Of a stretch of DNA of 64,000 nucleotides, positions 1 to 64,000 are shown piece after piece. This DNA comes from Paracoccus sp. PAMC 22219 (GTDB lineage: Bacteria; Pseudomonadota; Alphaproteobacteria; Rhodobacterales; Rhodobacteraceae): NCBI RefSeq assembly GCF_000787695.1, contig NZ_BBPH01000001.1, positions 1 to 64,000 on the forward strand, in the 5' to 3' direction. The translations under genes and the position numbers were made by a program. The notes under the pieces are model-generated. The model saw only the letters and a list, made by a program, of their open reading frames with translations. It did no database searches and was not told the DNA's origin. The stretch's first letter is position 1. Every line of letters begins with the position of its first letter.

Positions 1-4
1 AGCG

Positions 5-29
5 CCCCCGGCCGTCGCGGGACGCAATC
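5..29. repeat. Intergenic repeat, copy 1 (after ispG)
   Basis: The 16 bases at 14-29 are identical to 2181-2196, and the flanking run of C and GG also matches with a one-base gap. The two copies lie in the same orientation, just after the minus-strand stop codons of ispG and purA. The sequence shows only the repeat; a role in termination or mRNA 3' end stability is inference. Confidence 0.5.
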
Positions 30-1163
30 CTACTCGGCGGCGGCTTCCGCGGCGCGCGCTTCAGCGTCCAGCACCTCGGCACGCTCCTCGACCAGCTGCA
101 CGATATGATCGACCATCTGGTCGTTGGACAGCTTGTGGCTCTGCTTGCCGGCCACATAGACCATCCCCGACCCCGCCCCGCCGCCGGTGAACCCCAGATC
201 GGTCATCAGCGCCTCGCCGGGTCCGTTGACAACGCAGCCGATGATCGACAGGCTCATCGGCGTCTTGATGTGCTCCAACCGCTGTTCCAGCGCCTCGACC
301 GTGCGGATCACGTCGAACCCCTGCCGCGCGCAGCTGGGACAGCTGATGATCTGAACGCCCCGCGTGCGCAGGCCAAGCGACTTCAGGATCTCGAACCCGA
401 CCTTGACCTCCTGCACCGGATCGGCGGACAGGCTGACGCGGATCGTGTCGCCGATGCCGTTCCACAACAGGTTGCCAAGGCCCACCGCCGACTTGACCGT
501 GCCGCCGACAAAGCCGCCGGCCTCGGTGATGCCCAGATGGATCGGCGCATCGGTCGCCTCGGACAGCATCTGATAGGCCGCCGCCGACAGGAACACGTCG
601 CTGGCCTTCACGCTGATCTTGAATTCGTGGAAATCGTTGTCCTGCAGGATCTTGATATGATCCAGCCCGCTCTCGACCATCGCGTCCGGGCAGGGCTCGC
701 CGTACTTCTCCAGCAGATGCCGTTCCAGCGATCCGGCGTTCACGCCGATGCGGATCGAACAGCCGTGGTCCTTGGCGGCCTTGATCACTTCGCGCACGCG
801 GCTTTCGTCGCCGATGTTGCCGGGGTTGATGCGCAGGCAGGCGGCCCCCGCCTCGGCGGCCTCGATCGCGCGCTTATAATGGAAATGGATGTCCGCCACG
901 ATCGGCACCGGGCTCTCGCGACAGATCTCGCGCAGCGCGTGGGTCGTCTCCTGGTCGGGGGCGCTGATGCGCACGATGTCGGCACCGGCATCGGCACAGG
1001 CGATCACCTGCGCCAGCGTGGCGCGCACGTCATGGCCGTTGGTGTTGGTCATCGTCTGCACGCTGATCGGGGCATCGCCGCCGACGGGGACTTTGCCCAC
1101 CATGATCTGGCGCGACTTGCGACGCTCGATGTTGCGCCAGGGACGGATCGGGTTCAGCGACAT
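30..1163 (-). CDS. ispG: 4-hydroxy-3-methylbut-2-en-1-yl diphosphate synthase (flavodoxin)
   Basis: IspG (GcpE) converts 2-C-methyl-D-erythritol 2,4-cyclodiphosphate to HMBPP, the penultimate step of the non-mevalonate isoprenoid pathway, in the cytoplasm. The 377 residues match the family length for the short bacterial form. The C-terminal 4Fe-4S site is visible as CPSC (Cys275, Cys278), Cys310 in [11 protein letters not shown] and Glu317. The N-terminal TIM barrel carries VQTMTNT and LRINPGN. The ATG at 1163 is followed directly by conserved sequence. The next gene on this strand (thiamine pyrophosphokinase) ends 63 bases upstream, so the two could be cotranscribed. Confidence 0.97.
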
Positions 1164-1226
1164 GGACAGCCTCCGGGGGTTCGCCCTCTCAGATAAGCCA
1201 TGCGGGCCGCAACGACAACCGCCCCC

Positions 1227-1898
1227 TCAGCGCTGCATCGCCGTCAGGACCGTTCCCAGACAGTCGCGGGGCAGCATCAACAGCATCGGCCCCTGCATCC
1301 GCAGGCTGACCAGCCCCACCGCCCGGTTCGACGTGCCGACACGGCTTCCCGGCGCGAACTCGATCCCGTCGATCGGCCATTCAAGCCCCTGACTGCTGCC
1401 GCGCGCGGGCCCCATCGGGTACAGCGACACCCGCGTTCCGGGCATCAGCGGCAGGGTCAACCGCGGCGGGCACACCACGACCACGTCGTCGCTGGCCAGC
1501 ATGACGACCCGCGGCATGCCGGGCTGGACCATCACCGTCAGCGCGGCCAGCGTATGATCCAGGCGCAGCCCCGCAAAACCCACGGCCATCACCAGCGGCG
1601 CGTCGATTCGTCCCAGGCATTTCGCGAAATCCGTGCTGTCCTGCTCGGCCACCTCCAGCACGCGGGCGGCCGGAACAGACCGCCGCGCCGGGTCCGAGAT
1701 GCTGTCCAGATCGCCGATCACCCAGTCAGGCGGGTGCCCCAATGCCAGTGCCCGGTCCGCCCCGCCATCCGCCGCGACCAGCAACGGCGCAACCGAAAGC
1801 GACACCGCCAGGTCCACGGGCGCCACCATGCCGCCGCCGATCACGGTGACCCCGCGCAGGTGGCGGACCGGTCGATGCTGGTCCGCCACCCCCGCCAT
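1227..1898 (-). CDS. Thiamine pyrophosphokinase (thiamine diphosphokinase)
   Basis: This enzyme transfers pyrophosphate from ATP to thiamine to make thiamine diphosphate. The 223-residue protein has the family signatures AADGGADRAL near residue 40 and VIGDLDSI near residue 60, followed by a weakly conserved C-terminal beta domain. The ORF is open further upstream. The ATG at 1898 is preferred because it overlaps the stop of the DUF2842 gene in an ATGA arrangement, which implies translational coupling. The best alternative start is in frame at 1946, inside the upstream gene. The exact thiamine substrate form is inferred from the family. Confidence 0.85.
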   Translation of the reverse strand: MAGVADQHRPVRHLRGVTVIGGGMVAPVDLAVSLSVAPLLVAADGGADRALALGHPPDWVIGDLDSISDPARRSVPAARVLEVAEQDSTDFAKCLGRIDAPLVMAVGFAGLRLDHTLAALTVMVQPGMPRVVMLASDDVVVVCPPRLTLPLMPGTRVSLYPMGPARGSSQGLEWPIDGIEFAPGSRVGTSNRAVGLVSLRMQGPMLLMLPRDCLGTVLTAMQR

Positions 1899-2107
1899 CA
1901 GCCCTTGCCGACGCCGCTGAAGACGCGCTTGAACGGCAACGCCCACAACACGCCAAGCCCGACATAGATCAGCAGCTCGATCCAGATCGGCTGACGCCCG
2001 AACCGACCGTCAAGCCAGTTCATCAGCGACACCGCCACGATGACATAGATGGGCATCCCGATCACCAGGATCAGGATCGACAGCCGCTTGCGTGTCTTCA
2101 GTTCCAT
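1898..2107 (-). CDS. DUF2842 family small membrane protein
   Basis: This is a 69-residue protein with a basic N-terminus (MELKTRKR) and two hydrophobic segments, at about residues 9-28 and 40-57, separated by a short tryptophan-rich loop. Size and pattern fit the alphaproteobacterial DUF2842 family, whose function is unknown. The ATG at 2107 is chosen because sequence upstream of it is low-complexity and not protein-like. It ends in an ATGA overlap with the thiamine pyrophosphokinase start. No function can be assigned. Confidence 0.75.
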   Translation of the reverse strand: MELKTRKRLSILILVIGMPIYVIVAVSLMNWLDGRFGRQPIWIELLIYVGLGVLWALPFKRVFSGVGKG

Positions 2108-2154
2108 GTCGTCGGGCTCTTTCCTCGGTGTTCCCGTACGCCCCCCAAGGGGGT

Positions 2155-2177
2155 CCGGGGGACAGGATGTCCCCCGG
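2155..2177 (-). terminator. Perfect inverted repeat after purA
   Basis: Two 10-base arms, CCGGGGGACA and TGTCCCCCGG, flank a three-base loop, giving a very stable stem about 18 bases after the purA stop. There is no clear T-run on the minus strand. It is either a Rho-independent-like element or an mRNA 3' stabiliser. It partly overlaps the repeat at 2171-2196. Confidence 0.45.
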
Positions 2178-2194
2178 CACGTCGCGGGACGCAA

Positions 2195-2196
<2 letters not shown>
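2171..2196. repeat. Intergenic repeat, copy 2 (after purA)
   Basis: This is the second copy of the element at 5-29, in the same orientation and at the same place relative to the preceding minus-strand stop codon. Sixteen consecutive bases are identical. No third copy was noticed in the window. Confidence 0.5.
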
Positions 2197-3487
<1,291 letters not shown>

Positions 3488-3589
3488 GAGCGATCCTTTT
3501 CGTTGTCCGAAGTTCTTTTCAGCCCGGCATTAGCGCATCGCGGGGGTCGGGGAAAGCCGCTTTGTCCGCACCCCGCCCGGCAGCCCGGA

Positions 3590-3805
3590 TCAGTAGTGCG
3601 GCGGCCGCTGGTCGGCCAGGGCGACGCTGCCCGCCGCATCGGCCTGACGCTCGGCCTCGGCATGGGTCAGGCGGTCGACGCGTCCGGTCAGGCGGATCAG
3701 GTCGCGGTCCTGGCGGGCGATCACCTCGGACAGCTCGTCCGTCAGGCGGGTCAGGTGGGCCAAAGCCTCCTCCAGCTGATGCAGGCGGTCCTGCTGCTTG
3801 TCCAT
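3590..3805 (-). CDS. slyX: SlyX family protein
   Basis: This is a 71-residue, almost entirely helical protein with a heptad-like coiled-coil pattern ([18 protein letters not shown]) and the characteristic C-terminal PPHY ending of SlyX proteins. The biochemical role of SlyX is not established. The ORF extends upstream to 3910, but the ATG at 3805 starts the conserved region and the upstream extension would overlap hisS. It is divergent from hisS across 58 bases that must hold both promoters. Confidence 0.8.
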
Positions 3806-3863
3806 GTCGTCACCTTCCGTTACAGCGGCGCCTGAATATGGGCCCGAAAAGGCGACTGATACC

Positions 3864-5345
3864 ATGGCAAAAGACAAGAAGCAGCCCCGTCCCAAGGCCG
3901 AGACGCCCAAGGGGTTCCGCGACTATTTCGGGCAGGACGTGACCGAACGGCGCGACATGCTGGACCGCATCGCGCAGGTCTATCACCGCCATGGCTTCGA
4001 CCCGCTGGAGACCAGCGCCGTCGAGACGGTCGAGGCCCTAGGCAAGTTCCTGCCCGACGTGGACCGCCCCAATGCCGGCGTCTTCGCCTGGCAGGAGGAG
4101 GCGGTGCCCGGCGGCGGCACCGCGGGCGACTGGCTCGCGCTGCGCTATGACCTGACGGCACCCTTGGCGCGTGTCGCGGCGCAGTACCGCAACGACCTGC
4201 CCAGCCCGTACCGCCGCTTTGCGATGGGTCCCGTCTGGCGCAACGAGAAACCGGGGCCGGGTCGGTTCCGCCAGTTCTATCAATGCGACGCCGACACGGT
4301 CGGATCGGCATCAGTGGCGGCGGATGCCGAGATCTGCGGCATGCTGGCCGACGCGCTGGAGGCCGTGGGCATCGACCGCGGCGACTATCTGGTGCGGATC
4401 AACAACCGCAAGGTCCTGAACGGTGTCTTGGAAGCCGCCGAGGTCCGCGAGGATCAAGCCGAAGACGTGCTGCGCCAGATCGACAAGTTCGACAAGGTCG
4501 GCCGCGACGGCGTGCTGGCCCTGCTGACGACGGGCCGCCTGGACGACAGCGGTGCCCGCATCGACGGCGTGGGCCTGTCCGAGGGACAGGCGGCCCCCGT
4601 GCTGGCCTTTCTGACCTCCAAGGGCACGGACAATGCCGCGACCCTGGAGAACCTGTCGGCAGCGGTCGGTGGATCGGCCATCGGCGCCGAAGGCGTGGAC
4701 GAGTTGCGCCAGATCGCCGCGATGCTGGCCGCGATGGGCGTGGCCGAGGATCGCGCCGTCATCGACCCCGCCGTCGTACGGGGCCTGGGCTATTACACCG
4801 GCCCGGTCTTCGAGGCCGAACTGACCTTCGAGATCCTGGACGACAAGGGCCGCAAGCGGCAGTTCGGGTCGGTCGCGGGCGGCGGCCGTTACGACGGCCT
4901 GGTCGAGCGTTTCACTGGGCAAAAGGTCCCGGCCACGGGCGTCAGCATCGGCGTCGACCGCCTGCTGGCCGCGCTGCGCGCCAAGGGTCTGGCCGGGGCG
5001 CAGGTCGCCGGCCCCGTGGTCGTGACCGTGATGGACCGCGACCGCATGTCGGATTACCAGGCCATGGCCGCAGACCTGCGCGCCGCCGGCATCCGGGCCG
5101 AGGTCTATCTGGGCAACCCCAAGAATTTCGGCAACCAGCTGAAATATGCGGACAAGCGCGGCGCGCCCGTCGCGATCATCCAGGGCGGGGACGAGGCCGA
5201 ACGCGGCGTAGTCCAGGTCAAGGACCTGATCCTGGGCGCAAGGATCGCGGCCCAAGCCTCTGTCGAGGAATGGAAATCCCAGCCCGCCCAGACAGAGGTC
5301 GCGCGCGCCGACCTGGTGGCCGAAGTCCGCAGGATCATCGGATGA
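3864..5345 (+). CDS. hisS: Histidyl-tRNA synthetase
   Basis: This is a class II aminoacyl-tRNA synthetase that charges tRNA-His, 493 residues from the ATG at 3864. The class II motif 2 region is seen as [17 protein letters not shown] and the histidine-specific motif as [13 protein letters not shown]. The C-terminal part (about the last 95 residues) is the anticodon-binding domain. An earlier in-frame ATG at 3798 would add a non-conserved extension across the divergent promoter region, so it is not used. The stop overlaps the hisZ start (ATGA), giving a hisS-hisZ-hisG operon. Confidence 0.97.
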
Positions 5346-6402
5346 TCCCCAAACAGGCCAAGCAGGCGGTCGGACAGCGGCTGCTGTCGCGGTTCCGCGA
5401 CGCCGGCGCGACCGAGATCGCGCCCGACATCCTGCTGCCCGCGGGCGACCTGCTGGACCTGTACGGAGAGGACATCCGCGCCCGCGCCTATGTCACCCCC
5501 GACCCGATCCGCGGAGAGATGATGCTGCGCCCCGACTTCACCGTGCCGGTGGTCCAGGCGCATATGCAGAACGGCGCAGACCCCGCCCGCTACTGCTATC
5601 TGGGAGAGGTGTTCCGCAAGCAGGACACGGGCGACACCCGCCCCGCCACCCCGCGCGACCACGAATACCTGCAATGCGGGTTCGAGCTGTTCACCCGCGA
5701 CCCCCAGGCCGATGCGAGGTGTTCGCCCTGTTCCACGACGCGCTGGCACCCCATGGCCTGCAGGCGCGCATGGGCGACATGGGACTGCTGCTGGACGCCG
5801 TGCGGGGCCTGCCGTTGACCGAGGCGCGGTCCGCGGCGCTGATCCATCACATCTGGCGTCCGGGCCGGTTCGCCCGGCTTCTGGCGCGGTTCTCGGCCCC
5901 GTCGATCGCGCGGGAGTTTCCCGACGGAACCGCGCCCTGGGCCGGGATGCGGACCGAGGAAGAGATGATCCGCCGCATCGTCCGCCTGCAATCGGATGCC
6001 GCGGTGCCGCCGCTGGCCTTGGTCTGGACCGACCGCCTGGACCGCCTGTTCGCGCTGCGGGCCCCGGCCCCGCAGGCCCTGATGGCGCTGGCCGATCTGG
6101 CCCGCGACATGCCGGCCATCGCCCCGGCGGTCACCCGCATCCGCGCGCGGCTGGATACCATCGCCGCGCGCGGGATCGACCTGCAGACGGTGATCTTCGA
6201 CGCCAGCCACGGGCGCACCACGATGGAATATTACGACGGTTTCACCTTCACCTTTCAGGCGGACCGGGCCGGGTGGCCGCCCGTCGCGTCGGGCGGGCGC
6301 TATGACGCACTGACCCGCGTGCTGGGCCGGGGCCGGGAAATTCCCGCCGTCGGCGGCATCATCCGCCCCGGCCTGGTGGCCGAACTGGAGGCGCGGGCAT
6401 GA
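5342..6402 (+). pseudogene. hisZ: hisZ, ATP phosphoribosyltransferase regulatory subunit, frameshifted
   Basis: HisZ is a catalytically inactive HisS paralogue that activates the short form of HisG in histidine biosynthesis. The first frame runs from the ATG at 5342 through TRPATPRDHEYLQCGFELF. The second frame continues the same protein from about 5716 (EVFALFHDAL) to 6402. Restoring one G at 5714-5717 (gcgag to gcggag) joins them into about 353 residues, the normal length. The flanking couplings are intact (ATGA with hisS, ATGA with hisG), and the sequence on both sides is fully conserved. The break therefore looks recent or is a sequencing artefact. Confidence 0.9.
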
Positions 6403-7094
6403 TCCGTCTTGGCGTGCCGTCCAAGGGGCGGCTGATGGAACAGACGTTCGACTGGTTCGCGGATCGGGGCGTGCGCCTGTCGCGGGCCGGATCGGACCGC
6501 GAATATGCGGGCCGGGTCGAGGGGGTGGACGGGGTCCAGCTGGTCCTGCTGTCCGCCGGAGAGATCCCGCGCGAACTGGCCGCGGGCCGGATCGAGCTGG
6601 GCGTGACCGGGACCGATCTGGTGCGCGAAAAGCTGGCCGGATGGTCGTCGGACCTGGTCGAACTGGCCCCGATGGGGTTCGGGCATGCCGACCTGATCCT
6701 GGCCGTGCCGGAGTGCTGGCGCGACTGCACAGACCTGGACGATTTCGCCGCCATCGCCCGCGATTTCCGGGCCGAACACGGGTTCCGCCTGCGCATCGCC
6801 ACGAAATACCACCGCCTGGTCCGCGCCTGGCTGTCCGCGCACGAGGTCGCGGACTATCAGCTGGTCGACAGCCAGGGCGCGACCGAGGGCACGGTCGCCA
6901 ACATGACCGCCGAGGCGATCGCCGACATCACCTCGTCAGGCGAAACGCTGCGCGCCAACAACCTGCGCATCCTGAACGAGCCCCCGATCCTGCGGTCGCA
7001 GGCGACGCTGTTCGCCAACCGCGCGGCGATGGGTCCGGCGATGGACGCGCTGATCGCCCGGCTGGCAGCGCCGGAGGCCGGTCGGTCCGCCTAG
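6399..7094 (+). CDS. hisG: ATP phosphoribosyltransferase, short form
   Basis: HisG catalyses the first step of histidine biosynthesis, joining ATP and PRPP. At 231 residues it is the short form, which lacks the C-terminal regulatory domain and needs HisZ, encoded directly upstream with an ATGA overlap. Family blocks include IRLGVPSKGRL at the N-terminus, ELGVTGTDLVRE, and DSQGATEGTVANMTAEAI in the PRPP-binding part. If the hisZ frameshift were real, this enzyme would be left without its partner. Confidence 0.96.
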   Translation: MIRLGVPSKGRLMEQTFDWFADRGVRLSRAGSDREYAGRVEGVDGVQLVLLSAGEIPRELAAGRIELGVTGTDLVREKLAGWSSDLVELAPMGFGHADLILAVPECWRDCTDLDDFAAIARDFRAEHGFRLRIATKYHRLVRAWLSAHEVADYQLVDSQGATEGTVANMTAEAIADITSSGETLRANNLRILNEPPILRSQATLFANRAAMGPAMDALIARLAAPEAGRSA

Positions 7095-7182
7095 TGCTGC
7101 AGCAGGATCGGGTGAGATCGGGGCAATGACGTAAGACGCGCCGGTATTTCGCCTGTAGCGGCACCGCCGGCGCAGGACGGGA

Positions 7183-8108
7183 TCAAACCCAAGGCAGCAG
7201 CACCGCGACTGAGATCGCGGCGATCAGTGCCCCTGCGCCCAGCTGCATCGCGCCGGGCAGCCAGCGCGCGGCGCCCGCCCAGGGGCCGTGCTCTGGCAAC
7301 AGGGCAAAGCTGCCCCGCCGCGCCCACACTGCCAGACCTGCCACCGCCACGGTCACCACGGCGGTGCCCAGCCCCATGGCCACCGTCCCCAGGATGCCCA
7401 TCCCGAAGATGCCCATCCGCCAGGTCAGGATCAGCAGGAACAGCGCCCCGGTGCAGGGCCGCAGCGCGATGCCCGCCACGACCAGCACCCCGTCTCGCAG
7501 GGACCGCGTCTGCGCCACCTGCCAGGCGTGGGGCCATGCGCGTGCCCGCAGCCGCAGGCGTCGCCGTGATGATGGTGATGGTGATGGTGATGGTGATGGT
7601 GAGAATCCGCCCGCGCCTGCGCGCGCAGCATCGTCACGCCGCGCCATGCCAGCCACAGCCCGACCAGCGCGACCAGGGCGGTGCTAGCTTGGACCATCGC
7701 GACCTCTGACAGGTCGGTCAGGGTCTGGCGTCCCAGGTCCAGGACGGTGATGCCACCCCAGACCAGCGCGACCGCCGTGCCCGCCTGCGCCAGCGATGAT
7801 GCCACCGACAGCCCGGCCAGCCGTGCCAACGGCACCTGCGCGCCGAAACCATAGCTGCCGATGATCACCTTGCCATGCCCAGGCCCCACCGCATGCGCGA
7901 CACCGTAAGCAAAGCACAGGCCCAGCAGCGACGCGACCGCCCCCGGCTGGCCGGACCGCAACGCCCGCAGCGCGCCCGCCATCGCGTTCTGAACCGCACG
8001 CTGCTGATCGGTGGCCCACCGCTCGATCCCGGCCAGACCGCCGCCCAACCACAGCGCCACCAGCGCCAGTCCGACGACCAGGCCTGTCAGGGCAACCGCG
8101 CGTCTCAT
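7183..8108 (-). pseudogene. Nickel/cobalt transporter, NicO/RcnA type, frameshifted
   Basis: This is a polytopic membrane protein of the NicO family, which moves Ni2+ or Co2+. The first frame (from ATG 8108) has several hydrophobic segments and the metal-binding motif AVGPGHGKVIIGSYGF. A cytoplasmic loop follows with 12 consecutive histidines and CGCGHAHGP. The second frame, ending at 7183, continues with ALRPCTGALFLLILTWRMG, the second conserved NicO motif. Adding one G in the run at 7530-7533 joins the frames into about 308 residues. The gene lies directly after a DUF1007 gene, the usual partner, with a 4-base overlap. Import versus efflux cannot be decided here. Confidence 0.85.
7568..7602. 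repeat. GGTGAT tandem repeat (poly-His codons)
   Basis: About five to six copies of a hexamer encode, on the minus strand, the run of 12 histidines in the NicO transporter loop. The unit is six bases, so copy-number change would alter the number of histidines without shifting the frame. Confidence 0.7.
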
Positions 8109-8770
8109 GACTGCGGACCGCAGCGGACCTGTACCGAATCCGCGCCGGTGGCGCCGATGTCCACGGTGATCAGGTCGGCCTCATCGGCGCTTTGTCCGTC
8201 GCCCAAGGCCTCGCCCACGGCGCGGGCATAGGCGTCGGCGGCGGCATAGGGGTCGCCCATGCGCAGATCGGCGGTGCAATCCGCCCGTGCGATGGCGGGG
8301 GGTTCGGGTATGCTGAACTGCACGTAATATTCAGGGTCATAGACCTGGATCGTCAGCGGCTCGGCCCCGTCCAGCGGTTCGGCCAGCGGCCGCACATGGG
8401 CCGAGATCAACCGCCCATCCTCATAGCGCGCGGCAAAGTCCTGCGGTCCGTCCAGGGTCAGCCGGCGACCGCCCGCGTCCAGGAACAGCCGCCCGTCGAA
8501 ACCCGGCTCCCAATCCGCGTCAAAGCCCTGCAGCGCCGCCTGTTCGTCTGGCGTCAGGACGCCGTCGCCATCGGGGTCCAGGCCCAGATCCTCGATGATC
8601 AGCAAGGAATAGAATTCGTCATAGGCCCATTCGACCGCCACATGCGTCAGCGCCCCGGACGCGTCATGACGCAGCGACAGGCCCGCGTCGATGAACACAT
8701 GCGGGTGGGCCAGCGCGCCAAGCGGCATGGCGATCAGCAGGGCGGACAGGCAGGACACGCGCGGCGACAT
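8105..8770 (-). CDS. DUF1007 family exported protein, metal transporter partner
   Basis: This is a 221-residue protein with a cleavable signal peptide (LSALLIAMPLGALA, then HPHVFIDAG). It belongs to DUF1007, which commonly sits beside NicO/RcnA transporters, as here with a 4-base overlap. A canonical EF-hand-like loop, DPDGDGVLTPDE, lies near the middle, so Ca2+ or another divalent ion may be bound. HPHVF directly after the signal peptide is a likely metal ligand. The ATG at 8770 is chosen because it begins the signal peptide; the open frame continues upstream only as a shadow of the hydrolase gene. The role in periplasmic metal delivery is inferred. Confidence 0.8.
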   Translation of the reverse strand: MSPRVSCLSALLIAMPLGALAHPHVFIDAGLSLRHDASGALTHVAVEWAYDEFYSLLIIEDLGLDPDGDGVLTPDEQAALQGFDADWEPGFDGRLFLDAGGRRLTLDGPQDFAARYEDGRLISAHVRPLAEPLDGAEPLTIQVYDPEYYVQFSIPEPPAIARADCTADLRMGDPYAAADAYARAVGEALGDGQSADEADLITVDIGATGADSVQVRCGPQS

Positions 8771-8927
8771 CGGCAGGGCACCTTGGCAAGGACGGCGGTT
8801 CCAGTTACCCGCGTGCGGTCCGGCTTGCAAATCACCGCTTTGCCAGCCCGGCGAAAAACGACGCACGCAGCGCAACCCCGGCGCGGGTTCGCGCGTGTCT
8901 GGGTTCGAACGAACGAGGGATGACGGG

Positions 8928-9887
8928 ATGAAACGACGGGCATTCACGATGGCGGGGCTGGCCTTGGCGCTGACCGGCTGCGGGCGGATCGTCGATGCCC
9001 GCGCCACCGCACGCGAAACCGCATTCGAGGCGCAGTTCCCCCCGACCGGCCAGCTGATCGACGTCCAGGGACGCACCGTCCACGTCGACATCCGCGGCAG
9101 CGGCCCCGACCTGATCCTGCTGCACGGGGCCAGCGGCAACAGCCGCGATTTCACCTTCGCCCTGGCCGACCGCCTGGCCGCGCGGTACCGCGTGCTGGCC
9201 TTTGACCGGCCCGGGCTGGGATGGACCAACGATATCGGGCCGCAGACCGACAACCCCATCGCCCAGGCCGAACTGCTGCGTGCTGCCGCCGGCCAGCTGG
9301 GCGTGCGGCGCCCCGTCGTGCTGGGGCACAGCTATGGCGGCGCAGTCGCGATGGCCTGGGGCCTGCGCGCGCCGAGCGACACGGCGGCGCTGGTGATCGT
9401 GTCGGGCGCGACGATGCCTTGGCCCGGCGATCTGTCGGGCTGGTTCGCGTTTCTGGACACGCCGCTTGGCGACCGGGTCGGCCCGCCGCTGCTGACGGCC
9501 CTGGCGCCGGTGTCGCTTGGCGACCGGATCATGGCCGACATCTTCAAGCCGCAGGCGGTGCCCGCAGGCTATGCCGATTACATCGGCGTGGGGCTGGCCG
9601 CACGGCGCGGCAACTATCGCGCGAATGCGGCGCAGATCACCGGGCTACGCCCCTATCTGCGCGTCATGGCGCCCGGCTATCCGCAGCTGACCCTGCCGGT
9701 CGAGGTGATCCACGGCGGCCGCGACACCATCGTGCCGGCCGGCATCCACGCCCTGCCCCTTTCCGACGCGCTGCCCAATGCCGCGCTGACGATCCTGCCC
9801 GATCAGGGCCACATGCCCCAGCATGGCGATCCACAGGCGATCATCGACGCCGTCGACCGCGCCGCGGCCCGCGCCGGCATCCGCTAG
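8928..9887 (+). CDS. Alpha/beta hydrolase, predicted lipoprotein
   Basis: This is a 319-residue alpha/beta-hydrolase-fold protein. The oxyanion region LLHGASGNS lies near 64-72, and the nucleophile elbow GHSYGGA puts Ser135 as nucleophile. The acid is probably in GGRDTIVP, and the catalytic His in DQGHMPQHG near the C-terminus. The N-terminus MKRRAFTMAGLALALTGC has a lipobox ending at Cys18, so it is probably membrane-anchored on the periplasmic side. The substrate is unknown. The start at 8928 is set by the signal sequence. It is divergent from the DUF1007 gene. Confidence 0.85.
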   Translation: MKRRAFTMAGLALALTGCGRIVDARATARETAFEAQFPPTGQLIDVQGRTVHVDIRGSGPDLILLHGASGNSRDFTFALADRLAARYRVLAFDRPGLGWTNDIGPQTDNPIAQAELLRAAAGQLGVRRPVVLGHSYGGAVAMAWGLRAPSDTAALVIVSGATMPWPGDLSGWFAFLDTPLGDRVGPPLLTALAPVSLGDRIMADIFKPQAVPAGYADYIGVGLAARRGNYRANAAQITGLRPYLRVMAPGYPQLTLPVEVIHGGRDTIVPAGIHALPLSDALPNAALTILPDQGHMPQHGDPQAIIDAVDRAAARAGIR

Positions 9888-9947
9888 GGGGTTGCGGGTC
9901 GCGGGCCTGCGTCCCAAGGTGGCCGCCAGATCAATCCGGGGGCCATC

Positions 9948-10607
9948 ATGCTGACCATCCACGGCGTCACCCGCTCGCGCGCATCGCGCGTCGTGTGGCT
10001 TTGTCACGAACTGGACCTGCCCTTCCGGCAGGTGCCCGTCATTCAGGCCTATCGCATCGGCAATGCCGACGCGCCCGACGCTGCCCCCAACACCCGCAGC
10101 CCCGATTTCCTGGAACTGTCCCCCGCGGGCGCCATTCCGGTGATCGAGGACGAGGGGCTGGTGCTGTCCGAATCGCTGGCGATCACCCTGCACCTGGCGC
10201 GCAAGCACGGCGGCCCGACCGGGCCCCAGGACTATGCCGAGGACGCGCTGATGACCCAGTGGTCGATCTATGGCGCGACCGCGATCGAACCCGACGCGCT
10301 GACCATCCTGATGCTGCACAACCGCGGCACGCTGCAATCGGCCGATGACGTAGGCATCGTGGCGGACGCGTCCGAACGGCTGGTCCGGCCGCTGAAGGTG
10401 CTGGAGGATCATCTGGCGACCCACGCCTATCTGGTCGGCGGCCGGTTCACCGTGGCCGACCTGAACCTGGCCGAGATCGTGCGCTATGCCCAGGGGCACG
10501 GCGCGTTGATGGAGGGGTTTCCTGCGATCCGCGCCTGGCTGTCGGCCTGCCAGGATCGCCCGGCGTTCCAGGCGATGTGGGCCGCCCGCATGGCAGAGCC
10601 CGAATAG
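9948..10607 (+). CDS. Glutathione S-transferase family protein
   Basis: This is a 219-residue two-domain GST. The N-terminal thioredoxin-like half contains ELDLPFRQVPV and the glutathione gamma-glutamyl-binding PVIEDEGLVLSESLAI around residues 64-79. The C-terminal all-helical half ends with HAYLVGGRFTVADLNLAEI, the N-capping-box region of GST folds. It is a stand-alone gene between the hydrolase and parE. The substrate is not predictable; detoxification is the default family role. Confidence 0.88.
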   Translation: MLTIHGVTRSRASRVVWLCHELDLPFRQVPVIQAYRIGNADAPDAAPNTRSPDFLELSPAGAIPVIEDEGLVLSESLAITLHLARKHGGPTGPQDYAEDALMTQWSIYGATAIEPDALTILMLHNRGTLQSADDVGIVADASERLVRPLKVLEDHLATHAYLVGGRFTVADLNLAEIVRYAQGHGALMEGFPAIRAWLSACQDRPAFQAMWAARMAEPE

Positions 10608-10621
10608 GCGGCGCAATCCTT

Positions 10622-10692
10622 GGGGTCGGGGCGCGCGGGGGACACAACCCCTTGCCGCCCGCCCCCGCCCCATGAGATAAGCGCCCCGACCC
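10622..10692. repeat. Long-loop inverted repeat between GST and parE
   Basis: The 12 bases at 10623-10634 (ggtcggggcgc region) are the reverse complement of 10681-10692, with about 46 bases of GC-rich sequence between. It could act as a terminator for the GST gene or a leader structure for parE. No T-run follows. Confidence 0.3.
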
Positions 10693-10710
10693 AGATCAGT
10701 GAGCGACCCC

Positions 10711-12672
10711 ATGGCCGACGACCTTCTTTCCGGCAATGCCGCCAGCGACGCCTATTCCGCATCCTCGATCGAGGTGCTGGAGGGGCTGGAGCCCGTGCGC
10801 AAGCGTCCCGGCATGTATATCGGCGGCACCGACGAGCGCGCGCTGCACCACCTGGTCGCCGAGATCCTGGACAACTCGATGGACGAGGCCGTGGCGGGCC
10901 ACGCCACCCGCATCGAAGTCGAGCTGATGGCCGATTTCAGCGTCGTCGTGCGCGACAACGGTCGCGGCATTCCCATCGACCCGCACCCCAAGTTCCCCGG
11001 CAAATCCGCGCTGGAGGTGATCCTGTGCACGCTGCATGCAGGGGGCAAGTTCTCGGGCGACACCTATCAGACCTCGGGCGGGTTGCACGGGGTCGGCGCA
11101 TCGGTCGTGAACGCCCTGTCCGACTTGATGGTCGTGCAGGTCGCGCGCAACAAGGAGCTGTTCGAGCAGCGTTTCTCTCGCGGCATCCCGCAGGGGCCGG
11201 TGGCCAAGATCGGCGCGGCCCCGAACCGGCGCGGCACCACCGTGACCTTCCACGCCGACGAGGAGATCTTTGGCCATCACCGCTTCAAGCCCGCGCGGCT
11301 GATGAAGATGGTGAAATCCAAGGCCTACCTGTTCAGCGGCGTCGAGATCCGCTGGAAGACAGAGATCGACGACGGCGAAACCCCGCGCGAGGCCACGTTC
11401 CATTTCCCCGGCGGCCTGGCCGATTACCTGACCGAGACTCTGTCCGGGGCCAGTACCTATTCCGACCGCCCCTTTGCCGGCAGCATCGATTTCAACGCCA
11501 AGTTCGGCGTGCCGGGCAAGGTGGACTGGGCGATCAACTGGACGCCCGCGCGCGACGGCTTCATCCAGTCCTATTGCAACACGGTCCCCACGCCCGAGGG
11601 CGGCACGCATGAGATGGGATTCTGGGCCGCGATCCTGAAGGGCATCCGCACCTATGGCGAGCGCGTCAGCAACAAGAAGGCCGCCCAGATCACCCGCGAG
11701 GATCTGATCATCGGCGGCTGCGCGCTGGTCAGCTGTTTCATCCGCGAACCGGAATTCGTGGGTCAGACCAAGGACCGCCTGGCCACGACCGAGGCTGCCC
11801 GTCTGGTCGAGGGCGCGGTGCGCGACCATTTCGACACCTGGCTGGCCTCGGACACGAAATCGGCCGGCGCGATCCTGGATTTCCTGGTGCTGCGCGCCGA
11901 GGAACGCCTGCGCCGCCGTCAGGAAAAGGAAACCGCCCGCAAGACGGCCACGAAAAAGCTGCGCCTGCCCGGCAAGCTGGTCGATTGCAGCGCCACGAAC
12001 CGCGACGGGACCGAACTGTTCATCGTCGAGGGTGACAGCGCCGGCGGATCGGCCAAGATGGCCCGCGACCGCACCAAACAGGCGCTGCTGCCCTTGCGCG
12101 GCAAGATCCTGAACGTGCTGGGCGCGGCATCGTCCAAGATGGGCGCCAACCAGGAAATAAACGATCTGTGTCAGGCGCTTGGCGTCAGCATGGGAACCCG
12201 TTTCAACGTCGATGACCTGCGTTACGACAAGATCATCATCATGACCGATGCCGATGTCGACGGCGCGCATATCGCTTCGCTGCTGATGACGTTCTTCTTC
12301 ACGCAGATGCGGCCGATGATCGACAAGGGGCACCTGTATCTGGCCTGCCCGCCGCTGTACCGGCTGACCCAGGGGGCGCAGCGGCTGTACGTGTCCGACG
12401 ACGCGGAAAAGGAAAAGATGATGGCCAAGGGCCTGGGCGGTCGCGGCAAGATCGACGTCCAGCGCTTCAAGGGTCTGGGAGAGATGGACGCCAAGGACCT
12501 CAAGGACACGACCATGAACCCGCTGACCCGCAAGCTGATCCGCGTCAGTATCGACGACGACGAGGGCGGCGAGACGGGCGATCTGGTCGAACGTCTGATG
12601 GGCAAGAAGCCCGAATTGCGGTTCGAATACATCCAGGAAAACGCCCGTTTCGTCGAAGAACTGGACGTGTGA
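10711..12672 (+). CDS. parE: DNA topoisomerase IV subunit B
   Basis: ParE is the ATPase subunit of topoisomerase IV, which decatenates daughter chromosomes. The 653 residues carry the GHKL ATP-binding motifs [21 protein letters not shown] and [12 protein letters not shown], the transducer domain, and the TOPRIM motifs [12 protein letters not shown] and DADVDGAHI. The C-terminus ([18 protein letters not shown]) ends as ParE does, without the longer GyrB tail. ATG 10711 is preferred; a GTG at 10699 is in frame. The stop overlaps the GTG of the ynfA-like gene. Confidence 0.95.
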
Positions 12673-12995
12673 TCCAAACCATCGGCCTGTATGTCGCGGC
12701 GGCCCTGGCCGAGATCGCGGGCTGTTTCGCCTTTTGGGCGTGGTTGCGGCTGGATCGGTCGGCGCTGTGGCTGGTGCCCGGCATGGTCGCGCTGGCGCTG
12801 TTCGCATGGGCGCTGACGCGGGTTCAGGTTGATTTCGCGGGACGCGCCTATGCGGCCTATGGCGGCGTCTACATCGCCACGTCGCTGGCGTGGCTGTGGC
12901 TGGTCGAGGGTCAGACCCCCGGCAGGCTGGACCTGCTGGGGGCGGGATTGTGCATCGCGGGGGCCGCGGTGATCCTGGCGGGCGCCAGGGCGTGA
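12669..12995 (+). CDS. YnfA family (UPF0060) small membrane protein
   Basis: This is a 108-residue protein with four predicted transmembrane helices. It has the family pattern [14 protein letters not shown] in helix 1-2 and [24 protein letters not shown] in the middle. YnfA proteins resemble small multidrug resistance transporters, but their substrate is not firmly known. It starts with a GTG that overlaps the parE stop in a GTGA arrangement, so it is translationally coupled to parE. No functional link to parE is evident. Confidence 0.88.
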
Positions 12996-13005
12996 GGGGT
13001 CGCGC

Positions 13006-13860
13006 CTAGACCCATTTTGCCAAGGGCGGCAGGCTCATCAGCACGGCATCGGCGTTGTGCCCCGTCTCCAGCCCGAACTTGGTGCCGCGGTCATAGACCA
13101 GGTTGTATTCCGCATAGAGCCCGCGATGGATCAGCTGTGCGTCGCGGTCTGCCGCGTCGAACGCCTGCGTCATCCGCGCCTCTGCCAGCGGCAGGAACGC
13201 GGGCAGCAACGCCGCACCCACATCGCGGGTAAAGGCAAAATCGGCCTCCCAGTCCCCGGTGTTCAGATCGTCATAGAATATCCCGCCGACGCCGCGTGCC
13301 CGCCCGCGATGGGGGATGAAGAAATACTCGTCCGCCCAGGCCTTGAAGCGGTCATAGTAGTCCGCCCCGTGCGGCAGGCAAGCATCGCGCAGCGTGTTGT
13401 GGAAATGCGCGGTGTCGTCGGCGTATTCGATGCAGGGGTTCAGGTCGGACCCGCCCCCGAACCACCATGCACCGGGGGTCCAGAACATGCGGGTGTTCAT
13501 GTGTACGGCGGGCGCGTGCGGGTTCTGCATATGCGCGACCAGGCTGATGCCCGACGCCCAGAACCGCGGATCGTCCTCCATGCCCGGGACGCCGCGGGCG
13601 GCCATCGCGGCCTGCGCGCGAGGGGCCAGCGTCCCGTGCACCTCGGACCAATTCACGCCCACCTTCTCGAAGGCGCGGCCGCCGCGCATCACCGACATGA
13701 TGCCGCCGCCGCCATCATCGGCGCGTTCGGTCGGCGTCACCTCGAACCGGCCCGCGGGTGCGTCGCCGGGGGCGCGGTCCTCCAGCGCCTCGAACGCGGC
13801 GGTGATGCGGTCGCGCAGGTCGCGGAACCAAACTGCGGCGCGGTGGCGTTGTTCATCCAT
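13006..13860 (-). CDS. hemF: Oxygen-dependent coproporphyrinogen III oxidase
   Basis: HemF decarboxylates coproporphyrinogen III to protoporphyrinogen IX using O2, in aerobic heme synthesis. The 284 residues contain the signature NPHAPAVHMNTRMFW, the GGGSDLNPCIEY block and HRGRARGVGGIFYDDL. The start ATG at 13860 begins the conserved MDEQ region; the frame remains open upstream to 13908 without conserved sequence. It ends about 10 bases from the convergent ynfA gene and is divergent from the lipoprotein gene. No FNR-type box was noticed in the 74-base divergent gap. Confidence 0.95.
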   Translation of the reverse strand: MDEQRHRAAVWFRDLRDRITAAFEALEDRAPGDAPAGRFEVTPTERADDGGGGIMSVMRGGRAFEKVGVNWSEVHGTLAPRAQAAMAARGVPGMEDDPRFWASGISLVAHMQNPHAPAVHMNTRMFWTPGAWWFGGGSDLNPCIEYADDTAHFHNTLRDACLPHGADYYDRFKAWADEYFFIPHRGRARGVGGIFYDDLNTGDWEADFAFTRDVGAALLPAFLPLAEARMTQAFDAADRDAQLIHRGLYAEYNLVYDRGTKFGLETGHNADAVLMSLPPLAKWV

Positions 13861-13934
13861 GGCGGGCCTCATTCGTGATTTGCCAGCCCCAGGCATCGCG
13901 ACTAGCATCGCCTGCGTCCATAAAGAGAGCCGCC

Positions 13935-14351
13935 ATGCGCCGCAACACCGCCCTTGCCCTTTGTCTTGCCCCCGTCATGGCGCTTGCAGCGTGTGGCACG
14001 CCACAGGAACGCTGCATCAGCCGCAACACCAGCGAATACCGCACCGTCAGCAGCCTGCTGGCCGAGGTCGAGGGCAATCTGTCGCGGGGCTATGCCTGGG
14101 ACGAACGCCAGGTCGTGCGGTCACGCTTTGCGCAATGCGAACGCGTCACCCGCGACCGCGAGGGAAAGGCCCAGATCAGCACCTATGGCTGCTGGCGCGA
14201 CTATGTCGATGTGGAGCGTTTCCGCGTGCCCATCGATCCGGCCGCGGAAACGCGCAAACGCGACGGGTTGGTGGAACGCCAGGCGGCCCTGACGCGCGGC
14301 GCGAATGCCGCCGTGGCCGCCTGCCGCGCCGCCTACCCCGAGGAAACCTAA
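13935..14351 (+). CDS. Small predicted lipoprotein, unknown function
   Basis: This is a 138-residue protein whose N-terminus MRRNTALALCLAPVMALAAC is a lipoprotein signal with the lipobox LAAC. The mature part has several cysteines (CGTPQERC, FAQCERV, YGCWRDY, AACRAAY), which could form disulfides in the periplasm, and is rich in charged residues. No known domain is recognised. ATG 13935 is chosen because it begins the signal peptide and has AGAGAG upstream. The stop interlocks by four bases with the stop of the convergent SDR gene. Confidence 0.75.
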   Translation: MRRNTALALCLAPVMALAACGTPQERCISRNTSEYRTVSSLLAEVEGNLSRGYAWDERQVVRSRFAQCERVTRDREGKAQISTYGCWRDYVDVERFRVPIDPAAETRKRDGLVERQAALTRGANAAVAACRAAYPEET

Positions 14352-15154
14352 AGCACCTGTGAGGTCACGGGGTCGGCCAGGCTGCGGCCACCGTCGACGG
14401 TGACGATCTGGCCGGTGACAAAGCGCGCGCCGTCGCTGACCAGGTAATGCACCGTCTCGGCCAGTTCCTCGGCCGGGGCGATGCGACCCAGGGGGGTGCC
14501 CGCGATGATCTGCGCCCGCTGGTCGGGATTGTCCTTCAGCGCGCATTGCAATTCGTGCGACATCACGCTGCTGAAGCTGACGCCGTTCACGCGGATGCGG
14601 TGCGGCGCCAGGGCCAGCGCCAGCCCGCGCGTCGCCTGCTCCTGCGCCGCGCAGGCGATGGAATAGCCAAGCATAGACGGGATCGGCCGCCGCGCCGCCA
14701 GGGTCGAGATATTGACGATCGCCCCGGTCTGGGCGCTTGGCCCCTCGCCCTCGGCCTGGCGGATCATGCGTTTCGCGACCATCTGCGACAGGCGCAGACC
14801 GGCCAGCATGTTCTGGCGCAGCATCTCCTCCAGCGCGTCCATGTCGGTGTCCAGCGGGTCGCTGCCCCGCACGAAGCGGTGGGCGTTCACCAGGATGTCG
14901 ACACGGTCGAACGCGTCCAGCGTCGCCGACAACAGGTTCGCCATCGCCAGCTTTTCCGACATGTTGCCGACGAAATGGCGCACCAGGCTTTCGTCGTCGG
15001 CATAATCCGATACAGCCGACTGCAGCGCCTGTTCATCGCCGTCGGCGAACATGACCGACGCGCCGCGTTCGGCCAGATGCCGCGCAATGGCCAGGCCCAC
15101 GCCGCGCCCGGCCCCGGTGACGATGGCCGTCTTGCCCTGGATCGACAGCGTCAC
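14348..15154 (-). CDS. SDR family protein with altered catalytic motif
   Basis: This is a 268-residue Rossmann-fold short-chain dehydrogenase/reductase. The cofactor motif TGAGRGVGLAIA is intact near residue 13, and the strand-5 serine region is IVNISTLAA. The expected YxxxK reads YSIAC, so the catalytic lysine is replaced by cysteine. The NNAG motif reads VNAH. The C-terminus TVDGGRSLADPV is FabG-like. It may therefore be a non-classical or inactive SDR. It starts with GTG overlapping the stop of the upstream methyltransferase (GTGA), so the two are coupled. Its substrate is unknown. Confidence 0.8.
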   Translation of the reverse strand: MTLSIQGKTAIVTGAGRGVGLAIARHLAERGASVMFADGDEQALQSAVSDYADDESLVRHFVGNMSEKLAMANLLSATLDAFDRVDILVNAHRFVRGSDPLDTDMDALEEMLRQNMLAGLRLSQMVAKRMIRQAEGEGPSAQTGAIVNISTLAARRPIPSMLGYSIACAAQEQATRGLALALAPHRIRVNGVSFSSVMSHELQCALKDNPDQRAQIIAGTPLGRIAPAEELAETVHYLVSDGARFVTGQIVTVDGGRSLADPVTSQVL

Positions 15155-16164
15155 CGCCGCTTCCCCTTGGTGCGGACCGTGGCAGTGCCCTTGCCCGCCG
15201 CGGTCGCCTCGATCACCTTGAAGCGGGTGTCGCCGGCGATCTCGTGGACCTGACCGAAATGCTGGGCCAGGACCGATTCGTAAGGCAGGTGCCGGTTGGC
15301 GACCATCCACAGCCGGCCCGCGCCGGTCAGAATGCGCGCCGCGGTGGCGATGAAATCGGCGCCAAGCCGGGGGTCGGCCTGCCGCCCCTCGTGGAACGGC
15401 GGGTTCATGATCACGCCGTTGACCGGTTCGCGCAGGTTGAAATCGCGCGCATCCGCCCAATGGAACCGCGCCCGCGGATCGGTCACGTTCTGCCGGGCCG
15501 AGGTCAGCGCCGCGTGGTCGGCCTCGACCAGATGCAGTTCCGCGATGCCCGGACGGGCCAGCGCCTGCGCGGACAGCCAGCCCCAGCCTGCGCCCAGATC
15601 GACCACGCGGGTCGGCATCTTGGGCGGCAGGTTGTCGGCCAGCATCTTCGATCCCGGATCGATCCCGTCGGCCGAAAAGACACCTGGCAGGGTCACGAAC
15701 CCTGGTTCGACCAGACGCTCGGTCGCGGTCCAGTCGGCAGGCAGACCCGCATCGGGCAGCGTCACCTGAAAGATCTTGCCATGCGCCTTGCTGATGACGT
15801 CGCGCACCTCGGCATGGCCGCGCAGCTCCTTGAGCAGGGAATCGACGCCGTCGGTCTTTTGCCCATCGACCCACAGGGCCGCGCCGGGCGCCAGATGCGC
15901 CGCGGCCAGCGCAAGGCGGGCGCGCGCCGCAGCCTTGGCCCGCGGCAGCCGCACGATGGCCGCGTCGAAACGGCCCGTCGCGTCGGTCTGCACGTCGAAA
16001 CCGCGGGCGGTCAGGCCGTGATGGTCGGGGAAATTCCCCTGGACGATGGTCAGCTGATCGGGGTCGAGGGGGGACAGGTCATCGGCGGCGGTGGCGCCGA
16101 TGAACAGCACCCGGCCTCCGGGATGGCCGTCCGGAAAGGCCAGATCCAGTCGTGATTGGGTCAC
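15151..16164 (-). CDS. Class I SAM-dependent methyltransferase, RsmC-like
   Basis: This is a 337-residue protein with an N-terminal pseudo-methyltransferase-like half and a C-terminal Rossmann methyltransferase half. The SAM-binding motif is VVDLGAGWGWLSAQAL. The catalytic motif NPPFHEGR is typical of N2-guanine RNA methyltransferases such as RsmC (16S rRNA G1207) and RlmG. The two-half layout also fits RsmC. The target position is inferred from the family. The gene ends in a GTGA overlap with the SDR gene. Confidence 0.85.
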   Translation of the reverse strand: MTQSRLDLAFPDGHPGGRVLFIGATAADDLSPLDPDQLTIVQGNFPDHHGLTARGFDVQTDATGRFDAAIVRLPRAKAAARARLALAAAHLAPGAALWVDGQKTDGVDSLLKELRGHAEVRDVISKAHGKIFQVTLPDAGLPADWTATERLVEPGFVTLPGVFSADGIDPGSKMLADNLPPKMPTRVVDLGAGWGWLSAQALARPGIAELHLVEADHAALTSARQNVTDPRARFHWADARDFNLREPVNGVIMNPPFHEGRQADPRLGADFIATAARILTGAGRLWMVANRHLPYESVLAQHFGQVHEIAGDTRFKVIEATAAGKGTATVRTKGKRR

Positions 16165-16168
16165 GCGA

Positions 16169-16486
16169 TTACTCTTTTTCCATGGTGCATTGCAGGGGAT
16201 GCTGCTGGCGGCGGGCCAGCTCCATCACCTGGGCGACCTTCGTCTCGGCCACCTCGTGTGAAAAGATCCCCACGACTGCCAGACCGCGGCGGTGCACGGT
16301 CAGCATGATCTCTATGGCCTGCGCGTGGGTCATGTGGAACAGCCGCTCCAGGACATGCACGACGAATTCCATCGGCGTGAAGTCGTCGTTCAGCAGCAGG
16401 ACCTTGTACATCGGCGGCCGCTGCGATTTCGCGCGGGGCTTGACCGCCAGATCGGATTGGTCATCGGGATTGTCGGGTGCGGTCAT
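16169..16486 (-). CDS. clpS: ATP-dependent Clp protease adaptor ClpS
   Basis: ClpS hands N-degron substrates to ClpAP. The 105-residue form from ATG 16486 contains [20 protein letters not shown], the N-degron-binding pocket region, and the ending [10 protein letters not shown]. In-frame ATGs at 16498 and 16552 are alternatives. A candidate promoter at 16560-16587 would place the transcript start near the 16552 ATG, which favours one of the shorter forms. No clpA lies in the window. Confidence 0.9.
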
Positions 16487-16559
16487 CCAGTGCGTCATCG
16501 GGCTGCGGTCGTTCCTGAATGCTGAGGCGAGGGAGGTGGGCGCTGTCGCCATCACCGGA

Positions 16560-16587
16560 AATATAGCGCAATCGCGCCCGGATGAAA
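16560..16587 (-). promoter_or_regulatory. Candidate clpS promoter
   Basis: On the minus strand TTTCAT and TATATT are separated by 16 bases, about 60-70 bases before the likely clpS start. The -35 match is modest. Confidence 0.3.
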
Positions 16588-16666
16588 GCCCCCCGCGCGG
16601 ATGCGCCGCGACCCACACCAAAAGGGGCCCGCCAACGGTACAGACAAAATTAGCGCGATTGCCCGG

Positions 16667-16695
16667 TTTCAAGGATAAAAGACCCGTGCTATTAT
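16667..16695 (+). promoter_or_regulatory. Candidate promoter of the D,D-carboxypeptidase gene
   Basis: TTTCAA (16667-16672) and TATTAT (16690-16695) are separated by exactly 17 bases, 64 bases before the GTG start at 16759. This is a good sigma-70-like match in otherwise GC-rich DNA. Confidence 0.5.
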
Positions 16696-16758
16696 AGGTT
16701 GATTAACGACGGACGTGCGACAAACGACGCGTCCGCTTGAGGCAGAGAGACAGCGACA

Positions 16759-18442
16759 GTGACCCGATTTACCCATGCCTTCCGGCTGCTTTGTCATGCC
16801 GTCCTGGCCGTTGCCCTGTTGGGCCTGCCGGCCGCCGCGGCACCTTTCGCGGCCTATGTGATGGACGCCCGGACGGGCCAGCCCATCTATCGCCAGAATT
16901 CGGATACGCGACTGCATCCTGCCTCGCTGACCAAGATGATGACGCTGTACATGGCGTTCTCGGCCATCGAACGCGGACAGGTCCGGCTGGATTCGAAATT
17001 CACCATCTCGACCAAGGCCGCGAACGAGCCGCCGTCCAAGCTGGGCCTGCGCGCCGGACAACAGATCGAGCTGCGCTATCTGCTGCGCGCCGCGGCGATC
17101 AAGTCGGCCAACGACGCCGCCACCGCCATCGGCGAAGGGCTGGCAGGGTCCGAACAGGCCTTTACCCAGCAGATGACGCAGATGGCACGCGCAATCGGCA
17201 TGAACAACAGCCAGTTCCGCAACGCCCACGGCCTGACGGCCGAAGGCCACTTCTCGACCGCCCATGACATGAGCGTTCTGGGACGCCACCTGTTCTATGA
17301 TTTCCCTCAGTATTACAACCTGTTCTCGCGCCGTTCGGCCGATGCGGGCATCGCGCAGGTCGCATCGACCAATCGGCGGTTCCTGGACGCCTATTCCGGC
17401 GCCGACGGGATCAAGACGGGCTATACGCGGGCGGCGGGTTTCAACCTGACGGCCTCGGCACAGCGCGGCAACCGCCGCCTGATCGCAACCGTCTTCGGCG
17501 GCACCTCCACCGCGCATCGCAACCAGGTGATGACGGAACTGCTGGACAGCAGCTTCACCCGCATCCCCGATCGCGTCCGCGAGGTGCGTCCGCAGGCGCC
17601 GCGCATGCTGGTGCAGGCGACGACGCGCCGCGCCCAGGTCGCCGCCAGCCCGGCGGCAACCCAAGCCGAACCGCAGCGTCTGGTGCTGCAGGCATCGCCC
17701 CCGCCCACAACGCGTCCCGCCGCGGCCGCATCGACCCTGGTCGCCGCAGCCCCGCAGGTCGACCTGACAGAGGCGCTGCGCCGTGCCGGTGCCACCGACG
17801 CGCCCGCAGCACCGCCGGGCGTCGCACTGGCCAGCAGCCAGCGCCCGCGCGCCCGCCCCGGTTCGGCGGCCCCTGCCGCGAGGCGATCCAGCAGGCGCTG
17901 CGACCGCCGTCGCGTCGGATGATGCACCGGCGCAGCAAGCCAGCCTTGCCGCACCCGTGCTGGCCGGATCGGCACGCCCGGCGCCCTCGCCGCGGCGCAC
18001 GGCCAGCATCGCCGCAGTCGCTCAACCAGAGCCCGCAGCCGTTGCCGCCGCTCCGGAACCGCAGATGCGCGCAGCACCCGGCACGCTGTCGCTGGACAGC
18101 TCCACCGCGCCCAAGCCCCGGTCCGAAACCGTGATCCTGGCGGCGATGGGCGAAGGCGACCTTGGCAACCCCGAGGCACTGGAAGTCGTCCGTCGTCCCA
18201 CCGACAGCGGCCGCAACTTTGGCGTCAGCCTGGGTCTCTACACCTCCCAGGCCGAGGCTGACCGCCTGCTGCTGGGCCTGGCCCTGCAGGACGGAAACCT
18301 GTTCGGCGCCGCACGCCGCAACGTCGCCAACACCAATCGCGGTTTCGAACCGCAGTTCGGCAACCTGTCCAAGGGCCATGCCGAACTGGCCTGCGAGCGG
18401 ATGCAAAGCCGGTCCCAGCCCTGCCAAGTCATCGGCAACTGA
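16759..18442 (+). pseudogene. D-alanyl-D-alanine carboxypeptidase with C-terminal SPOR domain, frameshifted
   Basis: This is a periplasmic low-molecular-mass penicillin-binding protein that trims peptidoglycan stem peptides. It has a signal peptide (residues 1-28), the SxxK motif ASLTKM (Ser56, Lys59), SAN (116-118) and KTG (219-221). A long Ala/Pro-rich linker leads to a C-terminal SPOR domain (NFGVSLGLYTSQAEAD) expected to bind denuded glycan at division sites. The frame breaks in the linker. Adding one G after 17880 gives EAIQQAL, and one G after 17900 restores the SPOR frame, for about 561 residues. The start is GTG. A terminator-like hairpin follows at 18468. Confidence 0.85.
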
Positions 18443-18467
18443 CACACCGCAAAATCTGACACGACGT

Positions 18468-18487
18468 CCCCGCCCCCAAAGGCGGGG
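18468..18487 (+). terminator. Hairpin after the carboxypeptidase gene
   Basis: CCCCGCC (18468-18474) pairs with GGCGGGG (18481-18487) across a 6-base loop, 26 bases after the stop codon. Only a weak T-rich tail follows, so termination strength is uncertain. Confidence 0.5.
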
Positions 18488-18546
18488 GCGTTCGCATGTC
18501 CGCATGCGACAACCCGCCCGGTTGGCCTGTCAGACGCCTGACTTAT

Positions 18547-18573
18547 GTTGTTTTCAGAAATTACTGAAACAAC
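18547..18573. promoter_or_regulatory. Inverted repeat, candidate operator of the GbsR-like regulator
   Basis: GTTGTTTTCAG (18547-18557) and CTGAAACAAC (18564-18573) form an inverted repeat with one unpaired T and a 6-base AT-rich centre. It ends 12 bases before the regulator's ATG, in the only AT-rich part of the gap. Autoregulation of the regulator-oxidase operon is inferred from position. Confidence 0.5.
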
Positions 18574-18585
18574 GGGAACAAGCGA

Positions 18586-19152
18586 ATGTCAGTCTCGGCC
18601 TTGCGGCAGGAGTTCATCCTGCATTTCGGCGAAATGGGATCGCGGTGGGGCATCAACCGCACCGTCGGTCAGGTCTATGCCCTGCTGTTCCTGGCCGACG
18701 AACCGTTATGCGCCGATGACATCGTGGCCGCCTTGGGCTTTTCGCGGTCGAACGTGTCGATGGCGCTCAAGGAGCTGCAAAGCTGGAACCTGGTCCGTCT
18801 GCGGCATCAGCAGGACGACCGGCGCGAATTCTTCACCACGCCCGACGACTTTTGGGAGATCGTGCGCACGCTGATCAACGAACGGCGCAAGCGCGAGATC
18901 GACCCGACCCTGACCAAGCTGCGCGAGCTGTCGATGGCCGAACCGGACCCCACCGACCGCGCGGCCCATGCCCGGATCGCGGAACTGCGCCAGCTGATCG
19001 AGCAGATGACCCGGTTCCACGACGACCTCGCCCGGTTCGAGACCGAGCGCCTGGTCGCGATCCTGAACATGGGCGCCCGTCTTGGCCGCCTTGTCGACGG
19101 CGCGGGCAAGCTGATCCCGATCCGCCGCAGCAAACCTCAATCGAAAGGCTGA
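18586..19152 (+). CDS. GbsR/MarR family transcriptional regulator
   Basis: This is a 188-residue winged-helix protein. The DNA-binding region is at about residues 35-85 (FLADEPLCADDIVAALGFSR, then SNVSMALKELQSWNLVRL), followed by a beta wing (DDRREFFTT). The C-terminal part is a long helical dimerisation and possible sensing region. It matches the GbsR-like branch of MarR regulators. It is 4 bases upstream of cioA, so it probably controls and is cotranscribed with the oxidase genes. The signal it senses is unknown. An inverted repeat directly upstream is its likely operator. Confidence 0.85.
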   Translation: MSVSALRQEFILHFGEMGSRWGINRTVGQVYALLFLADEPLCADDIVAALGFSRSNVSMALKELQSWNLVRLRHQQDDRREFFTTPDDFWEIVRTLINERRKREIDPTLTKLRELSMAEPDPTDRAAHARIAELRQLIEQMTRFHDDLARFETERLVAILNMGARLGRLVDGAGKLIPIRRSKPQSKG

Positions 19153-19156
19153 ACCC

Positions 19157-20542
19157 ATGGACCCGCTGATTCTGTCGCGGATTCAATTTGCCGCGAACAT
19201 CTCTTTCCACATCCTGTTTCCTACCATCACCATCGCGCTTGGCTGGGTGCTGTTGTTCTTCAAGCTGCGCTTCAACCGGACGGGCGACGAAAAATGGATG
19301 GACGCCTATCGCTTCTGGGTGAAGGTGTTCGCCCTGTCCTTTGCGCTTGGCGTCGTGTCGGGCATCACCATGTCGTTCCAGTTCGGCACCAACTGGCCCG
19401 GCTTCATGGAGGCTGTGGGCAACGTCGCAGGACCGCTGCTGGCCTATGAGATCCTGACGGCCTTCTTCCTCGAGGCCGCGTTCCTGGGCATCATGCTGTT
19501 CGGCTTTCGCCGCGTGCCGGGCTGGCTGCACACGACGGCCACGGCGCTGGTGGCATTTGGCACGACCCTGTCGGCCTTCTGGATCCTGGTCCTGAACAGC
19601 TGGATGCACACCCCCGCGGGGTATGAACTGCGCGACGGCGTCGTCCATGCGACCGACTGGTTCGCGATCGTCTTCAACCCGTCGATGCCCTATCGCTTGG
19701 CGCACATGCTGCTGGCCTCGGGTCTGACGGTATCCTTCCTGATCGCCGGTTTCTCGGCCATGCGCTGGCTGTGGGGCGACCGCAGCGCGGAGGTCCGCAC
19801 GACGCTGCGGTTCGGCGCGACGCTTGGCGCGATCCTGATCCCGATCCAGATCTATGCCGGCGACATGCACGGCCTGAACACGCTGGAGCATCAGCCCGCC
19901 AAGGTCGCCGCGATGGAGGGCAACTGGGAGACGCAGGGCAACGTGCCCCTGGTCCTGTTCGCCATCCCCGACCAGGAAGCGCGCGAGAACCGGATGGAGA
20001 TCGCCATCCCCAGTGTCGCCTCGCTGATCCTGACGCACAGCCTTGACGGCGAGGTGCCGGGCCTGAATGATTTCGTGGCCGCTGACGGCACCGTCGAACA
20101 CCCGCCCGTGGCGCCGGTCTTTTACGCCTTCCGCGTGATGGTGGGCCTGGGCTTTGCGATGCTGGCGCTGTCCTGGTCGTCGGTCTGGCTGATGCGCCGC
20201 GGCCGCGGCGTCGAGGGGCTGCCCCGCCCGTGGATCTATGCCTTTGTCGGCATGGCCTTTTCGGGCTGGGTCGCGACCCTGGCCGGTTGGTACGTCACCG
20301 AGATCGGGCGCCAGCCCTGGCTGGTTACCGGCGTGCTGACCACCAAGGAGGCCGTCGGTCCGGTGACGGGCGGCATGGTCGCCTCGACCCTTGCGGCCTA
20401 TCTGCTGGTCTATGCGGGGCTGATGGCCGCCTATCTGGGCACGCTGACCTATCTGGCGCGCAAGGCAGCCCGTCACGACCCGCTGACCCCGGATGTCCCG
20501 AAACCCGATGCGGGCATCCGCGTCCTGCAGCCCGGAGAGTAA
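19157..20542 (+). CDS. cioA: Cytochrome bd-type ubiquinol oxidase subunit I (CioA type)
   Basis: This is the quinol- and heme-binding subunit of a bd-family terminal oxidase in the cytoplasmic membrane. At 461 residues it is the short form without the extended Q-loop, which points to the cyanide-insensitive (CIO) type. His18 in the first helix fits the b595 ligand. GDMHGLNTLEHQPAKVAAMEG and the GRQPW motif (TEIGRQPWLVTG) are strongly conserved. About nine hydrophobic segments are visible. It is followed 3 bases later by subunit II. The assignment as CIO rather than CydA rests on length and is not certain. Confidence 0.93.
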   Translation: MDPLILSRIQFAANISFHILFPTITIALGWVLLFFKLRFNRTGDEKWMDAYRFWVKVFALSFALGVVSGITMSFQFGTNWPGFMEAVGNVAGPLLAYEILTAFFLEAAFLGIMLFGFRRVPGWLHTTATALVAFGTTLSAFWILVLNSWMHTPAGYELRDGVVHATDWFAIVFNPSMPYRLAHMLLASGLTVSFLIAGFSAMRWLWGDRSAEVRTTLRFGATLGAILIPIQIYAGDMHGLNTLEHQPAKVAAMEGNWETQGNVPLVLFAIPDQEARENRMEIAIPSVASLILTHSLDGEVPGLNDFVAADGTVEHPPVAPVFYAFRVMVGLGFAMLALSWSSVWLMRRGRGVEGLPRPWIYAFVGMAFSGWVATLAGWYVTEIGRQPWLVTGVLTTKEAVGPVTGGMVASTLAAYLLVYAGLMAAYLGTLTYLARKAARHDPLTPDVPKPDAGIRVLQPGE

Positions 20543-20545
20543 GCG

Positions 20546-21559
20546 ATGATGGACCTGTTCGGCGATCCCGCCCTCTGGCTGCCCTTCGTCTTTGCCGGCC
20601 TGATGGGCACCGCGATCCTGATCTATGTGATCCTGGACGGGTTCGACCTGGGCGTGGGGCTGCTGTTCCCCTTTGCCAGCCCGACCGAGCGCGACCGCAT
20701 GGTCGCCTCGATCGGCCCCTTCTGGGACGCGAACGAGACCTGGCTGGTGCTGGCGATCGGCATCCTGCTGGTGGCGTTCCCGGTGGCGCATGGGGTGATC
20801 CTGACCGCGCTGTACCTGCCGGTGGCGGTGATGCTGGTCGGACTGATCCTGCGCGGCGTCGCGTTCGAATTCCGCGTCAAGGCCCCGACACGCCACCGCG
20901 GTGCCTGGAACAAGGCGTTCTTCGCCGGCAGCCTGGCCTCGACCCTGTCGCAGGGCTTCATGCTGGGCATGTACGTCACCGGGCTTCAGTTCACCTGGGC
21001 CAACATCGCCTTTGCCACGCTGACGGCGGTGTTCCTGACGGTGGGCTTCAGCTTCATCGGCGCGGTCTGGCTGATCGGCAAGGCCGATGGCGTGCTGCAG
21101 GCCAAGGCGATCCTCTGGGCGCGGCGCGGCATCTGGGGGCTGATCGCGGGCATCGTGGCCATCTCGGCGGCCTCGCCCCTGGTCAGCGCGCGGATCTGGG
21201 ACAAGTGGTTCAGCTGGCCTGAAATCGCCTGGCTGGCACCGCTGCCCGTCCTGTCGGCGGTGCTGGTGCTGGCGCTGTGGCGGGTGCTGCACCGCCTGCC
21301 GCTGGATGGCGACCGGCTGGCTTGGGCGCCGTTCTGGATGGCGTCGGCGCTGTTCGTGATGGCATTCGGCGGGCTGGCCTATAGCTTTTATCCGTATGTG
21401 GTCCCCGAACAGATGACGATCTATGAATCGGCCGCGGCGCCCGAAAGCCTGATCATCATCCTGGTGGGCACGATGGTCGTGCTGCCCATCATCATCGCCT
21501 ATTCGATCCTCGCCTATACGGTGTTCCGCGGCAAGGCGACCGAACTGACCTATTACTGA
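20546..21559 (+). CDS. cioB: Cytochrome bd-type ubiquinol oxidase subunit II (CioB type)
   Basis: This is a 337-residue integral membrane partner of subunit I. Family blocks include the N-terminal VILDGFDLGVGLLFPF, GPFWDANETWLVLAIG and EFRVKAP. Eight to nine hydrophobic helices are visible. It is coupled to cioA by a 3-base gap, completing the regulator-cioA-cioB operon. A strong hairpin with T-run follows the stop. No cydX-like small subunit ORF was noticed after it. Confidence 0.94.
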   Translation: MMDLFGDPALWLPFVFAGLMGTAILIYVILDGFDLGVGLLFPFASPTERDRMVASIGPFWDANETWLVLAIGILLVAFPVAHGVILTALYLPVAVMLVGLILRGVAFEFRVKAPTRHRGAWNKAFFAGSLASTLSQGFMLGMYVTGLQFTWANIAFATLTAVFLTVGFSFIGAVWLIGKADGVLQAKAILWARRGIWGLIAGIVAISAASPLVSARIWDKWFSWPEIAWLAPLPVLSAVLVLALWRVLHRLPLDGDRLAWAPFWMASALFVMAFGGLAYSFYPYVVPEQMTIYESAAAPESLIIILVGTMVVLPIIIAYSILAYTVFRGKATELTYY

Positions 21560-21564
21560 ACGAC

Positions 21565-21590
21565 AAAGGCGGGCCCCGCGGCCCGCCTTT
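21565..21590. terminator. Bidirectional Rho-independent terminator between cioB and ychF
   Basis: AAAGGCGGGCC (21565-21575) and GGCCCGCCTTT (21580-21590) form an 11-base stem with a 4-base loop. T residues end the stem on either strand, so it can serve both convergent genes. Confidence 0.8.
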
Positions 21591-21609
21591 CCACCATTGT
21601 CAGGGGCCG

Positions 21610-22707
21610 TCAGCTGCTGAACAGGAAATGCAGGACGTCGCCGTCCTTGACCTCATAGGTCTTGCCCTCGACGCGCAGCTTGCCCGCCTCGCGCGCCCCG
21701 GCCTCTCCCTTGCCCGCGACGTAATCGTCATAGGCGATGGTCTCGGACCGGATGAAGCCCTTTTCGAAATCGCCATGGATCACGCCGGCCGCCTGCGGGG
21801 CCAACGTGCCCTTGGTGATGGTCCAGGCGCGCGCCTCCTTGGGGCCCACGGTGAAATAGGTCTGCAGGCCCAGCAGGGTGTAGCCGGCGCGGATCAGGCG
21901 ATCCAGGCCCGGCTCCTCCAGCCCCATCTCGCCCAGGAACATCTGGGCCTCCTCGGCGTCCAGCTGGCTGATCTCCTCCTCGATCCGGGCAGAGATCACG
22001 ACATGGCCCGCGCCCTGCGTCTCGGCCATCTCGCGGACCTTCTCGGACAGGGCGTTGCCGTTGGCGGCATCGTCCTCGGCCACGTTGCAGACGAACAGCA
22101 CGGGCTTGGCGGTCAGCAGCTGCAGCATGTCCCATGCGCGGCGGTCATCCTCCGACACGGTGATCGTGCGCGCGGGACGGCCCTCGTTCAGCGCGGCCAA
22201 GGCCTGCTGCAACAGGCGCTGCTGATCGGCCGCGTCCTTGTCGCCGCCCTTCAGCTTGCGCGCCAGGTTGGCCAGGCGGCGTTCGATGGATTCCATGTCG
22301 GAAATCATCAGCTCGGTCTCGATCACCTCGGCGTCGGCCAGCGGATCGACGCGACCCTCGACATGGGTGATGTCGCCGTCCTCGAAACAGCGCAGGACAT
22401 GGGCGATGGCGTCAACCTCGCGGATGGTCGCCAGGAACTGGTTGCCCAAGCCCTCGCCCTTGGACGCACCCTTCACCAGACCGGCGATGTCTACGAAGGT
22501 GATGCGCGTCGGGATGATCTGCTTGCTGCCCGCGATGCTTGCCAGCGTATCCAGCCGCGCATCGGGAACCGCGACCTCGCCCACGTTGGGCTCGATGGTG
22601 CAGAACGGGAAATTCGCGGCCTGTGCGGCGGCGGTTTTCGTCAATGCGTTGAACAGCGTCGACTTGCCCACATTCGGCAAGCCCACGATCCCCATGCGAA
22701 AGCCCAT
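21610..22707 (-). CDS. ychF: Redox-regulated ATPase YchF (Obg-like)
   Basis: YchF is a ribosome-associated P-loop protein of the Obg family that prefers ATP over GTP. The 365 residues show the G1 loop [14 protein letters not shown] near residue 8, the G3 region [17 protein letters not shown], a coiled-coil insertion (residues about 130-200) and a C-terminal TGS-like domain ending [14 protein letters not shown] 22707 gives the normal [12 protein letters not shown] start. It is divergent from trpA. Confidence 0.96.
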
Positions 22708-22837
22708 GACAGCACCCTTTCCCGTCTGAATATCCCGCGCCTGTTACGCGCCCCGCGCGGCCAAGTCCAGCCTTGCCCCGGATTGCACCCACCCCCCATG
22801 CGCGCTAGGGATTGTGACAAGGAATGCAGGGACGGAC

Positions 22838-23635
22838 ATGACCAGAATCGACGACAGGTTTGCGGCACTCAAGGCCCAGGACAAGAAGGCCTTCGTGGCC
22901 TACATGATGGCATCCGACCCCGACGATGCCACCGCGTTGCAGATCATGCGCGGCCTGCCCGAAGCGGGCGTCGACATCATCGAACTGGGCATGCCCTTCA
23001 CCGACCCGATGGCGGATGGCAGCACCATCCAGGCGGCGGGTCAGCGCGCCCTGGCCCAAGGCGGCAGCGTCAGCCGCACGCTGGACATCGTGCGGGAATT
23101 CCGGCGCGACGACACCACGACGCCCATCGTGCTAATGGGCTATTACAACCCGATCTACGCCCGCAAGGGCGGCGTGACCCAGTTCCTGACCGACGCGGTC
23201 GAGGCCGGGATCGACGGCCTGATCGTCGTCGACCTGCCCCCCGAGGAGGACGCCGAATTGTGCGTGCCCGCCACGGCCGCGGGGTTGAACTTCATCCGGC
23301 TGGCGACGCCCACGACCGATGACCGCCGCCTGCCCGCGGTGGTCAAGAACATCACCGGCTTCGTCTATTACGTCAGCGTCATGGGGATCACCGGCGCCGC
23401 CGCCGCCAATGCCGCCGACGTCGCCCCCGAGGTCGTGCGCATCCGCGCCGCCGCCGGCCTGCCGGTCGTGGTCGGTTTCGGCATCTCGACCCCCGAAGCG
23501 GCCGAGGCCATCGCGTCGGTCGCCGACGGCTGCGTGGTGGGCAGCGCGATCGTCAAGCAGATCGGCGAGGGTCGCCCCGTCCCCGAGATCCTGGCCTTCG
23601 TGGCCGATCTGGCCGCCGGCGCGCATCGCGGGTGA
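22838..23635 (+). CDS. trpA: Tryptophan synthase alpha subunit
   Basis: TrpA cleaves indole-3-glycerol phosphate and passes indole to TrpB. The 265-residue TIM barrel has catalytic Glu49 and Asp60 in [15 protein letters not shown], and the phosphate-binding [13 protein letters not shown] and VVGSAIV near the C-terminus. ATG 22838 has a Shine-Dalgarno-like AGGGA upstream; the GTG at 22814 is a poorer start. It is followed by a VOC-protein gene that starts in a GTGA overlap. trpB is not in the window, but trpF is at 62 kb. Confidence 0.96.
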
Positions 23636-24192
23636 GCCTGACGTTCGATCACGTGGCCATCGCCGCCCGCACCCTGGACGAGGGCGCGGATTGGCTGGCA
23701 ACCCACGGCCTGATCCTGGAACCCGGCGGTCGCCATCCCGGCATGGGCACGCACAATCGGCTGATGTCTCTTGGGCCGGGGGAATACCTGGAACTGATCG
23801 CGCCCGATCCGGAGGCCGATTTCCGCCCCTGCTGGTTCGGGCTGGACGGGTTCGACGGCCCGCCGCGCGTGGCGGGCTGGGTGATGCGCGCGACGCCGCT
23901 GATCGCACCCACGGGCACGCGCGTCGTGCAGGCCCGTCGCGGCGATCTGTCCTGGCGGATCACACTTCCGCTGGCGGGTCAGATGCCGCGCGACGGGGCT
24001 CAGCCGATGCTGATCGACTGGGGCGACGGGCCGCATCCGTCGGACCGCCTGCCCGACCGCGGAGTGCGCATGGCGCGGCTGACGCTGCCGCTGGACCGGC
24101 TTGACCTGGACGACCGCCGCCTGATGCTGACCGGGGCGGGCACGCCGATGTCCCTGACCCTGACCAGCCCCGACCGGGACATCACGCTGTGA
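23632..24192 (+). CDS. VOC superfamily (glyoxalase-like) protein
   Basis: This is a 186-residue protein with one N-terminal glyoxalase-like half ([18 protein letters not shown], then [20 protein letters not shown]) and a C-terminal half that retains only weak repeat structure. The first half fits the Glyoxalase_3-like pattern, with possible metal ligands His7 and Glu57-region. It is GTG-started and overlaps the trpA stop; its own stop overlaps the next gene. The substrate is unknown and no link to tryptophan synthesis is implied beyond coupling. Confidence 0.75.
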
Positions 24193-24683
24193 TGCTGCGC
24201 GACGCCACCGCGGACGATGTCGCGCAGATCGCGGCGATCTGGAACCCGATCATCCGCGACACCGTGGTGACCTTCTGGCCCACCGAACGGTCGGAGCCGG
24301 AGATCGCAGCCTTCATCGCCGACCGTCAGGCGGCGGGGCACGCATTCGTGGTGGCGCAGGATCACGACGGGGTCGCGGGCTTTGCCACCTATACCCAGTT
24401 CCGCGGCGGCCCGGGTTATGCGCACAGCATGGAACATTCCGTCCATGCCCATCCCGACCGGCGCGGCCAGGGTCTTGGCCGCCTGCTGGTCCGCGCCGTC
24501 GAAGACCATGCCCGCATCCGCGGCCATCGGCTGATGATCGGCGGCATCACGGGGTCGAACGCGGCCTCGATCGCGTTCCACACGGCCTTGGGCTATGCCG
24601 AATGGGGGCGCATTCCGGCAGCGGGATGGAAATTCGGGCAGTTTCACGACCTTGTGCTGATGGGGCGCGATCTTTCGGCCTAG
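24192..24683 (+). CDS. GNAT family N-acetyltransferase, phosphinothricin-acetyltransferase-like
   Basis: This is a 163-residue acetyl-CoA-dependent acetyltransferase of the PAT/BAR/MddA type. It starts [20 protein letters not shown] and has VTFWPTERS, GYAHSMEHSVHAHPDRRGQGLGR with the acetyl-CoA P-loop (RRGQGLGR), then GGITGSNAASIAFHTALGY. Family members acetylate amino groups of small compounds such as methionine sulfone or phosphinothricin. The real substrate is unknown. The start is ATG 24192 in a TGATG overlap with the VOC gene; a GTG at 24189 is in frame. Confidence 0.87.
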   Translation: MLRDATADDVAQIAAIWNPIIRDTVVTFWPTERSEPEIAAFIADRQAAGHAFVVAQDHDGVAGFATYTQFRGGPGYAHSMEHSVHAHPDRRGQGLGRLLVRAVEDHARIRGHRLMIGGITGSNAASIAFHTALGYAEWGRIPAAGWKFGQFHDLVLMGRDLSA

Positions 24684-24746
24684 GTTGCGGCGGGGGGCGG
24701 CAATGCGCCCCTATCGCTTGGCGGGTTTCGGCGCTAACCTTGTGGC

Positions 24747-25490
24747 ATGGATTGCTGCACCACACCCGAGACTTGCACGGGCCCCTGCCCCGACCTGCCA
24801 AGGCCCCGCAGCTTCTGGCAGCGGATGGCCGATCGCATCACCGTGTTCCTGTGGACGAATCGTCCGGCCACGCCGCCGGAACGGTCGGTCGCCTTCACCA
24901 TCGCGGTGATCGCGCTTGGCGCCAAGCTGGCCAAGGTCGACGGCACGGTCGAGCGGTCGGAGGTCGCCGCCTTTCGCCGCGTGTTCATCATCCCCCGGTC
25001 CGAGGAAAAGAACGCCGCCCGCGTCTTCGATCTGGCGCGCAAGGACGTCGCGGGCTTTGATGCCTGGGCGCACAAGATGGCGTCGATGTTCCAGCCCGGC
25101 GATCCGGTTCTGTTGGACGTCATGGAGGGGCTGTTCGTCATCGCGGTGGCAGACGGCGCGCTGCAGCCCGCCGAAATCATGTTCCTGGATGAGGTCGGGC
25201 GCATCTTCGGCCTGGCCCCAGCCCAGATCGCCGCGATCCGGCGGCGTCACGACAAGGGCGCCGGCTGCCCCCCGTGCGAGGTTCTGGGCGTCGCCCCGGA
25301 CACCCCCCTGCCCGAGGTCAAGCGCCGCTGGCGCCAGCTTCTGCGCGAGAACCATCCCGACCACGCCATCGGCCGCGGCCTGCCCCCCGAGGCGATCCGC
25401 CTGGCCGAGGCCAAGACCCGCCGCCTGAACGAGGCTTGGGACAGCTATCGCAGCCTCTATCGCGGCAATCTGCAGGCGGGCGCGGCCTAA
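24747..25490 (+). CDS. TerB-like plus C-terminal J-domain protein (DjlA type)
   Basis: This is a 247-residue protein with an N-terminal helical TerB-like domain (about 48-165: FTIAVIALGAKLAKVDGTVE, then DGALQPAEIMFLDEVGRIFG). The C-terminal J domain (about 172-240: CEVLGVAPDTPLPEVKRRWR) carries the HPD tripeptide in RENHPDHA. It probably acts as a DnaK co-chaperone for particular clients. Unlike E. coli DjlA it has no clear N-terminal membrane helix. The first 25 residues are Cys/Pro-rich and doubtful; an internal ATG at 24825 is an alternative start. Confidence 0.82.
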   Translation: MDCCTTPETCTGPCPDLPRPRSFWQRMADRITVFLWTNRPATPPERSVAFTIAVIALGAKLAKVDGTVERSEVAAFRRVFIIPRSEEKNAARVFDLARKDVAGFDAWAHKMASMFQPGDPVLLDVMEGLFVIAVADGALQPAEIMFLDEVGRIFGLAPAQIAAIRRRHDKGAGCPPCEVLGVAPDTPLPEVKRRWRQLLRENHPDHAIGRGLPPEAIRLAEAKTRRLNEAWDSYRSLYRGNLQAGAA

Positions 25491-25529
25491 GCCTTGCGCG
25501 GCGGGCGGGCACTGCCCATCTCATGGCCC

Positions 25530-25910
25530 ATGACACGCATGCTGACCCCCGCCGCCCTGTGCCTTGCCCTCCTGTCCGCCCCCGCCATCGCGCAGGAGGC
25601 GCCGGAGGAACCGGGCTTTCTTGAACGCGGCCTGGGCGCGATCATGGGACAGTTGTGGGGCGAAGAAGACCCCGACGCCGCATCGCCGCTGGCGCAGGAC
25701 CTGGCCGGCGCGCTGCGCCAGATGGGCCCGGTGCTGCAGGATCTGGCGGCGCAGGTCGATGACATCCGCAACTATCAGGCGCCGGAACGGCTGCCCAACG
25801 GCGACATCCTGATCCGTCGCCGCGACGATGCGCCCGCGCCACCGCCCCTGGGCGAGACGCTGCGTCCCGACGAAGACCCCGCCACGGACCAGCCGCAGAT
25901 CGCGCTTTAG
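25530..25910 (+). CDS. Small exported protein of unknown function
   Basis: This is a 126-residue protein with a clear Sec signal peptide (MTRMLTPAALCLALLSAPAIA, the cleavage after AIA) and an acidic mature region. The mature part reads FLERGLGAIMGQLWGEEDPD, then a helical stretch (LAGALRQMGPVLQDLAAQVDDI), and a proline-rich acidic tail. No domain is recognised. ATG 25530 is chosen because it begins the signal peptide. The stop interlocks with the stop of the convergent exonuclease gene across four bases. Confidence 0.65.
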   Translation: MTRMLTPAALCLALLSAPAIAQEAPEEPGFLERGLGAIMGQLWGEEDPDAASPLAQDLAGALRQMGPVLQDLAAQVDDIRNYQAPERLPNGDILIRRRDDAPAPPPLGETLRPDEDPATDQPQIAL

Positions 25911-27781
25911 CGGTTTGCGTCGCCGATCAGGGCGCGGTGGTCGCGGGCCTTGGCCACGACCTCCTCGAACCGGGTGATGCCCTTGGCCTCCAGCGCGGGG
26001 ATCAGGGCCAGATAGGCTTGCGCCGTGGCGATCGTGTCGCCCATCGCGGTGTGGCGTGCATCCGGTGGAATGGTGATGCCAAGCCGTTCAGTCAATGCGT
26101 CCAGTGTATGGACCGCCGACTGACCCCAGACCATCGCTGACAGCAGCACCGTGTCCAGCACCCGGTTGTCGAACCGCGCACCGGTCTGCGCCTCGGCCCG
26201 TCGCAGAAAACCCATGTCGAAGGGCGCGTTATGCGCGATCAGGACGCTGTCGTCGCAGAAATGCCGGAATGCGGTCAGCGCGGCGGTCAGGTCTGGGGCA
26301 TCGGCCACCATGGCGTCGGTGATGTGGTGGATCGCGGTCGAGGCCGGGGGAATGGGGCCGCCGGGGTTCACCAGCGTGTCGAACCGCTCTCCGGTCAGGC
26401 GGCCGCGGGCCAGGCGCAGGCCGGCGATCTGAACGATCCGGTCGCGATCCGTCAGGCCCGTCGTTTCGGTGTCGAAGACCACGCAGGTCAGGTCCGCCAG
26501 CCGCGACGACGCCGCGCCACGCGTCGCCAGCGCGAAATCATAGGTGACGCCCAAGCCGTCCGCGATGCCCTGCGCCAAGGCCAGCGGCATGACCAGCCGC
26601 GCCGAGCCGCCCTCTGTTTCCGGCCAGATGCCCGTGCCGTGGCGGGCCAGGATCTCTGCCCCCGTCAGGTCGGGCTGGCCGGGATCGGGGGTGGCGGTCA
26701 GCCAGCCCTCCAGCAGGTCGATGGGCACGGGCGTCCCGCGCCAATCCAACGTCAGGCGCATCTGGTCATCCGGGTCCGGATGCACCGACAGCACCGGCGC
26801 ATGACCCAGGGCGCGCAGCCGTGCGTCCAGCATCAGCAGCAGCGCGTTCAGGCTGGCCGCCTGCGCGCGGAATGCAAGCCGGGGCAGGTCGACCGCGTCC
26901 AGACCCGCCGCCAGTTCCGTCAGCCCCGCCACGTCGCCGGGCGCATCGCTGGCCATGATCTGCGACAGGCGGCGGGTGGCTGTGGCCAGGCCCTGCCCCT
27001 CGGCCCGGATGGCCTGCGCCAGCGCGGGCGGGATCGGCCCGTCCAGCGCGTCCAGCATCGGGACCAGGGTCGAGGCGTGGCGGCGCAGCGCCTCCAGCGT
27101 GTCGCGGGGGGCCGGACGCTGGATCGCGCTGTCGCGCAGGATCAGCAGCAGCCCGTCCTCGATCGCGCGCAGGCGGCCCGACAGGCGCACCCCGCCCACG
27201 GTCAGGCAGGTCAGGTCCGTTGCAGCAGCCCCCGCCGCCAGCCGCATCTGCGCCGCCCGCAACGCGCCGGGCGTCAGGTGCCCGTCCAGCGCCCGGTCCA
27301 GCGCCAGCCCCGGCAGCAGCCGCGCGGCGCTGGCGTTGTAGAACACCACCCGCCCCCGCGCATCGGCCATGACGGCGCCCGCCCCGAAATCGGCCAGGAT
27401 CGCCTCAAGGCTGGCCTTTTCGCGCAGGGTTTCGGCGGCATGATCCTCCAGCGCCTGCGCCAGCGCCTGATCGGACCGCTCCCGCGCCAGTGCCGCGTCG
27501 CGGGCGGCGGGGCCCAGATCGGCCAGATGGCGCGCCTGTTCCAGGTCGGGCACGCGCCCGGTCCGCAACGCCCCGGCCAGCGATTCCAGCGGGCGGGCCA
27601 GATGGCGGTCGAACAGGAACCACAGCGCGGTCATCAGGCCCAGCAGGCCAAAGCCCGCGATCATCGCGGCCTGGATCACCGCATCCTGACCGCCCTGCGT
27701 CAGCCGCCACAACGCCAGCCCGGACAGGGCCAGCGACGCGACCAGCGCAGCCAGAAACAGCAGCAGGATGCGGCGGCGCAT
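25907..27781 (-). CDS. Membrane PAS-sensor/DEDDh 3'-5' exonuclease fusion
   Basis: This is a 624-residue fusion. Two transmembrane helices (about 5-25 and 35-57) are followed by a HAMP-like linker. A PAS-like segment lies at about 125-215 (EAILADFGAGAVMADARGRV, then FYNASAARLLPG), and then an alpha-helical, histidine-kinase-like central region with no recognisable phospho-acceptor. The C-terminal DEDDh domain is DnaQ-like, with ExoI VVFDTETTGL (434-443), ExoII HNAPFDMGF (about 514-522) and ExoIII HTAMGD (about 577-582). It overlaps the receiver-domain gene by ATGA, which suggests one signalling unit with it. Substrate (DNA, RNA or nucleotide) is unknown. An unusual architecture. Confidence 0.85.
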   Translation of the reverse strand: MRRRILLLFLAALVASLALSGLALWRLTQGGQDAVIQAAMIAGFGLLGLMTALWFLFDRHLARPLESLAGALRTGRVPDLEQARHLADLGPAARDAALARERSDQALAQALEDHAAETLREKASLEAILADFGAGAVMADARGRVVFYNASAARLLPGLALDRALDGHLTPGALRAAQMRLAAGAAATDLTCLTVGGVRLSGRLRAIEDGLLLILRDSAIQRPAPRDTLEALRRHASTLVPMLDALDGPIPPALAQAIRAEGQGLATATRRLSQIMASDAPGDVAGLTELAAGLDAVDLPRLAFRAQAASLNALLLMLDARLRALGHAPVLSVHPDPDDQMRLTLDWRGTPVPIDLLEGWLTATPDPGQPDLTGAEILARHGTGIWPETEGGSARLVMPLALAQGIADGLGVTYDFALATRGAASSRLADLTCVVFDTETTGLTDRDRIVQIAGLRLARGRLTGERFDTLVNPGGPIPPASTAIHHITDAMVADAPDLTAALTAFRHFCDDSVLIAHNAPFDMGFLRRAEAQTGARFDNRVLDTVLLSAMVWGQSAVHTLDALTERLGITIPPDARHTAMGDTIATAQAYLALIPALEAKGITRFEEVVAKARDHRALIGDANR

Positions 27782-28143
27782 CAGGACAGCAGGCGGGCCA
27801 TCTCGGCCCGCAGTTCGGCCAATTCGAACGGCTTGGCGATGAAGCCGTCGGCGCCAAGCGCCAGCCCCTTGCGGCGTTCGACCACCGATCCGCGCGCGGT
27901 CATCATCAGCACCCGCACCCCGGCCAGGTCCGGGTCCGCGCGCACGTCCTGGACGATCTGATAGCCCGATACCTCGGGCAGCATCACGTCCAGCAGGACC
28001 AGATCGGGCCGCGTCTGGCGGATGCGGTCCACGGCGCCGCGGCCCGTGGCGATGCGGTCATGGCGGTGGCCGTCGCGGGTCAGCAGGAAATCCAGCGCGG
28101 TGGCGATGTTGTCCTCGTCCTCGATGACCAGGATGTCAGCCAT
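27781..28143 (-). CDS. Single-domain response regulator (receiver only)
   Basis: This is a 120-residue CheY-like receiver with no output domain. Acidic pocket residues are in ILVIEDED near residues 4-11, the phospho-acceptor Asp is in DLVLLDVMLPE (about residue 53), Thr/Ala switch sequence is MMTARG, and the conserved Lys is in FIAKPFE. ATG 28143 is preferred; the frame is open upstream but that part is a shadow of the neighbouring gene. It overlaps the next gene upstream by 8 bases and the exonuclease start by 4, so it is in a tight operon. Its kinase is not obvious in the window. Confidence 0.9.
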   Translation of the reverse strand: MADILVIEDEDNIATALDFLLTRDGHRHDRIATGRGAVDRIRQTRPDLVLLDVMLPEVSGYQIVQDVRADPDLAGVRVLMMTARGSVVERRKGLALGADGFIAKPFELAELRAEMARLLS

Positions 28144-28639
28144 TGGACCCTCCATTCGGGCAGACGGTTGCAAAGGCCGCGTCGTCGCCGGCGGGCATCC
28201 AGTCGGCACGGGCGGGACGGATGCGAACACCGGCACAGTCAAAGTCCTGCGGCACGATCACGGTCTGGCCGCGCCGTTCGATCAGCATGATCGGCGCGCG
28301 GCGGGTGCCATCCGCGCCTTGGGTGATCTGCGCGGGGTCGATGGCGGCAAAGCGGGTTTCCACCGGGACCAGATAGGTCCAGGGCGCCCAGGGCTGGCTG
28401 TCACGCCCCACGACCAGCACCTGCGACCCGGTGGGCAGGCTGGCCTGCGCGCGGTCGAACCACGCGTAATCGTTCCATACCGAATAGGCGACCATCGACA
28501 GCCCGATGCCCGCTGGCAGCAGCCAGGCTGCGGGCGACAGGCCCAGCTTGCGCGCCAGATGCATCCCGGCATACAGCACCGCCGCCGCCCCGATCGCCAC
28601 GGCGATCACTCCGATCAGATCGCTTCCGATCCCTGTCAT
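28136..28639 (-). CDS. Membrane-anchored protein of unknown function
   Basis: This is a 167-residue protein with two hydrophobic segments (about 7-27 and 40-55: LLPAGIGLSMVAYSVWNDYAW), followed by a soluble domain of about 110 residues. The soluble part includes VGRDSQPWAPWTYLVPVETRF and ends with two cysteines (DFDCAGVRIRP, FATVCPNGG). No known family is recognised. Tight overlaps with the DUF294 gene upstream (4 bases) and the receiver gene downstream (8 bases) place it inside the same operon, so a role in the signalling module is inferred. Confidence 0.75.
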   Translation of the reverse strand: MTGIGSDLIGVIAVAIGAAAVLYAGMHLARKLGLSPAAWLLPAGIGLSMVAYSVWNDYAWFDRAQASLPTGSQVLVVGRDSQPWAPWTYLVPVETRFAAIDPAQITQGADGTRRAPIMLIERRGQTVIVPQDFDCAGVRIRPARADWMPAGDDAAFATVCPNGGSNG

Positions 28640-30450
28640 CCCAGCATCCCCTTGCCATGTCCCACCGCCGACTGCATCCCGCGCACGACGACAAAGGCGT
28701 CGCGCAAGTGGCTGCGTTCGAAATCCGACAGATCCGTCGGTGAGAGGTAATTGTCCGGCTTTCGCCCCGCCCTGACCAGATGCGCCTGATTTTCAAGCCG
28801 CACCGTCTGGATCATGTCATAGGCCGCGATCAGGTCGCGCCCCCCCGTGGCCGAGATCACGCCCCGCGCCTCGGCATCCTCCAGCCGGGCACGGGTGTTG
28901 ACCGCCCCGATGCGCCCCTGCAGCGCATAGACGCGGGCAAGGTCGGCGACCGGAACCACGCCGTTGTGCTTCATGTCGATATGGTGGCGATGCTCTCCGT
29001 GACGGATCGTGGCAAAGCCGCCGATCAGGCCAAGCGGAGGCCGATGTTTCATTGAATTTCCAACCATATGCGCGATGAATATCGAATTTTTCGAAGCCGC
29101 GTCCAGGGTCCCGGCCTGCAGGTCGTTCAGCAGCGTGGCGTCGCCGCCGATAGCGCGCAGGTCGAACATCACCGATGCCAGCATCTGCGCCTCGGGGCTG
29201 GGATGGATGATCCAGTCGCGGAAATAGCCTTGCCAGACGTCCAGCGGCTGGCACCAGCGCGGGTTGGTGGCCATCATGTCGCCCGGACAATGAACATAGC
29301 CGCAGGCATTCAGCCCGTCGCTGACCCGCCGCGCCAACGCCGTGAACCACGGGTCGCGCGGATCGGCGCCAGGCGCCAGGATCAGGCAGTTGTCCTGATC
29401 GCTGACGCCGGTCTGTTCCTGGCGGCCCTGGCTGCCGCAGGCCGCCCAGCACCAGGCGGCGGGCGCGGGCCCCAGATCGGCGGCAGTCAAGTCCAGCAGG
29501 CGGCGCGTGACCGCGTCGGCGATGTCGGTGATCATGCGGGTGATGATCTCGTGCCGCTGCCGGGCCTGGACCAGTTGCGTCAGCAGTTCGGGAATATGCG
29601 CGGTGATGGCGGCCATCTGCGCGGTGTCGCGGGCCTTGGCGACCTGCCGGATCAGACCGGCGGCGGAAATCGCCTGAACCCGCGTCAGGTCGGTCTGGCT
29701 GATCATGCCGACAAAGCGGCCGTCATCCACCACCGGCAGGTGACCGATGCGGCGCTCCAGCATGATGTTCAGCACGTCATAGCCCAAGGCCGTGGGCGCC
29801 AGCGTCACCGGGTCGGGCGTCATCACGGCGCTGACCGGCTGGCGCATGTCGCGCCCCTCGGCCACGACGCGGTTCGACATGTCGCGGATGGTGACCAGGC
29901 CGATCAGGCGACCGCCCTGGGTGATGCCCAGGCTGCTGACGCGGGCGTCGCGCATCTGGCGCGCGGCCTCGATGATGGGGGTGTCGGGGGTGCAGCTGAC
30001 CGGCTTGCCGGACAACAGTTCGCCGACCTTGAGCCGGGCCAGGTCGCCGCCGCGGTCGGAGGGTCCGCGACCCCGGTCAAAGAACCGGGCGACGGCGCGG
30101 TGATCGGCGATCAGGCGCGTCACCTCTGCCCGCGGCAGCATCAGGATCACCGCGGGCTGGTCCATGACGCGGGCCGAGGTCACTGCCACGCCGTCGCGCA
30201 GCAGCCCGCGTTCGCCGAACGAATTGCGCGGCCCCAGCTGGGATACGCTGTCGCCGTTGCGGTCGGTGACCGCGACGTGACCGCTTTCGATCAGGTACAG
30301 GCCCGGCAGGCGGTCGCCGAATTGATAGATCAGGTCGCCAGGGGCGAATGTCCTGCGGCTGAAGGAGGTGGCGACGCGCGCCAGCTCGTCCCGCTTCAGG
30401 CTGTCATAGGGATGCACGGTGGCGATGAAATCGACAATGCTGTCGGGCAT
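28636..30450 (-). CDS. cNMP-binding/CBS/DUF294 putative nucleotidyltransferase
   Basis: This is a 604-residue cytoplasmic signalling protein. Residues about 10-130 form a cyclic-nucleotide-binding domain (FGERGLLRDGVAVTSARV). A CBS-domain pair lies at about 155-285. The nucleotidyltransferase-like DUF294 domain at about 310-450 has GSQGRQEQTGVSDQDN, the GSxGRxE...DxD pattern of the Pol-beta superfamily. An all-helical C-terminal domain follows. Such proteins are commonly found beside DUF4212/SSS acetate-type symporters, as here. They are thought to sense nucleotides, possibly modifying a partner as GlnD does. The target is unknown. Confidence 0.9.
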   Translation of the reverse strand: MPDSIVDFIATVHPYDSLKRDELARVATSFSRRTFAPGDLIYQFGDRLPGLYLIESGHVAVTDRNGDSVSQLGPRNSFGERGLLRDGVAVTSARVMDQPAVILMLPRAEVTRLIADHRAVARFFDRGRGPSDRGGDLARLKVGELLSGKPVSCTPDTPIIEAARQMRDARVSSLGITQGGRLIGLVTIRDMSNRVVAEGRDMRQPVSAVMTPDPVTLAPTALGYDVLNIMLERRIGHLPVVDDGRFVGMISQTDLTRVQAISAAGLIRQVAKARDTAQMAAITAHIPELLTQLVQARQRHEIITRMITDIADAVTRRLLDLTAADLGPAPAAWCWAACGSQGRQEQTGVSDQDNCLILAPGADPRDPWFTALARRVSDGLNACGYVHCPGDMMATNPRWCQPLDVWQGYFRDWIIHPSPEAQMLASVMFDLRAIGGDATLLNDLQAGTLDAASKNSIFIAHMVGNSMKHRPPLGLIGGFATIRHGEHRHHIDMKHNGVVPVADLARVYALQGRIGAVNTRARLEDAEARGVISATGGRDLIAAYDMIQTVRLENQAHLVRAGRKPDNYLSPTDLSDFERSHLRDAFVVVRGMQSAVGHGKGMLG

Positions 30451-30477
30451 CCGGGGTGACCTTGTGGGAAGGAAGGC

Positions 30478-30503
30478 GCCGCGCCCCCGGTCGGGGACGC
30501 GGC
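30478..30503. terminator. Intergenic hairpin between symporter and DUF294 genes
   Basis: GCCGCG and a C-run pair with a G-run and CGCGGC, around a four-base centre, in the 60-base gap. There is no T-run, so it is more likely an attenuating or mRNA-processing structure than a full terminator. Confidence 0.35.
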
Positions 30504-30510
30504 AGGATTG

Positions 30511-32418
30511 TCAGTGCGCGACCGCACCGCCCGCACCGCGCGGGACGCGGATCGATTCGACCAGCTCCTGCACATGGGCGGGGGGGCGCTGGCTGACGGC
30601 CGAGACGCCGAAGGCCACCGCAAAGTTGATCACCGCGCCGATGGTGCCGAAGGATGCCGGCGAGATGCCGAACAGCCATGCGTCGGGCGTGTCGGGGAAC
30701 ATGTTGGTGCCCGCGACGAAGAACCAGCCCTTGTAGGCGAAGATGTACAGGATCGTGGACAGCATGCCCGCGATCATGCCTGCAATCGCGCCTTCCTTGC
30801 CGACGCGCTTGGAGAAGATCCCCATCATCAGCACCGGGAAGATCGAGCTGGCGGCAAGGCCGAAGGCCAGCGCCACGGTCTGCGCCGCAAAGCCCGGCGG
30901 GTTCAGACCCAGCAGCGTCGCCACCAGGATGGACGCCGCCATCGAGACGCGGGCCGCCATCAGTTCGCCCTTTTCGCTGATGTTCGGGCGCAGCGTGCCC
31001 TTGATCAGGTCGTGGGACACGGCACCGGAAATCGCCAGCAGCAGACCCGCTGCGGTGGACAGGGCCGCGGCCAGGCCGCCGGCGGCGACGATGGCGATGA
31101 CCCAACCCGGCAGGTTGGCGATTTCGGGGTTGGCCAGCACCATGATGTCGTTGTTCACGGTGGTCAGCTCGTTCCCGGCCCAGTTCTGCTCGACCGCCGG
31201 GGCGCCCGGCAGAGCCGCGTGGGTTTCGGCCAGACGTGCGTCATAGGCGGCCTGGGCCGTGTCGATCGCGGCCTGGTCGCCGCTGGTGCGGGCCGCGGCC
31301 AGCGCAGTCGCCTGAGCGGCGGCGCCATCGTTGTAGTACTGGATCAGGCCGTCGCCGTTCTTGTCTTCCCAGTTCAGCAGGCCGGTGGTCTGCCAGTTGC
31401 GCATCCAGGCCAGATCCTCGCTGGTCTCGATGTCCGCCAGAGAGACGGCGGGCTGGCTGAACGTCTCGCCCTGTTCGGCGCCCGGCCACATGGTTGCGGT
31501 CAGGTTGAAGCGTGCCATGGATCCGACTGCCGGGGCGACCGTGTACAGCAGTGCGATGAAGACCAGCGCCCAGCCCGCGGATTTACGCGCGTCCGAGACC
31601 TTGGGAACCGTGAAGAAACGGATGATGACGTGCGGCAGACCCGCGGTACCGATCATCAGCGCCATCGTGAACAGCACCATGTCCAGGGTCGAGTTGTGGT
31701 GTTCGGTATAGGCACGGAAGCCCAGATCGGTCACCAGACCGTCCAATTGCGCCAGGAACGCCACGCCCGATCCCTCATGCGTGCCGAACAGGCCAAGGGG
31801 CGGCAGGAAGTTGCCCGTCAGCTGCAGCGAGATGAACACCGCCGGGATGGTATAGGCGATGATCAGCACGACGTACTGTGCGACCTGCGTGTAGGTGATG
31901 CCCTTCATGCCGCCAAGAACGGCATAGCAGAACACCAGGCCCGCACCGATCCACAGGCCGGTCGCGTTCGACACCTCGAGATAGCGGGAGAAGGTGACGC
32001 CCACGCCGGTCATCTGGCCGATCACGTAGGTGATCGAGACGATCAGAAGGCAGATCACGCCGATGATGCGCGCGGTCGGCGAATAGAAGCGGTCGCCGAT
32101 GAATTCCGGCACGGTGAACTTGCCGAATTTCCGCAGATAAGGCGCCAGCAGCAGCGCCAGCAGCACATAGCCACCCGTCCAGCCCATCAGGTAGGTCGAG
32201 TTGTCATAGCCCGTGAAGGCGATCAGACCCGCCATCGAGATGAAGGACGCCGCCGACATCCAGTCGGCCGCGGTCGCCATGCCGTTCATGACCGGACCCA
32301 CGCCGCGGTTGGCAGCATAAAATTCGGCCGTGGATTTCGCCCGGCAATAAATGGCGATGCCGATATACAGCGCGAAGGACGCGGTGATGACCAGAAGGTT
32401 CAGGGTGAATTGGCTCAT
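30511..32418 (-). CDS. Sodium:solute symporter (SSS family), acetate/short-chain carboxylate type
   Basis: This is a 635-residue SSS-family transporter with about 13-14 transmembrane helices, related to the VC_2705-type subfamily paired with DUF4212. TADWMSAASFISMAGLIAFTG and AIGLAALSTAAGLLLAIS-like sequence are conserved cores. An insertion of about 130 residues in the middle is periplasmic by prediction and includes WEDKNGDGLIQYY, which resembles an EF-hand loop. It is preceded by its DUF4212 partner and lies beside acs, so acetate, pyruvate or similar carboxylates are the inferred substrates. Confidence 0.9.
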   Translation of the reverse strand: MSQFTLNLLVITASFALYIGIAIYCRAKSTAEFYAANRGVGPVMNGMATAADWMSAASFISMAGLIAFTGYDNSTYLMGWTGGYVLLALLLAPYLRKFGKFTVPEFIGDRFYSPTARIIGVICLLIVSITYVIGQMTGVGVTFSRYLEVSNATGLWIGAGLVFCYAVLGGMKGITYTQVAQYVVLIIAYTIPAVFISLQLTGNFLPPLGLFGTHEGSGVAFLAQLDGLVTDLGFRAYTEHHNSTLDMVLFTMALMIGTAGLPHVIIRFFTVPKVSDARKSAGWALVFIALLYTVAPAVGSMARFNLTATMWPGAEQGETFSQPAVSLADIETSEDLAWMRNWQTTGLLNWEDKNGDGLIQYYNDGAAAQATALAAARTSGDQAAIDTAQAAYDARLAETHAALPGAPAVEQNWAGNELTTVNNDIMVLANPEIANLPGWVIAIVAAGGLAAALSTAAGLLLAISGAVSHDLIKGTLRPNISEKGELMAARVSMAASILVATLLGLNPPGFAAQTVALAFGLAASSIFPVLMMGIFSKRVGKEGAIAGMIAGMLSTILYIFAYKGWFFVAGTNMFPDTPDAWLFGISPASFGTIGAVINFAVAFGVSAVSQRPPAHVQELVESIRVPRGAGGAVAH

Positions 32419-32428
32419 GGCTGGGTCC

Positions 32429-32686
32429 TCACTCGTCCACGCCGTGTTCGGCGTCCAGGCGGTTCATGCGCCAGGTGTAGAAGAAGATCAGCGCGATGAA
32501 GCACAGGATCGATCCCTGCTGCGCGAACCAGAAGCCCAGGTCCGTGCCGCCGACCGAGATGCCCGACAGCAGCGGCCGCAGGATGATCCCGAAGCCGTAG
32601 GACACCAACGCCCAGATCGCGAGGCAGATATAGATGATGCGTAGATTGGCCTGCCAATAGGCATTCGAGGATTGTCTGTCACTCAT
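32429..32686 (-). CDS. DUF4212 family symporter small subunit
   Basis: This is an 85-residue protein with two transmembrane helices (about 14-38 and 48-72). It starts MSDRQSSNAYWQANLRIIYI and contains ILRPLLSGISVGGTDLGFWF. DUF4212 proteins almost always precede an SSS symporter gene, as here, 10 bases upstream. They are thought to be the small partner of the transporter, comparable to YjcH beside ActP. The mRNA start is probably near a 12-base palindrome at 32708-32719, and GGGAGGG is the ribosome-binding site. Confidence 0.9.
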   Translation of the reverse strand: MSDRQSSNAYWQANLRIIYICLAIWALVSYGFGIILRPLLSGISVGGTDLGFWFAQQGSILCFIALIFFYTWRMNRLDAEHGVDE

Positions 32687-32707
32687 GTCCCTAGGTCCCT
32701 CCCTGTT

Positions 32708-32719
32708 CAGACATGTCTG
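32708..32719. promoter_or_regulatory. Palindrome upstream of DUF4212
   Basis: CAGACATGTCTG is a perfect 12-base palindrome, 22 bases before the DUF4212 start and just upstream of its ribosome-binding site. A regulator site is possible, but no protein is known to bind it. Confidence 0.35.
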
Positions 32720-32777
32720 TCACTCCGCCCTAGTGTTCTTCCAAGCCCGTCCCCGGCGATGGGCGCAGGCAGGTTTG

Positions 32778-32796
32778 CGGGGGCGCAAGGCCCCCG
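32778..32796 (-). terminator. Hairpin after acs
   Basis: CGGGGGC and GCCCCCG (7-base arms, 5-base loop) lie just after the acs stop on the minus strand, without a strong T-run. It may reduce readthrough from acs into the transporter operon. Confidence 0.4.
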
Positions 32797-32804
32797 GCCG
32801 GTCG

Positions 32805-34760
32805 TCAGCCGCGGTTCATGCGGTTGGCGATCAGATCGTCCACGACCTCGGGTTCGGCCAGGGTCGACGTGTCGCCCAGGCTGCCGTGGTCGTTCTCCGC
32901 GATCTTGCGCAGGATACGGCGCATGATCTTGCCGGAACGTGTCTTGGGAAGGCCCGGCGCCCACTGGATCAGGTCCGGCTTGGCGATCGGGCCGATTTCG
33001 GTGCGGACCCATTTCTCCAGATCCGCGCGCAGCTCATCCGACGGGTCGACGCCGTTCATCAGGGTGACATAGGCATAGATGCCCTGCCCCTTCATGGCAT
33101 GCGGATAACCCACGACCGCAGCCTCGGCGACCTTCTCATGGGCGACCAGCGCGGATTCGACCTCGGCGGTGCCCATGCGGTGGCCGCTGACGTTGATGAC
33201 GTCGTCGACGCGGCCGGTGATCCAGTAATACCCGTCCTCGTCCCGGCGGCAGCCGTCGCCGGTGAAATAGTACCCCGGATACTGCTGGAAATACGCCTCC
33301 TCGAAGCGGGCGTGATCGCCCCACAGGGTCCGCATCTGGCCGGGCCAGCTGTCGCCGATGCACAGCACGCCCTCGGCCGGGTCGCCCTGCTGCACCTCGG
33401 CGGTGGCGGCGTCCAGGATCACCGGGACCACGCCGAAGAAAGGCACGGTGGCCGATCCGGGCTTGGTCTCGATCGCGCCGGGCAGCGGCGTGATCAGGTG
33501 ACCGCCGGTCTCCGTCTGCCACCATGTGTCGACGATGGGGCAGCGGCCCTTGCCGACATGTTCGTCGTACCAGTTCCAGGCCTCGGGGTTGATCGGCTCG
33601 CCCACGGTGCCCAGGATGCGCAGCGACGACAGGTCATGCGCCGCAACCGGTTCCGGGCCCTTGGCCATCAGCGCGCGGATGGCGGTGGGAGCGGTATAGA
33701 ACTGGGTCACCTTGTGCTTGGCACAGACCTCCCAGAAGCGTCCGGCATCGGGCCAGGTCGGCACGCCCTCGAACATCACGGTCGTCGCGCCATTGGCCAG
33801 CGGGCCATAGACGATATAGCTGTGGCCGGTGACCCAGCCCACATCCGCCGTGCACCAGAAGACGTCGCCGTCCTGATAGTCGAACGTGTACTGATGCGTC
33901 ATCGCCGCATAGACCAGATAGCCGCCAGTCGTGTGCACCACGCCCTTGGGCTTGCCGGTGGACCCGGAGGTGTACAGGATGAACAGCGGATCCTCGGCTC
34001 CCATCGGACGGGGCGGACAGTCGGGGGCGACCTGTTCCATCTGCGCCTTGACGTCGATGTCGCGGCCGTCGACCCAAGTGGTCTGATCGCCGGTATGCTT
34101 GACCACCAGGCAGCGCACCTTGTCGGAACAGTGCAGCAGCGCGGCGTCGGCGTTGGATTTCAGGTTGGTGCGCCGGCCGCCCCGCGGGGCGGTGTCGGCG
34201 GTGACCAGCACCTTTGCCCCGCAATCGTTGATCCGGTTGGCCAGCGCATCCGGCGAAAACCCTGCGAAGACGATCGAATGGATCGCCCCGATCCGCGCGC
34301 AGGCCAGCATGGCATAGGCGGCCTCGGGGATCATCGGCAGATAGATCACCACGCGGTCGCCGCGCATCACGCCCTGGCTCAGCAGGACATTGGCGAAACG
34401 GTTCACCTTTTCGGACAGCTGGGCATAGGTGATGTGCTGGGCCGGGGTCTGCGGATCGTCGGGTTCAAAGATGATCGCGGTCTGGTCGGCGCGGGTCGGC
34501 AGATGGCGGTCGATGCAGTTGACGGACGCGTTCAGCACCCCGTCCTCGAACCACTTGATGCTGACCTGACCCAGGGTGAAGTCGGTATCCTTGACCTTGG
34601 TATAGGGCGTCATCCAGTCCAAGCGCTGCCCCTCGCGGGACCAGAAGCCCTGCGGGTCGCGGATCGATTCGTCGTACAGGCGCGTGTAATCCTCGGGCCC
34701 GGCATGAGCGTTTTCCAGACCCGCCGGAATGGCGTGTTTGCGAATGTTTTCAGCGGTCAT
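32805..34760 (-). CDS. acs: Acetate--CoA ligase (acetyl-CoA synthetase)
   Basis: Acs converts acetate, ATP and CoA to acetyl-CoA through an acetyl-AMP intermediate. The 651 residues from ATG 34760 contain the A3 motif [26 protein letters not shown], the hinge [18 protein letters not shown] and the regulatory lysine in [10 protein letters not shown], normally acetylated in this family. The ribosome-binding sequence GGGGGAAAG precedes the ATG. The promoter gap of 178 bases is AT-rich and holds two inverted repeats. Proximity to the DUF4212/SSS symporter suggests coordinated uptake and activation of acetate. Confidence 0.97.
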
Positions 34761-34862
34761 GACTTTCCCCCTCGTCGTCGCCATGCTGCAGCCCGGCCGC
34801 GACGACCCCTGACAGGGCGTGGGCGCAACGCTGCGTCGCACCATGTTAATCACAAATGACGC

Positions 34863-34878
34863 AACAAGTTAACTTGTT
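34863..34878. promoter_or_regulatory. Perfect 16-base palindrome upstream of acs
   Basis: AACAAGTTAACTTGTT is self-complementary over all 16 bases and lies about 103 bases upstream of the acs ATG in an AT-rich patch. The size and symmetry suit a dimeric regulator. Which one is unknown. Confidence 0.5.
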
Positions 34879-34906
34879 TTTTATAAAGGAAAATTTTGTA
34901 AACGAA

Positions 34907-34934
34907 TTGACTTTTATCGGGGATAAAATGTCAA
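34907..34934. repeat. Inverted repeat between sulP and acs
   Basis: TTGACTTTTATC (34907-34918) and GATAAAATGTCAA (34922-34934) pair with one extra base, 5 bases after the sulP stop. On the minus strand it also contains TTGACA. It could be a terminator-like stem for sulP or an operator in the acs promoter. Confidence 0.45.
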
Positions 34935-34938
34935 CGCT

Positions 34939-36474
34939 TCACAAAGCTGCGCCGTCGGCGGCAATCGCCACGCTGCCCTGCAGCCCCGCCCGCAGCGCAG
35001 GTCTGGCATGGACCGCCATCACGGTGGTGCCCCGCGGGGCCAGGCGATCCGACAGGTCCCGGATCATCTGCGCGCCGCTGCGGTCGATCAAGGTCACCTG
35101 CGACATGTCCAGCAGCAGCAGACGGGGATGCGCATCGATGCGCGCCAGCGCCCCTTCGATCCGCGCGACGGACCCGAAGAAGACCGGCCCGGACAGGTGG
35201 ATCACCATCCGGTCCGACGGGCCGTCGGGGTCCGTCACCGGGGCGTGGGCCGTTCCCGCGCGCGACATGCGCGCGATGAACAGCATCGCGGTCAGCGCCA
35301 TGCCGATCAGGATGCCGATGGTCAGATCGTGCAGAACCACGCCCAGGAAGGTCGCGGCCATCACGCCGGCCTCGGCCCGGTCCATGCGGGTCAGGCTGAT
35401 CATGGCGTGCCATTCTATCATCTTCCAGCTGACGATCATCAGCAGCCCGGCCAGACCGGCCAACGGAATGGCCCCGACCAGCGGCGCCGCGACGATCAAA
35501 AAGCCCAGCAACAGGGCAGCATGGATCATCCCCGACGCCGGGCCGCGGCTGCCGGCCTTCACGTTGGTCGCCGTGCGCGCGATGGTGCCGGTGACGCAGA
35601 ACCCGCCGAACAGCCCCGCGCCGATATTGGCAAGCCCCTGCCCGATCAGTTCGTCATCGGGGCGCATGCGGGTACCGGCCATCTGGTCCGCGACCATCGC
35701 CGACAGCAGGGATTCGATTGCCCCCAGCAGGGTAAAGGCCACCGCGAAAGGCAGCGCCGCCTGCACCGCCGCCCAATCCAACACAGGCAGCACTGGCATG
35801 GGCAGGCCGGCGGGCAACGCGCCAAACCGGTCAAAGACCGATGGCGCGTCCAGCACCTGCGCCGCCAGCGTCGCCGCCACGATGCCCAGCAGCAATGCGG
35901 GCAGGCGCGGGGCCAGCCGCTGCACGGCGACGATCACCACCACCGTCAACAGCGCGACGCCCGCGACCTGCGGGCTGAGGGTCGCGCGCGCCTGCCACAG
36001 GGACAACAGCTTTGGCAAAAGGGCCGCAGGCTCTGGCGCGGACAGGGTCAGGCCCAGCAGGTCGCGCAACTGGCTGGCGGCGATGATGACGGCGATCCCG
36101 GCGGTGAACCCCAGGATCACCGGATAGGGCACCAGCCGGATCGTCCCGCCAAGGCGCAGCAGACCAAGGGCCGCCAGCATCACGCCCGACAACATCGTGG
36201 CCAGGATCAGCCCGTCGATGCCGATGGCCGCGACGCAGCCCGCGACCAGCACGATGAACGCGCCGGCCGGGCCACCGATCTGGTGGCGGGTGCCGCCCAT
36301 GGCGCTGACCAGAAAACCGCCCACGATGGCCGTGACCAGCCCGCGATCGGGTCCGACCCCACTGGCAATGGCGATGGCAAGCGACAGCGGCAGCGCCACG
36401 ATGGCCACCGTAAGTCCAGCCTGCAGGTCCCTGAGATCGAACGAAAGATCAAGAAAGGCGGGGCGATAGCCCAT
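34939..36474 (-). CDS. SulP (SLC26) family anion transporter with STAS domain
   Basis: This is a 511-residue membrane protein. About 10-12 hydrophobic segments span residues 20-395, starting FDLRDLQAGLTVAIVALPLS with the SulP signature GPAGAFIVLVAGCVA. A C-terminal STAS domain occupies about 400-505 (LLLLDMSQVTLIDRSGAQMI). SulP proteins carry sulfate, bicarbonate or dicarboxylates; no substrate is fixed by sequence. No carbonic anhydrase gene is fused or adjacent. ATG 36474 has GGAGGG upstream and begins the conserved region. The longer frame to 36561 is less likely. Confidence 0.9.
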   Translation of the reverse strand: MGYRPAFLDLSFDLRDLQAGLTVAIVALPLSLAIAIASGVGPDRGLVTAIVGGFLVSAMGGTRHQIGGPAGAFIVLVAGCVAAIGIDGLILATMLSGVMLAALGLLRLGGTIRLVPYPVILGFTAGIAVIIAASQLRDLLGLTLSAPEPAALLPKLLSLWQARATLSPQVAGVALLTVVVIVAVQRLAPRLPALLLGIVAATLAAQVLDAPSVFDRFGALPAGLPMPVLPVLDWAAVQAALPFAVAFTLLGAIESLLSAMVADQMAGTRMRPDDELIGQGLANIGAGLFGGFCVTGTIARTATNVKAGSRGPASGMIHAALLLGFLIVAAPLVGAIPLAGLAGLLMIVSWKMIEWHAMISLTRMDRAEAGVMAATFLGVVLHDLTIGILIGMALTAMLFIARMSRAGTAHAPVTDPDGPSDRMVIHLSGPVFFGSVARIEGALARIDAHPRLLLLDMSQVTLIDRSGAQMIRDLSDRLAPRGTTVMAVHARPALRAGLQGSVAIAADGAAL

Positions 36475-36535
36475 GGACCCTCCCTGCGTGGCCGGGGCCG
36501 AGGGTGCGCCCGCACCCCGGCCCCTGTCAACACCG

Positions 36536-38830
36536 CTATTGCGGGCGGTCCATCCGCGCATAGATACAGACCCGACCGCGCAGGGGCTGTGCCCAGGTCA
36601 GCCGGATCTGGCGTCGCGACGCCCCGGATTCCGGGACGACCGTTGGACTTGCATCGACGCGGGCGCCGGTGGTCGATTGCAGCGCAACCTCGGTCACGAC
36701 GGACTGGACGGACCGCGCCCAGCCCTGGAACGGCAGGCCTGTCAGCACCGGGGTGGTCCAGGTCGCCGTGGTGGTGTTTTGCGTCAGTTGGATCATCAGC
36801 GGGTTCGACACATAGGTGTTGATGCCGTTGAAGGTGTTCGCCTCGAACTGCAGGTTGCGCATGTTGGTATAGTTCAGGTCCGCGATCGAAGTGTCGACCC
36901 GGTCGATCCGTTCGACATTGCCGAACAGCGCCTTGAAAACGTTGCCCACGACGTTCAGTCCCTGGATGAAATGGCCCGAGCCATAAGGCTTGACCGTGAT
37001 CCAGGTGAACCACGCGGCGGTGTTCGAACACAGGAAGGTGTTGCCCGTCAGGGTCAGCCCGCCAAAGCTGAATTCCGACCCGGTGAAGTTGGGGATGGCG
37101 CTGTGTTCGTTCGTCCACTCGATCGAGGCGTTGTCTACATAGTTGCCCGACACCGTCGTCTGCACGTTGGGTTGGGTCAGCACCAGGCCCGCATAGCGCA
37201 GCCCCTGCCCCGACCCGTCGCCCTGGAACCAGTGGTTGCCGCTGATGATGTGGCCGCCGCCGTTCGCGACCATGAAATGGGCAAAGCGCACGAAGCGGTT
37301 GTTGCGGATCTTGATGTCGTTCGCATTCACGTTGATCGCGACCGTCGTGCGCTGCTGCGCCGGCAGGTCGATGTCGTTCGAGATGAACTGGCAGTTGTCG
37401 ACCAGCAAGTCTTGGCACCCGCGCCCGATCGAGGTGATCGCCCGGTCCATCGGCCGCGTGAAATAGCAGTCCGAGAACTGGATCATCTCTCCCTGCGGGG
37501 GCAGCATCACGCCACTGGAGATGCGGTCGCAGCCGAAATCGACCTTGGAGAAGTTCAGCCGGCTGAGTTCCCGCACGCCCGAAAAGTCGAACAGATAGCG
37601 ATAGCGTTCGAAACTGTAGAGCCGCGTGCCAGCACCGCCGTACAGGGGCTGCGACAGGGTCAGCGTGCCTTGGGCCACGTTCCTGGCGTTGACATAGACC
37701 TCGCGGCCCACGCCGCTGCCGATGATGCGGCTGCCGACTTCGATGGCGGCGACGTTGGCGACGTTGGTCAGCAGATAGGGCTGGGCGGGGTTGTAGGTGC
37801 CGGGGCTGGTCGCGCGGCCGGTCTGCCATGCCGGACCGGGCTTCGCTTGGATGGAGCCGTTCTGGATCACCCGGCGGTTCGCGAACCCCTCCAGCGTGGG
37901 GGCCAGATCGGCCAGCATCAGCGGCTCGTCCAGGTCGACCCGGCGCCCGCCGAGGTCCAGCGAGATGTGGTCTGTATAGCCCAGCAGCGCCTGCAGCGCC
38001 TTCTTCATGCCAAGCGTTTCGTCGCCGAAGGCGTCCGCATAGGTCGGGAAATCAAAGCTGCGCAGCAGCGAGACGCGCGTCGCGGGCGGGGTGGTGATGC
38101 GGCCCTTGAACCGGATGCGGCTGTTGATCGACAGATCGCCCGAAATGAAGAATGTCCCGGCGGGCACCACGATGGCCCCGCCCGCCGCGGCCTGATCCGC
38201 GGCCAGGAACGCGGCGCGGTCGTTCGTGACGCCGTCGCCCACCGCGCCGAAATCGCGCACGTCGACCCAGTCCAGCAGCGACGGGACAAAGGCCGCGGTG
38301 ATGTCGTCGATGCGGATCGATTCGACCCGGAACGCCCCGCCATTGGCGCCCACCAGGTCCAGACCGAAATGCCCGTAGACCGCGCGCGTGCCCCAAGGCA
38401 TGTCCACGCCCGGACGGTTGCCGACGCCGACGATGGCGCTGACCTCGACCACCTCGCCATAGTTGCGCAGCGCGACCGTGGTGCCGTTGGTGACCAACCC
38501 CGTGACGGCGTTGCGCGACCCGTCGCCCGCCCAGCCCGCGATGCGCACGCTGGCCAGCGGGCCCGCCACGATCTTGACCCGCGCCGACACGCGCAGATAG
38601 ACGCCGGGGATCATCGGCGTCTCTCCCATGAAGCGCAGGCTGGTGGTGGTCTGCTGCTTGACGACCTCGAAGCAGGGGCCGAAATCCTGATCGGCGGGGA
38701 CGATGCCGGCATTGCCCGCGTCTCCCCAGGTCGGACTGCCCGAGGTGCCATCGCTGCGCGACCAGACGCCAAGGCCCGCCCTGAAGGCGGGTGGCGTCAG
38801 CAAAAGCCCGTTGGTGATCGCAATGTTCAT
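36536..38830 (-). CDS. Right-handed beta-helix (pectate-lyase/GH28-like) spike protein
   Basis: This is a 764-residue protein without a signal peptide. The N-terminal 190 residues look like a beta-sandwich attachment module. At about 195 begins VDVRDFGAVGDGVTNDRAAF, the classic start of the Pectate_lyase_3 beta-helix fold of phage tailspikes. Repeated short beta motifs with Asn ladders (INVNANDIKIRNNRFVRF, FSFGGLTLTGNTFL) follow to about residue 690, and then a short C-terminal beta domain. A head or tail spike that binds surface polysaccharide is the best guess. GTA head spikes (GhsA/GhsB) are encoded away from the main cluster in Rhodobacter, so this may be the equivalent. Confidence 0.7.
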   Translation of the reverse strand: MNIAITNGLLLTPPAFRAGLGVWSRSDGTSGSPTWGDAGNAGIVPADQDFGPCFEVVKQQTTTSLRFMGETPMIPGVYLRVSARVKIVAGPLASVRIAGWAGDGSRNAVTGLVTNGTTVALRNYGEVVEVSAIVGVGNRPGVDMPWGTRAVYGHFGLDLVGANGGAFRVESIRIDDITAAFVPSLLDWVDVRDFGAVGDGVTNDRAAFLAADQAAAGGAIVVPAGTFFISGDLSINSRIRFKGRITTPPATRVSLLRSFDFPTYADAFGDETLGMKKALQALLGYTDHISLDLGGRRVDLDEPLMLADLAPTLEGFANRRVIQNGSIQAKPGPAWQTGRATSPGTYNPAQPYLLTNVANVAAIEVGSRIIGSGVGREVYVNARNVAQGTLTLSQPLYGGAGTRLYSFERYRYLFDFSGVRELSRLNFSKVDFGCDRISSGVMLPPQGEMIQFSDCYFTRPMDRAITSIGRGCQDLLVDNCQFISNDIDLPAQQRTTVAINVNANDIKIRNNRFVRFAHFMVANGGGHIISGNHWFQGDGSGQGLRYAGLVLTQPNVQTTVSGNYVDNASIEWTNEHSAIPNFTGSEFSFGGLTLTGNTFLCSNTAAWFTWITVKPYGSGHFIQGLNVVGNVFKALFGNVERIDRVDTSIADLNYTNMRNLQFEANTFNGINTYVSNPLMIQLTQNTTTATWTTPVLTGLPFQGWARSVQSVVTEVALQSTTGARVDASPTVVPESGASRRQIRLTWAQPLRGRVCIYARMDRPQ

Positions 38831-38899
38831 CGACTATCCCTTCCGTATCGGCATGGCGGCCGGGTCCGGGAAGACCCGCCGTGATGCGGACAGGAATAG

Positions 38900-38914
38900 T
38901 TGATGAAAGGTTAA
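38900..38914 (-). promoter_or_regulatory. CtrA-like site upstream of the spike gene
   Basis: Read on the minus strand, TTAACCTTTCATCAA matches the CtrA consensus TTAA-N7-TTAA with one mismatch. It lies about 70 bases upstream of the spike-like gene. CtrA control is inferred from the pattern only. Confidence 0.3.
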
Positions 38915-38984
38915 CGGGGCCTGAAGACAGCGCGCGCTGCAACGGCGCGCGCCGCAACATCGAGGGTCGCGCGCGCGGCAGCCC

Positions 38985-40570
38985 TCAGCCCTGGTTGAAC
39001 ACCAGCTTGCCGTCCAGCGCGTCCAGGATCAGGCCGCGCGTCTCATCGACCCCGTAAAGCGCGATGAAGCCGCCAAAGCGCGGACCCTGATCGGCACCCA
39101 GCAGCACCTGATACAGCGCCGCGAACCAGTCGCGCAGCGGCTCGAACCCGTGTTCCTTGCCGACGGCAAAGACCATGGATTGCAGCGTCTCGGGGTCGGC
39201 GGGCTGGTCCCATGCGGCCAGCCGGTCGGCCAGGTCCTGCATCGCCGCGCGTTCGACATCCGTGGGCGCGCGGAACTGACGCGAGGGGGCCACGAAATCG
39301 GTGAAATAGCGCAGCGCAAAGCCCGCCGCCTGATCCAGGCCGGGATGCGTCTCGGGGCTGGCCTCAGGCGCATAGCGCCGGATGAAGCCCCACAGCCCGT
39401 CCTTGTCCGCGCGCCCGCGACGGAGGCCAGGTTCAAGAGCATCTGGAACGGGATCGCCATGTCGGAGGCGGGAACGTCGCCGCCATGAATGTGCCAGACC
39501 GGGTTCGCCAGCTTCTGTTCCGGCGTCTGGTCGGGATAGGCGCGCAGCTGCTGGTGGTATTCGTCCACCGCCTTGGGGATCACGTCCAGATGCATCCGCT
39601 TGGCCGTCTTGGGCTTGAGATACATGAAATAGGACAGGCTTTCCGTGGACGCATAGGTCAGCCAGTCGTCGATCGACAGTCCGTTGCCCTTGGATTTGCT
39701 GATCTTCTGGCCGTCCTGATCCAGGAACAGCTCATAGGTGAAATGCTCCGGTTTGCGGCCACCCAGGATCTCGCAGATCTTGTCATAGATCGGCGTGTTG
39801 GTGCTGTGGTCCTTGCCGTACATCTCGAAGTCGACGTCCAGCGCGGCCCAACGGGCGCCGAAATCGGGCTTCCACTGCAGCTTCACGTTGCCGCCGGTGA
39901 CCGGCAGGGTGATCTCCTCGCCGTCCTCGTCAAAGGTGATGGTCCCGGCATTGGGATCGACGTGCTTGATCGGCACATACAGTACGCGGCCGGTCTTGGG
40001 GCTGATGGGCAGGAAGCAGGAATAGGTCTGCTGACGCTCTTCGCGCAGGGACGCCAGCATCACGGCCATGATCTCGTCATAACGTTCGGCAGCGCGCAGC
40101 AGCACGGCGTCGAACTGCCCGGACTTGTAGAATTCGGTCGCGCTGACGAATTCGTAATCGAAGCCGAACGTGTCCAGAAAGCGGCGCAGCATGGCGTTGT
40201 TGTGGTCGCCAAAGCTGTCGAACTCACCGAACGGATCGGGGACCGAGGTCAGCGGCAACTGCAGATGCTCCTTGAGCATCTGCTGATCAGGGACGTTCTC
40301 GGGGACCTTGCGCATGCCGTCCAGGTCGTCGGAAAAGCAGATCAGCCGCGTCGGCAGGTCGCTGATCTCCTGGAATGCGCGACGGATCATCGTCGTGCGC
40401 GCCACCTCTCCGAAGGTACCGATATGGGGCAGGCCAGAGGGGCCATAGCCGGTCTCGAACAGGACATAGCCCTTTTCGGGGGGCTGCTTTTCGTACCGTT
40501 TCAGCACCCGGCGCGCTTCTTCGAACGGCCAGGCCTTCGATTGCATTGCGGCGTCGCGCAGGGTTGTCAT
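38985..40570 (-). pseudogene. lysK: lysK, class I lysyl-tRNA synthetase, frameshifted
   Basis: This class I LysRS charges tRNA-Lys. The first frame from ATG 40570 contains HIGH-like [13 protein letters not shown] and KMSKS-like KISKSKGNG, and runs to [10 protein letters not shown]. The rest ([18 protein letters not shown], then the helical anticodon-binding part ending DGKLVFNQG) is in another frame. One base is missing at 39411-39412 (ggc-gc-gcg). Restored, the protein is about 528 residues, the normal length. No other lysyl-tRNA synthetase is in the window. The class I enzyme is normally the only one in such genomes and therefore essential, so an assembly error is likely. Confidence 0.92.
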
Positions 40571-40603
40571 GGTCGGATCTCCTGTTGAGGTCCGGAACGC
40601 TTA

Positions 40604-40632
40604 TTGAAAGCGTCGCAGATCGTCAATAATTT
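40604..40632 (+). promoter_or_regulatory. Candidate promoter of the TerB-like gene
   Basis: TTGAAA (40604-40609) and TAATTT (40627-40632) are separated by 17 bases, 26 bases before the ATG at 40658. The divergent lysK promoter must lie in the same 87-base gap. Confidence 0.45.
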
Positions 40633-40657
40633 GCACCCGAACGAACCGGAGAGTGCC

Positions 40658-41080
40658 ATGACCATCGACCTGCCTTCCCTGTCCCCCTGCGACGCGCTTG
40701 TCGCGGTGATGGTGGCGGTGTCCTGCTCGGACAGCACCATCCGAACGTCCGAACTGGTGGCGATCCAGCGCATGGTGGACCACGCGCCGGTCTTTGCCTC
40801 CTATGACGACGACCGCATCCGGCCCATCAGCCAGACCGTGATGACGCTGTTCGAGGAGGAGGATGGCGTGGACGCGCTGTTCGGCCTGATCCGCGACGCG
40901 CTGCCCGAGAAGCTGTTCGAGACCGCCTATGCGCTGGCCTGCGACGTGGGGGCCGCCGACGGCCGCCTGTACGAGGGAGAGGTGATGATGCTGGCCGAGA
41001 TCCGCGACCAGCTGAACATCAGCCGCCTGCACGCCGCCGCGATCGAGCTGTCGGCCCGCGTGCGCCACATGACGGTCTAG
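40658..41080 (+). CDS. TerB-like (tellurite resistance TerB domain) protein
   Basis: This is a 140-residue all-helical protein with the TerB pattern (CDALVAVMVAVSCSDSTIRTSE, and later CDVGAADGRLYEGEVMMLAE), including acidic residues that may bind a metal ion. It occurs without other ter genes, so a tellurite role is not implied. ATG 40658 has GGAGAG upstream; an earlier in-frame start at 40604 falls on the promoter. The stop interlocks with that of the convergent dacB gene (CTAG). Confidence 0.8.
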   Translation: MTIDLPSLSPCDALVAVMVAVSCSDSTIRTSELVAIQRMVDHAPVFASYDDDRIRPISQTVMTLFEEEDGVDALFGLIRDALPEKLFETAYALACDVGAADGRLYEGEVMMLAEIRDQLNISRLHAAAIELSARVRHMTV

Positions 41081-42462
41081 GCCAGGCGGCCCGCGAAACT
41101 GTTCAGCAGTTCGGCCTGCAGCGCCTTGGCCTGCCGGGTCCAGGTGCTGACGCCGGCGGGCTGTTCCTCTCCGATGGCGGCGCTGCGCCGTTCGGCATCG
41201 GCGCAGAAGATCGCAAAGACGCCTTCGGTCCCTGACGGCCCGGTGACGTAGCCCGCGAGGTTCGACACGAAGTTCAACGTGCCGGTCTTGGCCGCGACCG
41301 GCGCCATGACCGGATGGTCGTCGTCGGCAAGCGGGTTGCGGCGCATCAGCCGCGACAGCAGCAGATCGCGCCCCGGCCCCGCCAGGATGCGCGTCATCGC
41401 ATAGGGGCTGATCCGGCTGGCATCCGACAGGCCCGAATGATCGGCCAGACGCATCCCCTGCCCCAGCCCGTCCAGCCAGCCGCGCATCGCCTGCGCCGAT
41501 TGCACCAGATCGGAGGCGCCGCTGGCGTGCAGGCCAAGCGCCTCGGCGGTCAGGTTGGTGGAGTATTCCAGCATGTCGCGGACCAGCGCCTCAACCGGGG
41601 GACTGTCGTGATGCGCGATGTCCTGGCCCTGCGGCAGACGGTCGATCACCTCTGGCGCGGGCAGGACCAAGCCGCGGGCCCGGCACAGCGTCTGGAACAC
41701 GTCCGCCGCATAGAGTTCGGGCAGGCGCACCGGCAGCCAGCGGCTGCCCGACCGGCCCATCGCCGCGCGCGACACCGTCCAGTATTCCCGCTCCAGATCA
41801 TGGCGATAGGTGAACAGGTCCGACTGGTCGCCCGGCATCGCCGTGATGGTATAGGCACGGGGCGAATGGCTGGCCGCGCGCGCCTCGACGCTGATCTGGT
41901 GGTCGACGCCGACGCGGGTCCATCCCAGGTGGACGCGGTTGAAATTCAGCATCAGCCCGGAAATGGCGGGATTGTACGGTAGGTGATCGTCCTGTTCGGC
42001 GGCGATCTCCGGGATGGCAGGCAAGGCCCTGCCCCAGACCGCAAATCGCGCAGGGCTTGCGGTCCTCAGCGCCGCAAGTTCGTCGGCAAGCTGCGCCAGA
42101 TCGTCCGTGGTCAGCACCGGGTCGCCGCCGCCCGCCAGGATCAGCGTGTCGCCCGCCCGGATCACCCGCGTCCGAAAGCGGTGCGCGGGGCCAAGACGGT
42201 CCAAGCCGTAAAGCGCGGTAATCGCCTTCATCGTGCTGGCCGGGGCCAGCAATGCCGCAGCCTGGCGCAGCGCCAGCGGTTCGGTCCCGTCGGTCAGCGC
42301 AAACGCCACCCGACCAGGCAGCCCGGACCGCGCCACCAGATCGCCGGGTTCGGGGATGGGTCGCGGCCGGGGGCGCATGTCCAGCCCCTGCGCCGACAGA
42401 GACCCCGGGGCCAGGGTGGCTGCTGCCATCATGGTCAGCATGCGGCGTCGGCTCAGCGTCAT
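41077..42462 (-). CDS. dacB: D-alanyl-D-alanine carboxypeptidase/endopeptidase (PBP4 family)
   Basis: This is a peptidase S13-family periplasmic enzyme that cleaves D-Ala or peptide cross-links in peptidoglycan. It is 461 residues long with an N-terminal signal ([20 protein letters not shown], arginine-rich and Tat-like). The active-site motifs are SxxK in ASTMKAIT, SxN in YSTNLTAE and KTG in AAKTGTLNF. The large insertion between SxxK and SxN is typical of PBP4. ATG 42462 overlaps the nadD stop (ATGA). Start and function are clear; Tat versus Sec export is uncertain. Confidence 0.93.
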
Positions 42463-43052
42463 GGCAGCCCCCTGCGCAGTTCTGTCGAGGACAGGCCGGA
42501 CATCGGAAGGTTCAGCAGCACCCAAGCCGGCGGCTTGGCCTGTGCCAGCAGGGCGGCGCGCGTTTCGGGCAGGCGCGCACGGCGCAGGATTGTGGCCGCG
42601 ACAGCGTGGCGCGCGGCCAGCCGCGATCCGGGTCTGGCCATGACGGCAATCGGCACCTGCGCCGCGATGGCGCGCCAGCGGTCCCAGTGATGGAACTGCA
42701 CCATGTTGTCCGACCCCATCAGCCAGACGAACCGCACCCCCGGATACAGGCGCGTCAGCGCGAGCAGCGTGTCCGCCGTCTTGCGCAGGCCCAGCCTAGC
42801 CTCAACGTCGGTGACAAGGATGCGGGGATCGCGAGCCAATGCGCGGGCGGCGGCCATGCGCGCGTCCAACGGCGCCGGGCCATGCGCCTTGAGCGGATTT
42901 CCGGGAGAGACCAGCCACCAGACCCGGTCAAGACCCAGCCTGCGAAGGGCGACCTGGCTGATCAGCAGGTGCCCCTGATGGGCCGGATCGAAGGACCCGC
43001 CCAGAATGCCGATGCGCTGGCCTGGCCGCGCGAGGGGGAAGCCCATTCGCAT
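42459..43052 (-). CDS. nadD: Nicotinate-nucleotide adenylyltransferase
   Basis: NadD makes nicotinate adenine dinucleotide from NaMN and ATP in NAD synthesis. The 197-residue Rossmann-like protein has [16 protein letters not shown] (the (H/T)xGH nucleotidyltransferase motif) near residue 15, [18 protein letters not shown] in the middle and [12 protein letters not shown] (ISSTxIR motif) at the C-terminus. It is coupled to dacB by an ATGA overlap. No rsfS or rlmH gene, often adjacent to nadD, is seen here. Confidence 0.94.
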
Positions 43053-43100
43053 CCCGTCCGATTAGCGCAAGGCAGCGAGCGCGCCAAGCGCGGGAATGGG

Positions 43101-43134
43101 AAAAAGGGATGCCGGACCAGCGGCCCGGCATCCC
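43101..43134 (-). terminator. Rho-independent terminator of the 5'-nucleotidase gene
   Basis: On the minus strand GGGATGCCGG and CCGGCATCCC form a 10-base stem with a 9-base loop, followed by five T residues (plus-strand A run 43101-43105). It begins 7 bases after the stop at 43141. Confidence 0.85.
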
Positions 43135-43140
43135 GATGCG

Positions 43141-44742
43141 TCACTTGACGGTGATGCGACCGTCCTCGTAGGGGGCATAGCCGTCCTGCTGCGCACCCAG
43201 ATAGGCCGCGACCACTTCGGCCAGATCGGGGCCGAAGTCATACGCGTTCTGGCCGTTCGTCGCGAAGACGTCGTATCCGTCGCCGCCACCGCGCATGTAG
43301 TTGTTGGTGGCCACGCCATAGGTCGCCGCGGGATCGATGGGCACCCATTCGCCATCCTGCTGGACCATCACCTCGCTGATGCGGGCGCCAGATCCAGCCG
43401 CCGGATCGACCGTGTATTTCAGACCCGCAACCTGCGCAAAGCGGCCAGCGGCCTCCTCGTACTGGCTGGCGCCGTTCTCCAACGCGGAGACGACATCGGC
43501 GCCGGTCAGCTGGAACGTCGCCAGGACGTTCTGGAACGGCAGGACGGTATAGACCTCGCCCATGGTCACCTCGCCCGCGTCGATCGACGCGCGCAGCCCG
43601 CCGCCGTTCTGGATGGCGATGGTCACGCCCTGATCAGCGACACGGTCCAGCATCGCGTCGGCCACCAGATTGCCCATCTCGCATTCCTTGGCGCGGCAGA
43701 CATCGCGATCTCCGTTGATCGGGGCCGAGGTGCTGGCCACAACCTCCTCGCGCAGCGCGGCAATGGGTTCGGCCATCTCGGCCACGCGGGCGGCGATCGC
43801 CTCGTCCTCGGCGACCGAGGCGTCCAGCAGGATGGGTTCCCCCTCGACCGACGTCAGGACCCCCGCATCGTCGAAGGTCAGCGTCAGATGGCCCAGGTAC
43901 TTGCCATAGGCATAGACCTGCGCCACCGGCACCTGCGCGCCGTCTGCCCCGTCAACCATGGTCGGATAGGCCGCTGTCGCGCCCTCCATGTCGCCCAGCA
44001 GGGTGTGGGAATGACCGCCGATGATCGCGTCGATCCCCGGCACCTCGGCCGCCAGTTCCAGGTCGCGAAGATAGCCCACATGGGTCAGGGCGATGACCTT
44101 GTCGACACCCTGATCGGCCAGTTCCGCCGCGGCTGCGGCAAGGCTGTCGGCGTCGTCCTGAAAGATCACGTTTGGACCGGGGGATGCGGTCTCGGGCGTG
44201 TCCATCGCCAAGGCGGACACGATGCCGATCTTCTGGTCGCCGACTTCCAGGATGGTGTGCTTGGCGACCTTGTCGGCCAGCACGTTCGATTGCGACACGT
44301 CGATGTTGCTGGAAAGGACCGGAAAGTCGACGCCATCGGTCAGGACGGCCAGGCCTTCGGGACCGTCGTCGAATTCGTGGTTGCCCACCGCCATCGCGTC
44401 ATAGCCGATGGCGTTCATGAACTCGACCACCTCGGTGCCCTTGTAGGTCGTGTAGAACAGCGATCCCTGATACTGGTCGCCCGCGTCCAGCACGATGACG
44501 TTTCCGCCCTCGGCGGTGATCTGGTCGCGCAATTCATTGATCTTGGTGGCGATGCGGGCCATCCCGCCAAAGCATTCGCCCGCGGCGGTCTGTTCCGCGT
44601 CGCAGGTGCTGTCGCGGTCGCTGATCGGCTCGATCCGGCTGTGGACGTCATTCGTGTGAAGAATGTGCAGAACGGTTTCGGCCTGCGCTGTTCCTGCGAA
44701 CAGCGCGATGGCGGATGCGGCGGCAAGAAGGCGTCGTGTCAT
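43141..44742 (-). CDS. Periplasmic bifunctional 5'-nucleotidase/2',3'-cyclic phosphodiesterase
   Basis: This is a 533-codon-class metallophosphoesterase of the UshA/5'-nucleotidase family, exported by a Sec signal (TRRLLAAASAIALFAGTAQA). Metal ligands are in ILHTNDVHSRIEP, VLDAGDQYQGS, AVGNHEFDDGPEG and GGHSHTLLGD. The C-terminal substrate-specificity domain has IQNGGGLRASI and NNYMRGGGDGY. It releases nucleosides and phosphate from extracellular nucleotides. ATG 44742 begins the signal peptide. A phosphate- or nucleotide-scavenging role is inferred from the family. Confidence 0.92.
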   Translation of the reverse strand: MTRRLLAAASAIALFAGTAQAETVLHILHTNDVHSRIEPISDRDSTCDAEQTAAGECFGGMARIATKINELRDQITAEGGNVIVLDAGDQYQGSLFYTTYKGTEVVEFMNAIGYDAMAVGNHEFDDGPEGLAVLTDGVDFPVLSSNIDVSQSNVLADKVAKHTILEVGDQKIGIVSALAMDTPETASPGPNVIFQDDADSLAAAAAELADQGVDKVIALTHVGYLRDLELAAEVPGIDAIIGGHSHTLLGDMEGATAAYPTMVDGADGAQVPVAQVYAYGKYLGHLTLTFDDAGVLTSVEGEPILLDASVAEDEAIAARVAEMAEPIAALREEVVASTSAPINGDRDVCRAKECEMGNLVADAMLDRVADQGVTIAIQNGGGLRASIDAGEVTMGEVYTVLPFQNVLATFQLTGADVVSALENGASQYEEAAGRFAQVAGLKYTVDPAAGSGARISEVMVQQDGEWVPIDPAATYGVATNNYMRGGGDGYDVFATNGQNAYDFGPDLAEVVAAYLGAQQDGYAPYEDGRITVK

Positions 44743-44882
44743 CCCTGATTCCCTATGTGGCCCTGTTGGTTGGCCCCGGCAGCTTGGCGCAGCCGGCACG
44801 GCGGGTCAAACCTTCAGGTCCAAGGGATGCCGGAAGACGATGACGTCTTGACCCACCGCCCCGTGCAGAGGCAAATGCGGCC

Positions 44883-45218
44883 ATGCAGATCTTCAAGGTA
44901 TTCCGCGCGGCCGAATGGGCCCAGATGCAGCAGGACGGCCGCACCCTCGGGGCGCCTATTGATCTGGCCGATAGCTACATCCATTTCTCGACGGCCGAGC
45001 AGCTGCCTGTGACGCTGTCCAAGCACTTTGCGAACGAGGATGGGCTGGTCCTGCTGGCCTGCGATCCCCACGCCATGGCGCCCGATCTTCGGTGGGAACC
45101 GTCGCGCGGCGGGGCGCTGTTCCCGCACTTGTATCGCGCGTTGACCCTGTCGGACATCCTGTGGTCGCGTCCCATTGCACTGACCGACGACGGCCACGTT
45201 ACGGGGATCGCGCCATGA
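44883..45218 (+). CDS. DUF952 family protein
   Basis: This is a 111-residue protein of the DUF952 family. It starts [19 protein letters not shown] and has the family block [23 protein letters not shown], then [19 protein letters not shown]. The conserved His and Glu/Arg residues resemble an ADP-ribosyltransferase-like or nucleotide-binding pocket, but no activity is established. The stop overlaps the pyrD start by ATGA, so it is translationally coupled to pyrD. Confidence 0.88.
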
Positions 45219-46273
45219 GCATGATCGAAAAGCTGGGGCTTGCCGCGCTGCACCGCATGGACCCGGAACGGGCGCATGACCTGTCGATCGCGGCGCTGGA
45301 ACGCGGCGTGGTGCCATTGCACGGGGCGGCGGTCACGTCCGACCGGTTGAAGGTCTCGCTGGCCGGAATGGCGCTGCCCAACCCGATCGGCCTTGCGGCG
45401 GGATATGACAAGAATGCGCGGGTCATCGCGCCTCTGATGCGGTCGGGCTTCGGGTTTCTGGAGGTCGGCGCCGCGACCCCGCGCCCGCAGCCGGGCAACC
45501 CCAAGCCGCGTCTGTTCCGACTGACCGGGCAACAGGCCATCATCAACCGCTTCGGCTTCAACAACGAGGGTGCGGCGGTGATCAGCCAACGCCTGGCCGC
45601 GCGGCCTGCGGGCGTGCCTGTGGGTCTGAACCTTGGGGCCAACAAGGACAGCGAGGATCGAGCCGAGGATTTCGCCCAAGTCCTGCGAATGGCCGGTCAT
45701 TCAGCCGATTTCGTGACCGTCAACGTGTCGTCGCCAAATACGGAACGACTGCGCGACCTCCAGGGTGCGGACGCGCTGTCTGCCCTGCTGGACCGGGTGT
45801 TGGCCGCGCGGGACGGCCTGGCACTGCGCGTGCCGGTCTTCGTCAAGATCGCACCGGACCTGACCGACGCGGAAATCGCCCAAGTCGCCTCGGTGGCCAT
45901 GAATGCCGGTCTGGACGGGATCATTGCGACCAATACGACCCTGTCCCGCGATGGCATCACCGGACCGCATGCTGCACAGGGGGGCGGGCTGTCCGGGCGA
46001 CCGCTGTTCGCCAGATCGACCCGGGTCCTAGCCCTGCTGCACCGCGAGACGAATGGCACCATGCCGCTGATCGGGGTCGGCGGCATCTTCGGTCCCGACG
46101 ATGTCTGGGAGAAGGTGCGGGCGGGCGCCACGGCGGTGCAAGTCTATTCGGCGATGATCTATCAGGGACTGTCGATCGCACCCCGCCTTGCGCAGGCGGT
46201 GGACGACCGGCTGGCACATCAGCGCATCACACTGGACGAGCTGAGGGGCAGCGGCAGCGCTGACTGGATCTAG
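45215..46273 (+). CDS. pyrD: Dihydroorotate dehydrogenase (quinone), class 2
   Basis: This is a membrane-associated FMN enzyme that oxidises dihydroorotate to orotate, passing electrons to ubiquinone. It is 352 residues long. The N-terminal helix [21 protein letters not shown] is the class 2 membrane-binding region. FMN/substrate motifs are [23 protein letters not shown] and the catalytic-serine block [14 protein letters not shown], then [16 protein letters not shown] 45215 overlaps the DUF952 stop. The stop interlocks with the convergent cysE stop across CTAG. Confidence 0.96.
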
Positions 46274-47097
46274 GTATAATCCTCGACGCCCAGCAACTGG
46301 TTCATGCTGTGCGACGGCTCTGGGCAGCCGGCATCGCCGATCACGCGTGCGGGAACGCCCGCGACGGTCTTACAGGACGGCACCTCGTGCAGGACGACTG
46401 AACCGGCAGCGATCCGCGAATGGTGGCCCACGCGGATATTGCCCAGAACCTTGGCACCCGCGCCGATCAGCACACCGTCGCCGATCTTGGGATGGCGGTC
46501 GCCATCCTCCTTGCCGGTCCCGCCAAGCGTGACCGAATGCAGCATCGACACGTCATTGCCGACCGTCGCGGTCTCTCCAATGACGATGGAATGCGCGTGA
46601 TCCATCATGATCCCGGTACCGATGCGCGCGGCCGGATGGATATCCACGCCAAAGCATTCTGAACACCGCATCTGCACGAAATAGGACAGATCCTTGCGGT
46701 CCTGCTGCCACAGCCAATGCGCCATCCGATAGGCCTGCAGCGCCTGGAACCCCTTGAAGAACAGCAGCGGCTGGATCAGCCGATGCGTCGCCGGATCGCG
46801 GTCATAGACGGCCATCAGATCGGCCCGGGCGGCGTCGCCCAGTTCGGGGGCGTTGGCATAGGCGTGATCCGCGATCTCGCGCAGGATCTGTTCGCTCATC
46901 TCGCCGGAGGCCAACTTCAGCGACAGCCGATAGGCCAGCGCGGCCTCCAGGCTCTTGTGATGCAACAGGCCGGCATGGATCAGCGCGCCCAGCAACGGCT
47001 CCGCGGCGGCGGCCGCACGTCCTTCGTCGCACAGCTGCGCCCAGATCGCGTCCCGGTCCAGCGACAGCGGTGTCTTTTCGGTGTGCAGCATGTTCAT
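46270..47097 (-). CDS. cysE: Serine O-acetyltransferase
   Basis: CysE acetylates serine with acetyl-CoA, the first step of cysteine synthesis. The 275 residues have an N-terminal helical SATase domain (about 25-150) and a C-terminal left-handed beta-helix. It contains [20 protein letters not shown], then [20 protein letters not shown], in which the catalytic Asp and His occur. ATG 47097 is used. It lies directly downstream of the GTA cluster, separated by a strong inverted repeat. The longer upstream frame is a GTA shadow. Confidence 0.95.
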
Positions 47098-47100
47098 CTT

Positions 47101-47168
47101 GGGCCCGCCCGGTCTGTCAGACCCCTTACATAGGGCAGAATGCGGTCCGGGAAAAGACGGGCGGGCCC
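47101..47168. repeat. Strong inverted repeat between DUF2793 and cysE
   Basis: GGGCCCGCCCG (47101-47111) and CGGGCGGGCCC (47158-47168) are perfect 11-base arms 46 bases apart, extended by three more pairs with one bulge. A smaller hairpin (GGTCTG/CAGACC) lies inside. It spans nearly the whole gap and may separate GTA and cysE transcription. Confidence 0.55.
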
Positions 47169-47174
47169 GGTCGA

Positions 47175-47885
47175 TCAGCTTGGCAGGCGCATTTCCAGCC
47201 AATGCACCGCCAGAGAGATGCGGCCGCCGGTAAAGTTGCCCCCCTCTGACGTCACGATCAGCGGTTCGGCCTGGTAATAGGCCATGGGCGACCCCAGTAT
47301 CCCGCGCGCCCAGGAATCCTGCTGCTTGCCCAAGCCCTGTCCGAACCGGTTCAGCGCCCCCGCCGTGCCAAGACGCCAACCGGTCAACGGACCTGTCAAG
47401 GCGGCAGTAACCCGCCCGACCGCACCGATGACCAGCGCGCCGGCCGGGATGAATACCCCGGACACCATGCTGTTGCCCGTGCCCAGCACGACCTCTCCCT
47501 CGGCCATGCCCGCGACCAGGCCCGACCCCCGGCTGCCCACGCTCAGCGCACCGACGATCCAGGCGGTGCCGTCGTGGATGGCCTCGACCCCTCTGTCCGC
47601 GACAAAGCCGCACATGCCGCGGGCGGGCGGCAGGAAGACCCACCCGCCGTTGGATCCGATGGCGATGCGTCCTGCCTGCCCCACCCACGCCCCGGAGGGC
47701 GCGGCGGGAACGCCCCAGCACTGGCCGTCCAGCACCGCCAACGGGGGCGCCGATGTCGACACGCTTTGCAGCACAAGGTTTACCATGCCGTCCAGCCGCA
47801 TCAGCGCCTCGTTGACGGTGACATGCTTCTGGGCCTGGGCAGGCTGCAGCAGCGACATCTGAAGGCGGTTGGTCTCACTGGGCAT
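47175..47885 (-). CDS. DUF2793 family phage/GTA structural protein
   Basis: This is a 236-residue protein of the DUF2793 family, starting MPSETNRLQMSLLQPAQAQK, the usual family opening. It continues with HVTVNEALMRLDGMVNLVLQ, tryptophan-rich beta repeats (CWGVPAAPSGAWVGQAGRIA, VFLPPARGMCGFVAD) and a C-terminal globular part. The family is found in Rhodobacterales GTA or prophage tail-fibre contexts. It overlaps the g15 stop by 11 bases, so it is probably translated with the GTA tail genes. A fibre or adhesin role is inferred. Confidence 0.8.
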   Translation of the reverse strand: MPSETNRLQMSLLQPAQAQKHVTVNEALMRLDGMVNLVLQSVSTSAPPLAVLDGQCWGVPAAPSGAWVGQAGRIAIGSNGGWVFLPPARGMCGFVADRGVEAIHDGTAWIVGALSVGSRGSGLVAGMAEGEVVLGTGNSMVSGVFIPAGALVIGAVGRVTAALTGPLTGWRLGTAGALNRFGQGLGKQQDSWARGILGSPMAYYQAEPLIVTSEGGNFTGGRISLAVHWLEMRLPS

Positions 47886-50800
47886 CGAAGTCTCTCCTTG
47901 CAAAGGGGCCGCGCCCGAAGGTCTGCGACAATTGGGCCACCTCGATCGTGACCTGTCCTGGCTGCAACTGGTCACGGACCGCCGCGGGGATGGTCCATGA
48001 CGGGGTCTGCGTCTGCGTCTCGGCGATGACCTGTCCAGCTTGGATCAGGCGCAACAGGTAGCGTTCCGAATCCTCGCCCAACGGGATGTCGGCGCCGTCC
48101 CAGCCATCGCCCTCGATCCGGCTGCGCCGGATCCAGGTGATGTCATTGCCCTGCCTGCGCAGGTGACAGGGAGCATAGGGCCGCAGCCCGATCCCCGGCG
48201 CCACCGTCATGCGGCTGCGATAGCTTGCGTCATCCGGCGCACGCAGGGCCGGACCGATCCGCCAGAACCGCTCCTGCCCGCGGGTGGAAGGCGGCAGATC
48301 GACCTGACGTGGGCCGCCATCCAACAGGACGACCAGGCTGCCGGCGGGCCAGACATCCGGCATGACCGCATCGGTACCGGCCTGTCCGCGCAGCCTGCGG
48401 CTGATCTGCCAGGTATCGGGGGCCACCAGTTCGGCACCCGCGAACTGGATGATCTCCCACCGGTTCAGGGTGCCGTCACCGATGGCCATCGCGTTGGCCC
48501 CAGACAACAGCGCCCGTTCAGTCACCGACCGCAGCGGGTCGCGGATCATCCGCAGACGCAACGGATCGCCCCGGTCGATCAGGCCGGGACTTGCCCGCCC
48601 CAACGGCGTCAGCGTGCGACCGATCAGCGCCCGGCGCTGCAGCATCAGGTTCAGGTCGAACCCACCCTCGGCCTCGGCCGATCCATACACCGCGACGGAT
48701 CCCGGCCAGGGATGGGCCGCGACCGCCAGCCACGGCGCATGCGGTACCTCGTCCCCGCGCAGCAGCGGCAGGTCCATGAAGACCGGAAAGACGGGCATCG
48801 GTGGCAGATAGCGCCCGATCCCGTCTTGGTCCTCATGGGCCAGGCGCGGCGTGTATAGGCCTGGATCCACGCGCACCGCGTCAACGGTGATGGCACCTGC
48901 CCGTTCGACTCGGTCGATCCGCCACCGGCGGCTTTCCTGACCCGGCATCCGCGTCACGATGACGTCGCCCGGACCAAGGTCGGCACACGACGGCGGCAAT
49001 GCGAACCGCGCGGTGTCACGCGCCACCTCGGCTTCGGCGATCCAGCGGTCCGTGATGGCGCGCCCTTCGGGCCGGGTCAGCACCATGGCCAGTTCGCTTT
49101 CCGACACCGCGCGACGGTCCGCATCGGCCAGGCTGGCCTCCGCAGTCGCAACCGCGTAATCACCGCCTGCCGCGACATGGCTCAGACGCAGGTGACCGAT
49201 ATTCGCCGATTCCATCTGGCGGACTGTTTCGAACCCGGTCACCTCTCCCGCAATGGCAAGGTCGTCCGGGCCGATCTGGACCCGCGCCAGCCCGTCGCGG
49301 GCGACGAACTTCAGCACGCCGTCACGCTCGACCGCGTCGAACCCATGCGCCAACATCAGCGGCTGCAACGCCGCCCGTCCGGACTCCGACCCCTGCAGCG
49401 CATAGCCGCGCACCACCCCCGATATTCCCGACACATCGACGGCGGTCAGCCCGGCGCCCCGGCAGATGTCCGTCACCACCGCGCGCAGCGTGACCGCACC
49501 CGCGCGCCCGTTCAGCCAGTGACCGCGATCCCACGCGGGACCGTCCGACCACAGGTCACCCCGCCCCGGAAAGGCCGGATAGGGGCGCGCGTCCCAGCAC
49601 CAGACATGCGCGCGGTCTACATCCAGCATCCGCATGCCATCGGCATTGACCGGATTGTTCGCCGGATCGCGCCAATGCGACATCGTCGCCTCGACATAGG
49701 CGGCCTGGATCGCGTCGTTTCGTGTGCCGTTGGAAAAATGCGGCAACATGCTTTCGGACGACATTGCGTCCAGGAACTTGTTCGGCTGGTTCGTCGCCTT
49801 GTCCAGGGCGGCGCACCCGAACTCGGTGAACCAGATCGGCTTGGACCCCGGCACCCAGGCCGTGGCCTCTCTCTGTCGGACGCCACCAGGACGGTTGTAG
49901 TGCAGGTTCTGCCACCATGCCGTCAAATCCTTGTACCGCCAGACCCAGGCCTCGTCATAGGCGCCGTCGGTGATGGGCGTACGGTTCTGCGCCAGACGGT
50001 CCGCATCGCTGGCATAGAACCAGTCGTACCCTTCGCCCCCCGCGACGTTGGCACGCAGATAGGCGATGTTGTCGATCCGACCCCAGGATGCATCCAGATG
50101 ATCGTCGCCATCGCGCCAGTCCGACAGCGGCATATAGTTGTCGATGCCGATGAAATCGATGTTCGGATCGGCCCACAGCGGGTCCAGGTGAAAGAACAGC
50201 TCTCCGTTTCCTGGATGATGGCCGAAGTATTCGGACCAGTCGCTGGCATAGCCGATCTTGACGTTCGGCCCCAGGATGGTGCGGACATCGGCGGCCAACC
50301 GGCGCAAGGCGGCGACGGCGGGATAGCTGTTTCCAGGACCGCGGATCTGGGTCATCGCGACCATCTCCGATCCGATCAGGAAGGCGTCGATCCCCCCCGC
50401 CGCCGCGCAGACATGGGCATAGTGCAGGATGAACCGGCGATACGACCATTCGGATGGGCCGGAATAGGTGACGGTTTCTCCGTTGCGTGCGAAATCACCA
50501 GGCGCGGCCGAACCGAAGAATGCCGCGACCTGATCGACCGCAGCCGCCGTGCCGTCTGTCGTACCGGGTCGGCCCGGCGCGACGCTGGTCGTGATGCGAC
50601 CGCGCCAGGGCATGACCGGCTGTTCGGTCGCGCCATAGGGGTCGGCCAGTCCGTTGCCGCCCAGCTGCTCCATCAGGATGAACGGATAGAAGATCGCCTT
50701 GCGACCTGACGCCGACAGCGCCCGCAGCCCCTCGATCACCGACCGGTCAGATGGCGTGCCGCCATAGATCGGACGTCCATCCTTGCGCGATACCTCGGCC

Positions 50801-51756
50801 GCGTCGGCGCGCGCGATGCCGCCGGCGCGCCACAGCATCTCGGCCCCGTCGACCTGACGATATTCGACCTTGGGTTCGACCTTGCATTGACCGATCCGCA
50901 GGTCGCTGCCGAACCATGACACGATCAGCGACACCGACCCCACGTTCGGCAACTCGCGCCCCAGCACATCCAGCGAGGCGCGAAAATCGGTCCCGCCCAT
51001 CGGCGTGTTGATGTTGAAGCTGCGGCTTTCACCCAGATCGCCGCCTTCGGTAACGGGCGTGGTGGCCAGCGAATACTCTCCGGTGCCGGGAATCAGGGCG
51101 ACGGCGCGCACATCACGCGACAGGCCGCTGCCGTCACGCGCCGGGCACGTCACCTCAAAGCTCAGCTGCGGCATGCGGTTGCCCCAACGCTCCAGGCCCA
51201 GGTTCTCCAGGACGACATAGGCCGTCCCGCGATAGGCGGGGGCCGCATCGCCCTCGATGGCGGCGATGACGGGGTCGGGCATCTGCGCCTCGCCGCCGCG
51301 ATAGATGCGCATGTTCATATCGGCCTGCGCGATCTCCTCACCATCGGCCCAGACCCGGCCCACGGACAGGATCGGACCCTCGGCCAGCGCCACGGCCACA
51401 GACAGGCGATAGCTGATCTGGGTCACCTGAGTGCTGGGGGCGCCCTTGCCGCCGCCCGCGTTTTCGGTTCGCGCGACCTCCTCCAGGTCGGATGCCCAGA
51501 TGACATGACCTGGCACGCGCATCTGACCCCAGATCCGGGGGATGGCCATGCCCTCTCCGGCGGTCTGGATGCGCAGGCGGTCGATGCGACCCGTCTCGAC
51601 GGCCTTCGCCCCCCCGCCCAGCAGACGCTGGTCGATGGCGCGGCCCAGAACGGCACCCGCCGCGCGGCCCAGAACGGCACCCGACAGCCCAAGGACCGCC
51701 CCTCCGAAACCTCCGCCAAGCGATGCACCCACGGCAGACAGGACAATCGTGGCCAT
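47875..51756 (-). CDS. GTA tail-tip host-specificity protein, g15-like (GTA TIM-barrel)
   Basis: This 1293-residue protein is the largest of the cluster. An N-terminal Ala/Gly-rich hydrophobic stretch (about 5-40: SLGGGFGGAVLGLSGAVLG) precedes a hub domain (about 60-290). A glycoside-hydrolase-like TIM barrel lies at about 420-740 (WSEYFGHHPGNGELFFHLD, PIWFTEFGCAALDKATNQP). Phage-tail-3-like and C-terminal receptor-binding parts follow. The order matches RcGTA g15 (Rcc01698). The TIM barrel is thought to bind or cut cell-wall or surface glycan during entry; activity is unproven. It begins 24 bases after g14. Confidence 0.93.
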   Translation of the reverse strand: MATIVLSAVGASLGGGFGGAVLGLSGAVLGRAAGAVLGRAIDQRLLGGGAKAVETGRIDRLRIQTAGEGMAIPRIWGQMRVPGHVIWASDLEEVARTENAGGGKGAPSTQVTQISYRLSVAVALAEGPILSVGRVWADGEEIAQADMNMRIYRGGEAQMPDPVIAAIEGDAAPAYRGTAYVVLENLGLERWGNRMPQLSFEVTCPARDGSGLSRDVRAVALIPGTGEYSLATTPVTEGGDLGESRSFNINTPMGGTDFRASLDVLGRELPNVGSVSLIVSWFGSDLRIGQCKVEPKVEYRQVDGAEMLWRAGGIARADAAEVSRKDGRPIYGGTPSDRSVIEGLRALSASGRKAIFYPFILMEQLGGNGLADPYGATEQPVMPWRGRITTSVAPGRPGTTDGTAAAVDQVAAFFGSAAPGDFARNGETVTYSGPSEWSYRRFILHYAHVCAAAGGIDAFLIGSEMVAMTQIRGPGNSYPAVAALRRLAADVRTILGPNVKIGYASDWSEYFGHHPGNGELFFHLDPLWADPNIDFIGIDNYMPLSDWRDGDDHLDASWGRIDNIAYLRANVAGGEGYDWFYASDADRLAQNRTPITDGAYDEAWVWRYKDLTAWWQNLHYNRPGGVRQREATAWVPGSKPIWFTEFGCAALDKATNQPNKFLDAMSSESMLPHFSNGTRNDAIQAAYVEATMSHWRDPANNPVNADGMRMLDVDRAHVWCWDARPYPAFPGRGDLWSDGPAWDRGHWLNGRAGAVTLRAVVTDICRGAGLTAVDVSGISGVVRGYALQGSESGRAALQPLMLAHGFDAVERDGVLKFVARDGLARVQIGPDDLAIAGEVTGFETVRQMESANIGHLRLSHVAAGGDYAVATAEASLADADRRAVSESELAMVLTRPEGRAITDRWIAEAEVARDTARFALPPSCADLGPGDVIVTRMPGQESRRWRIDRVERAGAITVDAVRVDPGLYTPRLAHEDQDGIGRYLPPMPVFPVFMDLPLLRGDEVPHAPWLAVAAHPWPGSVAVYGSAEAEGGFDLNLMLQRRALIGRTLTPLGRASPGLIDRGDPLRLRMIRDPLRSVTERALLSGANAMAIGDGTLNRWEIIQFAGAELVAPDTWQISRRLRGQAGTDAVMPDVWPAGSLVVLLDGGPRQVDLPPSTRGQERFWRIGPALRAPDDASYRSRMTVAPGIGLRPYAPCHLRRQGNDITWIRRSRIEGDGWDGADIPLGEDSERYLLRLIQAGQVIAETQTQTPSWTIPAAVRDQLQPGQVTIEVAQLSQTFGRGPFARRDFDAQ

Positions 51757-51780
51757 AAGGGCCTCCTTCGTTCGAATTGG

Positions 51781-52206
51781 TCAGGGAAAGCGGAACCGCG
51801 CCACGATCCTGGATTGCCACGGCGGGGTCAGCGGACTGTCGATGACGCCGTGGCCGGTATAGGCATGCACAAACCGCGGGGCGTCACCGGCGGCGGACAG
51901 GATGCCCAGGTGCTTGGCGATCGCGCCCTGTCGCATCCGAAACAGCAGCACCTGCCCCGGTAACCACTCGGCATTGTCGACCGGGCACAGATGGCGCATG
52001 GCCGCGGACAGCAGCACTTCGGTGCTGCCGCACTCGGCCCAATCCGCGGTATAGGCGGGGGGCACTTCGGGCTCAGCCCCGTGCAGGTCCCGCCAGACCC
52101 CGCGGATCAGCCCAAGGCAATCGGCACCGCAGCCCCGTACGCTGGCCTGATGGACATAGGGCGTGCCCAGCCACAATCGGGCCGCGTGGACGACCGCGCT
52201 ATCCAT
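51781..52206 (-). CDS. GTA cell-wall peptidase, g14-like (NlpC/P60)
   Basis: This is a 141-residue NlpC/P60 cysteine peptidase, likely a tail-associated lysin that opens peptidoglycan on DNA entry. It has LWLGTPYVHQASVRGCGADC, with the catalytic Cys in GADCLGLIRG, and the His in GAIAKHLGIL. It starts at ATG 52206 and overlaps the g13 stop by 8 bases. It is the position and size of RcGTA g14. Confidence 0.93.
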   Translation of the reverse strand: MDSAVVHAARLWLGTPYVHQASVRGCGADCLGLIRGVWRDLHGAEPEVPPAYTADWAECGSTEVLLSAAMRHLCPVDNAEWLPGQVLLFRMRQGAIAKHLGILSAAGDAPRFVHAYTGHGVIDSPLTPPWQSRIVARFRFP

Positions 52207-53032
52207 TCCGGCGCCCGGCCTGGGGGGCCATCAGCCAATCCTCGGACGGCAGATGCGGGAAGCCGCGGAAGTTCAGATGGTTGCGGAACTTCAGCCGGCA
52301 CGTGGATGCCGCCTTGTCGCAACCGGCTGTCAGCCGGATCTGGTCGCCCGTGGCGGGCAGGATGCCCAAGCCGGACCACAGCTCGATGATCCTTTGACCG
52401 CCGGGACGTGCGGTGTCGTTCTTGATCGCACCGTGCAGACCCTGCGCTGCCCCCGACAGGACCTCCAGCCGACCATGGTCGAACCACGAGGCGTCAAAGG
52501 CCGGAAACGCAGTGAACGTAAAGACGCGCCCCTCGTCCATCCCCTGAACCTGGCGCAGCACGCTCAGGGTTTCAGAGGCCAGGTCGACCTTGCAGGCGCC
52601 ATCCCCAAGACGCGCGCTGCACCGGGGGTGATAGACCCGCCCCTGCGGCGCATTCAACGCCTCGGACAGGCCGCGAAGCTCGGTCCGGAACGCGCCGTTC
52701 GCGCGAGAGACCTCGCCCAACGACCCGCGGAACACCAGCTTGCGGCGGGCGACGTCGCTCCAGTCGACCTCCCACATGCGCAGTTCGGCCTGATCCCACC
52801 GGCCCGCCATCAGGTCGCGCTCGGTGATCGCGTCGTCGTTCAGGGCGCCGACGGCCTCCGAGTTGTCGACCGACAGACCCGTACCCTGCACCAGCGCCCG
52901 CGCGGTCAGGCCACGATCGGGACGAAAGGTCACCCCGCCAAAGGCCAGCCGCTGGTCATGATCGGTAAACCCAAGCGTCAGCCCGTCGGCGCGGCGTACG
53001 GACCATGCCCGTGCAAGCGTCGTGGTCGTCAT
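52199..53032 (-). CDS. GTA baseplate hub protein, g13-like (DUF2163)
   Basis: This is a 277-residue protein with an N-terminal DUF2163 domain (SVRRADGLTLGFTDHDQRLA) and a C-terminal Phage_BR0599-like part (WSGLGILPATGDQIRLTAGC, then CDKAASTCRLKFRNHLNFRG). The cysteines in the C-terminal part fit the iron-sulfur-type or disulfide cluster known in tail hub proteins. It overlaps g14 by 8 bases and g12 by 4, consistent with RcGTA order. The role is known from the family. Confidence 0.93.
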   Translation of the reverse strand: MTTTTLARAWSVRRADGLTLGFTDHDQRLAFGGVTFRPDRGLTARALVQGTGLSVDNSEAVGALNDDAITERDLMAGRWDQAELRMWEVDWSDVARRKLVFRGSLGEVSRANGAFRTELRGLSEALNAPQGRVYHPRCSARLGDGACKVDLASETLSVLRQVQGMDEGRVFTFTAFPAFDASWFDHGRLEVLSGAAQGLHGAIKNDTARPGGQRIIELWSGLGILPATGDQIRLTAGCDKAASTCRLKFRNHLNFRGFPHLPSEDWLMAPQAGRRNG

Positions 53033-53661
53033 ACCCGCACCTCCACGACCGGAATGTCCGGCACCTGGCCCGCCTGGAACGACGCGACGGAAACCGCGAT
53101 ACTATCGGTATCGAACCGCACCGGAACGTCGAACTCGAACCCGGCAGAGATGTCCGCTCCTGCCTCCGGTGCCTCGTCAAAGATGACGCGTCCGGTCAGA
53201 TGATCGACGGCATAGTTGATGCCGACGAACACTTCGGCACCGCCGATCCCCGCGCGCACCGATCCCTGGACCGGCTTGGTCACCGGACGACGATAGACCG
53301 TCGCACCGGACCGATAGGCTTTCGACAGCGGGAACGCGCGCGTCCGACCGTCGCCAACAGCGATCACTTGATCGCCGAATGCCGGGGCCGCGGAAGGCAG
53401 GCAGCTCTTGTAGTCGGACCAATCCTTCCACCGGAACCCGTGCAGCTGTCCCGCCCGCGCCTCGAAGAACGCGATGACGTCGGACAGGTCGTCCAGCGAC
53501 CGCAGCCCCATTCCCGCGTCAAAGCGACGAAGAGCGTGCGTCCAGGGCGTGTTGCGTTCTTCGAACCCGCTGGCCAAGGCCACGATCTCGGTGCGCCGCT
53601 CAGGCCCGCCGCTGGCGCCGAATGACAGGTTCGTCGGAAATCTCACCTCGTGAAAGGCCAT
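53029..53661 (-). CDS. GTA distal tail protein, g12-like (DUF2460)
   Basis: This is a 210-residue DUF2460/TIGR02217-family protein starting MAFHEVRFPTNLSFGASGGP and containing WTHALRRFDAGMGLRSLDDL, FRWKDWSDYKSC and ISAGFEFDVPVRFDTD. It is the distal tail (Dit-like) component that joins the tube to the hub. ATG 53661 starts the conserved region; the open frame further upstream is a shadow. It ends in a 4-base overlap with g13. Confidence 0.93.
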   Translation of the reverse strand: MAFHEVRFPTNLSFGASGGPERRTEIVALASGFEERNTPWTHALRRFDAGMGLRSLDDLSDVIAFFEARAGQLHGFRWKDWSDYKSCLPSAAPAFGDQVIAVGDGRTRAFPLSKAYRSGATVYRRPVTKPVQGSVRAGIGGAEVFVGINYAVDHLTGRVIFDEAPEAGADISAGFEFDVPVRFDTDSIAVSVASFQAGQVPDIPVVEVRV

Positions 53662-53674
53662 CTGTCGCCTCCTC

Positions 53675-54319
53675 TCAGCTGTTGCGGTCGCCGCGTGCCA
53701 GCACGCGCGACATCTGCGCCGCGATCTGCGACTGGCTGCGCTGGAACCCGGCCACATCGGGGGTCTGGATGTTGAACGTCACGTTCACCGATCCCCCGCC
53801 CCCGGCCGAAGCGACGCCCAGCTTGCCATCCGGACCGCGCCGCAGCGGCATGATCGCCTCCGGCCCGGCCTCGCCCATCAGCCCCTGTCCGCCGCGCATC
53901 GGAAATGCGGTCGGACCGGACACCACGTCTCCGGCCATCGCACGGCCGTTTGCGAATGCCCCGCCCTTGGCAAAGGGCATCACCCCGCCCAGCATTCCCC
54001 CGATGCCGCCAGCGATGGAACCCGCAAGCGCGTTCTCGACCGGTTTCATCGCAATCCCGTACACGGTGTCGGCCAGCGACTGGCCGATCGATTTCAGCGC
54101 ATCCGACAGCTTGCCGCCGTCCAGGACCAGACCGTCGATGGCCCGCCCCAACCCGCGCTCCAGCCCTGACGACAGGGTGCCGACTTCGCGCGTGGTGAAC
54201 ATCATCGACTGGCGCAGCCGGCCCAGTTCGGCCTGGAATTCCTGCGTCATGCGGGAATTGCGGCCCAGATCCTCGTCCATTTGGTCCAGCGCAGCGCCGG
54301 TCCCGTCACGTGTCGTCAT
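53675..54319 (-). CDS. GTA tail tape measure protein, g11-like
   Basis: This is a 214-residue protein, short for a tape measure because the GTA tail is short. The N-terminal third is helical with heptads (MDEDLGRNSRMTQEFQAELG). The middle has hydrophobic Gly-rich segments (AGSIAGGIGGMLGGVMPFA) and the C-terminus has NVTFNIQTPDVAGFQRSQ, typical of tail tape measure proteins. The start ATG at 54319 overlaps the g10.1 stop by 14 bases. Its length probably sets tail length. Confidence 0.9.
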   Translation of the reverse strand: MTTRDGTGAALDQMDEDLGRNSRMTQEFQAELGRLRQSMMFTTREVGTLSSGLERGLGRAIDGLVLDGGKLSDALKSIGQSLADTVYGIAMKPVENALAGSIAGGIGGMLGGVMPFAKGGAFANGRAMAGDVVSGPTAFPMRGGQGLMGEAGPEAIMPLRRGPDGKLGVASAGGGGSVNVTFNIQTPDVAGFQRSQSQIAAQMSRVLARGDRNS

Positions 54320-54560
54320 CTCGATGGTCCCCCGTCGTTTCAGCCAAGGACGCGCCCGCCGGTGCGGGCGCGTCGGGATATCGGGCCGCCAGATCGTCCA
54401 GCCGGTCGCGGGTCATGCGGGGGGCCGTCGGGCTAATGCCCAGCATCAGCCCCAACTCCGCCGGGGTCAGCGCCCAGAACTGGTCGGGATGCAGGCGCAG
54501 GCCCTGCAGGCCGGCCCGCATCAGACCGGCCCAGTCCAGCCCCCCCCCACGCCCGGTCAT
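54306..54560 (-). CDS. GTA phage tail assembly chaperone, g10.1-like (TIGR02216)
   Basis: This is an 84-residue protein (MTGRGGGLDWAGLMRAGLQG, then PDQFWALTPAELGLMLG and TRDRLDDLAARYPDAP). It matches the small rcc01693/TIGR02216 family encoded between the tail-tube protein and the tape measure, often annotated as tail assembly chaperone. It overlaps g10 by 4 bases and g11 by 14. No programmed slippery site was looked for in detail. Confidence 0.85.
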   Translation of the reverse strand: MTGRGGGLDWAGLMRAGLQGLRLHPDQFWALTPAELGLMLGISPTAPRMTRDRLDDLAARYPDAPAPAGASLAETTGDHRDDDT

Positions 54561-54871
54561 GCAGGCGCCCGAAAGGCCAAGGCCAGCAGGCGCGCGGCGA
54601 TACGGGCGGCCTCCAGCGGACCGCCGTCGATCTGCACCGCCGTCAGGTCGCCCGCCTGCCCGGTCCAGCCGCCGCCACGCAACCCGGCCACCAGGACGGC
54701 CAGGATCTCGCGGCTGGAAAACCGCCCGGAATCCAGACGCGCGACCAGCCCGGTCAGCCCATCCGCCTCCAGTTGCGATTCCAGCTCGGCCAGGGCGCCA
54801 AGGGTCAGCCGCGCGACATGCGGCCGGCCGTCCAGCATCAGCGACACCTCGCCGCGCATGGGATTGGCCAT
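54557..54871 (-). CDS. GTA-gp10 family tail protein
   Basis: This is a 104-residue protein with MANPMRGEVSLMLDGRPHVA, then RLTLGALAELESQLEADGLTGL and FSSREILAVLVAGLRGGGWTG. This is the GTA-gp10 family. The start is ATG 54871, preceded by a GTG at 54874, so the g9 stop overlaps as TGATG. The role is probably in tail assembly; the precise function is not known. Confidence 0.85.
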   Translation of the reverse strand: MANPMRGEVSLMLDGRPHVARLTLGALAELESQLEADGLTGLVARLDSGRFSSREILAVLVAGLRGGGWTGQAGDLTAVQIDGGPLEAARIAARLLALAFRAPA

Positions 54872-55284
54872 CACAGCGCCACGAAGGTCAGCGCCCCGGC
54901 CGAGGACAGCGACATCTCGTACGTCGCCTCTCCGTCGTGGCTGCCGGCGTATTCCAGACCGGTGATCTGGAACCGTCCCTCGACGGTGCCGAAATCCGGG
55001 ATGATGACCTGGAACAGCGGGATCTCGCTGTCAAAGAACGCCTGGCGGGCGCGACCGTCGGTGGCCGCGTCGCGGAACACACCCGAGCCTGCGATCGACG
55101 CACTGCGCACACCGGCCCCGCCCAGCAGTTCCCGCCAGCCGCCGGTGCTGTCCATGCTGGTCACGTCGACGGTGTCGGCGTTGAAGGACAGGCGCGTCGC
55201 ACGCAGGCCCGCCACGGTCTCGAACGTGCCGTTGCCCGACATGTCCATCTTGATCAGCAGATCACGTCCGCTTTGCACTGCCAT
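54871..55284 (-). CDS. GTA major tail protein, g9-like
   Basis: This is a 137-residue major tail-tube protein of the phage TP901-1 family: MAVQSGRDLLIKMDMSGNGT, then TVAGLRATRLSFNADTVDVT and FRDAATDGRARQAFFDSEIP. Its C-terminal YAGSHDGEATYEMSLSSAGA fits a tail-tube beta fold. It lies 12 bases from g8. It should be one of the most abundant GTA proteins. Confidence 0.93.
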   Translation of the reverse strand: MAVQSGRDLLIKMDMSGNGTFETVAGLRATRLSFNADTVDVTSMDSTGGWRELLGGAGVRSASIAGSGVFRDAATDGRARQAFFDSEIPLFQVIIPDFGTVEGRFQITGLEYAGSHDGEATYEMSLSSAGALTFVAL

Positions 55285-55296
55285 TGTCCCGTCTCC

Positions 55297-55716
55297 TCAG
55301 TTCAGATCGATGCGCGCGCGAAAGGTCAGGTCGACCTGACGCGCCGCACCGCTTTTCACCCGGCGCGCGGTTGCGCGCAGGAACCACAAACCCGCCAACT
55401 GGCCGCGCGACAGCACCAAGCCGCCCGCCTCCAGCGCGTCGGCCACGGCGACGGCCGCGGCCTTGACTGCGCCAAAGCCGGCGCCGCTGTCGCTGCCCGC
55501 CATGACGGAAATCACGAAATCATGCCGCGACCCGCGTGCTGTCGAATCACTTGCGTCGCGCACCTCCTCGGGACCAAGCGAGACATAGATCCCGCTTGGT
55601 GCCGTCACCGGCATCGCGTCAAAGATCGCATCGCCCACCAGGTCCGCCAGCGCCTCGCTCGTGCGCAACTGTTGATAGACGGCCGCCTGCAAGGCGACCC
55701 CTGCCCCATAGCTCAT
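55297..55716 (-). CDS. GTA tail terminator/DUF3168 protein, g8-like
   Basis: This is a 139-residue DUF3168 protein starting MSYGAGVALQAAVYQQLRTS, followed by GIYVSLGPEEVRDASDSTAR and VKSGAARQVDLTFRARIDLN. The family forms the ring between head and tail (tail terminator). ATG 55716 overlaps the g7 stop by 4 bases; the longer ORF to 56097 is a shadow. Confidence 0.9.
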   Translation of the reverse strand: MSYGAGVALQAAVYQQLRTSEALADLVGDAIFDAMPVTAPSGIYVSLGPEEVRDASDSTARGSRHDFVISVMAGSDSGAGFGAVKAAAVAVADALEAGGLVLSRGQLAGLWFLRATARRVKSGAARQVDLTFRARIDLN

Positions 55717-56051
55717 GTCAGATCCTCCTCGCGCGCAAAGCAGTCCAGATAGCGACCGGACGGATCGCTTTCCGCGACCGCCTCGATCTGAAACAACCGT
55801 GTTCCCTGGCGCAGCCTCTGTCCGGGCCGGGGCCTGCGTGCGTCGCCGACCGGCGCACCGCGCAGCGTGATGCGCCACTGGACGACGCTGATCATTCCCG
55901 CGCCGGTCCCCTGTTCCCGACCCGACCGCGCCTCCATCTGCCCCCAAAGCCAGCCCAGCTGACGCCACCGCGTCTCGTACCCGCCAAGGCCGTCGGCGAT
56001 ACGGTCGGACGTCTCCAGCGCTAGCCGGGTCGACAGGTCCGGGGCCGCCAT
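55713..56051 (-). CDS. GTA head-tail adaptor protein, g7-like
   Basis: This is a 112-residue protein, MAAPDLSTRLALETSDRIAD, then GGYETRWRQLGWLWGQMEA and VQWRITLRGAPVGDARRPRP, of the phage head-closure/adaptor family. It joins the head connector to the tail. ATG 56051 shares one base with the g6 stop codon (56051-56053). Confidence 0.88.
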   Translation of the reverse strand: MAAPDLSTRLALETSDRIADGLGGYETRWRQLGWLWGQMEARSGREQGTGAGMISVVQWRITLRGAPVGDARRPRPGQRLRQGTRLFQIEAVAESDPSGRYLDCFAREEDLT

Positions 56052-56665
56052 CAGCGCCACTCCCGGTTGCCGCGCCCGGCCAGGGTGCGGACAGCACGCC
56101 ACCGCTCGATCAGGGCGCTGACGCCAAAGGGCAGCGCATGGCGCAGCCCGTCCTGGCTGCGGTCGTCATAATAGCGCGCCGCAAGCAGGATCACCGCCTG
56201 TGCCAGATCGGCCGGTACCTCGGCCCAGGTATCGCCAAATCCCGCCAGGAACGTCACGGTGACGGACCCCCGCCGCGGGATCGACGGCAGCACGACCCCG
56301 GTGGGCAGGATCGCGGGACGCTGTCCGTCGGGCACCAGCCGCCACCCCTCAGGGGGCAGCATGGTCAGCGTGCCGTCCCCGTCGTCGATCTCGATCCGCT
56401 CGACCGAATGCACGGGCGCCAGCGGCAGTGACTGGCCAAGCCGGTCGCGCCAATCGTCCAGCTGCATCCGAAACCGCCGCTTCAGCAGCACCTTGCCGGT
56501 ACGCCCCTCGATCGTGGCGATCGCGGCACGCAGAAAGCCCGCCAGTGCCGCCGTCTCCGCGGCGTCATCCGGCCCTTCAAACCCTTGGGCCAGACGCAAA
56601 TGCGCGCGCAGGGCGGCCACCGGCAGCGCCTCCGCCGCGGGCGCCGTTTCCTCTATCAGCATCAT
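56051..56665 (-). CDS. GTA head-tail connector, g6-like (phiE125 gp8 family)
   Basis: This is a 204-residue protein with an N-terminal helical half (PVAALRAHLRLAQGFEGPDD, then FLRAAIATIEGRTGKVLLKR) and a C-terminal part with VTFLAGFGDTWAEVPADLAQ. It matches the phiE125 gp8-type adaptor family. ATG 56665 has a GGGAGG ribosome site. It lies 190 bases from the capsid gene, beyond a hairpin. Confidence 0.9.
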   Translation of the reverse strand: MMLIEETAPAAEALPVAALRAHLRLAQGFEGPDDAAETAALAGFLRAAIATIEGRTGKVLLKRRFRMQLDDWRDRLGQSLPLAPVHSVERIEIDDGDGTLTMLPPEGWRLVPDGQRPAILPTGVVLPSIPRRGSVTVTFLAGFGDTWAEVPADLAQAVILLAARYYDDRSQDGLRHALPFGVSALIERWRAVRTLAGRGNREWR

Positions 56666-56709
56666 GTTGCGAACCTCCCGTCGTGCCGTCCGCATGTTCC
56701 ACCAAAGGC

Positions 56710-56730
56710 GGGGCCCCCGAACGGGGCCCC
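56710..56730. terminator. Hairpin between capsid gene and g6
   Basis: GGGGCCCC (56710-56717) and GGGGCCCC (56723-56730) form a perfect 8-base stem with a 5-base loop in the 189-base gap after the major capsid gene. It has no T-run. It may lower transcription or protect the 3' end of the capsid message. Confidence 0.5.
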
Positions 56731-56854
56731 GGCTGTCTTGCAGGCAAAGGGAAACGGGGCGCGCCGCGCGCCAGCCATCAGCGCGCGCGGACAGTTGCTA
56801 AACCGGAATGCCCGGCACCAGGCGCGCCCCTCCCTCATCCGATCCCCCCGGGGA

Positions 56855-58018
56855 TCAGACGAAGCGCAGCAGCTTGACGGCGCGGAAATCGGTGACCCCG
56901 CCGCCGACGCGCTTGGTGGCATAGAACAGGACATGGGGCTTGGCGCTGAACGGGTCGCGCAGCACGCGCAGGTCGGGACGCTCGACGATCGTATAGGCGG
57001 CACGGAAGTCGCCAAACGCGATCGAGAACGAGCTGGTGGCAATGTCCGGCATGTCCTCGCTGATCATCACCGGATAGCCCAGCAGCTGCGGCACCTGACC
57101 CACGCTCAGCGCATCGGTCCACAGGAAGCGGCCGTCGGCATCCTTCATCTTGCGCACCCGCGCCGCGGTCTTCGAGTTCATCAGGAAGGACGCGTTGTTG
57201 CGATATTCTGCGCCCAAGGCATAGATCAGGTCGATCAGGCAATCCATCGGCGCGGTCGCGGCAAAGTTGCCCGACAGCCCGGTGGTCACGAAACCGATCT
57301 GAGCGCCGGTCGCCGTCGCATCCGCCGCGGTGGGATAGGACAGGATGCCGCGCGGCTTGTCGACGCCGTCACCGCGCAGGAAGGCATTGGCCTCGGCCCG
57401 CGAGAAGCGGTCGGCGATGCGTTCCGCCAGCCAGCCCTCGACGTCGAAAGCCGCGTCATCCAGCAGGCGCTGGCTGGCCTTGGGCATGGCTGACAGCTCG
57501 TGGACGGGGATCGCGATGCGGTCCAACTGCGAGTTGCCGGTCTCGATGCTGGCGGCCTCGGTCGCCCAGCCCGCGCCGGTGTCGCCCTTCTCGACCAGCA
57601 CCTCATAGACGCTGCCCTCGATGGTCACGACATTCGCCAGGCGGCGCAGCGAGGTGGTCGAGAACAGCAATTTCTGCACCGTCTGCGCGACCTGGGGAGC
57701 GGCCAGAAAACCGCCGTCACCGGCAACCGACAGGGCCTTCTCCTCTATCGCCAGGCCGCGCAGGCCGTCATCGTCGCCGCTGCGCAGATAGGCGTTGAAC
57801 GCCTTCTGATGGGGCACCTCGACCTCTGCGGTGGCGGACAGGGGCGCGCGGCCCCGCAGGGCGGTCTTGCGGTCGATCATGGTCATACGCTGTTCCTGTG
57901 CGTTGAGCTTAGTTTGAATATCTTCACGAAAGCCTTTGAGTTCGCTGACGAACCCCATCATGGCCCCCTTCAGGTCGGCTGGCATGTCGCCGCCGCCCGC
58001 GGCCTTCACCTCGGTCAT
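56855..58018 (-). CDS. GTA major capsid protein, g5-like (HK97 fold)
   Basis: This is a 387-residue HK97-fold capsid protein. The N-terminal ~100 residues form the delta/scaffold region with coiled coil (DIQTKLNAQEQRMTMIDRKT), cleaved by the g4 protease. The capsid body starts near ALSVAGDGGFLAAPQVAQTV and includes GDTGAGWATEAASIETGNSQ and MNSKTAARVRKMKDADGRFL. ATG 58018 overlaps the protease stop. A gap with hairpin follows on the g6 side. Confidence 0.95.
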   Translation of the reverse strand: MTEVKAAGGGDMPADLKGAMMGFVSELKGFREDIQTKLNAQEQRMTMIDRKTALRGRAPLSATAEVEVPHQKAFNAYLRSGDDDGLRGLAIEEKALSVAGDGGFLAAPQVAQTVQKLLFSTTSLRRLANVVTIEGSVYEVLVEKGDTGAGWATEAASIETGNSQLDRIAIPVHELSAMPKASQRLLDDAAFDVEGWLAERIADRFSRAEANAFLRGDGVDKPRGILSYPTAADATATGAQIGFVTTGLSGNFAATAPMDCLIDLIYALGAEYRNNASFLMNSKTAARVRKMKDADGRFLWTDALSVGQVPQLLGYPVMISEDMPDIATSSFSIAFGDFRAAYTIVERPDLRVLRDPFSAKPHVLFYATKRVGGGVTDFRAVKLLRFV

Positions 58019-58653
58019 GGTCGTCTCCTCGTCACGGTGATCGGGGCCGCGCCCCTGTTGCCGGACCACCCGTATGGGCAGGTCTGAACCTGGTGACGGA
58101 CCGGGCGCACCCGGTCCGAAATCTCATGCGCCCCGCAGGCCTGGGCCGCCTGCACGAACAGGGCGGCGACCTCGCGCATCTCGTCCGTTTCCTTGCGGTC
58201 GACCTTGGCCTCGGCCAGCATCGGAAAGGTCACCAGCGACACCTCCCACAGCTCGACCTCGGCCAGGACGCGCCGCCCGGCCTTGTCACGCTCGGCCCGC
58301 AGCGTGCGATAGCCGATGGACAACCCGTCGATCGCGCCCGCCTGGATCAGTGCCGCCGCCTCGCGGGCCTGCGCCACCTCGGGCAGCAGGCGGCCCTTGA
58401 CCCACAGGCCCTTGCCGTCCTCGCGGACCTCCTCCCAGACCCCGATGGGCCGGGTGGGGTCGTGCTGCCACAGCATCCGCACCTTGTCGCCGCGTGCCGC
58501 GATCCGCCCCAGGGACGCCGCAAACGCGCCCGGCAGGACCGCGTCACCCCCCTGGTCGGTCAGGCCGAACAGGCTGGCATAGCCCTCGATCACCTGCCCG
58601 TCGGACAGGACCGGCGGCCCGCCCGTGAACTTCACCTCAAGTCCCGGAACCAT
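58015..58653 (-). CDS. GTA prohead protease, g4-like (HK97 family)
   Basis: This is a 212-residue U35-family protease. It has EGYASLFGLTDQGGDAVLPG, a catalytic His in RMLWQHDPTRPIG, a Ser in IDGLSIGYRT and an acidic/Glu partner in VELWEVSLVTFPML. The last ~45 residues are Arg-rich and poorly conserved. It cuts the capsid scaffold domain during head maturation. The stop overlaps the capsid start by 4 bases. Confidence 0.93.
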   Translation of the reverse strand: MVPGLEVKFTGGPPVLSDGQVIEGYASLFGLTDQGGDAVLPGAFAASLGRIAARGDKVRMLWQHDPTRPIGVWEEVREDGKGLWVKGRLLPEVAQAREAAALIQAGAIDGLSIGYRTLRAERDKAGRRVLAEVELWEVSLVTFPMLAEAKVDRKETDEMREVAALFVQAAQACGAHEISDRVRPVRHQVQTCPYGWSGNRGAAPITVTRRRP

Positions 58654-58656
58654 TCG

Positions 58657-58887
58657 TCACACTCCCTTCGGCGCAAATTCCAAAATTCCCTGGACGGCCT
58701 GCGTCAGGATCACGGCGACCACGCCATAGACCGTCATCCACAGACGCCGCTCCAGCCCCTCGATCATCGCCTCGATCCGCTCCAGGCGCTTCTCGACCTG
58801 GCCGAATTGCAGCGCCATGATCCGCTCCTGCGCCTCAAGACGCGTGTCGTGCCACAGCCCGTCCTTGACGAAACGCGACCCCTCCAT
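58657..58887 (-). CDS. GTA head formation protein, g3.5-like
   Basis: This is a 76-residue protein with a coiled coil (FGQVEKRLERIEAMIEGLER) followed by one transmembrane-like helix (WMTVYGVVAVILTQAVQGIL). It matches the small GTA gene between portal and protease in Rhodobacter. Function is unknown; involvement in head assembly is family knowledge. It is 3 bases from both neighbours. Confidence 0.85.
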   Translation of the reverse strand: MEGSRFVKDGLWHDTRLEAQERIMALQFGQVEKRLERIEAMIEGLERRLWMTVYGVVAVILTQAVQGILEFAPKGV

Positions 58888-58890
58888 GCC

Positions 58891-60074
58891 TCACGCCCCG
58901 TCCACGGGCGGCAGGCCCAGCAGGGCGCGCTTTTCCGCATCCGTCAGGAAGCTTGCGCCGCTGATGCGCGCCCATTGCTGGTTGCGCTCATCGGCCAGGG
59001 CGGGAATCTGGTCCAGGTCGGGCCGCAGCTCGATCTCCGCTCCCAGATGCTCGGACAGCCACCACGCGACCGATGCCGACACCCGGCTGACCAGCGGCAG
59101 CACCGTCAGGCGATAGAACGCCCGATGCGCCTCGGCATAGTTCGCATAGGTCGCGTCTCCCGGAATCCCCAGCAGCATGGGCGGCACGCCAAAGGCCAGC
59201 GCGATCTCCCGCGCCGCCGACAGCTTGGTCTCGTGGAACTCCATGTCGGACGGGCTGAAGCCCATGGGCCGCCAGTCCAGCCCCCCTTCCAACAGCATCG
59301 GGCGGCCCGCGTTGCGGGCGCTTGGTGGTTCATCTCGATCTCGCCCACCAGGCGGTCGTACTGCTCGGGGCTCAGCACCCCCTGCCCGTCGATCCCTTTG
59401 TAGATGATCGCCCCACTGGGCCGCGCCGCATTGTCCAACAGCGCCTTGGACCAGGCGCTGGCACTGTTGTGCACGTCCAGCGCCACGGCGGCCGCCTGCA
59501 TCGGGGACAGGCCGTAATGGTCGTCCTGCGGGTGGAACGCCTTGACGTGGCAGATCGGATCGGGGCTGCCGGTCATGTCAAACCGGTGCTTGCGCCCGCC
59601 CACCGCGTATTCATAGGCGACGGGCCAGCCATCCGCGCCGGGAACCACGCTCATGCGATCCGACCGCAAGACGTGCAGCTCCTCAGGGATGCCCGTGCCG
59701 TCCGCACCCACCGCCTCCAGATAGCCGTTCCCCGACAGCAGGATCTGCCCGAACAGCGCCTCGAACAGCTCTGCCCGGCCCTGCCCCGGATTGGGCCGGC
59801 GCAGCAGGTCCAGCACCGGATGCACCTCATAGCGGTGGTCGCGATCCGCACAAATCATCGGCACCGCCGCCGCCGCTTCGGCGATCAGGCGCACGCTGCG
59901 GAAGCCCACCGGGTTTCCCATGAACCCGCTGCGCGTCAGCGTGCCGGGGTCGCGTGCCGACCAGACGGGGCGCCCGGATCCGCTCGCGAATGCCACGACC
60001 CGGCCCGTGGCACTGGCCTTCCTCTCTGGCGGGGGGGATGACTTCTCCTCCCGCGAAAACAATCGAAACGCCAT
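58891..60074 (-). pseudogene. GTA portal protein, g3-like, frameshifted
   Basis: This is an HK97-type portal. The first frame, from ATG 60074 (GGAGG upstream), covers IAEAAAAVPMICADRDHRYE to DRLVGEIEMNHQ. The remainder (PMLLEGGLDWRPMGFSPSDM, then ALAFGVPPMLLGIPGDATYA) is in a second frame that ends at 58891. One base is missing at 59320-59322 (caagcg for caaggcg). Restored, the protein is about 394 residues, the normal length for RcGTA portals. The break would abolish particle formation if real. Confidence 0.92.
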
Positions 60075-60153
60075 GCTCGCCTCCATGCCTCAGCCATGCG
60101 AAAGGGCCGCCCCATGAGGACGGCCCTTCGTCGGTCCAACCTCTCGGACCCGG

Positions 60154-61518
60154 TTACAATCGCCGCATCTGCGGCCTGCGCCAGCCGGCGGCGGGCTCGA
60201 TCATCAGCTCGTGGATCGCCCAGACCAAGGCATCCAGTCTGTCGGGGCTGCCCCGCCCCTCGAACCCGCGCACCGTCATCTGGCACAGCTGGTCCTCCAG
60301 CGCGCCCAACGCGCCCTTCAGGTGCTTGACGCGACCCTGCTCATACAGCGCCGCAACGGGCTCTGCCCGCAGACCCTTGCCCCGCGATGCCCGCAGCGCC
60401 TTGAACGGCACCAACGGGTCGATCTGACGCACCACGCTCTCGACCAGGTCACCGCCTTGGTTCACCTCGGCCACCAGCTTCTCGGCGCCGTGGCGATCCA
60501 TCGCGGCAATCGCGGCGCGGGCCCAATCCGTCGGCCCGCCCCGGACACTGGCATCCTCCAGCACATAGGCGCGCCAATCCCTAGGCTCGCCTTGAGTGAC
60601 GACGCCCGCCACCACGATGCCGCATTCGTCGCTGGCCCGCCCCCCGGTGACCGAAGGGTCGACCGCGACGACAATCCGGTCCAGCTTGGGCACGTCGGCC
60701 ACCCGCGCGCCTTCCAGCATCGCGGTCGTCCACAGCGCCCCCTCGACATCGTCCAGCAGAACGCCGTCCAGCTCCTGCCGCCCCAACCGGGTGCCGCCAT
60801 AACGCGTCTGCACCTCGGCCAGGAAACTTTCCGCCAGATAGGCGCGGTTCGCATCCGTCGGCGCATGGGTCACGACCGTGCTGGCGTTCCCCAGAATGCG
60901 CTTCAGCACGCCGACATTGCGCGGCGTGGTGGTGACGACCTGCTGGGGATGCTCTCCAAGCCGCAGCGCGAACTGCAGCATGTCCCAGACATCCTCGGCC
61001 TTCTTCCACTTGGCCAGTTCGTCGACCCAGGCCGCGTCGAACTGCGGCCCGCGCAAGGCCTCCGGCTCATGCGCGCTATAGACGGTCGCCGTCGCGCCGT
61101 TGGCCCAGACCAGGCGCTTGCGCCCGGCCTCCCAGATGGGCCGCCGATCCGGGGGCGAGCAGGCCAGGATGCCGCTCTCGCCGAACACCATCACCTCGCG
61201 CACCTGGTCAAAGGTCTCGCCAACCAAGGCCACGCGATGACACTTCCCGGGCGCCGCGGCCGTGGGCCCCTCGACCAGACCGCGCACCCATTCCGACCCG
61301 GCGCGGGTCTTGCCCGCGCCGCGTCCGCCCATGATCACCCAGCTTTTCCAGTCGCCCTCGGGGGGCAACTGGTGCGGCAATGCCCAGAACTCGAACAGCC
61401 AGGGCAGGCTCATCAGCGCGTTCTGCGACAGCCCGCCCAGAAATTCCTCAACCTCCTCCGGCCCGGCGGAGGCAAGCCAGGCGGCGCCCGATCTCGTCTC
61501 GTGCGGCGCCGAGGTCAA
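60154..61518 (-). CDS. GTA terminase large subunit, g2-like
   Basis: This is a 454-residue DNA-packaging motor. The Walker A is GGRGAGKTRAG, the Walker B/catalytic acid is AAWVDELAKW, and the nuclease acids lie in VAVDPSVTGG, KLVAEVNQGGD and RLDALVWAI. The start is uncertain: TTG 61518 is chosen for its GGAGGGGG ribosome site. TTG 61566 is a longer alternative and ATG 61413 a shorter one that cuts conserved sequence. It overlaps the g1 gene by 71 bases. Confidence 0.9.
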   Translation of the reverse strand: MTSAPHETRSGAAWLASAGPEEVEEFLGGLSQNALMSLPWLFEFWALPHQLPPEGDWKSWVIMGGRGAGKTRAGSEWVRGLVEGPTAAAPGKCHRVALVGETFDQVREVMVFGESGILACSPPDRRPIWEAGRKRLVWANGATATVYSAHEPEALRGPQFDAAWVDELAKWKKAEDVWDMLQFALRLGEHPQQVVTTTPRNVGVLKRILGNASTVVTHAPTDANRAYLAESFLAEVQTRYGGTRLGRQELDGVLLDDVEGALWTTAMLEGARVADVPKLDRIVVAVDPSVTGGRASDECGIVVAGVVTQGEPRDWRAYVLEDASVRGGPTDWARAAIAAMDRHGAEKLVAEVNQGGDLVESVVRQIDPLVPFKALRASRGKGLRAEPVAALYEQGRVKHLKGALGALEDQLCQMTVRGFEGRGSPDRLDALVWAIHELMIEPAAGWRRPQMRRL

Positions 61519-61855
61519 GGCTGCCCCCTCCGACGCCGCCCGCGATGTCCTTGCGAAGTTTGTCAACCTTGATCCTTTCCGCCATCAGCAGCTGGACGGC
61601 CTCGCGGACCGTCTTCGCCGTCTCCATGGCCTTTTTCAGCTTGGCCGGGTCAAGCTCCCCGGACTTGAGCATCTCAAGCTCGGCCTGATGCCCCCGCAGG
61701 TCCTTGACGTAATCCCAGAACAGCCAGCGCAGGACGTCGATCTCGTCCTCGCCCTCGGCGATCTCGGGCATCGCGAACCCCGCCTTTTCGGGCTGGGTTC
61801 CGGTCACGAAAGGTCCGTCGGTTTTCCCGGCCCCGCCCCATTCCATATCGTTCAT
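61448..61855 (-). CDS. GTA terminase small subunit, g1-like
   Basis: This is a 135-residue acidic protein with LRWLFWDYVKDLRGHQAELE, GELDPAKLKKAMETAKTVRE and VQLLMAERIKVDKLRKDIAG, a mainly helical pattern fitting RcGTA g1, identified in Rhodobacter as the small terminase. It starts at ATG 61855, overlapping the stop of a possible 33-codon leader ORF. The C-terminus extends into the terL reading region. Confidence 0.85.
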   Translation of the reverse strand: MNDMEWGGAGKTDGPFVTGTQPEKAGFAMPEIAEGEDEIDVLRWLFWDYVKDLRGHQAELEMLKSGELDPAKLKKAMETAKTVREAVQLLMAERIKVDKLRKDIAGGVGGGSLDLGAARDEIGRRLACLRRAGGG

Positions 61856-61953
61856 GCACTCTGCCCCGCCTCGTGTTCCTGTCCGCACGAGCCAAGAGAC
61901 GAAAAAAGCGGCCCAGGGGTTTCCCCCGGCCGCTTGCCCACCTCTTCCAGCAT
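61852..61953 (-). CDS. Possible 33-codon leader ORF before GTA g1
   Basis: This short ORF (MLEEVGKRPGETPGPLFSSL and 13 more residues) starts at ATG 61953 and ends with a TGA that overlaps the g1 ATG (ATGA). A candidate promoter's -10 element lies 6 bases upstream, so the transcript may begin at or near the ATG, giving a leaderless message. The ORF spans a terminator-like hairpin. Such a short ORF could occur by chance in GC-rich DNA, so the call is tentative. Confidence 0.3.
   Translation of the reverse strand: MLEEVGKRPGETPGPLFSSLGSCGQEHEAGQSA
61902..61935 (-). terminator. Terminator-like hairpin in the leader of GTA g1
   Basis: On the minus strand AAGCGGCC and GGCCGCTT (8-base perfect stem, extended inside by GGGG/CCCC) are followed by six T residues (A run at 61902-61907). 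It is a full intrinsic-terminator signature lying between the candidate GTA promoter and g1. It may instead end the upstream trpF transcript. Confidence 0.7.
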
Positions 61954-61959
61954 GTACAA

Positions 61960-61988
61960 TTTCTACTTTAGGGCGTTCGCAAAGTCAA
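61960..61988 (-). promoter_or_regulatory. Candidate GTA promoter
   Basis: On the minus strand TTGACT (61988-61983) and TAGAAA (61965-61960) are 17 bases apart. The spacer contains TGCGAACGCC, one arm of an inverted repeat whose partner lies at 62063-62072. The gene cluster needs a strong regulated promoter here. Confidence 0.5.
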
Positions 61989-62072
61989 CGCTTAAACCTG
62001 AACGTGCAAATACGCGTCTCTTTATCGTTCAGTTTCAAACCGCTACAGCGCGCAACACCCCCTGCGAACGCC
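61972..62072. promoter_or_regulatory. Nested inverted repeats upstream of GTA g1
   Basis: The 10-base arms GGCGTTCGCA (61972-61981) and TGCGAACGCC (62063-62072) enclose a second pair, CTGAACG (61998-62004) and CGTTCAG (62026-62032). All four carry a GAACG/CGTTC core. Multiple sites for one regulator are plausible. Confidence 0.5.
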
Positions 62073-62090
62073 ACGCAACACGCCCTTGAA

Positions 62091-62725
62091 TCACCCTCGC
62101 GCGGCCTCGACGAACGCGCGGATCAGCGCAACATCCTTGACCCCCGGCGCGCTTTCCACGCCCGAACTGACGTCGACGACCGGCGCGCCTGTCAGCCGCA
62201 CCGCCTCGGCCACATTGTCCGGCGTCAGCCACCGGCCAGCATCCAGGGCCGCAGCCAGTGCCGCCCGACCAGAAGCCGCCAGTCAAAGGCCAACCCGTTG
62301 CCGCCCGGCAGATCAGCCCCGGCAGGCGGCTTGGCATCGACCAGCAGCATGTCGGCCGCCAGACCATACTCCATCAACTGTGGCAGGTCCGCAGGACCCG
62401 ACAGACCAACCGCCTTCATCACCGGCAGCCCCGTCAGCGCCTTGACCTCGGTCACCCGGGCCGCGCTCTCATTCCCGTGCAGCTGAATCACGTCCAATGC
62501 CGCATGATCCAGAACCTCGCGCAACAGGTCATCGGACGGATCGACGAACAGTCCGACCCGAGCAACGCCAACCGGGACGTCCGCCACCAGCGCGGCGGCC
62601 TGCGCCGCGGTCACGGCACGGGGCGATTTCGGAAAGAACACGAACCCCAGAAACCGCGCGCGGGCATCGACTGCCGCCGCGACATGCCGTTTCTCGGACA
62701 GCCCACAGATCTTGACCTCGGCCAC
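62091..62725 (-). pseudogene. trpF: trpF, phosphoribosylanthranilate isomerase, frameshifted
   Basis: TrpF isomerises phosphoribosylanthranilate in tryptophan synthesis. The first frame from ATG 62725 (VKICGLSEKRHVAAAVDARA, then VIQLHGNES) ends with the phosphate-binding MLAGG and a premature TGA. The remainder, [20 protein letters not shown], then [20 protein letters not shown], lies in another frame to the TGA at 62091. One base is missing near 62228 (ggctga for ggcctga). Restored it is about 211 residues, the normal length. Confidence 0.9.
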
Positions 62726-62728
62726 GCC

Positions 62729-63112
62729 TCAGCGGACCGCAGGCAGGGCCGCGCCCTTCGCGGGGGCAGGCTCGTCCAGAATCGCCAGCACTTCGTCGCG
62801 CGGGGCGGCGTGGCGGTCGCGCAGATGGCCGACTTCGCTCTCAAGACGCACGACCTCGGCGCTGCGCTGACGCGCCTCGCGGCGGATATGCGCCTCGCGC
62901 AGCCATTCCCAGACCAGACCGGCCAGCATCCCCAAGGCGAATGCGACAAAGATCACCAGGAACAGCGGCAGCGTCAGCGACCATGTGCCGCCCAGATACT
63001 GGCCGAAATTCGCGGGAAACGCCGACAGCGTGACCATGTCACGGTTGGCCAAGGCGACGCCCACCAGCACAAGCGCCAGTGCTGCGACAAAGATCAGACG
63101 GATGAAGCGCAT
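62729..63112 (-). CDS. LapA family (DUF1049) membrane protein
   Basis: This is a 127-residue protein with two transmembrane helices (about 3-22 and 45-68) followed by a charged coiled coil (EAHIRREARQRSAEVVRLES, then EVGHLRD). This is the LapA/DUF1049 pattern, related to LapA of the E. coli lipopolysaccharide-assembly pair LapAB; LapB is not in the window. It lies between ihfB and trpF, 3 bases from trpF, so it is part of one transcript with them. Confidence 0.85.
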   Translation of the reverse strand: MRFIRLIFVAALALVLVGVALANRDMVTLSAFPANFGQYLGGTWSLTLPLFLVIFVAFALGMLAGLVWEWLREAHIRREARQRSAEVVRLESEVGHLRDRHAAPRDEVLAILDEPAPAKGAALPAVR

Positions 63113-63160
63113 GGAAATTCCTCGATATCGCGGTCGGGCAGGATGCCCGGAAACAGGGGC

Positions 63161-63445
63161 CTAGGCGTCGCCGTTCAGGCGGTCGCGCAACAGCTTGCCG
63201 GTCTTGAAGAACGGGACGTGCTTCTCGTCGACATCCACCGATTCCCCGGTGCGCGGATTGCGGCCCGTGCGGGAATCGCGCTTCTTCACGGAAAACGCGC
63301 CAAAGCCGCGCAACTCGACCCGGTCGCCGCGCGCCATGGCGTCAATGACCTCCTCGAAGATCGTGTTCACGATCCTCTCGACGTCCCGACGGAACAGGTG
63401 GGGGTTCTCGTCTGAGATCTTCTGGATCAGTTCGGACCGGATCAT
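63161..63445 (-). CDS. ihfB: Integration host factor beta subunit
   Basis: This is a 94-residue DNA-bending HU/IHF-family protein. It has [20 protein letters not shown], the beta-arm sequence [20 protein letters not shown], with the conserved Pro intercalation region, and ends [18 protein letters not shown] 63445 starts the conserved region. IHF often aids phage or GTA-type promoters. A good sigma-70-like promoter lies 65-95 bases upstream. Confidence 0.95.
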
Positions 63446-63509
63446 ATGTTCCCCCAATTGGACGGGTCTTCCTGCCGTCAAAGTCAGCACGCCAAGACGC
63501 AAGGACGGT

Positions 63510-63538
63510 GCAATACCGCCCTTCCTGTTTCCGTTCAA
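63510..63538 (-). promoter_or_regulatory. Candidate ihfB promoter
   Basis: On the minus strand TTGAAC and TATTGC are separated by exactly 17 bases, about 65 bases before the ihfB ATG. Confidence 0.45.
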
Positions 63539-63627
63539 CGCCCGACAGAAGTCACTGGTTTCATAGCGTTGCCAGCTTTGCCCCAATCGTGCAAGCGGGA
63601 TGGCGCTCAAGCGCCGGGGTGTGGGCA

Positions 63628-63661
63628 AGAAAAAGCCCGCCCCGGACGAACCGGGGCGGGC
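63628..63661 (-). terminator. Rho-independent terminator after rpsA
   Basis: GCCCGCCCCGG (63635-63645) and CCGGGGCGGGC (63651-63661) form an 11-base stem with a 5-base loop, followed on the minus strand by five T residues. It is placed just after the rpsA stop. Confidence 0.85.
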
Positions 63662-63684
63662 AAGGATTGATCAGGCGTACCTGA

Positions 63685-64000
63685 TCAGCTGTTGCGGTTC
63701 AATGCCGCACCCAGGATGTCGCCCAACGACGCGCCCGAATCCGAGCTGCCATAGGTGTCGATGGCTTCTTTTTCCTCGGCGATCTCGCGGGCCTTGATCG
63801 ACAGGCCAAGACGACGGGTCTTGGTGTCGACGTTGGTCACGCGGGCATCGACCTTGTCGCCGACGTTGAAACGCTCGGGGCGCTGGTCGGCACGGTCGCG
63901 GGCCAGGTCGCTGCGGCGGATGAACGACTTGACGCCGTTGTACTCGACCTCGATGCCACCCTCTTCGATCGCGGTGACTTCGGCGGTGACGATGGTGCCA
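63685..64000 (-). CDS. rpsA: 30S ribosomal protein S1, C-terminal part (runs off the window)
   Basis: The last ~104 codons of rpsA are visible. They read EVEYNGVKSFIRRSDLARDR, ERFNVGDKVDARVTNVDTKT and RRLGLSIKAREIAEEKEAID, an S1 RNA-binding repeat, then a short tail ending GDILGAALNRNS. S1 unfolds mRNA for initiation on the 30S subunit. The stop is at 63685-63687 and a strong terminator follows, separating it from ihfB. Confidence 0.93.
   Translation of the reverse strand, partial: GTIVTAEVTAIEEGGIEVEYNGVKSFIRRSDLARDRADQRPERFNVGDKVDARVTNVDTKTRRLGLSIKAREIAEEKEAIDTYGSSDSGASLGDILGAALNRNS

Follow-up and report, generated by a model that had tools for sequence, protein, structure and literature searches.

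Gene transfer agents (GTAs) are domesticated virus-like particles that deliver DNA. In Caulobacter the GTA cluster (CcGTA) is governed by GafY and GafZ; GafZ binds a palindrome placed between the -10 and -35 elements, associates with RNA polymerase, NusA, NusG and NusE, and lets the polymerase pass terminators, and GafY acts with IHF far upstream (PMC11150451). The terminator studied in that system, terGTA, is located after the first gene of the cluster and the -35 element is described as degenerate. GafZ is reported there to resemble known antiterminators such as AlpA and Q neither in sequence nor in structure, and the authors suggest, as a possibility only, that GafA may antiterminate likewise (PMC11150451). 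In the AlpA system of P. aeruginosa, which is not a GTA, a binding element is located between -10 and -35, and the first gene has an intrinsic terminator directly upstream of it (PMC7969949, PMC9371919). The late promoters of lambdoid phages, served by Q, combine a binding element in the spacer, a -10-like element in the initial transcribed region and a terminator that has to be read through (PMC6606751). The GTA of R. capsulatus (RcGTA) was described differently: GafA is modelled as recruiting the polymerase through the omega subunit, and the C-terminal domain of GafA binds promoter DNA in vitro (PMC6363796, PMC9638019). The published RcGTA transcription start and the sole 50-bp probe bound by full GafA fall at -125 to -76 of g1, and the authors put a -35 element within this bound fragment (PMC6363796, PMC9638019). 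The word terminator is absent from the main texts of the RcGTA papers PMC6363796, PMC9638019 and PMC6854486. No description of a leader terminator for Rhodobacterales GTAs was found in the open literature (titles, abstracts and main-text passages among the matches listed), and no GTA-related mention was found in the main text of the P. denitrificans small-RNA paper. The kind of system discussed below is known; the placement of a terminator before g1, its spread over the family and its presence at an R. capsulatus-like locus appear to be new.

The GTA cluster described here lies on the minus strand of the window, i.e., the whole stretch of 64,000 nucleotides that was analysed, in the order trpF, g1 and g2, with about 200 bp of intergenic DNA between trpF and g1. 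Both the TTGACT-17-TAGAAA promoter and the intrinsic-terminator signature, which the original prediction had described in the leader of the cluster, are present, and the parts of the locus, in the direction of transcription, are as follows:

62071..62081, minus strand: first GTGTTGCG direct repeat, a putative upstream activator site, mainly of Paracoccus
62048..62058, minus strand: second GTGTTGCG direct repeat, 23 bp from the first copy
62032..62045, minus strand: weak IHF-like position, imperfect in the window
61983..61988, minus strand: -35 element TTGACT, from the promoter scan
61973..61980, minus strand: spacer element GCGAACGC within the 17-bp spacer, a candidate site for the C-terminal (GafZ-like) domain of GafA
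61960..61965, minus strand: -10 element TAGAAA, 17 bp from the -35 element
61953, minus strand: predicted +1, placed from the position of the -10 element
61936..61954, minus strand: conserved initial transcribed sequence CATGCTGGAAGAGGTGGGC, recognised by CAWGCT conservation
61906..61935, minus strand: terminator hairpin with 13-nt arms, from folding scan and conservation
61902..61907, minus strand: terminator T-run of six T, with the predicted RNA 3' end at about +49 to +52
61870..61891, minus strand: second, smaller hairpin CTCGTG..CACGAG, adjoining the likely g1 ribosome-binding site
between the second hairpin and g1, minus strand: purine-rich ribosome-binding stretch
61448..61855, minus strand: g1, GTA small terminase homologue and first gene of the cluster, ATG at 61855
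60154..61566, minus strand: g2, GTA large terminase (TerL), 61566 being the mechanical ORF start

The TerL of the window is a 98% match to P. marcusii, which places the genome in Paracoccus, and is 78% identical to that of the R. capsulatus-like locus, and the best TerL match in a phage collection is just 51.5% identical; at E<=1e-50, 216 of 248 family genomes have a TerL match. A g1 homologue is carried by 115 of 121 genomes of the genus. The g1 of the window shares 60% identity over 55 residues with g1 of the R. capsulatus-like locus, and a Pfam search of the protein gave no match. Since g1 (61855-61448) overlaps the g2 ORF (from 61566) in the ORF list, no intergenic g1-g2 terminator fits, and a terminator gap after g1 of the Caulobacter type is absent.

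Taken alone, the window sequence hardly beats chance, and it is the comparison across genomes that decides for the promoter and the terminator. The simple scan of 1.2 kb returned three terminator-like sites where 0.8 were expected; its failure to find any sigma-70 site is explained by TAGAAA, which is without the final T demanded by that scan. The leader hairpin reached -24.4 kcal/mol in a folding scan of the window sequence, and the promoter pattern has one exact match, and one with a mismatch, in this genome. A described leader RNA family was considered and rejected, as the Rfam covariance models gave nothing above the gathering score (only ctRNA_pGA1, with 16.9 bits against a cut-off of 45 and E 0.84).

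Among the 121 genomes of the genus and the 115 with g1, 110 upstream stretches were used (L002-L111); five g1-bearing genomes (G030, G062, G008, G006, and G050) are outside the leader count. In 107 of these 110 loci TTGAC-N17..19-TA precedes a hairpin that has a T-rich foot, and the three misses comprise a contig end (L087) and two loci with a like hairpin, of which one has a TTGGCT -35 (L093) and the other an altered -35 (L022). When 103 of the same-genus loci were aligned, the conserved blocks of the consensus coincided with the promoter, the opening 20 bases of the transcript, the stem and the T-run. The hairpin alignment holds 101 distinct sequences out of 107, with the outer stem paired in 98.8% of cells and G-C/C-G swaps in the stem of 6 of the 101 hairpins; the paired share for the inner helix is only 67%, because the alignment slips there. 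Covariation support within the genus is modest, as the controls are mixed: none of 500 shuffles attained the real values for percent paired, cells changed on both sides or covariation score, but 197 of 500 did so for pairs changed on both sides, and partners slid by +2 scored higher than the true pairing (0.092 vs. 0.071). In the RNAalifold model of this alignment the stem runs on into the T-run.

Stable 5' hairpins can protect mRNA, and here a second hairpin follows beside the g1 ribosome-binding site, which could mean that the first one is a stability or processing element in the 5'-UTR of g1 mRNA and no terminator. We regard this as very improbable, since a T-run at the 3' foot, needless for stability, is kept, with five or six T in 78 of 107 same-genus loci (the scan itself called for a T-rich foot, yet only 3 of 110 loci failed it).

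The same arrangement is found at the R. capsulatus-like locus (L306), which was located with the g1 primers given in PMC6854486. Matches were obtained for the start and the end of g1 (the latter at 324 bases), for two sites within the gene and for the forward promoter primer (-1069), and the genome carrying the locus is probably R. capsulatus. Its leader contains TTGACT at -129 of g1, GCGAACGC in the spacer, TAGAGA as the -10 element, and a hairpin with six T at -76 to -46. The stretch of the bound probe thus covers the spacer element, the -10 and the start, directly upstream of the hairpin. The scanned -35 at -129 lies mostly just outside this fragment, with only its end inside, and for this reason our promoter call may differ from the published one.

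The family comparison comprised 108 other Rhodobacteraceae genera (28 loci and 80 more), out of 216 genomes with TerL that are nearly one per genus; the window and one same-genus genome are excluded from the counts, and closer relatives are over-represented, because the better-ranked rows were taken, less some near contig ends and others. A TTGAC..TA site is present in the leader zone of 93 of the 108 genera, and it is joined by a hairpin (<= -8 kcal/mol, at least 4 T in 6) in 90, i.e., 90 of 108 overall and 90 of the 93 with the promoter. In these 90 genera the hairpin ends 73-94 nt past the first -35 base. Only a strict threshold is informative, because shuffled sequences often pass the lax one: at -8 kcal/mol the 90 of 93 real leaders stand against 84 of 372 dinucleotide shuffles (93 of 465 in a second shuffle set), and at -18 kcal/mol 83 of 93 promoter-bearing genera stand against 5 of 372. 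A stricter earlier scan passed the unit in 79 of 108 genera. The stem is kept while its sequence varies, with 82 distinct 12-base 5' arms among the 90 genera, and many stem positions use several pair types, these pairs being taken from folding single sequences and not from an independent alignment. The unit was missed by the scan in 18 of 108 genera, and among the misses L122, L267, L269, L271, and L272 have a hairpin visible by eye with a variant promoter or context. As an impression only, the DUF6456 matches look weaker in genera without the unit (e.g., L238, L290, and L299), and the GTAs of such genera may be decayed or differently controlled. Outside the family, a looser scan (TTGA[CTA], hairpin <= -12, 900 nt) matched 2 of 28 TerL loci, whether GTA or not; the 28 were drawn from 66 TerL genomes, which include three of the window's own family.

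A further set of 80 species-named loci, mostly of Paracoccus species but also of Thioclava, Rhodobacter maris, Paenirhodobacter and others, has one leader promoter and hairpin site in each (80/80), and 0 of 5 other TTGAC..TA sites in the DNA of these loci, a small control, has a hairpin. The named loci and the genus genomes are not independent, because many are of the same species. The gene upstream is mltG in 60 of the 80 loci, trpF in 12 and neither in 8, and a sole role as the terminator of the upstream gene was rejected, the hairpin being there in 80 of 80 loci with differing neighbours.

Intrinsic terminators are leaky, and this gives some room to a plain insulator, in which an unregulated terminator would block upstream read-through together with weak basal starts, and GafA would only raise initiation until enough polymerases leak through. 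The description of GafA as recruiting polymerase and the co-directional host gene upstream, both here (trpF) and in the R. capsulatus-like locus (mltG), speak for such a device. However, the near-fixed distance downstream of the promoter means that the hairpin also taxes the transcripts of the GTA itself, it is kept whatever the upstream gene, and in the R. capsulatus-like locus mltG already has a hairpin of its own with six T at -189 to -162; we therefore consider the insulator unlikely, though not negligible.

The promoter itself has features that are shared over the family. At a spacing of 17 bp the TA of the -10 element is present in 90 of 90 other genera scored; conservation of TTGAC is partly by construction, because the scan pattern required it. 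The -10 form is odd and shared among genera. As to its composition, the last consensus T is present in 6% of the 90 genera, and the two positions that follow carry T in 83 and 71%. At the spacer position CGNNCG was found in 95 of 107 same-genus loci and 72 of 90 other genera (CGAACG in the spacer of 84 of 107 same-genus loci), and this element is a candidate binding site for the C-terminal domain of GafA. Downstream, CAWGCT follows the -10 at a distance of 4-6 nt in 106 of 107 same-genus loci and 74 of 90 other genera, against a background of 7 in 12573 positions. This initial box keeps a fixed place, yet it is only a loose match to a -10-like element.

The nut and put systems, where the 5' RNA itself serves as the antitermination signal, offer another way to explain such a box: the conserved 5' RNA, and not the spacer element in DNA, would be what is recognised. 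The first 20 transcribed bases are indeed among the most conserved stretches outside the promoter, as this explanation would have it. It is nevertheless improbable in our judgement, because the spacer element is conserved too and the C-terminal domain of GafA binds promoter DNA in vitro.

In the window the predicted RNA start coincides with an ATG at 61953, which opens a 33-codon leader ORF whose stop (61854-61852) overlaps the g1 ATG at 61855. The original prediction drew on this ORF as a possible attenuation device, and proposed that conservation of hairpin and ORF be compared. The comparison over genus and family separated the two: the hairpin is conserved, but the ORF, although present in the window as described, is not. 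The ATG context is found in 106 of 109 same-genus loci, and only 19 of the 106 frames end at the extrapolated g1 start; in 33 the stop is within some ATGA. The frame has 30-38 codons in 24 loci and closes after 10-13 codons in 51, and the lengths range from 10 to at least 75 codons; in L004 and L010, where g1 is 94 and 85% identical, the ORF ends after 13 codons. In 31 of 90 other genera CAAGCT replaces CATGCT. Because neither the ATG nor the frame is kept, the conserved feature at the RNA start is CA[AT]GCT and not a start codon. Classical leader-peptide attenuation through the 33-codon ORF, attractive in the window by the overlap of its stop with g1, was rejected on these grounds, with frame, length and even the start codon not conserved, and we give it hardly any credence.

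The nested inverted repeats, taken at first for an operator array, had a similar fate. Both pairs are present in the window, one of 10 nt and perfect (62063-62072/61972-61981) and one of 13 nt and 85% (62026-62038/61992-62004), but the array is mostly particular to this sequence. The 13-nt pair reached at least 8 of 13 in 9 of 107 same-genus loci against 8 with shuffled arms, i.e., hardly above chance. The 10-nt pair is partly enriched (at least 8 of 10 in 30 of 107 loci against 7 shuffled) and perfect in 2 of 107. The repeats were thus rejected as operators. Direct repeats are better kept: TGTTGC occurs between -140 and -20 in 104 of 107 same-genus leaders against 5.5 expected by letter shuffling, with two or more copies in 88 of 107, and in 7 of 90 other genera against 1.7 expected. 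Close pairs of the GTGTTGCG type are 22-24 bp apart in 61 of the 68 loci where a pair matched, and the adjacent pair pattern has one occurrence in this genome. Paired GTGTTGCG repeats are largely a Paracoccus feature and rare elsewhere. Among the 107 same-genus loci 35 have an IHF-like YAAN4TTGWT, for the most part at -58, and a role of IHF at this site is suggested only by analogy with Caulobacter.

The genome of the window encodes a 381-aa GafA homologue with a DUF6456 domain (195.9 bits). A DUF6456 match is present in 224 of 248 family genomes, and a search of 14 well-known genomes gave a match in Caulobacter only; among solved structures, no relative of GafA was found by sequence at E<=1. 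In these terms the locus resembles the Caulobacter system in having a GTA cluster, a DUF6456-family regulator, a palindrome in the -35/-10 spacer and a predicted terminator to pass; the TGTTGC repeats and the IHF-like site, conserved in Paracoccus and rare elsewhere, may be a counterpart of the far-upstream activator site with IHF. It differs in its -35 element, which is TTGACT and not degenerate, and in its terminator, which is placed before the first gene and not after it. The terminator position is that of the AlpA system, which likewise has an element between -10 and -35, and the Q promoters share the spacer element and the terminator, with CAWGCT, only loosely -10-like, standing in the region where Q has its -10-like element; these likenesses are of layout, as GafZ is reported to be dissimilar to both proteins (PMC11150451). 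With RcGTA the locus shares the promoter family, in which GafA binds a fragment with the -10 and the transcription start (PMC6363796, PMC9638019), and it departs from the published account in the terminator, which the main texts leave unmentioned, and in the model of omega recruitment. A spacer element, a downstream terminator and a gene for a DUF6456 factor, the components of a Q/AlpA/GafZ-type module, are all found at the sequence level.

Because the order of the parts is like that of the GafZ, AlpA and Q promoters and a GafA homologue is encoded, we read the leader as a promoter whose transcripts would be stopped at about +50 without GafA. From the observed presence, order, spacing and conservation of the elements we infer termination at the hairpin, contact of GafA with the spacer element, pausing in the initial sequence and antitermination by GafA. 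The polymerase would start at about 61953, and most complexes would get only as far as the hairpin, about 50 nt on and short of g1. Once GafA is made, its C-terminal (GafZ-like) domain may bind the spacer element between -35 and -10, and GafA may engage the polymerase in the first transcribed bases and turn it into a termination-resistant form. The polymerase so modified would pass the leader terminator and transcribe the GTA cluster; in Paracoccus the upstream direct repeats and the IHF-like site probably help to recruit GafA. We think it probable, by sequence and analogy, that the leader is a promoter-proximal module of this type, with transcription stopping at about 50 nt until GafA loads and antiterminates. 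The suggestions of antitermination, or of a terminated RNA of about 50 nt, made in the original prediction fit the family-wide promoter, spacer element and terminator at near-fixed spacing and the mechanism of GafZ. Against this reading stand the published action of GafA through the omega subunit, the mismatch of our -35 with the published fragment and the 18 of 108 genera in which the scan missed the unit; in addition, with a -10 element that is without its last consensus T, there may be so little basal initiation that no terminator is called for.

The published work on activation of the archetypal GTA by GafA favours omega recruitment, and a conserved terminator between the promoter and g1 gives the antitermination suggestion a concrete target. 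Promoter fusions with and without the hairpin will measure different things, and the predicted short RNA, the first 20 bases of which hardly vary within Paracoccus, could be revealed by existing small-RNA libraries. A wider proposal is more tentative, and we incline against it at present: over the whole family the GTA decision would be taken in early elongation and not at initiation, a conserved RNA of about 50 nt being made and only GafA-loaded polymerases escaping, and this RNA might serve to load GafA, or have a regulatory function of its own as a small RNA. Were it true, GafA would unite activator and antiterminator in one protein, and RcGTA would be a phage late-promoter switch that has been domesticated.

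Some minor observations concern the surroundings of this module. Upstream of gafA, in L223, a single GTGTTGCC-like site and GTTAAC-like half-sites were seen by eye, and these could be sites for self-activation and for CtrA, as published for R. capsulatus. The trpF gene of the window (62725-62091, minus strand) is apparently frameshifted near 62.25 kb when compared with L143, and a gap appears near there against L144-L146; the cause may be an error of sequencing or assembly, or the gene may be broken, and relatives carry intact copies. The second hairpin is kept as CTCGTG..CACGAG in 89 of 107 same-genus loci and as the variant CTCGTG..CATGAG in 41 of 90 other genera, and by its position beside the g1 ribosome-binding site it may tune g1 translation.
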